Shown: piece after piece, positions 1 to 48,211 of the stretch
Numbering within the stretch: the stretch's first letter is position 1
Layout: each line of letters begins with the position of its first letter
DNA from: Clostridiaceae bacterium
GTDB taxonomy: Bacteria > Bacillota > Clostridia > Acetivibrionales > DULL01
Direction: 5' to 3'
Assembly (NCBI GenBank): GCA_012840395.1
Contig: DULL01000090.1
Location: 1-48,211 of the forward strand
Length of the DNA: 48,211 nucleotides
Notes under the pieces: generated by a model
Database searches by the model: none
What the model was told of the DNA's origin: nothing
The model's input: the letters and a program-made list of their open reading frames with translations, nothing else
Program-made: the position numbers and the translations under genes

Positions 1-120
1 GCAATCCAGCCTAACATGCCCTGTACTCATTATCAACAGCTTTCGCGGCATAAAAGCTTATGGTTATTAGCTGATTAACTACCGTTTAACAACCGAGGTA
101 ATTTACACACTAATTTGGAC

Positions 121-150
121 TTGACTGGACCATTATCTTTTCAATATAAT
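121..150 (+). promoter_or_regulatory. Candidate vegetative (sigma-A) promoter
   Basis: TTGACT at 121-126 and TATAAT at 145-150 are separated by 18 bases, close to the vegetative consensus. The expected start point lies about 45 bases before the first gene at 204. A second AT-rich TATATAAT follows at 153-160 and could also serve as a -10. The preceding 120 bases hold no gene I can recognise. Confidence 0.55.
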
Positions 151-203
151 TACTATATAATATACAAAATAATAAGAAAGCTATAAATAATAGGAGTAAA
201 CAT

Positions 204-1193
204 ATGACTAATACCGAAAAAACAAAAATTGTTGCTGAGAATCTTAATTCAAAAATTAAGTATAATCTAGATCGACATGTAAAATCCACCAGAAAGCAAT
301 TAAAACAAATGCTAAAGAATTACGAAGATGATCCCTATTATCTTTTTTACGATGTAGCTATATCTGCAATCTCAGAGGCATATATAATGATAGCCGGTAC
401 TATTAGAACCTGGGAGAATGAAGGTATTGCTGAACTCCAGGGAATTACTCCCAAAGAATATTTTAGCAGTTTGGAATCAGTAAATGAGATTATTGAAATA
501 ATATCTTTTATTACTACTGATATAGATATAATTCTTGTTCCATCTTTAGTTAACAAAATAATAGAACTGAAGGATTCAATATCAGACGAATTATTTAGAA
601 TTTTAGAAAACATGCAGGTAGATGAAAGCAAATGCCTTAACAATCAACAGCTGGCGGCTATTAAGATTGCGGGAATATCAGCTCTGCCCAAGTATTTGAA
701 CCCAATATTAAATATTTTTACTCAACTTGATAGTGAAAAAACTGACGAAGATACATATGCAGTGTTGACAAGAAGTCTGGTTGATATAGGTATGCCTGCA
801 CTAAATTCTATTATTAATATGATAGAGAATAGTGGTCAGAACGATAAACTTTATCCTTTTCTGATTGATGTAGTTGCAAAGATTGGTCATGATAATAAAT
901 CAGAGGATATATATAATTTTTTAAAAAAACAATTTAGAAATAGCGAATTTAGAGTTATAGAAGCAAAAGCATTAGCCACCTATGGCGATGGCAGGGCTAT
1001 TCCTGCTATTAGAGGCTATATTGAGAAAAATCTGGATGAGATATCATCAGAGGAATATGATTTACTCCGCCATGCCATATTGGACCTGGGTGGAAATACC
1101 GATGATCTTGATGAGTACTTTGAAGATTATGAAGATTACGAAGAAGAGGATTATGAAGAGATATATGATGAAGAATTCGGTGAAGAAGATTGA
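204..1193 (+). CDS. HEAT-repeat-like protein with very acidic C-terminal tail
   Basis: This 329-residue protein has no signal peptide or membrane segment, so it is probably cytoplasmic. Residues from about 150 to 290 are built of paired helices with the spacing of HEAT/PBS-type repeats, for example the segment around 'ALATYGDGRAIPAIRGYI'. The last 30 residues are almost entirely Asp, Glu and Tyr. HEAT arrays usually bind other proteins, but the partner cannot be read from the sequence. The start is ATG with AGGAG ten bases upstream, and a good promoter sits at 121-150. It is followed by a 519-base gap before metK and seems to be a single-gene unit. The repeat assignment is by eye; an unrelated all-helical fold is possible. 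Confidence 0.75.
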   Translation: MTNTEKTKIVAENLNSKIKYNLDRHVKSTRKQLKQMLKNYEDDPYYLFYDVAISAISEAYIMIAGTIRTWENEGIAELQGITPKEYFSSLESVNEIIEIISFITTDIDIILVPSLVNKIIELKDSISDELFRILENMQVDESKCLNNQQLAAIKIAGISALPKYLNPILNIFTQLDSEKTDEDTYAVLTRSLVDIGMPALNSIINMIENSGQNDKLYPFLIDVVAKIGHDNKSEDIYNFLKKQFRNSEFRVIEAKALATYGDGRAIPAIRGYIEKNLDEISSEEYDLLRHAILDLGGNTDDLDEYFEDYEDYEEEDYEEIYDEEFGEED

Positions 1194-1382
1194 CGAATGT
1201 TTTAGATATATGCTTCATATCGAGGATAAATCAAAAATGAGATGTCAAAAATCCTAAAAACTCTTGATTATTGTACAAGCATATGTTAAATTGATAATGC
1301 TTGATTATTAATGATAAAATATTAAAATATTTAAAAAAATAATTAATGGATTAAAAATTAAGAGATTAATTATTGCTAATAA

Positions 1383-1411
1383 TTGATATTTGCAGTAATT
1401 TGCAGTATAAG
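1383..1411 (+). promoter_or_regulatory. Candidate promoter of the SAM riboswitch-metK transcript
   Basis: TTGATA at 1383-1388 and TATAAG at 1406-1411 are spaced by 17 bases. Transcription would begin near 1418, about 50 bases before the riboswitch. The 1194-1466 stretch is otherwise AT-rich and without a gene. Two near-identical TTTGCA/TATAAGTT segments overlap the promoter and could confuse its exact placement. Confidence 0.45.
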
Positions 1412-1466
1412 TTATAAAATTTGCAATATAAGTTGTTTGAAGCAGAAAATTTAATAGTAAACGTGC

Positions 1467-1568
1467 CTTATCAAGAGAGGTGGAGGGACTGAGCCCAATG
1501 AAACCCGGCAACCGGCTTACATTGCACGGTGCCAATTCCTGCAGGATAGAATTATTCTGATAGATAAG
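1467..1568 (+). promoter_or_regulatory. SAM-I (S-box) riboswitch
   Basis: The stretch shows the S-box signature: closing stem CTTATC (1467-1472) pairing with GATAAG (1563-1568), then AGAGAGGTGGAGGGA, 'GAAACCCGGCAACC', and a GGTGCCAATTCC core. This class binds S-adenosylmethionine and turns off transcription when the ligand is abundant. It lies upstream of metK, whose product makes that ligand, so this is feedback control. A terminator at 1583-1610 is the likely expression platform. Confidence 0.96.
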
Positions 1569-1582
1569 GAGATGCAAGTAAG

Positions 1583-1610
1583 CCTCTTCTTAATGCAGAA
1601 GGGGTTTTTT
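1583..1610 (+). terminator. Riboswitch-controlled intrinsic terminator
   Basis: CCTCTTCT (1583-1590) pairs with AGAAGGGG (1597-1604), including one G-U pair, and is followed by six T. It sits directly after the S-box aptamer and about 100 bases before metK, as expected for a SAM-dependent attenuator. Confidence 0.85.
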
Positions 1611-1712
1611 ATTAAAATTATAACCAAACATTTATTTGGTACATTTAGAAAACATATTTAAGAAATTGCTTTATTTTATCAAAAATATGATATAAGGAGT
1701 TATAAAAAGAAA

Positions 1713-2906
1713 ATGAATAGAAAACTATTTACATCAGAGTCAGTTACTGAAGGACATCCTGATAAAATTTGTGATCAAATATCCGATGCTGTACTTGATG
1801 CTATTCTTGCAGAAGACCCAAAAGCAAGAGTAGCTTGTGAAACAGCAGTAACTACAGGTCTTGTGCTGGTTATGGGCGAAATAACCACTTGCTGCTATGT
1901 AGATATACCTAAAATAGCAAGGAATACAATCAGAGAAATAGGATATAACAGGGCAAAATACGGATTTGACAGTGATACCTGTGCAGTACTTACTTCTATT
2001 GATGAACAGTCGCCAGATATAGCTATGGGAGTTGATAAAGCACTTGAAGCAAGAGAGGGAGAATTGACCAATGATCAGATAAATGCCATTGGAGCAGGAG
2101 ACCAGGGAATGATGTTTGGATTTGCCTGTGATGAAACTCCCGAATTAATGCCAATGCCTATTTCCCTTGCCCACAAGTTGACAAAAAGGCTGAGTGTTGT
2201 ACGAAAAAGTGGAATTCTTGATTATCTGAGGCCTGACGGTAAATCCCAGGTTACTGTGGAATATGATGGACAAAAGCCAGTTCGAGTTGATACCATAGTT
2301 ATTTCTACCCAGCATAGTAATGACGTGGAATGTGCCAGAATAAAAGATGATATTATTGAAACTGTGATAAAGCAAGTAATACCTCAGGAGTTAATTGATA
2401 ATAAAACCAGAATTCTGGTAAACCCAACTGGAAGGTTTATCATCGGAGGTCCTCAGGGAGATTCAGGTCTGACAGGCAGGAAAATTATTGTAGATACTTA
2501 CGGAGGGTATGCACGTCATGGAGGAGGGGCTTTTTCAGGAAAAGATCCCACCAAGGTTGACCGTTCTGCCTCCTATGCCGCAAGATATGTTGCTAAAAAT
2601 ATTATAGCAGCAGGTTTGGCAAAAAAATGTGAAATACAGATATCATATGCCATCGGAGTTGCTAAGCCAATATCTGTTATGGTTGATACCTTTGGGACAG
2701 GCATAATATCTGATGAAAAAATAGTAGAATTAATTAGGGCAAACTTTGATTTAAGGCCTGCCGGTATAATTGAAATGCTGAATCTAAGAAGGCCAATATA
2801 CAAAAAAACCGCCACATACGGCCATTTTGGAAGAAACGATGAAGATTTTACCTGGGAAAAGACTGATAAGGCCGAGATACTGAGGAAAGAAGCCGAAAAG
2901 ATTTAA
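1713..2906 (+). CDS. metK: S-adenosylmethionine synthetase
   Basis: MetK makes S-adenosylmethionine from methionine and ATP with release of phosphate and diphosphate, supplying cellular methylation. The protein is 397 residues, the usual family length. It shows the N-terminal '[17 protein letters not shown]' motif, the '[12 protein letters not shown]' ATP motif near residue 132, and the '[19 protein letters not shown]'-type phosphate loop near residue 270 (here with SASYAARY). The start is ATG with AAGGAG about 14 bases upstream. It is controlled by the S-box riboswitch at 1467-1568. It is probably transcribed alone or with partial read-through, since a terminator-shaped hairpin follows at 2922-2977. 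Confidence 0.98.
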
Positions 2907-2921
2907 AAAAATTGTTAAGAA

Positions 2922-2977
2922 CTTCTTCCTATGTCCCTTCATAGAATTATAGAAGAAGCATAGGAGGAGGTTTTTTT
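2922..2977 (+). terminator. Terminator-shaped hairpin enclosing the next gene's ribosome site
   Basis: Bases 2922-2933 pair with 2959-2970 over 12 positions (two G-U), followed directly by seven T that end at the ATG of the next gene. The 3' arm contains AGGAGGAGG, which is that gene's Shine-Dalgarno. The 5' arm can instead fold with 2940-2944 (CATAG) and 2952-2958 (GAAGAAG), freeing the ribosome site. It could end metK transcription, gate translation of the next gene, or both. The structure is visible in the sequence; the switching is inferred. Confidence 0.6.
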
Positions 2978-3340
2978 ATGCTTAGGACTATTTTTGATGC
3001 TTTTACATATCTTATAGCAATTTTTGTAGTTGTTCTTGGAGCTGCAACCCTAGTAAACATACTAATCAGCTCGTTGCAATTTCGCAAGAGGAAAAGGCAT
3101 CCCGGTGTCAGAATGGCTTTAATTGTTAAAAATGCTGAAGACGTCATCGAAGGAACGGTAAGAGACATTATAATTGATGATTATTTGGGAAAAACAATAA
3201 CAGACGGTATATTAACAATTATAGATATGGGATCTGGCGACAGGACTTTAGAAATATTGCACAAGTTAAGATATGAGTATGGGAGCCTTGACATTATAGA
3301 TGGAAAAGAAAGGGAAAAAATTTTCAATATCTTTTCATAG
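2978..3340 (+). CDS. Small single-pass membrane protein, function unknown
   Basis: I do not recognise this 120-residue protein. Residues 8-32 form one hydrophobic membrane segment, followed by a basic patch 'FRKRKRHPG', so the rest should face the cytoplasm. The soluble part, about residues 45-120, alternates short strands and helices. The start is ATG with AGGAGG seven bases upstream, but that ribosome site is inside the hairpin at 2922-2970. The gene stands between metK and recD2 with about 100 bases before recD2. Nothing in it points to methionine metabolism or recombination. Confidence 0.75.
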   Translation: MLRTIFDAFTYLIAIFVVVLGAATLVNILISSLQFRKRKRHPGVRMALIVKNAEDVIEGTVRDIIIDDYLGKTITDGILTIIDMGSGDRTLEILHKLRYEYGSLDIIDGKEREKIFNIFS

Positions 3341-3446
3341 ATTTTCTTTTCATATATACTAAAAAGGACACGAAAAAAGATTTTTGTGAAATATAGCAAT
3401 TTAAAGCACAAGAATTTTGAAAATATATGGAATTAAGGGGAAAGTC

Positions 3447-5708
3447 TTGGCCACAGTAGAGGGAATTATCGAAGATATTGTTTATACAAATGAAGTAAAC
3501 GGTTATACTGTCTGTGATATAGCTTGCGGTAAAGATATAATAACTGCAGTTGGTTATCTGCCTTTTGTAAATGTAGGAGAAACACTTAGAATAACAGGAA
3601 AATGGGTTATGCATCCTGATTACGGCAAGCAGCTTAAGGTTGAGTATTACGAGAAAATTTACCCTCAGACTGTTGAAGATATAAAAAGATATCTAGCCTC
3701 CGGAATTATAAAAGGAGTTGGCCCTGCAACTGCGGAAAAAATTGTAAATAGATTCAAAGAAGAAACTCTTGACGTTATTAGATTCAGACCTTCCTTACTT
3801 GCCGAAATAAAAGGAATAAGTCTCGAAAAGGCCGAAAGTATTGGACAAGCCTTTGAAGAACAAAGAGCCTTAACCAACATAGTGATGTTCCTTCAGAATT
3901 ATGGAATAAATGCCGCTTGTTCTGCCAAGATATACAGGGTATTAGGAGACAATACAATAGAAAAAATTAAATCAAACCCATATATACTTGTCAATCGGGA
4001 TTTTGCAATTAACTTTAAGGTTGCCGATAAAATTGCGATGAGTTTGGGAATAGATCCTTTATCTAAAAACAGAATAACAAGCTGCATAAAATATGTATTG
4101 GCTCAGGCTGCATATGATGGACATACTTATCTTCCAAGGGATATCCTTGAAGAAAATGTAATCAGACTTCTTGGAATTGGTATGGAAAATTCAGAAAATT
4201 CTCTTCAGAGAAACGGCAAATCGGAAATCGACAATGGCTTAATATCGCTTGTACTTGATAAAGAAGTGTATATTGAAAAAGATGAAGACCGCCAGAGAAT
4301 ATATCTGAGCAACTTATACCTGGCTGAATTGGGAGTATGTAAAAGGATTTTAGAGCTGGCATCAACATCTTTCAATATGGAAACAAAAGTATTGGAAGAT
4401 ACCATTGAAGAAATCCAGAGAGAAGAAAATATATTTTTTGCTGAAATGCAGAAAGTGGCTATAAAGGAAGCTCTTTCAAGAGGGGCTCTTGTAATTACGG
4501 GAGGTCCCGGCACAGGAAAGACAACAATTATTAAATGCATAATAAAAATATTTAATAAAATGGGATATAAAGTAGCTCTGGCAGCACCTACAGGCAGAGC
4601 GGCAAAAAGGATGGCAGAAGCTTCGGGTTATGAAGCCAAAACCATTCACAGGCTTCTGGAAGTTGGTTATGCAGAAAATGAAAGTGAGCTTACTTTTACA
4701 AGAAATGAATATAATCCTATTGAGGCAGATGTAATAATAGTGGATGAAATGTCCATGGTTGATATCCTTATAATGGATTATCTATTGAGAGCTATTGCTG
4801 CAGGAGCAAGGCTCATTATGTGCGGAGATGTGGACCAGCTTCCTTCGGTAGGGCCTGGTAATGTACTAAAAGATATTATCTCCAGCGGAGCTGTAAAAAC
4901 CGTTAGATTAAACGAAATATTCAGACAAGCAGAAGAGAGCATGATTACTGTAAATGCTCACAGAATCAATAAAGGATTGCAACCCTATCTTAATGTAAGG
5001 GAAAAAGATTTTTTCTTTATAAATAGAAACAATGGAGATGACATAGTAAATACAATAATTGATTTATGTAAATATAGGCTTCCTCAAAAATACGGTTATG
5101 ACCCAATGACACATATCCAAGTATTAACTCCGATGAGAAAGGGCCCTCTGGGCAGTATATCCCTTAACAAGATACTCCAGGAAGTACTTAATCCCGGTCA
5201 CAGAAATAAAAAGGAAAAGGCTTTCGGGAAATTTGTATTCCGGGAAGGCGATAAGGTAATGCAAATAAGAAATAATTATTCTCTTAAATGGGAAAAAATA
5301 TCAACTTCCGGTTCTGGAGATTCATTGGAAGGCGCAGGTGTATTTAACGGAGACGGGGGAGTAATTGGTGAAATTGATGAAGAAGAACAAACCATAATTG
5401 TTGTTTTTGACGACGAGCGTATTGTAAAATATGATTACACTATGCTGGATGAAATAGAACCAGCCTTTTCGATAACTGTCCACAAAAGCCAGGGAAGCGA
5501 ATTCCCTGTAGTTATAATTCCTGTATTTCCGGGACCCAAGGTACTTATGACCAGAAACCTTTTATATACTGCAATTACCAGGGCAAAAGAACTAGTGGTA
5601 ATTGTAGGGGGAGAAGAAGCCTTGAATGAAATGATAAAAAATGAAAGAGAAACCCTGAGATATTCACATCTTGGGTTTAAACTTTCCAGCTTTGACAGCT
5701 GCGTTTAG
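3447..5708 (+). CDS. recD2: RecD-like ATP-dependent DNA helicase (RecD2)
   Basis: RecD2 is a 5'-3' superfamily 1B DNA helicase found without RecBC in many Firmicutes and linked to repair and replication-fork maintenance. The N-terminal region carries helix-hairpin-helix-type segments, for example 'GIIKGVGPATAEKIV'. Walker A 'GGPGTGKTTIIKC' is near residue 352, 'VIVDEMSMVD' near 431, and the C-terminal 'TVHKSQGSEF' near 678. I chose TTG at 3447 because AAGGGG lies six bases upstream; an in-frame TTG at 3417 would add ten residues but has no ribosome site. At 753 residues the length is typical. comF follows after 17 bases, so the two are probably cotranscribed. Confidence 0.95.
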   Translation: MATVEGIIEDIVYTNEVNGYTVCDIACGKDIITAVGYLPFVNVGETLRITGKWVMHPDYGKQLKVEYYEKIYPQTVEDIKRYLASGIIKGVGPATAEKIVNRFKEETLDVIRFRPSLLAEIKGISLEKAESIGQAFEEQRALTNIVMFLQNYGINAACSAKIYRVLGDNTIEKIKSNPYILVNRDFAINFKVADKIAMSLGIDPLSKNRITSCIKYVLAQAAYDGHTYLPRDILEENVIRLLGIGMENSENSLQRNGKSEIDNGLISLVLDKEVYIEKDEDRQRIYLSNLYLAELGVCKRILELASTSFNMETKVLEDTIEEIQREENIFFAEMQKVAIKEALSRGALVITGGPGTGKTTIIKCIIKIFNKMGYKVALAAPTGRAAKRMAEASGYEAKTIHRLLEVGYAENESELTFTRNEYNPIEADVIIVDEMSMVDILIMDYLLRAIAAGARLIMCGDVDQLPSVGPGNVLKDIISSGAVKTVRLNEIFRQAEESMITVNAHRINKGLQPYLNVREKDFFFINRNNGDDIVNTIIDLCKYRLPQKYGYDPMTHIQVLTPMRKGPLGSISLNKILQEVLNPGHRNKKEKAFGKFVFREGDKVMQIRNNYSLKWEKISTSGSGDSLEGAGVFNGDGGVIGEIDEEEQTIIVVFDDERIVKYDYTMLDEIEPAFSITVHKSQGSEFPVVIIPVFPGPKVLMTRNLLYTAITRAKELVVIVGGEEALNEMIKNERETLRYSHLGFKLSSFDSCV

Positions 5709-5725
5709 AAAGGGCTGAAACAGGT

Positions 5726-6403
5726 TTGTTTAAAGATGTGGCAGAATATTTTATAAGAATTATTTTTCCACCCAGATGCATATTTTGCGGAAAGCCTTTA
5801 GATATAAAAACCAGGTTGGAAATATGCAGTTTGTGTTATAACAGTATTCCCTTTGTCAGTGAACAGTATTGTGAACAAAAACTAATGGCATTTGCAAAGA
5901 ATAGCATCGATCGAATAATATGTCTATGCAAATACTCAGGTATTATAAAATCTTCACTAATCAGGTTTAAATTCTATAATAAACCTGGCTACTACAGGAC
6001 TTTTGCCAGGCTGCTTGCTGAAAGAATTCAGAATATGACGGATTTAAATAATATTGATATAATTATAAGTGTACCTCTCCATAAAAGAAAGAAAAACGAA
6101 AGGGGATATAACCAATCACTCCTTATATCCAGGCGATTGGCAAAGGAGCTTGGAATTGCAGAAATGTCCCGGCTGTTGGAAAGAACAAAAAATACCCGTA
6201 GCCAAAGTTTATTGAAAAATCGGAATGAAAGATATCTAAATGTTAAAGATGCTTTTTTAGTAAATAATTCTGAGCAAATAATTAATAAAACAGTATTATT
6301 GATCGATGATATATGTACAACGGGTTTTACACTTGAAGAATGTGCGGGGGCTTTAAAGAAAGCTGGAGCGGCAAAAGTAATTGGGGCTGTAATTGCAGGC
6401 TAA
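5726..6403 (+). CDS. comF: ComF family phosphoribosyltransferase-like protein
   Basis: The 225-residue protein has an N-terminal zinc-finger-like pair, CIFC near residue 17 and CSLC near residue 35. Its C-terminal phosphoribosyltransferase fold contains the PRPP-type loop 'LLIDDICTTGFT' near residue 191. ComF proteins act in DNA uptake for natural transformation in Bacillus and Haemophilus, but are also kept in bacteria not known to be competent, so the role here is uncertain. The start is TTG with AGAAAGGG upstream. It follows recD2 closely, and next comes yvyF; the comF-yvyF-flgM order matches the Bacillus competence/flagellar junction. Confidence 0.9.
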   Translation: MFKDVAEYFIRIIFPPRCIFCGKPLDIKTRLEICSLCYNSIPFVSEQYCEQKLMAFAKNSIDRIICLCKYSGIIKSSLIRFKFYNKPGYYRTFARLLAERIQNMTDLNNIDIIISVPLHKRKKNERGYNQSLLISRRLAKELGIAEMSRLLERTKNTRSQSLLKNRNERYLNVKDAFLVNNSEQIINKTVLLIDDICTTGFTLEECAGALKKAGAAKVIGAVIAG

Positions 6404-6415
6404 TAGTACCGATAA
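6388..6415 (+). promoter_or_regulatory. Weak candidate sigma-28 promoter before yvyF
   Basis: ACCGATAA at 6408-6415 matches the sigma-28 (SigD) -10 element GCCGATAA at seven of eight positions. The -35 is poor: TGTA at 6388 with 16 bases spacing, or GTAA at 6389 with 15. It overlaps the end of comF and would give a leader of roughly 90 bases to yvyF. Confidence 0.35.
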
Positions 6416-6509
6416 TTTTATATATACATACTATTTACTTTATAGTTGTTTAACGGCAATGTAATATAACCAGGGGACGAAAAAGTAAGAAAGTGGGGGT
6501 GTGTTTATA

Positions 6510-6938
6510 ATGTTAAATATAAGAAATTGCCGCAGATGCGGTAAATTATTTAATTTGGTAGGAGATCCTCCTCTTTGCCAGGAGTGTAGAAAAATTGAAG
6601 AGGAAGATTTTAAGAGATTAAAAGAATATTTGTTTAACAATCCTGGCGCCACTTTATCCCAGGTTTCCCTGGAATTAGACATTAGTATAGAAAGAATAAA
6701 GAGATACTTAAGGGAAGGGAGACTGGAGATAGCAGGAAATAGCGACAGCTTCTTGTTAGAGTGCGAAAACTGTGGTGCGCCTATAAAGTCGGGTAGATTC
6801 TGTAAAGACTGTTTATCTGACTTAACCACAGAACTAAAGAAGGTATCACGTGAAATCAGTGGCTCAATTACCAATAAGGCTGATCCTAAAGAGAATCATA
6901 ATATTAAATATTTATATAAAGATGAAAGAAAAAAGTAA
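6510..6938 (+). CDS. yvyF: Flagellar operon protein YvyF (TIGR03826-like)
   Basis: This 142-residue protein has two zinc-ribbon-like cysteine pairs: CRRC with CQEC at the N-terminus, and CENC with CKDC near residues 87-105. Between them is a helix-turn-helix-like segment, 'TLSQVSLELDISIERIKRYL'. Proteins of this type sit directly before flgM in Bacillus and many Clostridia; their biochemical role is not settled, with regulation of flagellar genes suspected. ATG at 6510 is preceded by GGGGGTG at a normal distance. An in-frame GTG at 6501 lies too close to that site. It begins the flgM-csrA gene run. Confidence 0.88.
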   Translation: MLNIRNCRRCGKLFNLVGDPPLCQECRKIEEEDFKRLKEYLFNNPGATLSQVSLELDISIERIKRYLREGRLEIAGNSDSFLLECENCGAPIKSGRFCKDCLSDLTTELKKVSREISGSITNKADPKENHNIKYLYKDERKK

Positions 6939-6942
6939 CTGT

Positions 6943-6969
6943 TAAGAATTTCTTCGGAAATACCGATAG
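6943..6969 (+). promoter_or_regulatory. Candidate sigma-28 promoter before flgM
   Basis: TAAG at 6943-6946 and ACCGATAG at 6962-6969 are separated by 15 bases, resembling the TAAA/GCCGATAT pattern of flagellar sigma-28 promoters. It starts just after yvyF and would leave a long AT-rich leader of about 200 bases to flgM. In Bacillus flgM is also read from a sigma-D promoter. The spacer contains a small hairpin, ATTTC-TTCG-GAAAT. The remaining 6970-7184 stretch shows no gene. Confidence 0.4.
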
Positions 6970-7184
6970 TATTATCAAGAAATAAACATGATGGTTTAAA
7001 TATGATATTTTATGTAGTTAAAAAATATACCGTGTTATTTTAGGAAATAAATATAATAGCTAATATTAACGTTTTAAAATTGTTAATAAATAAAAAATAA
7101 TGAATTAAGTGTACAGTGTTACTAATAAAATAAAGTTAAATATATAGTGTCATTAAGAAATAAATATATTTGAGTGGTGGTTTT

Positions 7185-7472
7185 ATGAAAATATGGGAAG
7201 GTGTACCCCGAATATTGGGGATATATGACAAACAAAAAAGTATTAACAAAGTTGAGAGTACTACTCCGACATCTGCCAAGAAGGATGTAGTATCCATATC
7301 TGGTCAGGCAAAAGACTATCAGATTATTAAGAAAGCACTGGAGAATGTTCCTGATATAAGACATGAAAAAATCGAACAGTTAGCAAGAAAGTATAATTCT
7401 GCAGGTTATAGGGTAGATGGAAGGGATGTTGCAGATAAAATGCTTAAATCTTTCATTGACAAGAAGATCTGA
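7185..7472 (+). CDS. flgM: Anti-sigma-28 factor FlgM
   Basis: FlgM binds and inhibits the flagellar sigma factor sigma-28 until the hook-basal body is complete. The 95-residue protein has the disordered N-terminal half typical of the family, followed by helices near 'DVVSISGQAKDYQIIKKAL' and a C-terminal sigma-binding segment ending '...VADKMLKSFIDKKI'. The start is ATG with GTGGTGG just upstream; an in-frame TTG at 7170 has no ribosome site of its own. flgN follows after 11 bases, in the usual yvyF-flgM-flgN-flgK order. The sigma-28 gene itself is not in this window. Confidence 0.95.
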   Translation: MKIWEGVPRILGIYDKQKSINKVESTTPTSAKKDVVSISGQAKDYQIIKKALENVPDIRHEKIEQLARKYNSAGYRVDGRDVADKMLKSFIDKKI

Positions 7473-7483
7473 AAGGAGGATAT

Positions 7484-7984
7484 ATGTATACCGGGTTTAT
7501 TTCAAAACTAGCGGATATACTTGAGCAGGAAAGAGCCATCTACCAGGATATCCTTAAAATGTCCAAGGAAAAAACCAATGTTATTATTGAGGGAAGAGTA
7601 TCCGACTTGGAGAGAATAGTCAGCAGCGAACAATCTTTGATTGTTCAATTGGGAAAACTGGAAGAACTCAGAGAAAACCTTATATCGGAAATTTCATCAT
7701 ACCTGAATATACCTCCTCAGGATTTAAAAATAAGTGATATAATAGTTCATGTTGATGAGGAGCAGGCAGAAAGGTTAAGAATTTGTAAGAAAGGAATAGA
7801 AGGTACGTTAAATGAATTAATGAACGTGAATGATCTGAATTCAAAACTCATTAAGAATTCTTTGGAGTATATTGATTTTTCGATAAATATTCTTTCAAGA
7901 CTGGATACAGGCATTAACAGTTATGGAAGCACAGGTCATGTAAATCCTTCAGGCAAAAGGAATTTTCTTGATATAAAACTCTGA
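7484..7984 (+). CDS. flgN: FlgN-type flagellar chaperone
   Basis: FlgN is a cytoplasmic export chaperone that holds the hook-filament junction proteins FlgK and FlgL before secretion. The 166-residue protein is almost wholly helical, with long heptad-like stretches around residues 10-60 and 80-145, as in the FlgN family. AAGGAGG lies six bases before the ATG. It stands between flgM and two flgK genes, and that position strongly supports the name, since FlgN sequences are poorly conserved. Confidence 0.9.
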   Translation: MYTGFISKLADILEQERAIYQDILKMSKEKTNVIIEGRVSDLERIVSSEQSLIVQLGKLEELRENLISEISSYLNIPPQDLKISDIIVHVDEEQAERLRICKKGIEGTLNELMNVNDLNSKLIKNSLEYIDFSINILSRLDTGINSYGSTGHVNPSGKRNFLDIKL

Positions 7985-8013
7985 TTAACAAATAAAAATT
8001 TGGGGGAAAAACG

Positions 8014-10029
8014 ATGGCATCTGGTTTTGGCAGTTATGAGATAGCCAGGTCCGGGCTTATTGCCAATGAGCGGGCTCTATATGTGACAGGGCATAATATT
8101 TCTAATGTCAATACTCCGGGTTATGTGCGGCAGCAGGCCGTGATGACTGAAAAAATAGGACCTGCTGTATATGGAAGAAACGGAGGAATATATAGATTAG
8201 GACTGGGCGCGGATATCCAGGAAATCAGGCAAATTCGCCATGCTTTTCTGGATAATATATACAGGCGGGAAATCATGGAACTTGGATATTGGGAGTCCAG
8301 AAATAAGACATTGTCCGATATACAGGCAATTCTTGGAGAGCCTATAGATGAAGGGCTTCAGAATGCTATGAACGAATTTTTTAATGCCTGGCATGAACTT
8401 TCAAAGGAACCAGAGAGCCTGACTGTAAGAGCCCTATTAGTACAAAAGGCTGAGAATCTTGTTCATCTGATAAATCATACGGGGGAGCAGTTAGACAGAC
8501 TCCAGAACAATATAAATACAGAGATAGTTTTACGGGTTGATGAAATAAATAATATAACCAGACAAATTGCTGAATTAAACATTAAAATAGCAAAGTACGA
8601 AAATGCCGGTGATAAAGCTAACGACTACCGGGATATGAGAAATAGCCTTATAGACAGGCTTTCAAAACTAATAAATGTTAATGTTGTGGAAACTCAGGAT
8701 GGCCAGGTTGATATTACCACAGGAGGATATTACCTTGTGCAAATGGGAACCAGCACCAGGATTCTTGCACAGCTTGACGGTTCAGGAGGCATTTTCCACA
8801 ATCTTGTTCTTGAAGGAAAAAATGTGCAACTTCCTGTTTCCGGAGGCATAATTAAGGGGCTTCTGGAATCCAGGGGAGAAGTGTCAGGAAAGAGAGGAAG
8901 TATTGAAAACGGAACGCCAAATGTAATGACCCATGTTACTTACATAATTGATGTATCAGATTCAGGAGGCGTTGACCTTGAGGAAGCAAAGGAAAAGATT
9001 ATCAAAGATATTCAAGAATTAAATATGGCCGGTCTTGACGTAAATGTTACTCTTATCACTACCAGTGGAAATGCAGTATTATCCAGAAAAACCTATGGGA
9101 AAGGCGAATATGACGGTTTTATCCAGGACCTTGGCCTGGTTACCGTACAAGCAGATGGAGCAACTGAAAATTTTGCAGCTGTATTCGGAGAGCTTAATAA
9201 TATTAATTTCAGAGATAGTGAAAATAAATATGCCGTAGTATTTACCAACAGCAGTATTGATTCTGCCCAATCAGACTCATATGGCAGTATTATTGATAAT
9301 ACTGGAATAAAAATTAATATAGTCACAAGCTCGGGAACAGGATGGGAAGACCTGGTGCATGATTCAGATGGAAGTATATATCCCCAGGATGTGGCAGAAG
9401 GAATTATCGGGACAGACATAAAGACTGATGTAAATAAAAAGATAGGCTTAATTGAAAATACAAATAGTATAATACCTGAACTGAAAAAACAGCTGAATGC
9501 TATTATAAATATAATGGCAAGGGAGATTAACAGTCTCCATAAAAAAGGAAAAACCATGAACGTACCTCCTCTCGACGGGCAGGATTTCTTTGTGGCAATT
9601 AACCCTGATTATCCTCTGGAAATGGGTAATATCAAGCTGAATGATAATCTTGTTGACTTAAATAATATTGCTGCTTCCTTTGACGGAGAAAGGGGAGACA
9701 ACACTATTGCCCTTGAAATTGCCAAATTGAAAGATAAACCTTTAATAGAGGACTTAACAGGTACTCTAAGCATCAGTGAATATTATCAGTCAATTATACT
9801 TAAGATAGGTATGTATGGCGCAGAGACTGAAAGAACTGTAAAGAACCAGTACACACTTGTCCAGTCAGCAGATGATGACAGGCAGTCTGTTGCAGGAGTA
9901 TCCCTTGATGAGGAAATGGCAAATATGCTGAAGTATAAGTACGGCTATAATGCGGCTTCTAAAGTCATTAATGTGATAGATCAGATGATAGACACTATTA
10001 TAACCCGTATGGGTATGGCAGGCAGGTGA
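8014..10029 (+). CDS. flgK: Flagellar hook-associated protein FlgK with VWA-like insertion
   Basis: FlgK forms the first junction ring between hook and filament. The N-terminus has the rod/hook signature 'ALYVTGHNISNVNTPGYVRQ' and the C-terminus ends with the matching 'GVSLDEEMANMLKYKYGYNA' segment. At 671 residues it is about 135 longer than its neighbour paralogue. The extra length is a block at about residues 303-470 that looks like a von Willebrand A domain: 'YIIDVSDSGG' gives a DxSxS metal motif at 313-317, followed by alternating helices and strands and a Thr in 'ADGATENFAAVF' near 380. The third metal position reads 'VVFTNSS' rather than TD. Outer FlgK domains are exposed on the filament, so an adhesive or ligand-binding role is possible. 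The insert assignment is inferred by pattern. Confidence 0.93.
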   Translation: MASGFGSYEIARSGLIANERALYVTGHNISNVNTPGYVRQQAVMTEKIGPAVYGRNGGIYRLGLGADIQEIRQIRHAFLDNIYRREIMELGYWESRNKTLSDIQAILGEPIDEGLQNAMNEFFNAWHELSKEPESLTVRALLVQKAENLVHLINHTGEQLDRLQNNINTEIVLRVDEINNITRQIAELNIKIAKYENAGDKANDYRDMRNSLIDRLSKLINVNVVETQDGQVDITTGGYYLVQMGTSTRILAQLDGSGGIFHNLVLEGKNVQLPVSGGIIKGLLESRGEVSGKRGSIENGTPNVMTHVTYIIDVSDSGGVDLEEAKEKIIKDIQELNMAGLDVNVTLITTSGNAVLSRKTYGKGEYDGFIQDLGLVTVQADGATENFAAVFGELNNINFRDSENKYAVVFTNSSIDSAQSDSYGSIIDNTGIKINIVTSSGTGWEDLVHDSDGSIYPQDVAEGIIGTDIKTDVNKKIGLIENTNSIIPELKKQLNAIINIMAREINSLHKKGKTMNVPPLDGQDFFVAINPDYPLEMGNIKLNDNLVDLNNIAASFDGERGDNTIALEIAKLKDKPLIEDLTGTLSISEYYQSIILKIGMYGAETERTVKNQYTLVQSADDDRQSVAGVSLDEEMANMLKYKYGYNAASKVINVIDQMIDTIITRMGMAGR

Positions 10030-10035
10030 TAGACT

Positions 10036-11646
10036 ATGGGAGGAGCATTTTTTGGTCTTAACGTAGCATTGAGGGGATTGTATTCCTCTCAGAGAAATCT
10101 AAATATCATAAACCATAATTTAAATAATGTGAATACACCAGGATATTCCAGACAGGTTGGGATACAGCAGGCTTCCTGCCCGCTACCTGGCTATAATGGA
10201 AAAGGAATGCTTGGCACAGGTTCAGAAGTGGTTTCTATAGACAGAATGAGAGATGAATACCTTGATTATAAGTATTGGAGTGAAATTGTTTCCTACGGAG
10301 AATGGGAAACTAAGAAAACTCTTTTGTCAGAAATGGAAGCAACTTTTAATGAACCTTCCGATAGTGGATTTACCACGGTTTTTAATGATTTCTACAATTC
10401 TCTTCAGGAACTTGCCAAAGACCCTGGAAGTCCATCGGTAAGGGCAATGGTAAAGCAGAAGGCCATAACTCTGGCAAAATACTTTAATAGTACTGCTAGT
10501 AATTTTGAGAAACTTCAGGCTGATATTAACTATAGAATCAGAGCCAAGGTGGAGGAGATTAATTCCTTAGCCAGTCAAATATGCCAGCTTAATAAACAGA
10601 TTTATACAGCCGAGTTGGATGGGAGCAAAGCAAATGATTTAAGGGACCAGAGGACTTTGCTTGTAGATAAGATGGCCAAAATAATCAACGTTGAGGCCAA
10701 TGAAGTAGTTGTAGGAAAGCTGGCTAACGGTGTTGAAGACAGAAGGTTTGTACTGACTATAGGCGGCAGGGCTATTGTTGACCATTATAATTTTGAAAAG
10801 CTTGCCCTTGTTCAAAGAGATGGAGATGCAAAGCTTAATAAAGAAGACATTGACAGCCTGTATGACATAATGTGGGAGAATGGAAACAGCCTGGATATTA
10901 AATCAGGGGAACTTAGAGGACTTCTTGATGTAAGGGATGGAAATGCAGGTAAACCTGGTTTGGATGGAGTGACAAAAACTCCTTCTTATAAAGGGATACC
11001 CTACTATCAGGAACAGTTAAGCAACTTTGTAAGAATATTTGCTAAAGCTTTCAATGAAGGAATAATTGCCGGAGAAAAATTAACGGGACATGCAGATGGC
11101 TATGGCCTTGATCCTGATGAAGAAGGTCCCCTTACCTCTGCAACAGGAATAAGATTTTTTACAATGATGAATGCTGAAGGTGAATATTTAAGCAGCGGAG
11201 ATTTTCTGGCTCTGGGAAATGATATTGATGAGATATACAGCAATATTACAGCTAAGAATTTTAGTATAAGCAAGGAAATACTGGAAGATTACAATGCAAT
11301 TGCTGCATCAGATAAAGAAGGGGAGACGGGCAATATTGTAGTTCTTAACACCTTAATTTCCATGAGGCACAATGTGCGTATGTTTACTGAAGGAGCTCCT
11401 GAAGATTTTATGAAATCTCTGATAACTGCCCTGGGAGTGGATTCCCAGCAGGCAGTCAGATATACAGAAAATATGAATGCTGTGTTGAATCAGATTACCA
11501 GCCAGCGTTCCTCTGTGTCTGGTGTTTCCATAGATGAAGAAATGGCCAATATGGTAAGGTTCCAACATACGTATAATGCTTCAGCCAGAATGATAACAAC
11601 AATTGCTGAACTGTACGATACCCTTATAAACATGCTGGGAGTGTGA
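10036..11646 (+). CDS. flgK: Flagellar hook-associated protein FlgK, second copy
   Basis: This 536-residue paralogue has a standard FlgK layout: N-terminal 'LNIINHNLNNVNTPGYSRQ', a coiled middle, and a C-terminal 'SGVSIDEEMANMVRFQHTYN' segment, without the VWA-like block of the preceding gene. It starts six bases after that gene, with GGTGATAG near the start. Two adjacent flgK genes may give a mixed junction ring or alternate rings; the sequence does not say which. Either one alone could be the essential hook-filament adaptor; the normal length makes this the likelier canonical form. Confidence 0.95.
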   Translation: MGGAFFGLNVALRGLYSSQRNLNIINHNLNNVNTPGYSRQVGIQQASCPLPGYNGKGMLGTGSEVVSIDRMRDEYLDYKYWSEIVSYGEWETKKTLLSEMEATFNEPSDSGFTTVFNDFYNSLQELAKDPGSPSVRAMVKQKAITLAKYFNSTASNFEKLQADINYRIRAKVEEINSLASQICQLNKQIYTAELDGSKANDLRDQRTLLVDKMAKIINVEANEVVVGKLANGVEDRRFVLTIGGRAIVDHYNFEKLALVQRDGDAKLNKEDIDSLYDIMWENGNSLDIKSGELRGLLDVRDGNAGKPGLDGVTKTPSYKGIPYYQEQLSNFVRIFAKAFNEGIIAGEKLTGHADGYGLDPDEEGPLTSATGIRFFTMMNAEGEYLSSGDFLALGNDIDEIYSNITAKNFSISKEILEDYNAIAASDKEGETGNIVVLNTLISMRHNVRMFTEGAPEDFMKSLITALGVDSQQAVRYTENMNAVLNQITSQRSSVSGVSIDEEMANMVRFQHTYNASARMITTIAELYDTLINMLGV

Positions 11647-11653
11647 TTATTAG

Positions 11654-12574
11654 ATGAGAATTACTAATAATATGCTGATAAATAATATGATAAATTACAT
11701 AAACAGCAACCTGGGAAGAATGGAAAAGCTTCAGAGACAAATGGCAACTGGAAAAAAAATATCAATGCCTTCCGATGACCCGGTAGCGGCTGCCAGAGCC
11801 TTGAAACTTCGGACAGATGTGGCTGAAATTGAACAGTATAAAAGAAATGTCAAGGACGCCCAATCCTGGCTGGATATTACCGAGAATACCCTTGCCAGTA
11901 TAGGTGAAGTCCTTCACAGGGCAAGGGAATTGACGGTACAGGGAGCAAACGGCATCCAGGAAGAAGAAGATGCCCGTAAGATAACTGCAGAAATAAAACA
12001 GCTGCGTACCCAATTAATACATTTGGGTAATACAACCTATGCCGGAAGATATATTTTTTCAGGATTCAAAACCGATAAGAAACTTATAGATGAGGAAACC
12101 GGAAAATTTGCCATAGATGTAAACAACAGTGAGATGATAAAGTATGAAATAGGTATTGGTGATGACATAAATATAAATGTCACGGGAGGAGATTTATTTA
12201 ATGCCGGTAAAAATGCGGTGGCAAATCCGTCTGCCGAAACCGGAGAACTTATCAGGACATTCGATGATTTGATTGCAGCCCTTGAAAGCAGGGATCAGGC
12301 AGCTATAGATAATTGTCTTGAACGGCTTGATGAAGGAATGAACAATGTTTTAAGAGTGAGGGCTGATGTGGGAGCCAGGCAAAACCGGCTGGAACTTACT
12401 GCTGCCAGGTTGGAAAATGATAATTTAAACTTTATTAAGCTGATGAGCGAAAATGAAGATATTGATCTGGTAGAAGTTTTAATAAATTTAAGAAGTGAGG
12501 AGAATGTCTACCAGGCATCTCTGGCAGGAGGAGCCAGAATTATTATGCCTACATTGGTGGATTTCCTCAGATAG
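11654..12574 (+). CDS. flgL: Flagellar hook-filament junction protein FlgL
   Basis: FlgL forms the second junction ring, between FlgK and the flagellin filament. The 306-residue protein has the flagellin-like N-terminus 'MRITNNMLINNMINYINSN' with 'MATGKKISMPSDDPVAAARA'. The C-terminal helix 'DLVEVLINLRSEENVYQASL' is also characteristic. It begins eight bases after the second flgK. Length and position match the family. Confidence 0.96.
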   Translation: MRITNNMLINNMINYINSNLGRMEKLQRQMATGKKISMPSDDPVAAARALKLRTDVAEIEQYKRNVKDAQSWLDITENTLASIGEVLHRARELTVQGANGIQEEEDARKITAEIKQLRTQLIHLGNTTYAGRYIFSGFKTDKKLIDEETGKFAIDVNNSEMIKYEIGIGDDININVTGGDLFNAGKNAVANPSAETGELIRTFDDLIAALESRDQAAIDNCLERLDEGMNNVLRVRADVGARQNRLELTAARLENDNLNFIKLMSENEDIDLVEVLINLRSEENVYQASLAGGARIIMPTLVDFLR

Positions 12575-12586
12575 GAGAGTATTGAT

Positions 12587-13033
12587 ATGAAGCTGGAAAC
12601 CAAATATTATGGTGTAGTGGATATAGAGGAAAAAAGTATCCTGAATTTTAATGAAGGTATTCCGGGCTTTGAAGATTATAAAAAGTATGTTTTATTGGGA
12701 GAGGATCAGGATGAAACGGTTTTCAAGTGGCTTCAGAGCGTTGAAAAACCTGATCTGGCTTTTGTGATTATAAATCCGTTTTATATCAAAAAAGACTATG
12801 AATTTGACCTTGAGGAGTCTGCTATTCAAGCTCTTGAAATTGAAAAACCGGAAGATGTAAAAGTCTATACAATAGTAGTTGTTCCTGAAGATGTCTCAAG
12901 AATAAGTGTAAATCTCAGAGCGCCTATTATTATTAATCAAAAGAATAATAAGGGTATGCAGGTCATCCTTGACAGAGAGGATTACAGTGTGCGACACTAT
13001 ATTTTAGAACTACTCCAATGTCAGAAACAATAG
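12587..13033 (+). CDS. fliW: Flagellar assembly factor FliW
   Basis: FliW binds cytoplasmic flagellin and, when flagellin is exported, binds and antagonises CsrA, releasing flagellin translation. The 148-residue protein shows the family pattern, with 'FNEGIPGFEDYKKYVLL' near residues 24-40 and 'INPFYIKKDYEFDL' near 62. GGAGAG precedes the ATG. It lies 12 bases after flgL and just before csrA, the standard fliW-csrA pair of Firmicutes. Confidence 0.96.
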   Translation: MKLETKYYGVVDIEEKSILNFNEGIPGFEDYKKYVLLGEDQDETVFKWLQSVEKPDLAFVIINPFYIKKDYEFDLEESAIQALEIEKPEDVKVYTIVVVPEDVSRISVNLRAPIIINQKNNKGMQVILDREDYSVRHYILELLQCQKQ

Positions 13034-13093
13034 GAAACGAAAGGCGTAAAAAACCTCGGACTTTTAGACGTCCTGGACAGGAGGCAATAAGTA

Positions 13094-13315
13094 ATGCTTG
13101 TCTTAACCAGAAAGAAAGATCAGTCCATAATAATAGGTGAAAATATAGAAATAACAATTATCGATATCCAGGGCGACCAGGTTCGGATAGGAATTAATGC
13201 TCCCAAGGATATATCGGTGCATAGAAAAGAAATTTTCTTTGAAATTCAGGAGGAGAACAGGAAAGCCGTTCAAATAAAACCTGAATCAATTCAAAAACTT
13301 TTAAAAAAACCTTGA
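13094..13315 (+). CDS. csrA: Translational regulator CsrA
   Basis: CsrA is a small dimeric RNA-binding protein that blocks ribosome binding at GGA-containing leaders. The 73-residue protein starts '[20 protein letters not shown]' and contains '[18 protein letters not shown]', including the RNA-contact 'VHR' region. AGGAGG lies ten bases before the ATG, and the sequence ACAGGAGG there could itself be a CsrA target, which would be autoregulation (inference). The flagellin gene with a candidate CsrA-bound leader follows directly, so the target lies next door. Confidence 0.97.
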
Positions 13316-13341
13316 TTTTCATAAAAAAACATAAATACATC

Positions 13342-13369
13342 TAAAGTTTTTATATGTAACTAACGATAA
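13342..13369 (+). promoter_or_regulatory. Sigma-28 promoter of the flagellin gene
   Basis: TAAA at 13342-13345 and AACGATAA at 13362-13369 are spaced by 16 bases, close to the flagellar sigma-28 pattern. A start near 13376 gives a leader of about 80 bases containing the CsrA elements. This also argues against translation beginning at the upstream in-frame GTG near 13375. Confidence 0.7.
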
Positions 13370-13411
13370 ATAAAGTGAGAGAAACCCCGGCCGGGATAAC
13401 TCAAATAAAAA

Positions 13412-13450
13412 AGGGGCAAGGATGCCCTGTAATAAAAAAACATGGAGGTA
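13412..13450 (+). promoter_or_regulatory. Candidate CsrA-binding leader of flagellin mRNA
   Basis: A short hairpin, GGGGC (13413-13417) with GCCCT (13424-13428), presents AAGGAT in its loop, matching the preferred GGA-in-loop CsrA site. About 20 bases on, ACATGGAGGT (13440-13449) contains a second GGA within the flagellin Shine-Dalgarno. The two-site arrangement parallels the hag leader of Bacillus subtilis, where CsrA bridges both sites and blocks translation. Binding here is inferred. Confidence 0.65.
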
Positions 13451-13455
13451 TTCAT

Positions 13456-15153
13456 ATGAGAATCAATCATAATATTGCAGCTCTTAACACTTATCGTCAA
13501 TTAAGCGTTAACAACACCAGTACTCAGAAATCAATAGAAAAACTTTCATCCGGTTTGCGTATCAACCGTGCAGGTGACGACGCAGCAGGTCTTGCTATCA
13601 GTGAAAAGATGAGAGCACAAATAAGAGGTCTTAATCAGGCAAGCAGGAATGCACAGGATGGAATTTCCCTCATTCAAACAGCAGAAGGTGCATTAAACGA
13701 AACCCACAGCATTCTCCAGAGAATGAGAGAACTTGCTGTACAGGCTGGCAACGATACTAACACAGCTGCTGACCGCAGTGAGATTCAAAAAGAAATCAAC
13801 CAGTTAACATCTGAAATTAATAGAATCGGTAATACTACTGAATTCAACACTCAGAAATTGCTTAACGGCGGAGCAGTTGGCAGAGCTGATGTAAGCGGTG
13901 CTACTCTTGAAGGTGGAATAGATCCTGATAGCGCAGTACAAGCTGTTTATGAAATTACTTTAAGTGGTTCTTTTGCTGCTGATGAGAAAATTAGTTTTAC
14001 TTTAGACGGGAAAGATATCACGGTGACAGCAGGGGCTGCTACAGCTGGTACTACATTTGCTGTAGGTGCCAGTCTGGATGAACAAACTACAGCATTAGCT
14101 ACAGCTGTTGGAAATGCATTAACTGCTGCAGGAATAGGTGGTGACTGGACTGTCGCTCAAAATGCCGGTAAAAATGGTATTACTATAACTGCTGTTGCCG
14201 GAGGAACTAAAGACGGTGAAAATGGAAATGGACTGTTATCTAATGTTACAGGAACATCAGCTTTACAAACTGTAAGTTCAGACCAAACTACACTAGGTAA
14301 AGATGAAGTTCAAGAACAAAAAGCATCCGGATTTATTGCATTTACCGATAACTTATTATCTGCCGGCACACAAATTGTAATTAGTGATGAAACATTCTTT
14401 TTATATGACAGCAGCAAAGGCCAGGTAGCGCCTAGTCAAGCAAATGTCACTGGAATCGATTTGGCAAATATTGATAGCACAGAAGCTTTAATTGATGCTA
14501 TAGTAGCTGAGAATGCTCAGGTTGATAATGTAGTCCTCAGCAAAACCAGCACTAATGTATTAACTATCACTGCAGATTCTGCAACTATAGGTACAGCAGG
14601 AAATGATATTGTATTATCTGTAACCGGGCCTGCCGGACAGCAGAATAAATACACCGCTGATTTCCAGATTGGTGCTAATAAAGGACAAAGCATGAGCATT
14701 GAAATTGCTGATATGCGTGCATATGCTCTTGGAATTAGCAGTCTTGCTGGTACTTCCAATACTGTTACTATTGATGGCGTTGAGTACGAGGTAGCATGGA
14801 CTTCAGATAAAGGAGTAACCAACGGAACAAATAATGTTGCCGTTGAATCTGCATTAAGTGTTGAAACGGCTGATGATGCATCAAAAGCAGTTGAAGTTCT
14901 TGATGCAGCTCTGGCTAAAGTATCAGCAGAACGCTCCAAGCTGGGTGCTTACCAGAACCGTCTTGAACACACTATTAACAATCTGGGAACATCCGCTGAA
15001 AACCTGACAGCTGCTGAATCACGTATCCGTGATGTTGATATGGCAAGTGAAATGATGGAATTCACCAAGATGAACATCCTCAGCCAGGCAGCTCAGGCTA
15101 TGCTTGCTCAGGCTAACCAGCAGCCTCAGGGAGTTCTCCAACTGTTGAGGTAA
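13456..15153 (+). CDS. Flagellin with long variable centre
   Basis: This is the filament subunit. The N-terminal 'MRINHNIAALNTYRQL' with 'IEKLSSGLRINRAGDDAAGL' and the C-terminal 'DVDMASEMMEFTKMNIL' ending in 'QPQGVLQLLR' are the conserved D0/D1 domains. At 565 residues it is about twice the size of Bacillus Hag. The extra length lies at roughly residues 140-450 and is rich in Ala, Thr, Gly and Val, as expected for surface-exposed D2/D3 domains. The start is ATG at 13456 with GGAGG upstream; a longer in-frame reading would lie over the leader. It is read from its own sigma-28 promoter and ends at a strong terminator. Confidence 0.97.
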   Translation: MRINHNIAALNTYRQLSVNNTSTQKSIEKLSSGLRINRAGDDAAGLAISEKMRAQIRGLNQASRNAQDGISLIQTAEGALNETHSILQRMRELAVQAGNDTNTAADRSEIQKEINQLTSEINRIGNTTEFNTQKLLNGGAVGRADVSGATLEGGIDPDSAVQAVYEITLSGSFAADEKISFTLDGKDITVTAGAATAGTTFAVGASLDEQTTALATAVGNALTAAGIGGDWTVAQNAGKNGITITAVAGGTKDGENGNGLLSNVTGTSALQTVSSDQTTLGKDEVQEQKASGFIAFTDNLLSAGTQIVISDETFFLYDSSKGQVAPSQANVTGIDLANIDSTEALIDAIVAENAQVDNVVLSKTSTNVLTITADSATIGTAGNDIVLSVTGPAGQQNKYTADFQIGANKGQSMSIEIADMRAYALGISSLAGTSNTVTIDGVEYEVAWTSDKGVTNGTNNVAVESALSVETADDASKAVEVLDAALAKVSAERSKLGAYQNRLEHTINNLGTSAENLTAAESRIRDVDMASEMMEFTKMNILSQAAQAMLAQANQQPQGVLQLLR

Positions 15154-15251
15154 TATAAAATTAGAAAACTTATAAAAACAACCCTAATATTATTATCCTA
15201 TTATTACAATCAAACAATGACTTATCCTCAGATGTAGAATGCAGGGAGACA

Positions 15252-15288
15252 GTAAAAAGCCGGAAGAAAAAATCTTCCGGCTTTTTAC
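15252..15288 (+). terminator. Strong intrinsic terminator after flagellin
   Basis: A perfect 16-base-pair stem, 15252-15267 with 15273-15288, closes a five-base loop of A. Each arm carries a run of five A or T, so the structure can end transcription in both directions. It lies about 100 bases after the flagellin stop codon and before the flaG promoter. Confidence 0.95.
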
Positions 15289-15296
15289 GATTTGTC

Positions 15297-15324
15297 TAAA
15301 TTTTTAATTAGTATTTTCCGATAT
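15297..15324 (+). promoter_or_regulatory. Sigma-28 promoter of flaG-fliD-fliS
   Basis: TAAA at 15297-15300 and TCCGATAT at 15317-15324 with 16 bases between them match the flagellar sigma-28 consensus almost completely. The start near 15331 gives a leader of about 28 bases to flaG. It is the best such site in the window and follows the flagellin terminator directly. Confidence 0.82.
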
Positions 15325-15358
15325 AATCCACAAGAAGACAATCACGGAGGGATTATAT

Positions 15359-15739
15359 ATGAGAGTCGAAAGCACGGATGCTTTAAGTATGAATTTAGAC
15401 AGACTCGTAAATAATTCTGGAACTGCGAATGAAAGAAAACAAATAGAAGATACCATGTTGCAGAATAAGAAAATATCACAAATGACAGAGTTTGATAAGC
15501 AGAATCTTCCCATAGGAGAAAAGGTCCTTATCAGCGCAATTGAAAAAGCGAACAAAGCTTTAACCGGCTCAACAAGATATTTTGAGAGATCTGTGCATGA
15601 AAAGACCAAAGATATTATAGTCAAAGTTATTGACTCTGAAACAGATGAGGTGGTACGGGAAATACCACCGGAAAAAATTCTTGACCTTGTATCGAGGTTG
15701 TTGGAACTGGCTGGACTCATTGTAGACGAAAGAAGGTGA
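15359..15739 (+). CDS. flaG: FlaG family flagellar protein
   Basis: FlaG proteins are small late flagellar proteins encoded next to fliD and linked to filament length; their exact action is not established. The 126-residue protein has a polar N-terminal half and the conserved C-terminal core 'IIVKVIDSETDEVVREIPPE', followed by a short helix. GGAGGG precedes the ATG. fliD begins seven bases after its stop, so the two share a transcript from the sigma-28 promoter at 15297-15324. Confidence 0.92.
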   Translation: MRVESTDALSMNLDRLVNNSGTANERKQIEDTMLQNKKISQMTEFDKQNLPIGEKVLISAIEKANKALTGSTRYFERSVHEKTKDIIVKVIDSETDEVVREIPPEKILDLVSRLLELAGLIVDERR

Positions 15740-15746
15740 TGCTGTC

Positions 15747-17693
15747 ATGATAGGCGGCCTAAACTTTTATTCTCCTCAATTCCGCATAGGTGGCCTGGCT
15801 ACAGGCCTTGACACCGACCAGATTATAAAGCAGCTTATGCAGGCTGAGAGAATTCCTTTAGACAGAATGCTTCAGAAAAAAGAAAAAACAGAATGGATAA
15901 GGGATGAATACAGAAATATTATAAATCTCCTGAGAGGTTTGAAAGATGAATATTTTAATATAGTAAAGTTTGACAACTATATGTTCTCAGAGGCAAACTA
16001 TAAAAAGTTTACTGCAACCAGCAGTGACAGTTCCTATGTAACTGCCACCGCTAATTATCAGGCTTCTGCCGGAAGCCATAAGGTAGTGGTGAAAAAGCTT
16101 GCTACCGCAGATACAGCCGTAAGCAGCGGCAAGGTAACAAAAGCTCTTTCAGGAGATCCTTCAAAATATAATCTTAGCGGCAAGAGTATAAAAATTTCGC
16201 TTGACGGAGTAACAAGAGAAATATATCTGGATAATTATAAAGACCTGGATGATATGATCAATAAATCTGGAACCGGTCTTCAAGATTTGATTAATAAAAG
16301 TTTTGGAGAAGGGAAAATTATAGTAGAAAATTCCGGAGGGAAATTAACCTTTAGAGAAGCAGGAGGAGCAAGTTCCATATCACTTTTTAAAGGAAGTAAG
16401 AATGATGCTCTGAAAGATATGGGCTTTGAGTCAGGTGCCTCAAACCGGATCAATATTAGCAAAACACTGGAGGATTTGGCTAAGGACTTTGCTTCAGAAC
16501 TAACTTTTAATAAAGAAGGAAACCTGGTATTTTCCATAAACTCAAAGAGTTTTACTTTTTCAAAAACAACTACCCTGTCCTCCATGTTAAATACTATTAA
16601 CAGGGATGCTGATGCCGGAGTTAATATTTCTTATGACGAGATTAGCGACAAATTTATAATTGTTGCAAAACAGACAGGTGACGGGGATAATATTCGCATA
16701 GACCAAACAGGAGGTACGTTTTTTACTCAGGATGGAAAAGCTGGTGCTGCAGGAATCGATACTGCCAATCCTGTTGATACAGCAAACGGGGGACAGCAGG
16801 GAAGAGATGCCATTATTGAAATAGATGGGCAGGTTATAACAAGAAGCAGCAATACCTTTACAATAAATGGCATAACTTATACAGTTCATAAGGAACATCC
16901 TGAAAACAGTGATGGAGAAACAATTTCTGTTACACAGGATGTGGACGGGGTTTTTCATATAATTAAAAGCTTTATTGAGAAATATAACGAGGTTATAGAT
17001 AAGATAAATGCAAAACTATCAGAAAAATATGACAGAAACTACCAGCCCTTGACCAGTGACCAAAAGGAAGCTATGTCAGAAGATGAAATCAAAAAGTGGG
17101 AAGAAAAGGCAAAAACCGGATTATTAAGAAATGACCCCATTCTACAGAATATTTTATATGGTATGAGGAGAGCCCTGACAGAGAAGGTTGAAGGTGTGGG
17201 TATTACTCTTTCGAGCATCGGAATTACCACAGGGTCATATACTGAAAAAGGAAAACTAAAGATTGACGAGACAAAATTAAAGGAAGCAATAAAAAATGAT
17301 ATTGATTCGGTTATGAATCTGTTCTCAAAGAAATCCAGCATTGACAGCAATATAGATATTACTTCAGAGGAAAGAGCCATAAGATATAAAGAAGAAGGGC
17401 TGGCATACAGGCTGTTTGATATTATAGAGGACAATATCAGAACTTTCAGGGATAAGAATAACAAGAAAGGACTGCTGCTGGAAAAAGCGGGTATAGAAGG
17501 AGATACCACCGAGTTCACTAGCTTGCTTTATAAGGAAATAAGAGATTATGAAAACAGGATAGCTGAACTTAATATCAAGCTTATTGAAAAAGAAAATAAC
17601 TATTATAAGAAATTTACAGCCTTGGAAAGAGCTATTGCCCAGATGAATAGCCAGAGCAATTGGCTGGCTATGCAGTTTAATTGGGGAAGTTAA
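15747..17693 (+). CDS. fliD: Flagellar filament cap protein FliD
   Basis: FliD (HAP2) caps the growing filament and helps flagellin fold into place. The 648-residue protein opens with 'FRIGGLATGLDTDQIIKQLM', a typical FliD start, and has the central repeated strands of the family. The C-terminal helix 'AELNIKLIEKENNYYKKFTA' leads into 'ALERAIAQMNSQSNWL', also characteristic. The start is ATG with AAGGTGATG upstream. It lies between flaG and fliS, the standard order. Confidence 0.96.
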   Translation: MIGGLNFYSPQFRIGGLATGLDTDQIIKQLMQAERIPLDRMLQKKEKTEWIRDEYRNIINLLRGLKDEYFNIVKFDNYMFSEANYKKFTATSSDSSYVTATANYQASAGSHKVVVKKLATADTAVSSGKVTKALSGDPSKYNLSGKSIKISLDGVTREIYLDNYKDLDDMINKSGTGLQDLINKSFGEGKIIVENSGGKLTFREAGGASSISLFKGSKNDALKDMGFESGASNRINISKTLEDLAKDFASELTFNKEGNLVFSINSKSFTFSKTTTLSSMLNTINRDADAGVNISYDEISDKFIIVAKQTGDGDNIRIDQTGGTFFTQDGKAGAAGIDTANPVDTANGGQQGRDAIIEIDGQVITRSSNTFTINGITYTVHKEHPENSDGETISVTQDVDGVFHIIKSFIEKYNEVIDKINAKLSEKYDRNYQPLTSDQKEAMSEDEIKKWEEKAKTGLLRNDPILQNILYGMRRALTEKVEGVGITLSSIGITTGSYTEKGKLKIDETKLKEAIKNDIDSVMNLFSKKSSIDSNIDITSEERAIRYKEEGLAYRLFDIIEDNIRTFRDKNNKKGLLLEKAGIEGDTTEFTSLLYKEIRDYENRIAELNIKLIEKENNYYKKFTALERAIAQMNSQSNWLAMQFNWGS

Positions 17694-17753
17694 AGAATAG
17701 AGCGGAAGAACCGTCTCCCTGCTCCCAGTCATATAGATATAGGAGGAATAAAA

Positions 17754-18191
17754 ATGTCAGTAAATTTATCCGCATACAACCAATACAACCAATATAACCA
17801 GTATAAACAGAGCTCGGTATATACAGCTACGCCCGAGGAACTGACCTTGATGCTTTATAACGGGCTTATTAAATTTATTATGCAAGCTCAGGATGCAATA
17901 AAAGATAAAAATTTTGAAAAAGCGCATGAAAGCATAATACGGGCAGAGGATATAATCGATGAATTTAAGTCAACTCTTGACATGCAATATGATGTTTCCA
18001 AAGGGCTTTCGATGCTGTATGATTATATGAATGAACGCCTTATGCAAGCCAATATAAAAAAAGATTCGGCTATTTTGGAAGAAGTGCTAAACTTCGCAAA
18101 GGAACTTCGGGATACCTGGAGTCAGGCTATGAAATTGGCTAAAAAACAGTCTGCCGGAAACAATCAACTAAAATCAGTAAATGCAAAATAA
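17754..18191 (+). CDS. fliS: Flagellin export chaperone FliS
   Basis: FliS holds flagellin in the cytoplasm and prevents early polymerisation. The 145-residue protein has the conserved 'SSVYTATPEELTLMLYNGLI' segment and a four-helix pattern. Its N-terminus contains three QYN repeats (AYNQYNQYNQYKQ), encoded by 9-base direct repeats near 17780-17810; the matching part of other FliS proteins is shorter. AGGAGG lies before the ATG. It follows fliD by 60 bases and should be on the same transcript. Confidence 0.95.
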   Translation: MSVNLSAYNQYNQYNQYKQSSVYTATPEELTLMLYNGLIKFIMQAQDAIKDKNFEKAHESIIRAEDIIDEFKSTLDMQYDVSKGLSMLYDYMNERLMQANIKKDSAILEEVLNFAKELRDTWSQAMKLAKKQSAGNNQLKSVNAK

Positions 18192-18232
18192 ATATAATAT
18201 GTTTTATTGTACGAGAAGGATGAAAGAATAAT

Positions 18233-18739
18233 ATGGGAGCTTTAATTTTAGATAGCTTTTTAACTCAAGATAGCTTTATTAAACTTCGAGAGATTCTGGA
18301 TAATAAAAAGGAATTGCTTTATGGTATTTTAATCCTGACAGAAAAGATATCCAAGGGTATTGAAGATGAAGATGTGGAAAAGATTAATAGCTATATTGGT
18401 GAAAAACAGGAATTAATAGACCAGATTAATATTTTAGACAAGGAATACAGGACCTGTTTTGGAAATATTAAACCAGTACAGGTTATTGAGGGGTTCAATA
18501 AGCTGCAGCAAGTTTCGAATCAGGAAATACAGAATCTTTGCCAATCAATAAAGCAGATAACAGAGTTATTAAAGAAAATTGAGAGTATAGAAAAAATAAA
18601 TAGTATTAACGCCCAGTCCCTTCTGAATAAGTTTTCGGAAGAGATAAAAACAATAAATAAGGCTAAGAAAGCATCTTTAGCCTATAATGCACCTGTACAA
18701 GCAGCATCTCCATCATATTTTTTCGATCAAAAAAGATAG
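18233..18739 (+). CDS. Small helical flagellar protein, possibly FlgN/FliT-like chaperone
   Basis: This 168-residue protein is mostly helical, with heptad-like stretches around residues 18-75 and 100-145. No membrane segment or signal peptide is seen. It follows fliS by about 40 bases, and this place is often held by FliT- or FlgN-like export chaperones for FliD or the junction proteins. The match is by position and helix content rather than by a clear motif, so the name is tentative. AGAAGGATG precedes the ATG. Its stop lies only five bases from the end of the opposing sensor kinase gene, with no strong terminator between. Confidence 0.72.
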   Translation: MGALILDSFLTQDSFIKLREILDNKKELLYGILILTEKISKGIEDEDVEKINSYIGEKQELIDQINILDKEYRTCFGNIKPVQVIEGFNKLQQVSNQEIQNLCQSIKQITELLKKIESIEKINSINAQSLLNKFSEEIKTINKAKKASLAYNAPVQAASPSYFFDQKR

Positions 18740-18744
18740 GTATA

Positions 18745-20088
18745 TTATCTTAAAGCCCAGGGAATAGGTATTTCAACTTTCACTTCAGTACCTTTTCCAC
18801 TATGGGAGGTAATAGATACCTTTCCTCTAAGCAAAGAGACACGTTCTTTCATTCCTTCCAGCCCAAAGCCTTTTTCTCTTAAGATATATTTTTCTTTTTC
18901 CTTTTTTGACATATCAAAACCTTTTCCATCGTCTTTTATAACAAGAACTATGTTCTCGTTACCGATACTGAAGTCTATGTAAGCATTTTTTGCCTGAGAA
19001 TGTTTTGAAATATTAGTAAGGGATTCCTGAACTATTCTATATATAGTGGAGGTCATATAGTATTCAAGTTTGGAATCATCTCCTGATATTTTTAAATCCA
19101 CATTGATTCCGGTGTTTTCCTTAAAAACATATACATAGTTATTTAAAGCTTCTATAATTCCATCTTCAAGGAAAGAAGGTTTCAGATCATAGAGGATAGC
19201 TCTGATTTCTTTTAAAGTTGATTTTATGGAATGTTTAATTGAGTCTAATTCTTCAAGCAAATGCTCTGTATTATTTTCCTGCAGATTCCTTTTGCATAAT
19301 TCCAGTCTGAGAGATAAATTTGCCATGGATTGGGCCGGACCGTCATGTATATCTCTTGCAATACGTTTTCTTTCTTCTTCATGGGACACTAATATTTTTT
19401 TACTCAAAAATAACAGCTGTTTGTTCTGCTGTTTGTATTCCTGCAGGAGTTTTTCCAATCCGTTCCTAAGGATATTATTCTGCAAAGCAACTGCAGCCTG
19501 GCCTGCAAGAGAGTTCATGATCAGTTCGTCAATATGATTATAAGTTAAAATATTATCAATATAGTTTTTATCTTTGTAATCTATAATTTGATCATACTGT
19601 TTTTTCTTATTTATAAGCTGTATTACACCTGTAACATTATTATCCCTGTCTTTCATAGGTACAGAAAGAATGGATTTTGTTATGTATCCGGTACTCCTGT
19701 CAAACTCATGGTTATGCACATAACCCAGTTCTGGCGGAATATTATAGGCATCATCTATTCTAACTGATTTGCCGTTTATTACCGAGTATCCTACTATACT
19801 TTTTTCAGTTAACGAAGAAAAAGATTTTTCCAAGGAGATATCCATACTCATGTTTTTTGATATGACAAATTTTAACAGCTTACCTTTATTGGAAGAACCT
19901 CTCTTGACATAAGAGTACTGGCCTTCCTTTTTATCAATAACAAGGTAAATGGTACCGGCATCTGAAGATGTTAGCTTAATGCTACTGTCTAATATTATTT
20001 CAAGCAATTTTATGGTATCTTGCTCCGTTGAGAGAAGACGGCCTATTTTATAGAATTCATTTAGCAGTAGCATATTTTCGTCTTTCAT
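18745..20088 (-). CDS. GAF-domain sensor histidine kinase (NarL/DegS class), orphan
   Basis: The 447-residue protein has no membrane segment and should be a cytoplasmic sensor. Residues about 10-205 form a GAF domain that may bind a small ligand. A coiled linker leads to the HisKA_3 box 'RIARDIHDGPAQS' with the phospho-accepting His near residue 248. The ATP-binding domain includes the N box 'IVQESLTNISKHSQA' and the G boxes 'DDGKGFDM' and 'GFGLEGMKERV'. Such kinases phosphorylate NarL/LuxR-type regulators, but none is adjacent. The start is the ATG at 20088, preceded by AAGGTGAG; an in-frame ATG 15 bases upstream lacks a ribosome site. Its place between flagellar and Tad genes suggests, but does not prove, control of one of them. 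Confidence 0.92.
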   Translation of the reverse strand: MKDENMLLLNEFYKIGRLLSTEQDTIKLLEIILDSSIKLTSSDAGTIYLVIDKKEGQYSYVKRGSSNKGKLLKFVISKNMSMDISLEKSFSSLTEKSIVGYSVINGKSVRIDDAYNIPPELGYVHNHEFDRSTGYITKSILSVPMKDRDNNVTGVIQLINKKKQYDQIIDYKDKNYIDNILTYNHIDELIMNSLAGQAAVALQNNILRNGLEKLLQEYKQQNKQLLFLSKKILVSHEEERKRIARDIHDGPAQSMANLSLRLELCKRNLQENNTEHLLEELDSIKHSIKSTLKEIRAILYDLKPSFLEDGIIEALNNYVYVFKENTGINVDLKISGDDSKLEYYMTSTIYRIVQESLTNISKHSQAKNAYIDFSIGNENIVLVIKDDGKGFDMSKKEKEKYILREKGFGLEGMKERVSLLRGKVSITSHSGKGTEVKVEIPIPWALR

Positions 20089-20253
20089 ATGTCTCACCTT
20101 CATTAATAATTTAGTATAGACTAATAAGTGTAATGATTGGCAATTAATACTATAATTTTTAAATATGATTAAATATAAGCTTTAACATAATAATATATCA
20201 CTTACTATGCCATATAGCTAGTATTTCAGATAAAACTATACTATTATCCAAAC

Positions 20254-20282
20254 TTTACTATATTAGAGCTATGTAGTATAAT
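20254..20282 (+). promoter_or_regulatory. Candidate promoter of the adenylyl cyclase gene
   Basis: TTTACT at 20254-20259 and TATAAT at 20277-20282 are spaced by 17 bases. The predicted start near 20289 leaves a leader of about 105 bases to the gene at 20393. The divergent gap 20089-20392 holds this promoter, the tandem repeat at 20295-20338 and, on the opposite strand, a poor candidate for the kinase gene (TTGCCA/TATACT with a long 19-base spacer). Nothing else was recognised. Confidence 0.6.
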
Positions 20283-20294
20283 AATTTTGCCAAA

Positions 20295-20338
20295 AAACTG
20301 GTTACATAAAATTTATAAACTGGCTACATAAAGTATAA
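20295..20338 (+). repeat. 22-base tandem direct repeat in cyclase leader
   Basis: Two copies of a 22-base unit, AAACTGGYTACATAAARTWTAW, follow each other without a gap at 20295-20316 and 20317-20338. The period equals about two turns of DNA, placing both copies on one face. They lie just after the predicted transcription start, where a bound regulator would block elongation. The repeat is visible; the regulatory role is inferred. Confidence 0.6.
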
Positions 20339-20392
20339 CGTAATTAACGCTAAACTTAAAGTTTAAATGATAAAGATTTTTAGGAAGAATCT

Positions 20393-22783
20393 ATGATTTG
20401 TTTTAACTGTGGTATTAAACTTCATAAAGGCGAAGATAAAGAGTGTAAAGCATGTGGAGTAAAGTTTGTACATAAATGTCAGGTTTGTAATTCACCAAAT
20501 CCTGCGATGGCCAACTATTGTTTTAATTGTAGTGCAAAATTGATTAAATCCGACACACAGGAATTGGTCAGAGAATCTGTTTTGTTGTATGAAAGCCGGA
20601 AGAATGTGGCGGTTATCTTCGCTGATATATCAGGATTTACTGCTTTGTCAGAAAAATTAGATCCTGAAGAAGTAAGGGAGATCATTAATGACTGCTTTAA
20701 TTTCATAACAAAACCGGTATATGAGATGGAAGGAACCATAGATAAATATATCGGTGACTGTGTTATGATCCTTTTTGGGGCAAAATACACACATAGTGAT
20801 GATCCATTAAGAGCAGTCCTATGTGCAATGAAGATGATGGACCTTATTAAAGAATTCTCTGAAAGTGTCCTTTCTACCAGGGGGTTATTCCTGGATTTAA
20901 CCATTGGAATAAATTATGGCCTTGTTGTTACAGGAGAAGTAGGAAATTATTATGATAAAGATTATACGGTAATGGGAGATATAGTGAATACTGCCCAGAG
21001 ACTGCAATCCAGCGCCGGAAAGGGAGAAATACTTGTTTCTGAATCGGTATATTCCGAGACCAGGGATATGATTCAGTATTCATCTGTAAAAGAAGTAAGA
21101 GTAAAAAATAAGGAAAATCCCGTAAGATGTTATCAGCCCTTAGCTGTTAACAGAGATTACCTGCGTAAAAGAAATACTTTGTTTGTAGGCAGGGAAGAGG
21201 AGTTTGGCCAGTTTAATACAATATATAATGATGCTTTAAACAGCAGTGTACAGTGTATTATGCTGATAGGAGAAGCCGGCTCGGGAAAAACAAGGCTCAT
21301 AAAGGAGTTTATTTCCAGGGTAGATAATAGTGTTAAGAAAATATGGGTTGAATGTAATTATTTATATCAAAACAGGGCTTATTATGCCATAGCAAATGTA
21401 CTGGCAGCTATAATGAATATTAGTATTAGCGATACCAACAGCATGAAGCAGCACAGGCTTATTTCATTTCTGGATTATATCCTCTATGATTCTAGCAGTG
21501 AAGAGATAGAAAGATGCTATAATTTTCTTGGGATGATATTGGGTTTGGAAAAAGATGCGGATTTCAGAAATTTACTGGAAACCATGAGTTTTGAGAGTAT
21601 AAACAGGGAATCATTAAAGCAATTGCTGCTGTTTTTTAACGGAGTACTCAGAAAAAATAAAATAATGATTATTATTGATGATTTGCAATGTGCCGACAGC
21701 AACTCAATAAGGCTAATAAAGGGGCTTATAGAGAATTTAAAAGGTACAGGTATAATATTTATACTTTCTTCAAGATTTAAAATTGATGGCCTGGAAAACT
21801 TTAGCCGGAAAGGGATTTTTCATACTATAAACCTAAATGGACTTGATCTTGCCAATATGAAGAAATTTGCAGGAGCTTTGCTGGAATGCAAAGAAATTGA
21901 TAAAAAACTGCTTAATATTATTGCTGACCTTACCGGCGGAAATCCTTTATATATTAAAGAGCTTATATCCAGTATGAAAAAATCAATGAAATTAGAAATT
22001 ACTAATGGGAAAGCCTCAATCAACGTCGAGGATTTAAAGTCTTTCCTTGATGGCATTAACAATCTTGACAGTATTAATAGCCTTATTTTGTCAAAATTAT
22101 CTGATCTGGACTATAAAACGAGGATAATTCTGCAGGCTGCCTCAGTAATAGGTAAAGAATTTGACCTTTCTTTAGTAAGTTATCTTTTGGATCATGAAGT
22201 AATGGAAAAGGATATAACAGGATTACCCCTCCAGCAAAATATTATTGAAATAAAAACTGCTTATACACCTGCCAAGACTATTCAAAAGGTCTTTGCTTTT
22301 ACACATGAACTGGAACGGGAAGTGATATACGAAAGTATTTTGAATAGAGAAAAAAAGAGACTTCATAAAAAAGTTGGAGAATATATTGAAAAAGTATTTT
22401 CAGATGATATTGAAAACTATTATGAAATTGCGGCTTTCCATTTCCATAGAGCAGGGCTGGATAAAAAAGCTGCTAATTACTATTATAAAAATGCAGTTAA
22501 ACAGAAAGATGATTTTAACTTTAGCAGCGCTATAGAATATTTCGAAAAATTTATAGCTATTAATGCATCAAATCCTGAACAAAGTCAAAATGTTTCAAAT
22601 GCATACAGAGAAATGGGATATATGAGTTTAATTACGGAAGATTATGATAAAGCACTGGGATACCTTAATAAAGCAATTTCTTATACTAAAGATACCGGTG
22701 ACAGGCACCGGATTAATAAAATGATTATTGAAGTATATAAACAAAAAGAAAAGTTTGGAACACTAAAAAGAATTCATAGCTAG
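20393..22783 (+). CDS. Class III adenylyl cyclase with zinc ribbons, AAA/STAND ATPase and TPR
   Basis: The 796-residue protein has two N-terminal zinc ribbons (CFNC, CKAC, CQVC and CFNC within residues 3-46). A class III cyclase domain spans about 70-240. It has metal-binding Asp78 in 'FADISGFT' and Asp122 in 'KYIGDCV', transition-state Asn199 and Arg203 in 'VNTAQRL', and Lys118 with Thr192 as the base-selecting pair, which suggests ATP as substrate. An ATPase region follows with Walker A 'GEAGSGKTRLI' near 293 and Walker B 'IIIDDLQCAD' near 427. TPR-like helices close the protein, near 'AYREMGYMSLITEDYDKAL'. It lacks membrane segments. It is the last gene before the kinase-led Tad locus and may feed it a cAMP signal (inference). 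No cAMP-binding protein is seen in the window. Confidence 0.93.
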   Translation: MICFNCGIKLHKGEDKECKACGVKFVHKCQVCNSPNPAMANYCFNCSAKLIKSDTQELVRESVLLYESRKNVAVIFADISGFTALSEKLDPEEVREIINDCFNFITKPVYEMEGTIDKYIGDCVMILFGAKYTHSDDPLRAVLCAMKMMDLIKEFSESVLSTRGLFLDLTIGINYGLVVTGEVGNYYDKDYTVMGDIVNTAQRLQSSAGKGEILVSESVYSETRDMIQYSSVKEVRVKNKENPVRCYQPLAVNRDYLRKRNTLFVGREEEFGQFNTIYNDALNSSVQCIMLIGEAGSGKTRLIKEFISRVDNSVKKIWVECNYLYQNRAYYAIANVLAAIMNISISDTNSMKQHRLISFLDYILYDSSSEEIERCYNFLGMILGLEKDADFRNLLETMSFESINRESLKQLLLFFNGVLRKNKIMIIIDDLQCADSNSIRLIKGLIENLKGTGIIFILSSRFKIDGLENFSRKGIFHTINLNGLDLANMKKFAGALLECKEIDKKLLNIIADLTGGNPLYIKELISSMKKSMKLEITNGKASINVEDLKSFLDGINNLDSINSLILSKLSDLDYKTRIILQAASVIGKEFDLSLVSYLLDHEVMEKDITGLPLQQNIIEIKTAYTPAKTIQKVFAFTHELEREVIYESILNREKKRLHKKVGEYIEKVFSDDIENYYEIAAFHFHRAGLDKKAANYYYKNAVKQKDDFNFSSAIEYFEKFIAINASNPEQSQNVSNAYREMGYMSLITEDYDKALGYLNKAISYTKDTGDRHRINKMIIEVYKQKEKFGTLKRIHS

Positions 22784-22927
22784 CTTTAAGGTAATTCTTT
22801 AACCAGTCAATTTTAACGAATTGCAAATTTCCCCGCCTTTTCATTATATATCCACTATATCCAGATATCTTTTCATCCATGATAATGTAAATTTTTTGAA
22901 AATTATACATATTATTTAAAAAAATAC

Positions 22928-22955
22928 TTGATTTATTAGCAGAATATGGTAAAAT
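22928..22955 (+). promoter_or_regulatory. Candidate promoter of the Tad locus
   Basis: TTGATT at 22928-22933 and TAAAAT at 22950-22955 are spaced by 16 bases, with a TG just before the -10. The start near 22962 leaves a leader of about 80 bases to the kinase gene at 23040. No terminator is evident between the cyclase gene and this site, so read-through is possible. Confidence 0.5.
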
Positions 22956-23039
22956 AATGTCGTATTATATATAATTGTAATTTTTTACATTAATTTCTAA
23001 TTAATAAATGCCATAGTTATGATATACGGGGACAGTAAT

Positions 23040-24734
23040 ATGAATTGCGGGGAAATGTTTCAAGGAAAGTATAAGATAATCAGGATTCTAGGGCAGGGAG
23101 GAATGGGTAAAGTATACCTTGCCGAAAATATAAGATTAGGCACCTTATGGGCAATTAAAGAAATACAATTGGAAAAAGTAAAAGGCATAAATGTTCTTGC
23201 TGAAGCAAATATATTGAAAAGGCTTAATCACCCAGCTCTTCCAAGAATATTTGACATTTTTGAGGAAGATAACAAAATTTACATAATTTTTGACTATATT
23301 GAGGGAATATCCCTTGAAGATAAGCTGAAGGATGATGGTAAATTTTCTGAAAATACTGTAATTGAATGGGGGATACAGATTTGTAACGTACTAATTTATC
23401 TTCATTCAATAAAACCCAATCCTATTATTTACCGGGATCTGAAGCCATCAAATATTATACTTACCCAGGACGGAAGCATTAAGCTTGTTGATTTTGGAAT
23501 AGCCAGAGAGTATAAAGAAAATGCTGATAAAGATACTGTTTACATTGGTACAAGAGGCTATGCAGCTCCGGAACAATATGGAAAGGGACAGACTAATCCC
23601 AGGACAGATATATATAATTTAGGGGCTACCCTTCATCATCTTATTACAGGGAAAAGTCCTGCCGAACCCCCATTTGAATTTAAACCTGTGCGTTTTTATG
23701 ACAATAGCTTGTCAGAAGAAATTGAATTTATAATAGCCAAATGTGTAAGGAATAACCCGGAAGAAAGATTTGCTACTGCGGAAGAACTATTGGAACAGTT
23801 CATGAAAGTTAAGAATATTAGGGAATTTTCCTTGTACTATCAGCAAAATGGAATGAACAAGCAGAATAAGGATTTTGGTAGAAGCTCTTCGGGATTCAGA
23901 AAGCTTGTATTTACAGTTTGGGATAATGCAGAATTCGGTTGTGAGTTTGCATATCTTGCTGCCAGGTTGACAGTATACAATATTATACTGGTTGATTTAG
24001 ACCTTCTTGCCCCAAAAGCTGATCTTTGCCTGAATGTAGGAAAAATTTCAGAAGGAATAACCAGAGAGGGGCTTGTAAGTGATTCCAGTATTGGCATAGC
24101 AATGGATTTCATAGATAGAAACTGTCTTGATGGAAGCCTTATAAAAGAGATTTCAGTAAAGAGAAGAGAACTGAAAAATCTATACATTTTGACAGGTAAC
24201 TATAATATTGAAAACTATGAATATTTTAGCGACAGCAGTCTGGAAAGACTGATAGAGAAATGCTATCAGAGTTTTGACATTACTGTATTGCTGGTAAACA
24301 GATCAATCTACGATTCTTATACAGTTATCTCTTTATTAAAATCCGATTATAACCTTGTACCGGCAAGAGCTGATGTGGACAAACTCAGGGAAATAAACAG
24401 CCAGCTTGTATTCTTAAAAAACAAGCAACGTATAGAGTTGGAAAAAACAAAAATAATAGCCTTTGAATATGATCCGGCAGTGAATTTAAGCAGAAGCGCC
24501 TTAGAAGAATTAACTTCAAACAATTACTTGGGAAGTATAAGATATAGCGTCAGGAGGGCAAAGTACAGGAATCTGAAATTATGTTATGCAAGAAGAATGG
24601 AAAAGGAGGTAATGGATGATTATAAAAAACTTCTGTGTAAGTTTTCTATAATACCAAAAAAATCAGGCTTTGAGCGGTTAAGAGAAATATTAAAGGTGGG
24701 CTTTGTTAAAAAGAGATTTCAAATTCAGTTGTAA
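23040..24734 (+). CDS. Ser/Thr protein kinase fused to degenerate TadZ/CpaE-like domain
   Basis: The 564-residue protein begins with a complete eukaryotic-type kinase domain (about 9-265). It has Gly loop 'LGQGGMGKVYLA', catalytic Lys40 in 'WAIKEI', 'IYRDLKPSN' with Asp near 132, 'VDFG' near 151 and the 'GYAAPEQYG' activation segment, so it should be active. No membrane segment or PASTA domain follows. Instead residues about 285-520 have a ParA/MinD-type fold like the CpaE/TadZ pilus localisation proteins. 'IILVDLDLLAPKADLCL' is the Walker A' region, while the expected P-loop reads 'TVWDNAEFGCEFA' and lacks the Lys. ATG at 23040 has ACGGGGAC upstream; an in-frame ATG at 23019 is less likely. 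tadA follows at once. The kinase probably phosphorylates pilus components (inference). Confidence 0.9.
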   Translation: MNCGEMFQGKYKIIRILGQGGMGKVYLAENIRLGTLWAIKEIQLEKVKGINVLAEANILKRLNHPALPRIFDIFEEDNKIYIIFDYIEGISLEDKLKDDGKFSENTVIEWGIQICNVLIYLHSIKPNPIIYRDLKPSNIILTQDGSIKLVDFGIAREYKENADKDTVYIGTRGYAAPEQYGKGQTNPRTDIYNLGATLHHLITGKSPAEPPFEFKPVRFYDNSLSEEIEFIIAKCVRNNPEERFATAEELLEQFMKVKNIREFSLYYQQNGMNKQNKDFGRSSSGFRKLVFTVWDNAEFGCEFAYLAARLTVYNIILVDLDLLAPKADLCLNVGKISEGITREGLVSDSSIGIAMDFIDRNCLDGSLIKEISVKRRELKNLYILTGNYNIENYEYFSDSSLERLIEKCYQSFDITVLLVNRSIYDSYTVISLLKSDYNLVPARADVDKLREINSQLVFLKNKQRIELEKTKIIAFEYDPAVNLSRSALEELTSNNYLGSIRYSVRRAKYRNLKLCYARRMEKEVMDDYKKLLCKFSIIPKKSGFERLREILKVGFVKKRFQIQL

Positions 24735-24750
24735 AAGAAGGGGGAGAGAA

Positions 24751-26064
24751 ATGCCTGTAGTATATTCACATCATAGGTTAATAGGAAATGACAGGTTTTT
24801 AGAATATGATAATGTAAATAAAAAAATAAATGCTATAGTTTCCAATATTACTTTTGATATATTAAAGGATTCACCCGGTCTTGTAGCGGAAGTTGCAAAC
24901 GGCAATGTGGAAAGACATGTCCTTGAAAAAGAGATAATAAAAAACATTGACAGGAATAGGTACCATTTAGGTTTATACAGGGAGGAGCTAATAAAAAAAG
25001 TATTTGACTTTATGTTTGGGTATGGGGAGCTCCAGCAGTATATAGAAGACCAGGATATTTCAGATATTGATGGTACCAGGTACAATGAATTTGTCGTAAA
25101 AAGAAAAGGCATTCGTGAGAAAATAGATGTGAATTTTGGCAGTGAAAAAATATTTGATACATACTGCAAACTTATCGCAATAAGAAATGGGGGCATTCTT
25201 AACGAAAATGACAGCCATTGCCGGGTTACTGATGAGAACTACCGTCTTAGAATAAACGTTTCAATCAGTCCAAGAAATGCAAACGGGCCTTCAATAAGTA
25301 TAAGAAAGCACAGGAAGAACAGCTATACTATTCAAGATTTAAAAAAGTTGGGAATGATAGATGATTCTTTAGAGGAATTTATAAAACAGCTTGCTTGTTC
25401 TGACGCAACCATTCTTTTCTGTGGGAAAGGTGCGGCTGGAAAAACAACTCTTTTGAGGGCATTTGTTAACATACTTCCCGAAATGGAAAGGGTTCTCATT
25501 GCCGAGTCAGATACAGAAATATATCCTGACAAACCTTACTGCATACAGCAGAGAATAAAAAAGCAGAATGAGGGTGGACGCCCTGTAACGTTAAAAGATC
25601 TGGTAAGAGACGGACTTACCATGTCTCTGGATACATATTGCATAGGAGAAATAGTGGGAGAGGAAGCCTGGGAATTTGTAAAAGCTTCTTTTACAGGACA
25701 CAGAGGGATAGCCACGCTGCATTCTGAAAGTGCGGAGGATGCTTTTGGAAGGCTTCTTACGCTTTGCCAGGGAGCTGCTCTGGGTGAAAGTGAAAGAACC
25801 ATTAAAGAAATAATGTCAAAAAGTATAGACGTTATTTTTTACCTGAGTGAATTCAAAGTGGTAGATGTACTGGAGATAGTGGGTTACCAGAAAGAAAAGG
25901 ACCGGTTTGTTTTTAACAGGTTATTTCTGCTTGATAACAGGTACGGGGATAAAAATGGCTGTATTTTAGGAAGTTTTATAAAATGTAATGACCCGGGAGA
26001 AAGATTAAAAAGAAAACTCACTCCAAGAGGTAAAGGAAATGAATGTACTGGCACTTGTGGTTAA
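24751..26064 (+). CDS. tadA: Tad secretion ATPase TadA/CpaF
   Basis: This 437-residue type II/IV secretion ATPase powers assembly of Flp-type pili. It has Walker A 'CGKGAAGKTTLL' near residue 225, an Asp-box-like 'IAESDTEIY' near 251, Walker B region 'CIGEIVGEEAWEFVKA' near 298 and the His box 'GHRGIATLHSES' near 316. The N-terminal region contains the usual 'YGELQQYIEDQDISDI' stretch. The start is ATG at 24751 with GGGGGAG upstream; a longer reading would overlap the kinase gene. It overlaps tadB by 26 bases, which points to translational coupling. Confidence 0.95.
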   Translation: MPVVYSHHRLIGNDRFLEYDNVNKKINAIVSNITFDILKDSPGLVAEVANGNVERHVLEKEIIKNIDRNRYHLGLYREELIKKVFDFMFGYGELQQYIEDQDISDIDGTRYNEFVVKRKGIREKIDVNFGSEKIFDTYCKLIAIRNGGILNENDSHCRVTDENYRLRINVSISPRNANGPSISIRKHRKNSYTIQDLKKLGMIDDSLEEFIKQLACSDATILFCGKGAAGKTTLLRAFVNILPEMERVLIAESDTEIYPDKPYCIQQRIKKQNEGGRPVTLKDLVRDGLTMSLDTYCIGEIVGEEAWEFVKASFTGHRGIATLHSESAEDAFGRLLTLCQGAALGESERTIKEIMSKSIDVIFYLSEFKVVDVLEIVGYQKEKDRFVFNRLFLLDNRYGDKNGCILGSFIKCNDPGERLKRKLTPRGKGNECTGTCG

Positions 26065-27001
26065 TTCACTTTCACTTGCAGGAACCACCGTAATTCTTTC
26101 TATTCTAATAATCCAGACAATAGATATTAACAGATTGGTTCATATGGGTATTGAAAAACTCAGCTCAGATTATCATGAAAGAAGAATCAGAAGAACAATA
26201 AAAAATTATGTAGGGACTTTGAAAGTTAGAATAAGTTTTATGGAAAAAATAGAACTCTATTTAATAGAGAAGTCCAATATACGAAAGTATATACCTTTTG
26301 TAAATTCCTATGTTTTACTATTTTGCTGCTTAATTATATTTATAATTACTTTCCGGTTAGTGTATAAGGCTTTATTATCTGTAATTGCCGCAGGCATAAT
26401 ATGTATAATTTTTTCCTTAATCCCGGTTTTTGTATTGGACATTTTAGGCAGGTATAATTCTGAGAAAGTACGCAGGAAACTTGCTGAGTTTATCTCTATA
26501 CTAAACAGGTGGTGTGCAGTAAAGGAAGACATTTTCTATGCTTTTGAGAGATCTCTCGGGTCAGGACTTCAGGAACCGTTGAAATCGTTTATAAGGGATA
26601 TGATTATTCAAATAAACGGAGGAGTAGAGCCTTTAACTGCATTGGAAATATTAAGTATGAAGGTTGATAATGCCCAGTTCAGGGATTTTATTATCAACAT
26701 CAAACAAAATGTCAGGTATAGGGGAGATATAAGGGTGCTTCTTACCAATATGGAGAACCAGTTTTATAAGATTGAGGAAGAATACAGCCGAAGAAAGATA
26801 TCAACTTATAAAGACAGGATATTAGTGTACTGTACCATGTTTGGTGTTTTAATTACCGGATATTATTTTCTTAATATTAATCCGAAGGTAAAGGAGTTTT
26901 ATTTCGGTACACCGGAGGGAAGAAATTTACTGATACTTTTTAGCCTTTTATTCGCAAGCGGATTTTTTCTGGCTTTCAGGATTGCCAAATTCAAACATTA
27001 G
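26039..27001 (+). CDS. tadB: Tad inner membrane platform protein TadB
   Basis: This 320-residue membrane protein has segments at about 5-27, 85-105, 108-130, 265-282 and 298-316. Its cytoplasmic GspF/T2SSF-type domain lies between about 130 and 260, including 'KLAEFISILNRWCAVKEDIF'. TadB and TadC form the membrane platform above the TadA ATPase. It begins inside the end of tadA. Three bases separate its stop from the ribosome site of tadC. No oddities were seen. Confidence 0.88.
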   Translation: MNVLALVVNSLSLAGTTVILSILIIQTIDINRLVHMGIEKLSSDYHERRIRRTIKNYVGTLKVRISFMEKIELYLIEKSNIRKYIPFVNSYVLLFCCLIIFIITFRLVYKALLSVIAAGIICIIFSLIPVFVLDILGRYNSEKVRRKLAEFISILNRWCAVKEDIFYAFERSLGSGLQEPLKSFIRDMIIQINGGVEPLTALEILSMKVDNAQFRDFIINIKQNVRYRGDIRVLLTNMENQFYKIEEEYSRRKISTYKDRILVYCTMFGVLITGYYFLNINPKVKEFYFGTPEGRNLLILFSLLFASGFFLAFRIAKFKH

Positions 27002-27012
27002 AGGTGATTCTG

Positions 27013-27915
27013 TTGGAAGTACTGCTTCAGTTTGCAAATATGCACAGATATTTTGTCATCATTATTCTATTTTTTAATTTCATGTTATCAAGTTTAATAA
27101 TGAAGAAAATGCAAGTTCATTTTAACAGGTATATTTATGAAGCTTTAGGAGGGAGGGATGAAAAGAAAGCCTTGCATGTAATATATATATCGGTTTTCAG
27201 GGATATATTAAGCAGGTATGAAAGGAGGAGCAAAAATTATGGTTTCTATAAAAAAATAGTAAATAAAATGAAAAAATCAGGATATAGTTACGAAAAAGCA
27301 CCGATGATATACTTTGCACTAAAATTCGTTCTTCTTCCCCTGCTATTCATTGCATTTTTTATTATTAATTATCCGGATATTATAAAAGCTGCAGCAGCCA
27401 CAACCGTAATATTTATTATTATGGAACTGGTTATATTGGCCAGGAAGAAAGCGCATAATTTAAAGCTTCAAAAAAATATATACAAGATATACAAATATCT
27501 TCATAACCAGATCTCTTCCGGTGTAAGGGTGACAGATGCGGTAAAGACCGTGTATGAAGTTATAGAGGATAAAAAACTTAGAAATATTCTCATAAGGCTG
27601 GCTGCAACCTATGAGCTTACTCTTGATATTGATAAAGCTCTTGGTGAATTTAAATCAAACTACGACACACCAGAATCAGAGACCTTGTGTGTGGCATTGA
27701 AGCAGGGAGTGCTTACAGGAGATAACAGGGAGCTTCTTGCAAGGCAGGAAGATATAATGTTCAACAAATATTTTTATTATATACAGGCTGAAACAGATAA
27801 TTGCAGGTTTAAAAGTGCTGCGGCTGTAGGGCTATTCTGCTCAGTTATAGTAATAATGATATTAATTCCTATGATAATGGATGTTACTGATGCTGTAAGA
27901 AGGATATTTATCTAA
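27013..27915 (+). CDS. tadC: Tad inner membrane platform protein TadC
   Basis: This 300-residue membrane protein of the T2SSF type has hydrophobic segments near residues 10-28, 100-120, 122-140 and 270-292. Its cytoplasmic core contains 'LHNQISSGVRVTDAVKTVYE', the family's helical motif region. The start is probably TTG at 27013, with GAGGTG (27001-27006) six bases before it; GTG at 27004 lies inside that ribosome site. It pairs with TadB as the pilus assembly platform. Confidence 0.87.
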   Translation: MEVLLQFANMHRYFVIIILFFNFMLSSLIMKKMQVHFNRYIYEALGGRDEKKALHVIYISVFRDILSRYERRSKNYGFYKKIVNKMKKSGYSYEKAPMIYFALKFVLLPLLFIAFFIINYPDIIKAAAATTVIFIIMELVILARKKAHNLKLQKNIYKIYKYLHNQISSGVRVTDAVKTVYEVIEDKKLRNILIRLAATYELTLDIDKALGEFKSNYDTPESETLCVALKQGVLTGDNRELLARQEDIMFNKYFYYIQAETDNCRFKSAAAVGLFCSVIVIMILIPMIMDVTDAVRRIFI

Positions 27916-27992
27916 AATCTTCACTTCTATAAGGTGGAGAGGATCAAAAAAAGCAAAAATAAATAAAAAGGAATTTAAGAAAGGTGGTCATT

Positions 27993-28229
27993 ATGTCAAG
28001 GTTTAAAGAAATCAAAAGATATTATAGTTTAAAATTCATGAATTTTATAAAAGGCAATGGAGGCTTTGGGTTAAATGAATTTTTAGGTATTGCGGCTGCA
28101 TTGATAGTTGCTGCGCTGGTTGTGATACCGGGGCTGAGAGGATTTAGTGAAGATGTAATGACCGGGCTTAAAACCTGGTGGGACAAAATAGCTTCCAGAA
28201 TTTTTCAGGAAAATACTACTGCGTGGTAA
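27993..28229 (+). CDS. flp: Flp-type prepilin (candidate major pilin)
   Basis: This 78-residue protein has a basic leader of about 27 residues, then 'GG|FGLNEFLGIAAALIVAALV'-type prepilin features: a Gly-Phe junction, Glu at +5 and an aromatic residue at +6 of the mature chain, followed by a single hydrophobic helix. That is the Flp pilin pattern processed by a TadV/CpaA peptidase. The leader is longer than usual. The short mature tail has 'WWDKIASRIF'. The start is ATG at 27993 with AAAGGTGG upstream. It follows tadC by 77 bases and is probably the most highly expressed gene of the locus, though this cannot be seen. Confidence 0.82.
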   Translation: MSRFKEIKRYYSLKFMNFIKGNGGFGLNEFLGIAAALIVAALVVIPGLRGFSEDVMTGLKTWWDKIASRIFQENTTAW

Positions 28230-28232
28230 TAA

Positions 28233-28610
28233 ATGTCGGCTAAAGCAATTATATTTTCAATATTGTTAATTATAATCATAACCTTTACTATAAGCACTGT
28301 TGAACTGTTTTTACCTCTGGCAGCCAGGGCGGATATGAATATGCTTTGCAGAAAGTGCCTTTTACAGATGGAGGTAAATGGAGGAATGTCCCCGGCCATT
28401 AAGGATGAGCTCTATCAGAAGCTTGCGGCAACAGGCTTTAAGGATATTGTGATACAGGGTACTGAGAATGCAGCTTATGGCAATGAAATTAGTTTAACGG
28501 TAGAAGCCGGCTACACCTACAGCAGAATAGAAGCGCTTTTTACGAGAACCGAAGTTGTACAGAGAATGAGATATAAAGGAACAAGCCTGTCAAGAAAGGT
28601 AGTTAATTAA
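28233..28610 (+). CDS. Small Tad pilin-like membrane protein (TadE/DUF4320-like)
   Basis: The 125-residue protein has one N-terminal membrane helix (about 5-28) and a small extracytoplasmic domain with two cysteines (Cys39, Cys42). It starts three bases after the stop of the pilin gene without a clear ribosome site, so it is probably translated by coupling. In Clostridia, Tad loci commonly hold such single-helix proteins after flp, often classed with DUF4320. It may be a minor pilin, but it lacks a clear prepilin cleavage site. The family name is tentative. Confidence 0.72.
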   Translation: MSAKAIIFSILLIIIITFTISTVELFLPLAARADMNMLCRKCLLQMEVNGGMSPAIKDELYQKLAATGFKDIVIQGTENAAYGNEISLTVEAGYTYSRIEALFTRTEVVQRMRYKGTSLSRKVVN

Positions 28611-28680
28611 TGAGAAAACTCAATAAAAAGTTTATTAGCAAAAAAATCATTAATACTACAAGACAATTTAAGGGAAAATT

Positions 28681-29244
28681 ATGTTTAAAAGAGTTAATGT
28701 CTTAGGTATAAAAAGTTTACCACTCAAAACAAACAACAGGGGAGGGGCAGTGGGGGAAGTAATAATTGTAGCGGCTATAATAGTTTTCATACTTTTTCCG
28801 ATGATTTCAGCAGTAATTGAAAGATATCTGATAAATATCAAATTACAAATTATAAAAGACGCAGTTGATATTACAAATATATCTACCTATGTTTCCATTG
28901 ACCCGGAATATTTGGGAAGGAACTTGGTAATCCATGATCAATCAGAAGTATGGGAAATTTATAGCAAGCTATTATCAAGCAACCTTAATTTAAAAGAAGA
29001 TCTTTCCCCGGAAGATAATTCAGTAGCAGAGGAGAAAGTTAAAGTAGAATCTATTATCATTTATACCGGGGATAACCCTGAAAAATGCCCCTTAGGTACT
29101 GATATCAGGCGTCCTGGAGTGCACAGCCTTATTACTGTTCCGGTGAAACCTTCACTATACAGCCAAATCATTCTGAACCTTATGGGCAAAAATTCCATTG
29201 AATTAAGAATCCACGTGGATTCGGAAGTTCCGGTTAATAACTAG
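28681..29244 (+). CDS. TadE/TadG-like pseudopilin
   Basis: The 187-residue protein has a leader of about 21 residues ending in 'NNRGG', then 'AVGEVIIVAAIIVFILF', one membrane helix. The Glu placed four or five residues after the Gly pair resembles prepilins of the TadE/TadF group. The remaining 140 residues form a mixed extracytoplasmic domain. AAGGGA precedes the ATG. It is likely a minor pilin of the Tad apparatus, processed by a prepilin peptidase encoded elsewhere. Assignment rests on the N-terminus and position. Confidence 0.75.
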   Translation: MFKRVNVLGIKSLPLKTNNRGGAVGEVIIVAAIIVFILFPMISAVIERYLINIKLQIIKDAVDITNISTYVSIDPEYLGRNLVIHDQSEVWEIYSKLLSSNLNLKEDLSPEDNSVAEEKVKVESIIIYTGDNPEKCPLGTDIRRPGVHSLITVPVKPSLYSQIILNLMGKNSIELRIHVDSEVPVNN

Positions 29245-29261
29245 ATGGAGTGGTTAGTTCA

Positions 29262-29909
29262 ATGAAAAAAATAAATGTGATTTTGCTTACCATCATACTA
29301 GTAATAGTTCTACTTATAGTAGAGATAATAATTGTAAGAAGTGCTGCAGAATATGAACCTGAGATAGAGGTGGTATTTGCAGGAGTTAAGATTCCTGAAG
29401 GTACTCCTATTACGCCTGATATGCTCATAAAAAAGAAAATTAGTATTAGTTATGCCCATAAGCAGTCAGTAAGAAATATTGAGGAAACTGCATACAAAAA
29501 AGCGAAAGTAGACATTGAAGAAGGTGAAATGCTCCTTAACGGGAAACTAGCGGATTTAGAAGAAATGGATCAAATTGTTATTATGGACAGAAGCAACAGG
29601 CTCTTTTCAGTTGAATTTAAGGGAGATCAGGCTAACGGTTGGTGGTTGAAGGCAGGACAATATGTAGATATAATATTTGTACCTAATGAAAAAGGAAACA
29701 CAGAAGCGAAGGGTATGCAAAAATCCGTAGAGAAGCTTAAAAATGTACGAGTAGCTGCGATTATTGATGAAAAAGGAAGACTGGTAAAGGATACTGAAGG
29801 GACAGCTCTTCCAAGATATATATCCTTTGAATTAAGCGATGATCAGTGTGATTTTCTGGCTTATGCAAAGGGAAACGGGAGACTTGAAATTTCAGTAATA
29901 CCTGAATAA
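29262..29909 (+). CDS. cpaB: CpaB/RcpC-like SAF-domain pilus protein
   Basis: The 215-residue protein has an N-terminal membrane anchor (about 4-24) followed by a SAF domain with 'VKIPEGTPITPDMLIKK' near residue 44, the signature of CpaB/RcpC. In Gram-negatives CpaB works with the outer-membrane secretin; in Gram-positives it is kept although no secretin exists, and may guide the pilus through the wall (inference). The start is ATG at 29262, with GGAGTGG upstream; an in-frame GTG at 29250 overlaps that site. It closes the Tad gene run. Confidence 0.87.
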   Translation: MKKINVILLTIILVIVLLIVEIIIVRSAAEYEPEIEVVFAGVKIPEGTPITPDMLIKKKISISYAHKQSVRNIEETAYKKAKVDIEEGEMLLNGKLADLEEMDQIVIMDRSNRLFSVEFKGDQANGWWLKAGQYVDIIFVPNEKGNTEAKGMQKSVEKLKNVRVAAIIDEKGRLVKDTEGTALPRYISFELSDDQCDFLAYAKGNGRLEISVIPE

Positions 29910-29965
29910 AATACTATGCCAGAGGAATTTATAAATTGCAAAAAATACTATCAGGAGGCTTTATT

Positions 29966-30202
29966 ATGGCAGATATAAAGTTTGAGATTATAAAAAATAT
30001 AGGAGTAATTAGTGAAGGTACTAAGGGATGGAAGAAGGAAATTAATATAGTGAAATGGAATGACCGCAATCCTAAAGTTGATATTAGAGATTGGGATGAA
30101 AGCCACACAAAAATGGGAAAAGGAATTACCTTAGACAAAGAGGAGACAATTGAACTTAAAAAAATACTGGACAAATTCGATCCTGAGGAATTGGAAAGTT
30201 AG
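29966..30202 (+). CDS. YdbC/PC4-like single-stranded DNA-binding protein
   Basis: This 78-residue protein shows the YdbC pattern 'FEIIKNIGVISEGTKGWKKE' followed by 'KVDIRDWDESHTKMGKGITL'. Proteins of this family have the fold of the eukaryotic coactivator PC4 and bind single-stranded DNA. AGGAGG lies eight bases before the ATG at 29966. It stands alone between the Tad locus and the AraC regulator; no link to the pilus is apparent. Length and motif match closely. Confidence 0.9.
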   Translation: MADIKFEIIKNIGVISEGTKGWKKEINIVKWNDRNPKVDIRDWDESHTKMGKGITLDKEETIELKKILDKFDPEELES

Positions 30203-30251
30203 GCTGACTTAGGAATCTTGCAGAAATCCTCCTCTTTTAAAGGAAAGGCAA

Positions 30252-30301
30252 ACTCCCTTCGCTCGGGGGTTCAGTGGGGGACTTGTAATCCCCCACCGAA
30301 C
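30252..30301 (+). repeat. GC-rich double hairpin, possible REP/IS200-type remnant
   Basis: Two adjacent stem-loops stand out by GC content. The first pairs ACTCCC (30252-30257) with GGGGGT (30265-30270). The second pairs GTGGGGGA (30274-30281) with TCCCCCAC (30289-30296), extended by GTTC/GAAC (30269-30272 with 30298-30301) after one mismatch. No T run follows, so it is a poor terminator. It resembles the foldback ends used by Y1 transposases of the IS200/IS605 or REP class. The rest of 30203-30539 is AT-rich and shows no gene. Confidence 0.5.
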
Positions 30302-30539
30302 GATGTACAGGTTTTAAAACAGGTATGTCATTAGTAGAAGAATATATCATCTTGTAGATACAAAGCTTAACATGACATTATTTTTTTATCCTGAAGTGAC
30401 TACTATTGAAATTTCAAATATCACATGATAATTTATATATATAAATATACGACATATATCAAAGGAACAGAGTTAAGCGATAAAGATCTGAATTTATCTT
30501 ATAAGTCCATCTAAAAGATATTAGATTGGGAGTTTTGTT

Positions 30540-31430
30540 ATGAATAAGAATATACTGCCAAAAGCATGGGAGAGTCTGTTAAAATCTACAAGCTATCTTC
30601 CTGTAATTGTTAAAACCATAGAAAGGATACATGATGCTACCTGGTCAATGGAGCCCAATATTCATGATAACTTTGAAATGGTGTATATAAAAAAGGGCAG
30701 TACTGTTTTTGAAATTGCCGGAGAACCTGTTCCTTTAGGACCTAATGATATAATCATTATAAAGCCCAGGCAGTATCATAAATTTATTGTAAAGTCCAAA
30801 ATGGCCTGTGAATTTATAGTATTAAATTTCACATTTGAGAATCAACAAAACGAAGGAGTTTCTGAGATCTCCCTGGAAGATTTTCTTAACTTTGTAAGCA
30901 GCCGGGAAACAGGTGCTTATATTACTATGAAAGTAAGCCAGAAGAATGAGATTATTACAATTCTAAACAGAATACTTGTAGAAAGACAGAGTAATGATAT
31001 CGGCAGTGAATTCTTAAACCATTTACTGGTTCTGGAGCTTTTTGTCCTTATTTCCAGGGCCCTTAAGATGGAATGGGAAAACAGCATAAAAAATAAAAGT
31101 CCTAAATTAAAAGAGCTGATACATGCTGCAGTAAACTTTATAAATAATAATTTTGAAAGGGATATTTCTCTTGGGGATATTGCAAAATATGTGTTTTTAA
31201 GTCCCAGTTATTTTACGAGGGCATTTAAAGAAGAGATGGGAACAAGCCCAATAAATTACTTATTAAAGGTAAGAATAGAAAGATCAAAGGAATTGCTGGT
31301 AGAGAGTGATGAGAAAGTTGGTGAAATTGCTCTTAGTGTAGGTTTTTCTAATCAGCAGAGGTTCAACGAATTATTTAAAAAACATACCGGCATGACTCCC
31401 CTTAAATATAGAAAAACATATAAACGTTAA
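30540..31430 (+). CDS. AraC family transcriptional regulator with cupin sensor domain
   Basis: The 296-residue protein has an N-terminal cupin domain (about 25-120) with 'PNIHDNFEMVYIKKGS' and 'PLGPNDIIIIKPRQYHKF', typical of a sugar- or small-ligand pocket. Two C-terminal helix-turn-helix motifs follow: 'SLGDIAKYVFLSPSYFTRAF' near residue 217 and 'KVGEIALSVGFSNQQRFNEL' near 266. Such proteins usually activate a nearby catabolic or transport gene, but none is next to it. The target therefore cannot be read from context; the gene precedes leuCDB in the same direction, with 305 bases between. GGGAG precedes the ATG. Confidence 0.92.
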   Translation: MNKNILPKAWESLLKSTSYLPVIVKTIERIHDATWSMEPNIHDNFEMVYIKKGSTVFEIAGEPVPLGPNDIIIIKPRQYHKFIVKSKMACEFIVLNFTFENQQNEGVSEISLEDFLNFVSSRETGAYITMKVSQKNEIITILNRILVERQSNDIGSEFLNHLLVLELFVLISRALKMEWENSIKNKSPKLKELIHAAVNFINNNFERDISLGDIAKYVFLSPSYFTRAFKEEMGTSPINYLLKVRIERSKELLVESDEKVGEIALSVGFSNQQRFNELFKKHTGMTPLKYRKTYKR

Positions 31431-31491
31431 TTTTGTTATAATATCACGGTAAATATCGGGAAGAACTTGAACCACTCATATTCTATAATTT

Positions 31492-31506
31492 CACTTACAG
31501 AAAATT
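31492..31506 (+). promoter_or_regulatory. Weak candidate CodY box upstream of leuCDB
   Basis: CACTTACAGAAAATT differs at three of 15 positions from the CodY consensus AATTTTCWGAAAATT. CodY represses branched-chain amino acid genes in Firmicutes. The site lies about 230 bases before leuC, which is far, and such AT-rich matches occur by chance. Confidence 0.25.
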
Positions 31507-31610
31507 AATATGTATTAATTAATCATTTAATATTTTTTATTTTTGTTTTATTTGTATTTGTTTTATATATGCCATATATGCAATGTATTCGCTATATTCG
31601 CTAATTAATA

Positions 31611-31679
31611 TTGCATAATAATTACGAGAGGGGCATAATGAAATTTGTATATGGAATAATTAAACTATTTAGGATATAA
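31611..31679 (+). promoter_or_regulatory. leuCDB leader region: candidate promoter and 13-codon ORF
   Basis: TTGCAT (31611-31616) and CATAAT (31634-31639) are spaced by 17 bases and could be the operon's promoter. Alternatively, GAGAGGGG (31626-31633) precedes an ATG at 31638 that opens a 13-codon frame, MKFVYGIIKLFRI, five of whose residues are Val, Ile or Leu. If transcribed, this could be a leader peptide. The two readings overlap and cannot both hold. No T-box or terminator was found in 31431-31735. Confidence 0.3.
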
Positions 31680-31735
31680 AAGGAACATAATTTAGTATTA
31701 TTTAGATGATATTCAAAGGAGGTGCTGTTACTGTT

Positions 31736-33025
31736 ATGGGAATGACGATGACACAGAAGATTCTTGCAGACCATGCTGGTCTTGACAGAGTCTTGCCAGG
31801 ACAGTTAATAAAATCAAAAGTTGACATGGTATTAGGTAATGATATTACAACACCTGTAGCAATTAAGGAGTTTAGAAAAATTGGAATAAATAAAGTTTTT
31901 GATGTTGAAAAGATAGCCATAGTACCTGACCACTTTACACCAAATAAAGATATAAAATCAGCTGAGCAGGTTAAATTTATCAGAGAGTTTGCCCGGGAAA
32001 TGGGCATTGTAAATTTCTTTGAAATTGGACAGATGGGAGTGGAGCATGCCCTGCTTCCTGAAAAGGGGCTTGTTGTGTGCGGAGATGTTGTAATAGGAGC
32101 GGATTCCCATACCTGTACCTATGGGGCGCTTGGAGCTTTTTCTACCGGTGTAGGAAGCACGGATATGGCAGCCGGAATGGCTACAGGAGAAGCCTGGTTT
32201 AAGGTACCGGAAGCAATAAAATTTATTTTAAAGGGCAAACCCGGGAAATGGGTGAGCGGTAAGGATATTATTTTGCATATAATCGGTAAAATAGGTGTGG
32301 ATGGAGCACTTTATAAGTCCATGGAATTTGTTGGGGAAGGTTTAAAGTACCTGTCAATGGATGATAGATTTGCAATGGCAAACATGGCTATAGAAGCTGG
32401 TGCTAAAAATGGAATTTTTGAAGTTGATGAGAAAACCCTTGAATATGTGAAAGAGCATTCAACTAAACCATATAGAATTTTTAAAGCTGATGAGGATGCA
32501 GTATATAGTGAAATCTATGAGATTGAACTGTCACAAATTAAACCTACAGTTGCTTTCCCACATCTGCCTGAAAATACCAGAACAATTGATGAGGTGGGAG
32601 ATATCAAGATTGACCAGGTGGTAATTGGATCTTGCACAAACGGAAGGATTGAAGATTTAAGAACCACAGCGGAAATATTAAAAGGTAAAAAGGTTCATCC
32701 TGAAGTCAGATGTATTATAATTCCTGCCACTCAGAAAATTTGGAAGCAGGCTATGAATGAAGGTTTATTTGATATATTTGTAGATGCTGGTGCCGTGGTA
32801 AGTACTCCTACCTGTGGACCATGTCTTGGAGGCCATATGGGCATACTGGCTAAAGGAGAAAGGGCAGTAGCCACAACCAACAGAAATTTTGTAGGAAGAA
32901 TGGGTCATCCAGAGAGTGAAGTATACCTTGCAAGCCCTGCAGTAGCAGCTGCATCAGCAGTTATGGGTAAAATCGCTTCACCTGAGGAAGTTTTGAACAG
33001 TACAGGCAAGGGGGGAGAACAGTGA
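31736..33025 (+). CDS. leuC: 3-isopropylmalate dehydratase large subunit
   Basis: LeuC with LeuD isomerises 2- to 3-isopropylmalate in leucine synthesis. The 429-residue protein belongs to the aconitase family. Its iron-sulfur ligands are visible as '[11 protein letters not shown]' near residue 299 and '[11 protein letters not shown]' near 359; '[15 protein letters not shown]' near 121 is also conserved. The start is ATG at 31736, 11 bases after AAGGAGGTG; an in-frame ATG at 31706 lies before that site. Its stop overlaps the GTG of leuD by four bases. leuA and the ilv genes are not in the window. Confidence 0.97.
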
Positions 33026-33525
33026 TAGCAAATGGAAAGGCACTAAAATACGGAGATAATGTGGATACAGACGTAATAATACCTGCAAGATATTTAAATA
33101 CTTCAGAACCATCAGAACTTGCCATGCATTGTATGGAAGATTTGGATAAGGAGTTTGTGAATAAAGTTCAAAAAGGGGACGTTTTGGTTGCAGGGAAAAA
33201 TTTTGGGTGCGGTTCCTCCAGGGAGCATGCTCCCATAGCATTGAAAGCATCTGGTATATCTTGTGTCATTGCTGAAACTTTTGCAAGAATATTTTTCAGG
33301 AATTCTGTAAATATCGGCCTTCCTATTATTGAGTGCCCCGAAGCAGCAAAAGATATTTCAGAAGGTGACCAAATTAGCATTAAATTTGATACAGGAGAAA
33401 TAACCAATATTACAAAGGGTAAGGTATACATTGGAACTCCTTTTCCGGATTTTATGCAAAAAATTATAAAGGCTGACGGATTAATCGGCTATATTAAGGA
33501 AGAATTGAAAGGAAATAATGGATAA
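33022..33525 (+). CDS. leuD: 3-isopropylmalate dehydratase small subunit
   Basis: The 167-residue partner of LeuC has the expected '[16 protein letters not shown]' near the N-terminus and the substrate-binding '[14 protein letters not shown]' near residue 59. The start is GTG within GTGA, overlapping the leuC stop, so translation is coupled. GGGGGAG lies just before. Length is typical of the short archaeal/clostridial LeuD class. leuB follows after 14 bases. Confidence 0.97.
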
Positions 33526-33539
33526 AGGAGGCCTAAAGC

Positions 33540-34628
33540 GTGGCAGAATTTGAAATTACTGTATTACCGGGAGATGGTATTGGTCCTGAAATTATCCGGG
33601 AGGCAATAAAGGTAATTAATGCAATAGGAAGGAAATATGGTCATAAATTTGTTATATATGAAGAATTAATGGGAGGATGCGCCATAGATGCTTATGGAGA
33701 GCCTCTACCGGCAAAGACGCTTGAACGCTGCATAGCAAGTCATGCGGTTCTGCTTGGCGCCGTAGGAGGGCCTAAGTGGGATAACCTTCCGGGAAATATT
33801 CGTCCTGAAGCGGGACTTTTGGGAATTAGGTCAGCTCTTGGGTTGTTTTCTAATCTGAGACCTGCTTTAATATATGCCCCGTTGAGGGATGCTTCACCTC
33901 TGAAAACGGACATTATAAAGGATGGTATAGATATTCTGATTGTCCGTGAACTGACAGGAGGCATATACTTCGGAGAAAGAGGAAGATATGTTTCTGAAGA
34001 TAAAGGCGAATGCGCATACGATACAGAGAAGTACAGTGTTTTTGAAATTGAGAGAATAGCGAGGGTTGCTTTTGAGGCAGCAATGAAACGCCGCAAACTC
34101 CTGACATCAGTCGATAAGGCAAATGTTCTTGAAAGTTCCAGGCTGTGGAGAGAGGTTGTGGAAAATGTTTCAAAGGAGTATCCTGAAGTAACCTTGAACC
34201 ACATGTATGTAGACAATGCGGCTATGCAGCTTGTGAGAAGGCCTGACCAGTTTGATGTTATAGTAACCTCAAATATGTTTGGAGACATATTGTCTGATGA
34301 AGCTTCCATGATAACCGGGTCAATAGGAATGCTTCCTTCAGCCAGCCTGGGTAGCGGTACCTTCGGTTTATACGAGCCGATTCACGGTTCTGCTCCGGAT
34401 ATTGCAGGACAGAATGTAGCAAATCCCATAGCTTCAATTCTTTCAGTAGCTATGATGATGAAATATTCATTCAATCTTGATGCCGAAGGAAGAGCAATTG
34501 AAAAAGCAGTCCTTAATGTCCTTGAAAAAGGATATAGAACCAGGGACATTTCATCAGATGGGAAAACAGTAGTGGGAACAGACAGTATGGGAGATCTTAT
34601 AGTAGAAGAATTAGAGAGCATAACATAG
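33540..34628 (+). CDS. leuB: 3-isopropylmalate dehydrogenase
   Basis: LeuB oxidises and decarboxylates 3-isopropylmalate with NAD. The 362-residue protein has '[11 protein letters not shown]' at the N-terminus, '[15 protein letters not shown]' near residue 138, the catalytic Lys/Tyr regions, and '[12 protein letters not shown]' followed by '[14 protein letters not shown]' near 280, the cofactor-binding region. The start is GTG with AAGGAGG seven bases upstream. A terminator-like hairpin follows at 34730-34757, so leuCDB is likely one operon. Confidence 0.98.
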
Positions 34629-34639
34629 TAAAAAATAGC

Positions 34640-34676
34640 TTCGTAATAATATCGAAATTTCGTAATAATATCGAAA
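34640..34676 (+). repeat. Two tandem palindromic 18-base repeats
   Basis: TTCGTAATAATATCGAAA occurs at 34640-34657 and again at 34659-34676, a period of 19 bases. Each copy begins TTCG and ends CGAA and so is partly self-complementary. It lies right after leuB, before the terminator. It could be a protein-binding site or a simple duplication. The wider gap 34629-35322 otherwise holds the terminator, a decayed-looking frame on the minus strand near 34830-34952, and degenerate repeats at 35169-35307. Confidence 0.6.
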
Positions 34677-34729
34677 TAATATTTAACATCTTCCCTATAC
34701 TAATTCTATTGCGGAGCTATAATAAAATA

Positions 34730-34757
34730 GGAGCTGGCATAGTTTTTTGTCAGCTCC
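34730..34757 (+). terminator. Likely leuCDB terminator
   Basis: GGAGCTGGCA (34730-34739) pairs with TGTCAGCTCC (34748-34757), ten pairs with one G-T, around a T-rich loop. The tail ATATATTTT is moderately T-rich. It is about 100 bases after leuB and is the only good hairpin there. Confidence 0.6.
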
Positions 34758-35168
34758 ATATATTTTCAAATCCTTTTTAAAATTTTTCTTAAATTTTCCC
34801 GACCTTTATTTTTTAAGTTTGCTTCAACATTATTCTTCTACAGTGCAATTTATAAAATATTTGAATCCGAAGGCTATTTTCTGTTTCTGAATTGGCAGAA
34901 TTTCTAATATTGATGCCTTCTTATACCCTTTGTTTTTGGCATACTTTTGTATCTACATAAGCTATATCAACCAATAGATTCTTAAATATCAAAATAAATC
35001 GGTAAAATATTGTTACTCCCTTAATTTATGCCAGGGTTGATATAGATGTATTTTTTAGACGTGCAAAAATAAAATGCAGTTAACCGAAAAGAAAATTGAT
35101 ATAGAAAATAAAGAATATATTGTAAACTTAGAACAATACTAAAAAAATGTTAAAGTATAAAGTATTAC

Positions 35169-35307
35169 TATCAATAGTTATATCAAAAGTTATTGCAAGT
35201 TACATCAAAGGTTTATATCGTAAACTGTATTAATAACAGAAACAGTACAAAAAGTTTATACAGAAAATTATATCAAAAGTTAAAACCAAAAATTTTATCA
35301 GGAGTTA
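35169..35307 (+). repeat. Degenerate TATCAAAAGTTA repeats
   Basis: TATCAAAAGTTA or close variants occur at 35169, 35181, 35271 and 35296, with poorer copies between, as in ACATCAAAGGTTTA. Spacing is irregular. The copies lie just past the 3' end of the LeuA-distant LexA-like gene on the opposite strand. They may be binding sites or low-complexity drift in AT-rich DNA. Confidence 0.35.
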
Positions 35308-35322
35308 AGTCAAGAATTATGT

Positions 35323-35964
35323 CTATATTTTTGATATTTTTCCTACAACTTTTCCAATAATAATAATTTCACTTAAATAAAATGATTCTTTTCGTATAAT
35401 ACTATTATCTGCTTTTAGTATTATTTTTTTTTCTTGGCCATTTACTGTATAATATTTTCTTAATATGATGCGGTCATTGTAAAAAATTAGAGCTATATCC
35501 CCTTCGTTTAATTTATATTCCATTTTAATTATGAGAATATCTCCCGGACAGATATTGCTTTTTAACAGATCATCGTTGGGACATCTGATAATAAAATGAT
35601 TGTTATCATTCTCAACAATTTCCGAAGGCAAAGGCAGATACTGGTGTATATTATAAATATCAAATAGATTGTCTATATTGCGTTTTGTAATTTTTTTTAT
35701 TTCAGGGATAAATACTGGTTCACTATACAAAGATGCATCCCGGGGGACCAGCTGTATTGAGCGGGCAATACCTACCTGCCTCTTTAATGCTCCTTTTAAT
35801 TCCAGCCTGTTCAAAATTCCCTGAACAGCTCCTGGAGTTTTTTCTCCCATCAGTTCGCCAATTTCTCTTACAGTAGGAGGAATACCATTGGATCGGATAT
35901 AAGACTCAATAATCATGTAAACTTTTTTTTGTTTTGATGTTAGACTGTCAAAGTTAAAAGACAT
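35323..35964 (-). CDS. LexA-like repressor without self-cleavage residues
   Basis: The 213-residue protein has the LexA winged-helix domain at residues 8-72: 'LTSKQKKVYMIIESYI', 'PPTVREIGELMGEKTPGAVQ' and 'LKGALKRQVGIARSI'. Its C-terminal half keeps the S24 peptidase framework ('ICPGDILIIK', 'EGDIALIF'), but the key positions are changed. The loop that normally reads GDSM is 'CPNDDLL', placing Asp132 where the catalytic Ser should be, and the general-base Lys appears to be Arg169, with Lys170 next to it. No Ala-Gly cleavage bond is seen in residues 80-110. It should bind DNA but not undergo RecA-driven cleavage. The start is ATG at 35964 with AAAGGAAGG upstream. The normal LexA is presumably elsewhere. 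It diverges from the cyanophycin genes and may regulate them. Confidence 0.85.
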   Translation of the reverse strand: MSFNFDSLTSKQKKVYMIIESYIRSNGIPPTVREIGELMGEKTPGAVQGILNRLELKGALKRQVGIARSIQLVPRDASLYSEPVFIPEIKKITKRNIDNLFDIYNIHQYLPLPSEIVENDNNHFIIRCPNDDLLKSNICPGDILIIKMEYKLNEGDIALIFYNDRIILRKYYTVNGQEKKIILKADNSIIRKESFYLSEIIIIGKVVGKISKI

Positions 35965-36241
35965 AAAATCCTTCCTTTCAATAAATAGATGGATCAAATC
36001 CAGTATTTAAGCCAATTTTGCGGTTTTTTAATTAACATAATTACTAGATAGATTATAGTGTATCAAAGTTAATACAGTTTTTCAATTGATTTAAGATAAG
36101 TGTAAAAATTTAACACAATAATAAAGGTTTCCTAATAATTTTCAATTTGACAGGAAAATATATAAGTACATTGATAGATGTGGAAGTACATTGAATATGT
36201 AGTATAAAACATGACAATAATATTACGGGGTGATATAAAAT

Positions 36242-36514
36242 ATGGCAAATACAAGTGATTCATATGAAAATAGAATAGTATCAAAAGGTTCAGTTATTTT
36301 ACTTATTGTTGTAGGGTGGATTTCCGCAATCCTGTCTCTTTTTATATATCCTTTTATTTTCGGACTGGTAGGTGTTATATGCGGGATACTGTCAACTAAA
36401 AGTGGCAGCAGAACGGGACTTGCTTTAATAGTAACCAGTATAATATTTATGGCTATAGGGCTTATTTACAGCGGTGTAATTTTAAACTATACTAGGCATT
36501 TTTTAGGGATATAA
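36242..36514 (+). CDS. Small membrane protein (DUF4190-like), function unknown
   Basis: The 90-residue protein has two or three hydrophobic segments (about 15-38, 40-52 and 58-82) with a Gly-rich turn 'FGLVGVICGILSTKSGSRTG', like the small DUF4190-type proteins. It carries no catalytic motif. GGGGTGATA precedes the ATG. It is 30 bases before cphB and probably in the same operon. An 11-base direct repeat, AAGTACATTGA, at 36164 and 36184 lies in the upstream divergent region. Confidence 0.7.
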   Translation: MANTSDSYENRIVSKGSVILLIVVGWISAILSLFIYPFIFGLVGVICGILSTKSGSRTGLALIVTSIIFMAIGLIYSGVILNYTRHFLGI

Positions 36515-36544
36515 ATAGTGCTGGCTGTTTTGCGGAGGCTTTAG

Positions 36545-37372
36545 ATGAAAGAAAAAGTAAAGGGAAATCTGTTAGTTATCGGCGGAGCTGAGGATAGAGA
36601 AGGAGAATGCAGGATTCTTAAGTATTTTGTTGAAATCTCAGGAAAAGAAAAAGCACGTCTTGCAATACTTACCACTGCAAATGAAAACCCTGATACTGCA
36701 GGAAAAGAGTATTTTGAAATATTTAAGAATATGAATGTGGAAGATATTCAGATACTAAATATTCATCATAGAGATGATGCAAACTATTATGACTATGTGG
36801 AAATAATTAATAATGCCACAGGTATTTTTTTTACAGGAGGAGATCAACTAAGAATAACAAGTATTTTGGGTGGTACAAAAGTACATGATGCTCTTTATAA
36901 TTCATATCAGAGAGGAGTAACTATAGCAGGAACAAGCGCGGGAGCTTCAGTCATGAGCAGCACCATGATAATTGAAGGTGACAGTAATGACCCTGCCAGG
37001 AAATGCACATTAAAAATGGCTCCGGGACTTGGTTTGCTGGAGGAAGTAATTATTGACCAGCATTTTCATCAAAGGGGAAGAATAGGGAGGCTCTTGTGCT
37101 CAGTAGCAGAGAATCCATATATGCTTGGAGTTGGCATAGATGAAGACACTGCTATTAGAGTATATCCTGATGGTTATTTCATTGTGATTGGATCAAATTC
37201 TGTCACAGTGGTAGACGGCAAATCTATAAAAACTTCAAATGTATCTGAACTTCAGCCAGATGAAATCCTGGCTATAAGCAATATAACACTTCATATGCTT
37301 CCCGAAGGTTATGGATATGATTTAAGAAGCAGGGAAGTAAGGGAAATCCAGAAAGCGGAGGGCAAAAAGTGA
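36545..37372 (+). CDS. cphB: Cyanophycinase
   Basis: CphB is a serine peptidase that cuts the storage polymer cyanophycin into beta-Asp-Arg dipeptides. The 275-residue protein has 'LLVIGGAEDREGECRIL' near the N-terminus, 'GIFFTGGDQLRI' near residue 96 and the nucleophile elbow 'GTSAGASVMS' with Ser near residue 130. 'DQHFHQRGRIGRL' near 176 is also typical. The length matches known cyanophycinases. GTGA overlap of four bases joins it to cphA, so synthesis and breakdown enzymes are coexpressed. Confidence 0.95.
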   Translation: MKEKVKGNLLVIGGAEDREGECRILKYFVEISGKEKARLAILTTANENPDTAGKEYFEIFKNMNVEDIQILNIHHRDDANYYDYVEIINNATGIFFTGGDQLRITSILGGTKVHDALYNSYQRGVTIAGTSAGASVMSSTMIIEGDSNDPARKCTLKMAPGLGLLEEVIIDQHFHQRGRIGRLLCSVAENPYMLGVGIDEDTAIRVYPDGYFIVIGSNSVTVVDGKSIKTSNVSELQPDEILAISNITLHMLPEGYGYDLRSREVREIQKAEGKK

Positions 37373-40041
37373 AAATAAACAATATACAAAGTCTTACAGG
37401 CAGAAATATTTATTGTCACAGGCCTGTAATAAAAATGACAGTAGATATAGAAGAATTTCACAATGTGACAACAAAAGATATAAAAGGATTAAAAGAAAAA
37501 TTAATTGATTTTTTCCCAGGATTAAAGAAACATTATTGTTCTCCAGGATATGAAGGAGGATTTATAGAAAGACTATCTGAAGGGACCTACGCAGGACATG
37601 TTATTGAACATATTGCTCTGGAACTTCAGAACATGAATGGATATGATGTATTTTTCGGGAGAACAAGGGTACTGGAAGAACCTTCAATATATAATATCGT
37701 ATTTGAATATAAGAATGAAAAGTTAGGGCTTGAAAGTGGAAAAGCAGCTGTTGAAATTATAGATAAGCTTTTCAGGAATGAAGCAGTCGATATGGAAAAA
37801 ATATTAACAGACCTAAGTATACTGGCTGTTGAGTTTGAACTTGGACCCAGTACCAGATCTATTTTTGATGAAGCCGAAAAAAGAGGCATTCCTGTAACAA
37901 GAATTGGTGATGACAGTATGCTGAGACTGGGATACGGTAAATATTCCCGATTGGTTTCTGCATCTCTTACAGATGTTCCCAGCTGCATTTCTGTGGATAT
38001 AGTGGGAAATAAACATCTTACAAAACAAATATTAAGCAGTTACGGTATACCTGTACCTTATGGCCATATAGCTTATTCAGAAGATGCTGCAATAAGAATA
38101 GCAAAAGAGATAGGTTATCCGGTCGTAATAAAACCTTGCGATGTTAATCAGGGCAAAGGTGTAACCTTGAATATATTTAACGAAGAACAGGTTAGAATTG
38201 CATATAAAGAAGCAATAAAATACTGCAGAGCAGTTATAGTTGAAAAATTTGTGGAAGGGACAGACTACAGAGTGCTTGTGATAGGAAATAAAATAGCAGC
38301 TGTATCTGAAAGAAAGCCTCCTATCATAACAGGGGATGGAAAGCATACTATAAAAGAGCTTATTGAAATAGAAAATAGGAATCCGGCAAGGGGAGAAGGG
38401 CATGAAAAACCCCTTACAAGAATTAAGATTGATTCTGTAGTTCTTCAGACACTATCAGTACAGGGAATAGATGAAAATTATATTCCAGCTGCAGGTGAGA
38501 ATGTAGTTCTTCGGGGCAATGGAAATCTCAGCACCGGAGGAACAGCCAGGGAATGCACAGAGGAAATACATCCGGATAACAAAGAAATGGCTATTAAGGC
38601 TGCAAAAGCAGTGGGATTGGATATTGCAGGAATAGATATTAAAACCCCTGACATATCTGTTCCAATCAACGAGAATAATGGAGCCATCCTTGAGGTAAAT
38701 GCCGCACCTGGCTTAAGAATGCACCTCTATCCTTCCGAAGGAAATTCCAAAAATGTTGCGGAAGATATAGTAAATATGTTGTTTCCTGAAGGAAGCCCTT
38801 GTTCCATACCTATTGTATCAATAACAGGTACTAATGGAAAAACCACCACCACAAGGCTTGTAAGCCATACTCTTGCTTTGTCGGGACTTAAGGTTGGGAT
38901 GACTTCCTCAAGCGGGGTGTTTATAGGCAATGAATGTATAGTTAGAGGTGATTGCACAGGAGCTATCAGTGCGGGTTTGGTACTGGCTAACAAGGAGGTT
39001 GAAGCAGCTGTTCTTGAAACCGCCCGGGGGGGTATTATTAATAAAGGCCTTGGTTATAATTTGGCCGATGTCGGAGTAATTGTGAATATAAGTGAGGATC
39101 ATTTAGGTCTGGATAACATAAACACTTTGGAAGATCTGGCTTTTGTAAAATCATTGGTGGTAGAAGCTGTAAAACCCGATGGTTATGCAGTAATAAATGC
39201 TGATAATGATATGTGCCATTATTTTCTAAAAAGAGTAAAAAGTAAACTTATTCTTTTCAGCAAAAATAAAAATAATCCTCTTATTGTAAGGCATATAAGA
39301 TCCGGAGGAGTTGCAGTGACCGTTAAAGATGGTCTTATGAGCATATATGACAACACAAAAATTACACCTGTGGTAGCTGTTAGCGAAATTCCTATAACCA
39401 TGGGAGGTATTGCAGAATTTAATGTTGAGAATTCACTTGCAGCGGTATCTTCTCTATATGCGTTAAATATTCCCATTTCAATAATAAGAGAGGGCTTAAT
39501 GTCCTTTAAGTCTGATATTGAAAATAATCCTGGCAGGATAAATATGTTTGACATGGATGGATTTAAAATTATGCTTGACTATGGGCATAATCCAGCGGGC
39601 TATAAAGCGGTAATACAGTATTTACAAAGGATAAAAGCCAATAGATATGTTGGCATACTGGGAATGCCAGGGGATAGAATGGACAGGCATATCAGAGAAG
39701 TGGGAGAATTATGCAGCAAGGCATTTCACAAATTTTACATTAAGGAGGACAGATGCCTTAGAGGAAGATGCCCGGGAGAAGTAGCGGATATTTTATATGA
39801 TTCATTAATAATAAAGGGTGTTGATAAAAACAGAATTGAAATAATTTATTCCGAAACAGAAGCCCTGGAAAAAGCTATCATGAATGCTGAACCTGGAGAT
39901 TTAATTGTTATGTTTTATGAGAAATTTGAGCCTGCGGTAGAAATAATACAAAAACTTAAACAAAGTAAAGTCAAAAAACCTTTAATTCATAAAGAAACTA
40001 AGGAATCAGGGACAAACAAAGAATATGCTGCGATGATCTGA
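37369..40041 (+). CDS. cphA: Cyanophycin synthetase
   Basis: CphA builds the Asp-Arg polymer cyanophycin, a nitrogen store, using ATP. The 890-residue protein has an N-terminal domain (about 1-160), an ATP-grasp domain (about 210-480, with 'GYPVVIKPCDVNQGKGVTLN' near 250) and a Mur-ligase-like domain with P-loop 'GTNGKTTTTRL' near 487. 'ILEVNAAPGLRMHLYPSEG' near 441 is highly conserved. The start is GTG, coupled to cphB. The last 25 residues are Lys-rich. This suggests the cell can store nitrogen as cyanophycin granules; beta-Asp-Arg dipeptidase is not in the window. Confidence 0.97.
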   Translation: MKINNIQSLTGRNIYCHRPVIKMTVDIEEFHNVTTKDIKGLKEKLIDFFPGLKKHYCSPGYEGGFIERLSEGTYAGHVIEHIALELQNMNGYDVFFGRTRVLEEPSIYNIVFEYKNEKLGLESGKAAVEIIDKLFRNEAVDMEKILTDLSILAVEFELGPSTRSIFDEAEKRGIPVTRIGDDSMLRLGYGKYSRLVSASLTDVPSCISVDIVGNKHLTKQILSSYGIPVPYGHIAYSEDAAIRIAKEIGYPVVIKPCDVNQGKGVTLNIFNEEQVRIAYKEAIKYCRAVIVEKFVEGTDYRVLVIGNKIAAVSERKPPIITGDGKHTIKELIEIENRNPARGEGHEKPLTRIKIDSVVLQTLSVQGIDENYIPAAGENVVLRGNGNLSTGGTARECTEEIHPDNKEMAIKAAKAVGLDIAGIDIKTPDISVPINENNGAILEVNAAPGLRMHLYPSEGNSKNVAEDIVNMLFPEGSPCSIPIVSITGTNGKTTTTRLVSHTLALSGLKVGMTSSSGVFIGNECIVRGDCTGAISAGLVLANKEVEAAVLETARGGIINKGLGYNLADVGVIVNISEDHLGLDNINTLEDLAFVKSLVVEAVKPDGYAVINADNDMCHYFLKRVKSKLILFSKNKNNPLIVRHIRSGGVAVTVKDGLMSIYDNTKITPVVAVSEIPITMGGIAEFNVENSLAAVSSLYALNIPISIIREGLMSFKSDIENNPGRINMFDMDGFKIMLDYGHNPAGYKAVIQYLQRIKANRYVGILGMPGDRMDRHIREVGELCSKAFHKFYIKEDRCLRGRCPGEVADILYDSLIIKGVDKNRIEIIYSETEALEKAIMNAEPGDLIVMFYEKFEPAVEIIQKLKQSKVKKPLIHKETKESGTNKEYAAMI

Positions 40042-40175
40042 GGAAAGGGGACACTCCGAGGGAAGGGGACACTCCTGTTTTTTTATCAAAAAAATTTTTG
40101 TGTTGATAAGGCCTTGACTATTGAGTGGCTCTCTTACCCCAAAATATGCTGATAGTGCAGGAGTGTCCCCTTTTT
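40041..40175 (+). repeat. REPIN/MITE-like inverted repeat with GGGGACACTCC ends
   Basis: AAGGGGACACTCCTG (40063-40077) is exactly inverted at 40158-40172 (CAGGAGTGTCCCCTT). A further direct copy, AAAGGGGACACTCC, lies at 40044-40057. The enclosed 80 bases include an inner TATCAA/TTGATA pair. Paired GGGGACA-type ends without a gene resemble REP elements mobilised by REP-associated Y1 transposases. The 3' arm followed by five T may also terminate cphA transcription. Confidence 0.6.
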
Positions 40176-40297
40176 CTTTGAAATTTGAGTTTACTTATGA
40201 ACCTTATAAATTTATAATAATAGTGTAAAATACCATTTGAATTCAGTTCAACATTGTCTGTAGGACAGGGCTTCTAATCGGAGGTGAATATTTTGTA

Positions 40298-40924
40298 ATG
40301 ATAGACCTGTACTATTATATACCGATTAATGATGTGGAATATGTTGTTGACTGTGGATTGAAATTATCAAAGTGGTTCGACAGGGAAGAACTTATTGAAG
40401 GTCAATACAAAAAATGCATTACTGCCCTGCTAAATCCGAAGGACGATATTGAAAAATATAATTCAGAACATTTAGTATGTGTTAAACTGGAGGTTGAGCC
40501 TGAACATTGTTTTGTAGGTGATAAATATCTCTTTAATACCGGACTTCGAGATCCTGAGATAATGATTTTATACAGAGAGTCGATAATTCCTGTAAAGGAT
40601 TATATTTTTGGTTCCTACAGACTTCCTGAGTGTCTTGTTACAACTACTGTTATTGGTGGAAATATCAGTATCCTTAACAAAAACATTGACTCACCTGTAC
40701 TTTTTAATAATTCTGAAGAGCTTTACATAAATAATATTTTAGAATATTATAAGGAAACAGAAGAAGATTTTTGTAACACCGCACTTTATTACTATCACAT
40801 GAAACTGGTGGAATGCGGAAAATTTAGGAAATTTGAAGATGTAAATAACAGAACAACCATATTTATTGATAATTTCTCAGGAAAACCTTTCATATTCAAA
40901 GTTCCTGATTTATCATACTATTGA
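40298..40924 (+). CDS. Conserved-looking protein of unknown function
   Basis: I do not recognise this 208-residue protein. It has no signal or membrane segment, is rich in Tyr, Asp and Glu, and contains three cysteines of no clear pattern. A strand-rich middle, 'LVCVKLEVEPEHCFVGD' to 'REPIPVKDYIFGSYRLPE'-like text (residues about 65-110), is followed by helices. GGAGGTGA precedes the ATG. It ends 11 bases before birA's start, so the two are likely cotranscribed. Codon use matches its neighbours, so it looks like a real gene. Confidence 0.65.
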   Translation: MIDLYYYIPINDVEYVVDCGLKLSKWFDREELIEGQYKKCITALLNPKDDIEKYNSEHLVCVKLEVEPEHCFVGDKYLFNTGLRDPEIMILYRESIIPVKDYIFGSYRLPECLVTTTVIGGNISILNKNIDSPVLFNNSEELYINNILEYYKETEEDFCNTALYYYHMKLVECGKFRKFEDVNNRTTIFIDNFSGKPFIFKVPDLSYY

Positions 40925-40934
40925 GGAGATGCTG

Positions 40935-41924
40935 GTGAAGGATTTAATCTTAAAGAAATTAAAACAAAACTTGTTTCATTTTGTTTCAGGAGAGACATTA
41001 AGCCAGGAATTGAATGTTTCAAGGACAGCAATATGGAAGCATATCAAAGATTTAAGAAGTGAAGGATATGTAATTGAATCCTTTCCTAAAGTTGGTTATA
41101 GATTAATATCTGTGCCGGATGTTCTTGTGCCTTCTGATATATCCGAAAACATGAATACAGAATTTTTAGGTCATGAAATACTTTATTTTAAGGAGATAGA
41201 TTCTACAAACAATTATGCAAAAAAGATTGCTTACGAAGGGTGTAAAGATGGAACCGTTGTAATTGCTGAAAGGCAAACTTCAGGACGAGGAAGGCTTGGA
41301 CGCACCTGGGAGTCAGATAAGGGAAATGGAATCTGGATGTCTGTTATACTAAGGCCTGATATATCTCCTGAAGCTATTCAATTAATTACTCTTGCCTCAT
41401 CAGTTGCAGTTGTTGAAGCAATAAAAGATACCACAGGTATAGCTACAGGAATAAAATGGCCTAATGATATACTGCTTGATGGGAAAAAACTGTGCGGAAT
41501 ATTGGTTGAGATGAGTTCTGAAATGGACAGAATTAACTTTGTTGTAATTGGAATAGGAATAAATATTGGCCAGGATAACCGTGATTTTTCAGAGAATTTA
41601 AGAAATAAGGCTATTTCGCTTAAAAGCTACATCTATCAGAATAATATAAATATTGAATTTACGCGAAGTATGATAGTTGGGAAACTTTTAACTAAGATTG
41701 AGAAATATTATAATTTTATTTTAAAGGGAAGAACAGAAGAAATAATACAAAATTGGAAAAAATATTCAGTTGTTCTGGGAAAAGAAGTCGTTGTTTCAAG
41801 CAGAGATGGAGATTTCACAGGTATTGCCGAAGATTTAACAGAGGAGGGTAAACTTGTGATCAGATCTTTTGATGGTGTTACTCAATTAATTTTATCAGGT
41901 GAGATTTCTCTGAAAAGCTATTAA
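40935..41924 (+). CDS. birA: Biotin-protein ligase and biotin repressor
   Basis: BirA attaches biotin to carboxylases and, with its N-terminal helix-turn-helix, represses biotin genes. The 329-residue protein has 'SGETLSQELNVSRTAIWKHI' (residues about 16-35) for DNA binding and the ligase motif 'ERQTSGRGRLGRTWES' near residue 113. 'IKWPNDILLDGKKLCGILVE' near 173 is also conserved. The start is GTG at 40935 with GAGGAG six bases upstream; upstream in-frame ATGs lie inside the preceding gene or ribosome site. The group II (bifunctional) form is typical of Clostridia. Confidence 0.95.
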   Translation: MKDLILKKLKQNLFHFVSGETLSQELNVSRTAIWKHIKDLRSEGYVIESFPKVGYRLISVPDVLVPSDISENMNTEFLGHEILYFKEIDSTNNYAKKIAYEGCKDGTVVIAERQTSGRGRLGRTWESDKGNGIWMSVILRPDISPEAIQLITLASSVAVVEAIKDTTGIATGIKWPNDILLDGKKLCGILVEMSSEMDRINFVVIGIGINIGQDNRDFSENLRNKAISLKSYIYQNNINIEFTRSMIVGKLLTKIEKYYNFILKGRTEEIIQNWKKYSVVLGKEVVVSSRDGDFTGIAEDLTEEGKLVIRSFDGVTQLILSGEISLKSY

Positions 41925-41955
41925 TTAAGATTTAAAAAGTGAAGGAGGCGAAAGA

Positions 41956-42333
41956 GTGGACACAGAAGTTAACAAGACTACTTCAAGGAAGGGATATCAG
42001 AGAAAAACTAATTCTTTAAGGGGACTTCAGAAAGAGAGTAAGAATCAATCGCTCTCAAAAGGCTTACAGGAACAAAAGAAAATTCAAGGTCAGAAAGTGG
42101 TCCAGCAGGATAACCGTGAACAGGGAAGTTCCAAAGAGAGTACATTTAATAAAACTTCCCGAAAGGATGACTATGGAAGGCAAGGCAATGTTAATAAGGG
42201 TAACCAGACAAGGTACGGCAGCAAAGTGAAAGTAGAAGAAACCATAGAAGATATAATAGAAGATATCAACAGAATAGAAAAAGAGATAGAACTTGAGATG
42301 AAGGAAATAAAAAGTTTGAGACTGGGGTTATGA
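41956..42333 (+). CDS. Basic, low-complexity protein of unknown function
   Basis: The 125-residue protein is mostly disordered: residues 1-95 are rich in Lys, Gln, Ser, Asn and Gly with almost no hydrophobic residues. The last 30, around 'VEETIEDIIEDINRIEKEIE', form an acidic amphipathic helix. No known domain is seen. The start is GTG with GGAGG nine bases upstream. It lies between birA and coaX, 18 bases before the latter, and would be cotranscribed. Such composition suits an RNA-, protein- or polyanion-binding tail tethered by a coiled coil, but that is a guess. Confidence 0.7.
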   Translation: MDTEVNKTTSRKGYQRKTNSLRGLQKESKNQSLSKGLQEQKKIQGQKVVQQDNREQGSSKESTFNKTSRKDDYGRQGNVNKGNQTRYGSKVKVEETIEDIIEDINRIEKEIELEMKEIKSLRLGL

Positions 42334-42351
42334 AAGTAGGTGTGAAAAGCA

Positions 42352-43143
42352 ATGATTCTCGTTTTAGATGTGGGTAATACCAACACGGGGCTTGGTGTGT
42401 ATGAAGGTAAAAAGCTTTACGCACATTTAACCATAACCACAAACAGAGAAAAATCATCTGATGAATTGGGATTATTTCTAATTAATATTTTTCAATATAA
42501 AAATATAGATGTAAAAAATATTCATGGTGCCATTATATCTTCGGTTGTTCCGTCTTTTACATATTCTTTGGAATATGCCATAAAAGAATTTTTGAAGGTG
42601 GAACCTATAATAGTAGGACCTGGCATAAAGACAGGAATTAACATTAAGACAGAAAATCCCAAGGAAGTGGGCTCCGATAGAATTGTAAATGCGGTTGCTG
42701 TTTATGAGATTTACGGAGGGCCTGCCATTATTGTTGACTTTAGTACAGCCATAACTTTTTGTGCCATATCGTCAAAGGGAGAATATCTTGGTAATGTAAT
42801 TTGTCCGGGTATCAACATTTCAGCTGAAGCACTTTTTAGTAAAGCAGCAAAACTACCGAGAATTGACCTGGTAAAACCGGAGGGAGTTATAGGAAAGAAC
42901 ACCATTTCAAGTATGCAATCAGGTATTGTATATGGTTATACCGGAATGGTTGATTATATAGTAAAACGTATTAAAGATGAGATGAAAGAAAATCGGGAAA
43001 ATAAAATCAAGGTAATTGCAACTGGCGGGTTGGCAGGTCTGATTGCTGAAGAGTCTGAAACTATAGATATAGTAAATGAGTTTCTAACACTAGAAGGTCT
43101 CAGAATTATATATGAAAGAAATAAAGGTCTAGATAATGTATAA
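42352..43143 (+). CDS. coaX: Type III pantothenate kinase
   Basis: CoaX phosphorylates pantothenate in the first step of coenzyme A synthesis. The 263-residue protein has the ASKHA phosphate motif '[15 protein letters not shown]' at the N-terminus and '[20 protein letters not shown]' near residue 105. The third motif reads '[10 protein letters not shown]', with Ser where Gly is usual. Also conserved is '[20 protein letters not shown]' near residue 147. It overlaps the next gene by eight bases. Type III enzymes resist feedback by CoA and need a monovalent cation. Confidence 0.96.
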
Positions 43144-44578
43144 TTTGAATACTCCTATATATAATACTATAAAAAAATATATAAGCTTAAATCCGCTGCC
43201 TTTTCATACACCAGGACATAAGCTGGGAAAAGGTATTCCTGCGGAAATTCTCAGGGATTTGCCGTTTATTGATATAACAGAGATTCCTGGAACAGATAAT
43301 CTCCACTATCCTACTGGAATTATAAAGGAAGCCCAGGTTCTAGCCTCAGAAGCTTTTGGCTCAGACAATACATTTTTCCTTGTAAACGGGTCTACTTCAG
43401 GTATACATGCCATGATTATGGCAATATGCAAACCGGGTGATCAACTAATAGTATCCCGTGACTGTCATAAATCTGTTATCTCAGGTATGATGCTTGCAGG
43501 TGCGGAACCTGTGTATCTGAAACCAGAGTTTAATGAGGAGTTTGGTATAACTACAGTAATTACTCCTAAAGAAGTAGAAAAAATGCTGGAAAAATACCCA
43601 AAAGCTGCAGCAGTACTGATAACAAGGCCTAACTACTATGGTGTATGCTCTGATATTAAAAAAATAGCTGAAATTGTACATCGCCATGGAAAGATATTGG
43701 CCGTTGATGAAGCACATGGTGCTCATTTAAGATTTGGAGACGGGTTACCCTTTTGTGCTATGGATTCAGGAGCGGATATATGTGTTCAAAGTGCTCACAA
43801 AACTCTTCCGGCACTAACACAAGGATCCTATTTACATGTAAAAAACAAAAGAATAGATCTTGATAAGCTAAAAATGATACTGCGTATGCTGCAAACTTCA
43901 AGCCCATCATATCTTATTATGGCAATGCTTGATGTAGCCAGGGATATTTTGGATTGCTATGGAAAAATTCTTTTATCAGAATTGTTTGAGTATATTGAAA
44001 CAATCCAGAAACAAACAGAAAATGAAAATTTCAGGTGGCTTACCAATAAGGATATATCCGGGGGAGAAAAAGATGCTACAAGGATTGTAATAAATGTAGC
44101 AAAACTTGGCTTAACAGGCTATGAGGCTGATAGAATTTTAAGAGAAAAATACAATATTTTTGCTGAAATGTCCGATTTGAATAATGTTGTTTTTATTGCT
44201 ACCATTGCTGATAAAAAAGAAAGTTTTGACAGGCTCAGGGAAGGACTGCTGGGGCTTCTTGAATATCAGGCAAAAGATGTTGCAGAAAATAAAGAATTAT
44301 CCGGAATTTTAATTAAGAGACCAGAAATGCCTGCACAGGTTATGAAACTGAAAAATATTCTTCATGCTGCAGGTACAAGAGAAATTCTTGACAAGGCAGA
44401 GGGCAGGATATCAAAAGAGATTATAACTCCCTATCCTCCCGGTATTCCCTTGCTATGTCCCGGAGAATTAATAACGAGAGAGATTATTGAGTATATACAT
44501 GAATTAATTTCAAAAGGCTGCCGTGTTAATGGTGTGAGTGAAAAGCTAGATATATTGGTTGTAGATGATAAACAGTGA
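43136..44578 (+). CDS. PLP-dependent Orn/Lys/Arg decarboxylase family protein
   Basis: The 480-residue protein belongs to the aminotransferase-fold group III decarboxylases. The N-terminus has '[14 protein letters not shown]', the PLP Lys is in '[16 protein letters not shown]' near residue 222, and '[12 protein letters not shown]' near 189 carries the Asp that contacts PLP. It is the short form without the N-terminal wing domain, like YaaO/SpeA of Bacillus. The substrate could be arginine, lysine or ornithine and cannot be fixed from sequence. In Bacillus the same gene precedes tmk. If arginine is the substrate, it could consume arginine freed from cyanophycin (inference). Confidence 0.93.
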
Positions 44579-44584
44579 TATAAT
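44555..44584 (+). promoter_or_regulatory. Weak candidate promoter before tmk
   Basis: TTGGTT (44555-44560) and TATAAT (44579-44584) are spaced by 18 bases, with the -35 inside the end of the decarboxylase gene. The start near 44591 leaves a leader of about 30 bases to tmk. Confidence 0.35.
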
Positions 44585-44621
44585 ATAATTAAAATACATA
44601 TACTGGACAAGGGAGACATAT

Positions 44622-45245
44622 ATGGCAAAAGGCTTATTTATTACTATAGAGGGAATGGACGGTTCTGGTAAAACCACACAGATTGAGAAAATTAAAGAAT
44701 ATTTTCAACAGAAAGGTTATGAACCTGTTTTGACCAGAGAACCTGGGGGTACAAAAATAAGTGAAAAAATAAGAAATATCATTCTGGATGAATCAAATAC
44801 AGGAATGTCTCCTGTTACCGAAATGCTGCTTTATGCATCAGCCAGAGCCCAGCTGGTATTTGAAGTTATAAAGCCTGCCCTGAACCAGGGAAAGGTGGTT
44901 ATTTGCGATAGATTCATTGATTCCAGCTATGCCTATCAGGGATATGGAAGAGGAATAGATCTAAAATTTATTGAAAACGTAAATGAACCTGCTCTGGACA
45001 ATGTTATGCCAGATATCACTTTTTTCTTTGATATTGAGCCTAAACTTGCTCTTGCAAGACGGATTTCAGCTACCGGAGCTGATAGAATAGAGAAAGAAAA
45101 ATTAGAATTTCACGAACGGGTTTATAAAGGGTATAAAGACAGGGCAGCATTATTTCCACATAGAATAAAGATTATAAATGCTAACAGGAGTATAGAGGAA
45201 ATTTCTGAGGAAGTGAGATTCTGGCTAAATAAAGTTTGTCCATAA
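44622..45245 (+). CDS. tmk: Thymidylate kinase
   Basis: Tmk phosphorylates dTMP to dTDP for DNA synthesis. The 207-residue protein has P-loop 'IEGMDGSGKTTQIEKI' at the N-terminus, 'TREPGGTKISEKIR' near residue 38, 'DRFIDSSYAYQGYGRG' near 95 and the lid region 'ARRISATGADRIEKE' near 146. GGGAGA precedes the ATG. The tmk-darA-yaaR-holB-ricT order is the same as in Bacillus subtilis. Confidence 0.98.
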   Translation: MAKGLFITIEGMDGSGKTTQIEKIKEYFQQKGYEPVLTREPGGTKISEKIRNIILDESNTGMSPVTEMLLYASARAQLVFEVIKPALNQGKVVICDRFIDSSYAYQGYGRGIDLKFIENVNEPALDNVMPDITFFFDIEPKLALARRISATGADRIEKEKLEFHERVYKGYKDRAALFPHRIKIINANRSIEEISEEVRFWLNKVCP

Positions 45246-45371
45246 ATAAACAGAGGTTCCAAGAAGGCAAATAACAGAGGCAAGGAGACCGAAAAAGGCA
45301 AGGGCACTAATAAAATTATCATAAATGGATCCTTATAAAATTATTAAAATTATGAAAGGAGGAAAACTGTT

Positions 45372-45701
45372 ATGAAGATGATTCTAGCAATTGTTAACGA
45401 TGAAGACGGCCCAAAGGTTATGGAGGAACTCAACAAGGGAGGTTTTAGTGTTACCAAACTCAGTTCGACAGGAGGATTCTTAAGGGCAGGCAATACTACG
45501 CTTTTGGCAGGTGTTGAGGATGACAAGATTGATGAGGTTATTAATATCATCAAGAAAAAATGTAAAAGCAGAAAACAGGTTATAAATTCCTCCATGACTC
45601 CCAGCGGAATGGGAGGTATGTTTATTCCATATCCTGTGGAGGTAGTAGTAGGTGGAGCAACTATATTCGTTATAGACATTGAAAGATTTGAGAAGGTGTA
45701 G
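45372..45701 (+). CDS. darA: Cyclic di-AMP receptor DarA (PII-like)
   Basis: DarA (YaaQ) is a trimeric PII-like protein that binds cyclic di-AMP; its output is not fully known. The 109-residue protein has 'MILAIVNDEDGPKVMEEL' at the N-terminus, the 'KLSSTGGFLRAGNTTLLAGV' ligand region near residue 29, and the C-terminal 'EVVVGGATIFVIDIERFEKV'. AAGGAGG lies before the ATG. The 45246-45371 gap before it has no gene. It is usually cotranscribed with the next genes. Confidence 0.97.
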   Translation: MKMILAIVNDEDGPKVMEELNKGGFSVTKLSSTGGFLRAGNTTLLAGVEDDKIDEVINIIKKKCKSRKQVINSSMTPSGMGGMFIPYPVEVVVGGATIFVIDIERFEKV

Positions 45702-45712
45702 GTGTTAACCAT

Positions 45713-46165
45713 TTGAAGGTTGAAAGTACCATTGGAAATACTGCAAATATAAAGAAAAAGATTGTCCCGGAAGGATTAAGAACTTCAGATACTCATGAAA
45801 AGAGCTTCCAGGTAAGCCTTAAGCATGCTCAAACTTTAAGTGGCGATGATAAAATTAAGGAGCTTGCAGAAAAGATATTTGAGCAGGGAAAAAAAGTCGG
45901 AGACAAGGTTGATATTAAAGAATTGAAGTATTATAAAAAGCTGGTTTCAGAGTTCTTATATGAAGTTATTAATGGTACCTGCAAATTTTCAAAGCAGAGC
46001 TTTCTTGACAGAAGGGGACGGCATAGGGTTTATGCTATAATTAAGAAAATCAACAGAGAGCTTGAACTGCTGGCCGAGGATGTTCTCGGCAAAGAAAAGA
46101 ACAACATTAGAGTATTGAAAAGACTTGATGATATAAGAGGACTCATACTTGACATAATTATGTAG
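45713..46165 (+). CDS. yaaR: YaaR family (DUF327) protein
   Basis: This 150-residue helical protein of unknown function contains the DUF327 core 'KIKELAEKIFEQGKKVGDK' and 'VNGTCKFSKQSF'-like text (here 'INGTCKFSKQSFLDRRGRHR') near residue 85. In Bacillus it lies between yaaQ and holB, as here. The start is TTG at 45713, 11 bases after darA, with a weak AGGTG ribosome site, so translation may be coupled to darA. No catalytic motif is apparent. Confidence 0.88.
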   Translation: MKVESTIGNTANIKKKIVPEGLRTSDTHEKSFQVSLKHAQTLSGDDKIKELAEKIFEQGKKVGDKVDIKELKYYKKLVSEFLYEVINGTCKFSKQSFLDRRGRHRVYAIIKKINRELELLAEDVLGKEKNNIRVLKRLDDIRGLILDIIM

Positions 46166-46174
46166 GTGCTGGAA

Positions 46175-47161
46175 ATGAATTTTGATGGAATAATAGGACA
46201 AAAGCAGGTTATAAATACTTTGGTTAATTCTTTGAAAAATGATAGAGTCGGGCATGCTTACCTTTTTGTTGGACCTAAGGGTATAGGAAAGAAAACTGTA
46301 GCCAGAGATTTTGCCGGGATGATATTATGTGAGAATTCCCATGTTGTTGGAAGCTGCATGGATTGCAAATCCTGCAGACTATTTTTTTCTAAATCAAATC
46401 CTGATTATATTGAACTGGAAATAGAAGGTACAAGCATTTATGTAGAAGACATAAGAAATATGCTGAACAGCATTGTGATAAGGCCTGTATACTCTGATAA
46501 GAAAGTATATCTTATTCCGGATGCAGACAGAATGACAATTCAGGCTCAGAATTCCCTTCTTAAGACTTTGGAGGAGCCTCCGGATTATTCTGTCCTAATA
46601 TTGACCACTTCAAATGCTGATGCGCTGATTGATACTGTTCGATCCAGGGTGTCAAGATATGACTTTATAAAAAATACAGCAAATGAAGTTTATGAATACC
46701 TAAAAAATAATTTTACTGAAGATCTTGAGGGAATAAATTTTATTGCATCCTATTCAAATGGAATTATAGGTACAGCAAAAGATCTGGCTCAGTCAGGAGA
46801 ATTAATGTCTCTTAGAGAAAATGTTTTTAATATAATCCAGAAGCTGTCAAAGCCTAAGTTAATTGAAGTATTTGAAATGTATCCATTTTTTGAAGAAAAT
46901 AAAGATAGAATTGGTATTATTCTTGATATTATGACTTTTTTTTATAGAGATATGATAATATTGAAAAATATGGAACATGACAAATTATTGATTAATTCTG
47001 ATAAAAAAGATATTATATTAAAAAATGCCCTGAATTGTTCCAACAAAAAGTTGTTGAAAAATATTGATATAATTGAGGAAGCCCGCAGTTCAATTATGCA
47101 GAATGTGAATTTTCAATTATCAATTGAAATTATGCTGATGAGGCTTCAGGAGGAATTCTAA
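46175..47161 (+). CDS. holB: DNA polymerase III delta' subunit
   Basis: HolB is part of the clamp loader that places the sliding clamp on DNA. The 328-residue AAA+ protein has 'FDGIIGQKQVINTLVNSL' at the N-terminus, a P-loop-like 'GPKGIGKKTVARDFA' near residue 34, and zinc-binding Cys residues in 'CENSHVVGSCMDCKSC'. 'NSLLKTLEEPPDYSVLILTT' near 127 is the sensor 1 region. ATG at 46175 has AGGTG six bases upstream; an in-frame GTG at 46166 lies in that site. Confidence 0.95.
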   Translation: MNFDGIIGQKQVINTLVNSLKNDRVGHAYLFVGPKGIGKKTVARDFAGMILCENSHVVGSCMDCKSCRLFFSKSNPDYIELEIEGTSIYVEDIRNMLNSIVIRPVYSDKKVYLIPDADRMTIQAQNSLLKTLEEPPDYSVLILTTSNADALIDTVRSRVSRYDFIKNTANEVYEYLKNNFTEDLEGINFIASYSNGIIGTAKDLAQSGELMSLRENVFNIIQKLSKPKLIEVFEMYPFFEENKDRIGIILDIMTFFYRDMIILKNMEHDKLLINSDKKDIILKNALNCSNKKLLKNIDIIEEARSSIMQNVNFQLSIEIMLMRLQEEF

Positions 47162-47163
47162 TT

Positions 47164-48048
47164 ATGGTGACAGTTGTAGGAGTTAGATTTAAAGAGGCAG
47201 GAAAAATATATTATTTTGATCCTGACAACCTTCAGATAGATTTAAATGAAAATGTGATTGTAGAAACTGCAAGAGGTATAGAATTTGGAAAGGTGGTTAT
47301 CCCAAATAGGGAAGTACCGGATGAAGATATAGTGGCTCCTTTGAAAAAAGTTATAAGAATTGCTACTGAGGAAGATAAAAAACACTATGAAGAAAATAAG
47401 CAGAAAGAGAAAGAAGCTTTTAATATATGCCTTGAAAAAATCAAGAATCATAATCTTGATATGAAGCTTATTGGAGTTGAATATACTTTTGATAATAATA
47501 AAATATTATTCTATTTCACTGCTGATGGCAGAGTTGACTTCAGAGAACTTGTAAAGGATCTTGCGGCGGTGTTTAAGACCAGGATTGAATTAAGGCAGAT
47601 AGGTGTAAGAGATGAGTCAAAAATGATGGGCGGTATAGGAATTTGCGGCCGTGTTCTTTGCTGCAGATCTTTCCTTGGAGAATTTGAACCTGTTTCCATT
47701 AAAATGGCAAAAGAACAGGGCTTGTCTTTGAACCCTTGTAAAATATCCGGCGCATGCAGCAGATTAATGTGCTGCCTTAAATATGAACATGAAGTCTATG
47801 AAGAATTATTAGCCAGAACACCTAAAATTGGTGCAATAGTTGAAACCCCCGAAGGCCAGGGAGTAGTTATAGAGGCTAATATCTTGAAAGAGATAGTGAA
47901 AGTTAAATTAGATAAAGGCAATGAAGCAGATCTGGCTACATTTAAATTAAATGATATTAAGATTATTAAAGATGCTGCGGCAAGTGATGAGGATCTTGAT
48001 CTGGAGCTGGATGTGGATCTGGAGACTTTGAAGACTTTGGAGGATTAG
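47164..48048 (+). CDS. ricT: RicT/YaaT PSP1-domain protein
   Basis: RicT (YaaT) forms, with RicA and RicF, an iron-sulfur complex that assists RNase Y processing and sporulation phosphorelay in Bacillus. The 294-residue protein has the PSP1 core near residues 60-145 and the Cys-rich segment 'GICGRVLCCRSFL' near 159 with 'KISGACSRLMCCLKYEHE' near 193, which supply cluster ligands. The start is ATG two bases after holB. RicA and RicF are not in the window. The tail is strongly acidic with alternating Leu and Asp. Confidence 0.96.
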   Translation: MVTVVGVRFKEAGKIYYFDPDNLQIDLNENVIVETARGIEFGKVVIPNREVPDEDIVAPLKKVIRIATEEDKKHYEENKQKEKEAFNICLEKIKNHNLDMKLIGVEYTFDNNKILFYFTADGRVDFRELVKDLAAVFKTRIELRQIGVRDESKMMGGIGICGRVLCCRSFLGEFEPVSIKMAKEQGLSLNPCKISGACSRLMCCLKYEHEVYEELLARTPKIGAIVETPEGQGVVIEANILKEIVKVKLDKGNEADLATFKLNDIKIIKDAAASDEDLDLELDVDLETLKTLED

Positions 48049-48123
48049 CTTGCTGAAAAGTTGTTAAAAATAAATAAATTATATTAAGGGAAGTTGTAAA
48101 ATAAAATGCCGTAATATATAGAA

Positions 48124-48193
48124 AACTCATGGTAATCCATTGTAAAATGTTTAATAACCAAAGAAAAACATTAGCAAAGGAGTACCATGAGTT
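48124..48193 (+). repeat. 11-base inverted repeat at the right edge
   Basis: AACTCATGGTA (48124-48134) is perfectly inverted as TACCATGAGTT (48183-48193), 48 bases apart. An AAAGGAG ribosome-like site lies inside near 48176, but the ATG at 48187 is followed by a stop after three codons. It may be a mobile-element end or an operator of a gene beyond the window. The 48049-48211 stretch shows no supported gene. Confidence 0.4.
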
Positions 48194-48211
48194 ATATATG
48201 AATAATAACAC

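Follow-up and report, generated by a model that had tools for sequence, protein, structure and literature searches.

A predicted Ser/Thr kinase fused to a TadZ-like domain heads a Tad pilus locus in Clostridia

Introduction

TadZ normally positions the machine that builds a bacterial surface pilus. Little is known of how Tad pili are switched on and placed, and both the receiver and the weak ATPase of TadZ are puzzles. In Clostridia, where Tad loci are common, they have received little study.

Caulobacter CpaE dimers have been modelled in situ as a ring round CpaF in which REC domains provide contacts between dimers, and the contacts of CpaE are altered once the pilus is out (PMC13170226). TadZ is regarded as an ATP-binding ATPase of an atypical kind (PMC6668835). 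The closest described relatives of the protein reported here are T7SS kinases and TsfV in Bacillota (PMC11217815). In the open-access papers searched by text, a fusion of a kinase with TadZ was not found described.

We analysed a stretch of 48,211 nucleotides from a Clostridiaceae bacterium (contig DULL01000090.1; hereafter the window). A preliminary description of this DNA had proposed that one gene joins a complete Ser/Thr kinase to a TadZ/CpaE-like region and leads a Tad locus. We consider it fairly probable that this protein serves a Tad (type IVc) pilus as a scaffold of the TadZ/CpaE type, that its active-looking Ser/Thr kinase occupies the place of the N-terminal receiver, and that the kinase controls the Tad motor complex.

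Results

The fusion gene is a single open frame on the forward strand (23040-24734; 564 codons plus stop), and the same fusion is found in relatives. An in-frame ATG is also present at 23019, which is the less likely start since GGGGA precedes 23040. The Ser/Thr protein kinase domain, of the RD type, lies at 23070-23795 (residues 11-252; PF00069, E 1e-50). It carries the motifs LGQGGMGKV, AIK, AEANI, YRDLKPSN, DFG and GTRGYAAPEQ in order, with the catalytic loop IIYRDLKPSNIIL at 23424-23462. The features of an active Ser/Thr kinase are all present (Gly-loop, catalytic Lys, helix-C Glu, catalytic Asp, DFG and APE), so the domain is complete, as had been described, and on this full motif set it is active-looking. 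The match to NF033483 (4e-54) covered the kinase part only and scored 184.5 bits against a cut-off of 450; PASTA repeats are absent. Only two Ser/Thr kinases exceeded the Pfam cut-off in the genome, the window kinase and a PrkC with PASTA repeats. No evident sensor domain was found in the fusion protein. A linker of about 33 amino acids, far longer in some relatives, separates the two halves (23796-23894). Sites from a promoter and terminator scan were not above shuffles.

The C-terminal half alone gave no match in a Pfam search, and none in a direct phmmer search against the PDB. A profile of 28 relatives matched the ParA-family ATPase 3ea0 at 1.6e-5, and AlphaFold2 with a 13-sequence family alignment returned a model with pLDDT 86.5 and pTM 0.86. 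Solved structures matching this model were those of MinD, ParA, FleN and TadZ, among them 3ea0 (Z 25.8, 232 residues, 2.4 Å) and Eubacterium rectale TadZ, 3fkq, at Z 19.8 over 221 residues. Because of these matches the earlier fold claim holds: as modelled, the C-terminal half is a TadZ-like domain of ParA/MinD fold (23895-24659). The A' motif, VDLDLL (23991-24008), is kept, as previously noted, and its Asp residues are invariant among close family members.

The P-loop site reads VWDNAEF, of which WDNAEF (23919-23936) is invariant in the 13-sequence alignment. In an alignment with a relative whose loop is intact (L026, GAGAVGKS) the site is about 5 residues shorter, and in the AlphaFold2 model strand 10-15 and helix 18-31 are joined by a loop of only two residues. 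The P-loop itself is therefore missing. The preliminary description was right that the Lys has been lost, and understated the defect. Loss of the Lys alone is not unusual for TadZ, since the E. rectale protein reads GGVGTST at this site; loss of the loop is more extreme. Judged from the sequence, the missing loop argues against ATP binding, and against an ATP-dependent dimer, by the C-terminal domain. A basic C-terminal helix was predicted at 24666-24728 (AlphaFold2, low confidence). Its hydrophobic moment was not above that of shuffled sequences (p 0.79), and a membrane-targeting role for the helix thus found no support.

The fusion gene heads an operon on one strand and, as had been claimed, leads a Tad locus. 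It is followed by tadA/cpaF, encoding the motor ATPase (24751-26064; PF00437 4e-28, TIGR03819 5e-37), whose start is preceded by GGGGAGA. The platform protein genes tadB, which overlaps the end of tadA (26039-27001; weak T2SSF match and synteny), and tadC (27004-27915; T2SSF 2e-6 and synteny) come next. Then follow an flp-like pilin gene (27984-28229; assigned by position and conservation in relatives), genes for a TadE-like minor pilin (28233-28610; weak DUF4320 match and synteny) and a second TadE-like or pseudopilin protein (28681-29244; synteny), and cpaB/rcpC (29250-29909; TIGR03177 3e-15, PF16976 1e-6). No phosphatase or FHA partner was found in the window operon; as to a dedicated phosphatase, the only PP2C_2 match adjoins PrkC and not this operon. 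A small PC4/p15-like protein is encoded directly after cpaB (29936-30202), and occupies the same place in many relatives. Just upstream of the fusion, on the same strand, 20393-22783 encodes a zinc-ribbon, adenylate/guanylate cyclase and AAA protein, which is not among the genes conserved at the loci of relatives.

The gene order fliD-fliS-flgN, kinase-TadZ, tadA-tadB-tadC-flp-tadE-tadE2-cpaB, PC4-AraC-leuC recurs, whole or in part, in about a dozen genera, so that the same domain order precedes tadA in other genomes. Wherever downstream DNA was annotated, the fusion of the window's class (C1) leads a tad or tad-like operon. In a second set of loci (L105-L107, L109, L111) what follows the fusion is cpaB, in most cases another MinD-like gene, and genes for a TadA-like ATPase and two platform proteins, and L115 and L117 likewise have the fusion with cpaB and a TadA-like gene. 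C1 kinase fusions were present in 20 of the 58 genomes of the order, a count that leaves out a copy cut by a contig end (G047). In a sample of the class (391 genomes) 15 genomes, belonging to 11 families, had the C1 domain joined to a kinase, and in a sample of the phylum (398 genomes) only the window itself was found. This spread bears on the possibility that two genes were joined through an assembly or sequencing error. One of the 20, a draft genome (G029, locus L006), has an in-frame TAA within the C-terminal half of an otherwise normal fusion, and nothing else favours such a join; it is refuted by about 20 independent assemblies that contain this fusion, several being single-contig, and its chance is negligible. 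The gene is thus a single one, as originally read.

Across many genera, 24 of 31 fusion ORFs have lost none of four catalytic residues (the catalytic Lys, helix-C Glu, the catalytic Asp and the DFG Asp). The activation loop of these 24, DT[VIT]xxG[TS], hardly varies. The other seven, all distant, have weakened kinases. These data bear on a structural alternative in which the kinase fold would take over the receiver's part as a contact in a dimer or ring, with no need for catalysis. Such a role would accord with the contacts modelled for the Caulobacter REC domains (PMC13170226) and with the degenerate Gly-loops or HRD motifs of some distant fusions; however, catalytic residues would hardly be so widely kept, and we regard this alternative as distinctly improbable beside a kinase that controls the motor complex by its activity.

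The same P-loop-less C1 domain was also found behind a different N-terminus in other Clostridia (L022-L024, L035-L038, L041 and others). The AlphaFold model of one such sister was poor (pLDDT 52.7). Its first 123 residues show the alternating strand-helix order of a receiver, and this N-terminus, in the low-confidence model, matched receivers including that of Pseudomonas aeruginosa TadZ (4lda, Z 13.3). By sequence profile no link was found between canonical receivers and the N-termini of C1 sisters, or those of the C2b sisters described below. Kinase and receiver-type rows were intermixed in the C1 tree, and a test without the long-branch rows spoke mildly against a single kinase clade (AU p 0.027). 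Since the C1 sisters are receiver-like and the two kinds of row are mixed, we read the window protein as a TadZ with a kinase in the receiver's place. The P-loop defect does not depend on the kinase, for receiver-type sisters are without the loop too, and on these sequences its loss probably preceded the kinase. The idea that the kinase was gained to compensate for P-loop loss was rejected as too simple an account, since within the same classes the sisters that have no kinase are without the Lys as well.

Many of the other kinases of about 500-600 amino acids in the order were also fused to ParA-like domains, which fell into further classes. Their P-loop sites read GGTGVST (C2a), GHRGSGVTS (C2b), GDRASGTT (C2c), GAINRIGTTH (C2d) and GVSSGSGATH (C2e, from a Paenibacillus plasmid record in which the frame is broken), and the P-loop Lys is absent from all five. 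Members of C2a and C2b match Pfam AAA_31 or CbiA, and C2a is without the HRD Arg. Fusions of the C2 type were present in 17 genomes of the order. These do not overlap with the 20 that have C1 kinases, and 37 of the 58 thus carry one type or the other. The kinases of the two types are for the most part 57-80% identical. The C1 kinases are 55-73% identical to those of C2b, C2c and C2d, and C2b is 77-80% identical to C2d in this domain; C2a and C2e kinases are more distant (36-55%). In the kinase tree C1 and C2 kinases were mixed, and stood apart from PrkC. The C-terminal halves share 15-31% identity between classes, on average the same as shuffled sequence, and yet a comparison of profiles shows a weak relation between C1 and C2 (hhalign 84%, 8e-6). 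A C1 locus (L105) and C2c loci (L178/L181) have the same cpaB, MinD-like and TadA-like genes downstream (TadA-like, 8e-218 or better), which indicates that the two halves of the fusion had different histories at what is seemingly one locus. Domain exchange best explains this near-constant kinase on unlike C-terminal halves, with unusually fast divergence as a possible alternative.

Non-kinase versions were found for C2b (L199, which shares 67% identity with a kinase-fused member; L204, L206-L216; L217 and L218), C2c (L205, L219-L232) and C2d (L138, 45%), their N-termini being called receiver-like by length and pattern only, except for L138 with its weak match to PF00072 (0.0017). These versions also lack the P-loop Lys, and loss of the Lys is therefore probably older than the kinase. 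On the Paenibacillus plasmid pHD02 an unannotated kinase is joined to a ParA-like stretch with a broken frame (L139:5911-7164), and SAF/CpaB, MinD-like and TadA-like genes lie downstream. Fusions of a kinase with a ParA-like domain thus seem to reach Bacilli.

Other Tad loci were also seen. At L035/L120, L121 and L138 (1-16777) a receiver-type or stand-alone P-loop-less TadZ and a tad cassette come immediately after genes of conjugation type (VirB4-like ATPase, large membrane protein, M23 peptidase and PrgI), the layout of a Tad-like pilus within a T4SS or mobile-element locus. The window's own genome has a second Tad locus on contig C34 (L135:8385-14307) with tadA, tadB, tadC and a DUF6382-FHA protein; its TadZ is of the receiver type (PF21194) with an intact P-loop, GGTGKTT.

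That pThr-binding DUF6382-FHA protein is the kind of target expected if the fused kinase signals outward, reporting the state of the pilus machine to proteins elsewhere. It is the only FHA protein found in the genome and sits in a Tad locus, and the nearest plasmid-borne relative of the kinase is encoded in a T7SS locus alongside genes for PP2C and FHA proteins. However, DUF6382 was found in 56 of the 58 genomes of the order, with or without a window-type fusion, which makes the co-occurrence uninformative, and PrkC could equally serve the same FHA protein. We therefore consider outward signalling unlikely, and favour a kinase directed at the Tad motor complex itself.

Discussion

If the fused kinase controls the Tad motor complex, the nucleotide-dead TadZ domain, probably in dimeric form, would dock on the TadA hexamer or the platform, a step we infer by comparison with Caulobacter CpaE and CpaF. 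Docking would crowd the kinases and so allow mutual (trans) activation on the conserved Thr of the activation loop. The activated kinases might then phosphorylate TadA, TadB, TadC or the scaffold itself, switching pilus assembly in response to a signal, and the kinase would assume the control post that the receiver holds in ordinary TadZ. With no sensor domain evident in the protein, the trigger may be recruitment itself. That the P-loop of the fusion partner has gone while its fold and A' motif persist is consistent with this model; the unremarkable moment of the C-terminal helix, the seven weakened kinases, the missing HRD Arg of C2a and the lack of a phosphatase or FHA partner in the window operon count against it.

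The design is not peculiar to this genome, as related kinases are found on several unlike TadZ-type scaffolds. A broader proposal, to which we give about even chances, is that the kinase is a portable control cartridge of clostridial Tad machines. It would repeatedly have taken the receiver's place on different TadZ-like scaffolds, all without the P-loop Lys, or have stayed while the scaffold half was exchanged, giving a family of Tad pili run by phosphorylation and not by a receiver and ATPase switch. This bacterium and many of its relatives probably have a Tad pilus with built-in phosphorylation control, as far as their gene sequences tell. What stands in the receiver's position in this protein is a predicted enzyme, on a scaffold that lacks a normal P-loop. 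The activity of such an enzyme could be assayed and a single mutation would abolish it, which makes the role of the N-terminal module of TadZ directly testable. With a kinase that hardly varies and C-terminal halves that differ greatly, the fusions are also a striking example of apparent domain exchange at a single operon position.

Among known systems, the PrkC/PknB-type kinases share the catalytic domain (NF033483, 4e-54 over the kinase part), but the window kinase is without PASTA repeats and stands apart from the PrkC of its own genome in the kinase tree. The T7SS kinases of Bacillota (TscD, TsdD and TseD; PMC11217815) are related, and a kinase of an Agathobacter rectalis T7SS locus is 51% identical; theirs have a membrane helix and other C-terminal regions, in contrast to a TadZ fusion. 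An A. rectalis plasmid T7SS locus has PP2C, kinase and FHA genes (L137:8203-12153), and of the plasmid-borne sequences its kinase matches the window kinase best. In TsfV of T7SSf a TadZ piece has likewise been recombined with another module, but there a TadZ-like receiver is joined to an AAA+ ATPase, whereas in the window protein it is the receiver that is missing (PMC11217815). TadZ/CpaE (3fkq; Caulobacter CpaE) share with the window protein the ParA/MinD-fold domain, a place in a tad locus beside tadA and a deviant Walker A motif. They differ in having an N-terminal (atypical) receiver where the window protein has a kinase (PF00069), and the window P-loop is shortened by about 5 residues, beyond an altered sequence. 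The window protein is thus TadZ-like by fold, locus and motif but without the TadZ receiver, and for that reason we count it as a TadZ variant.
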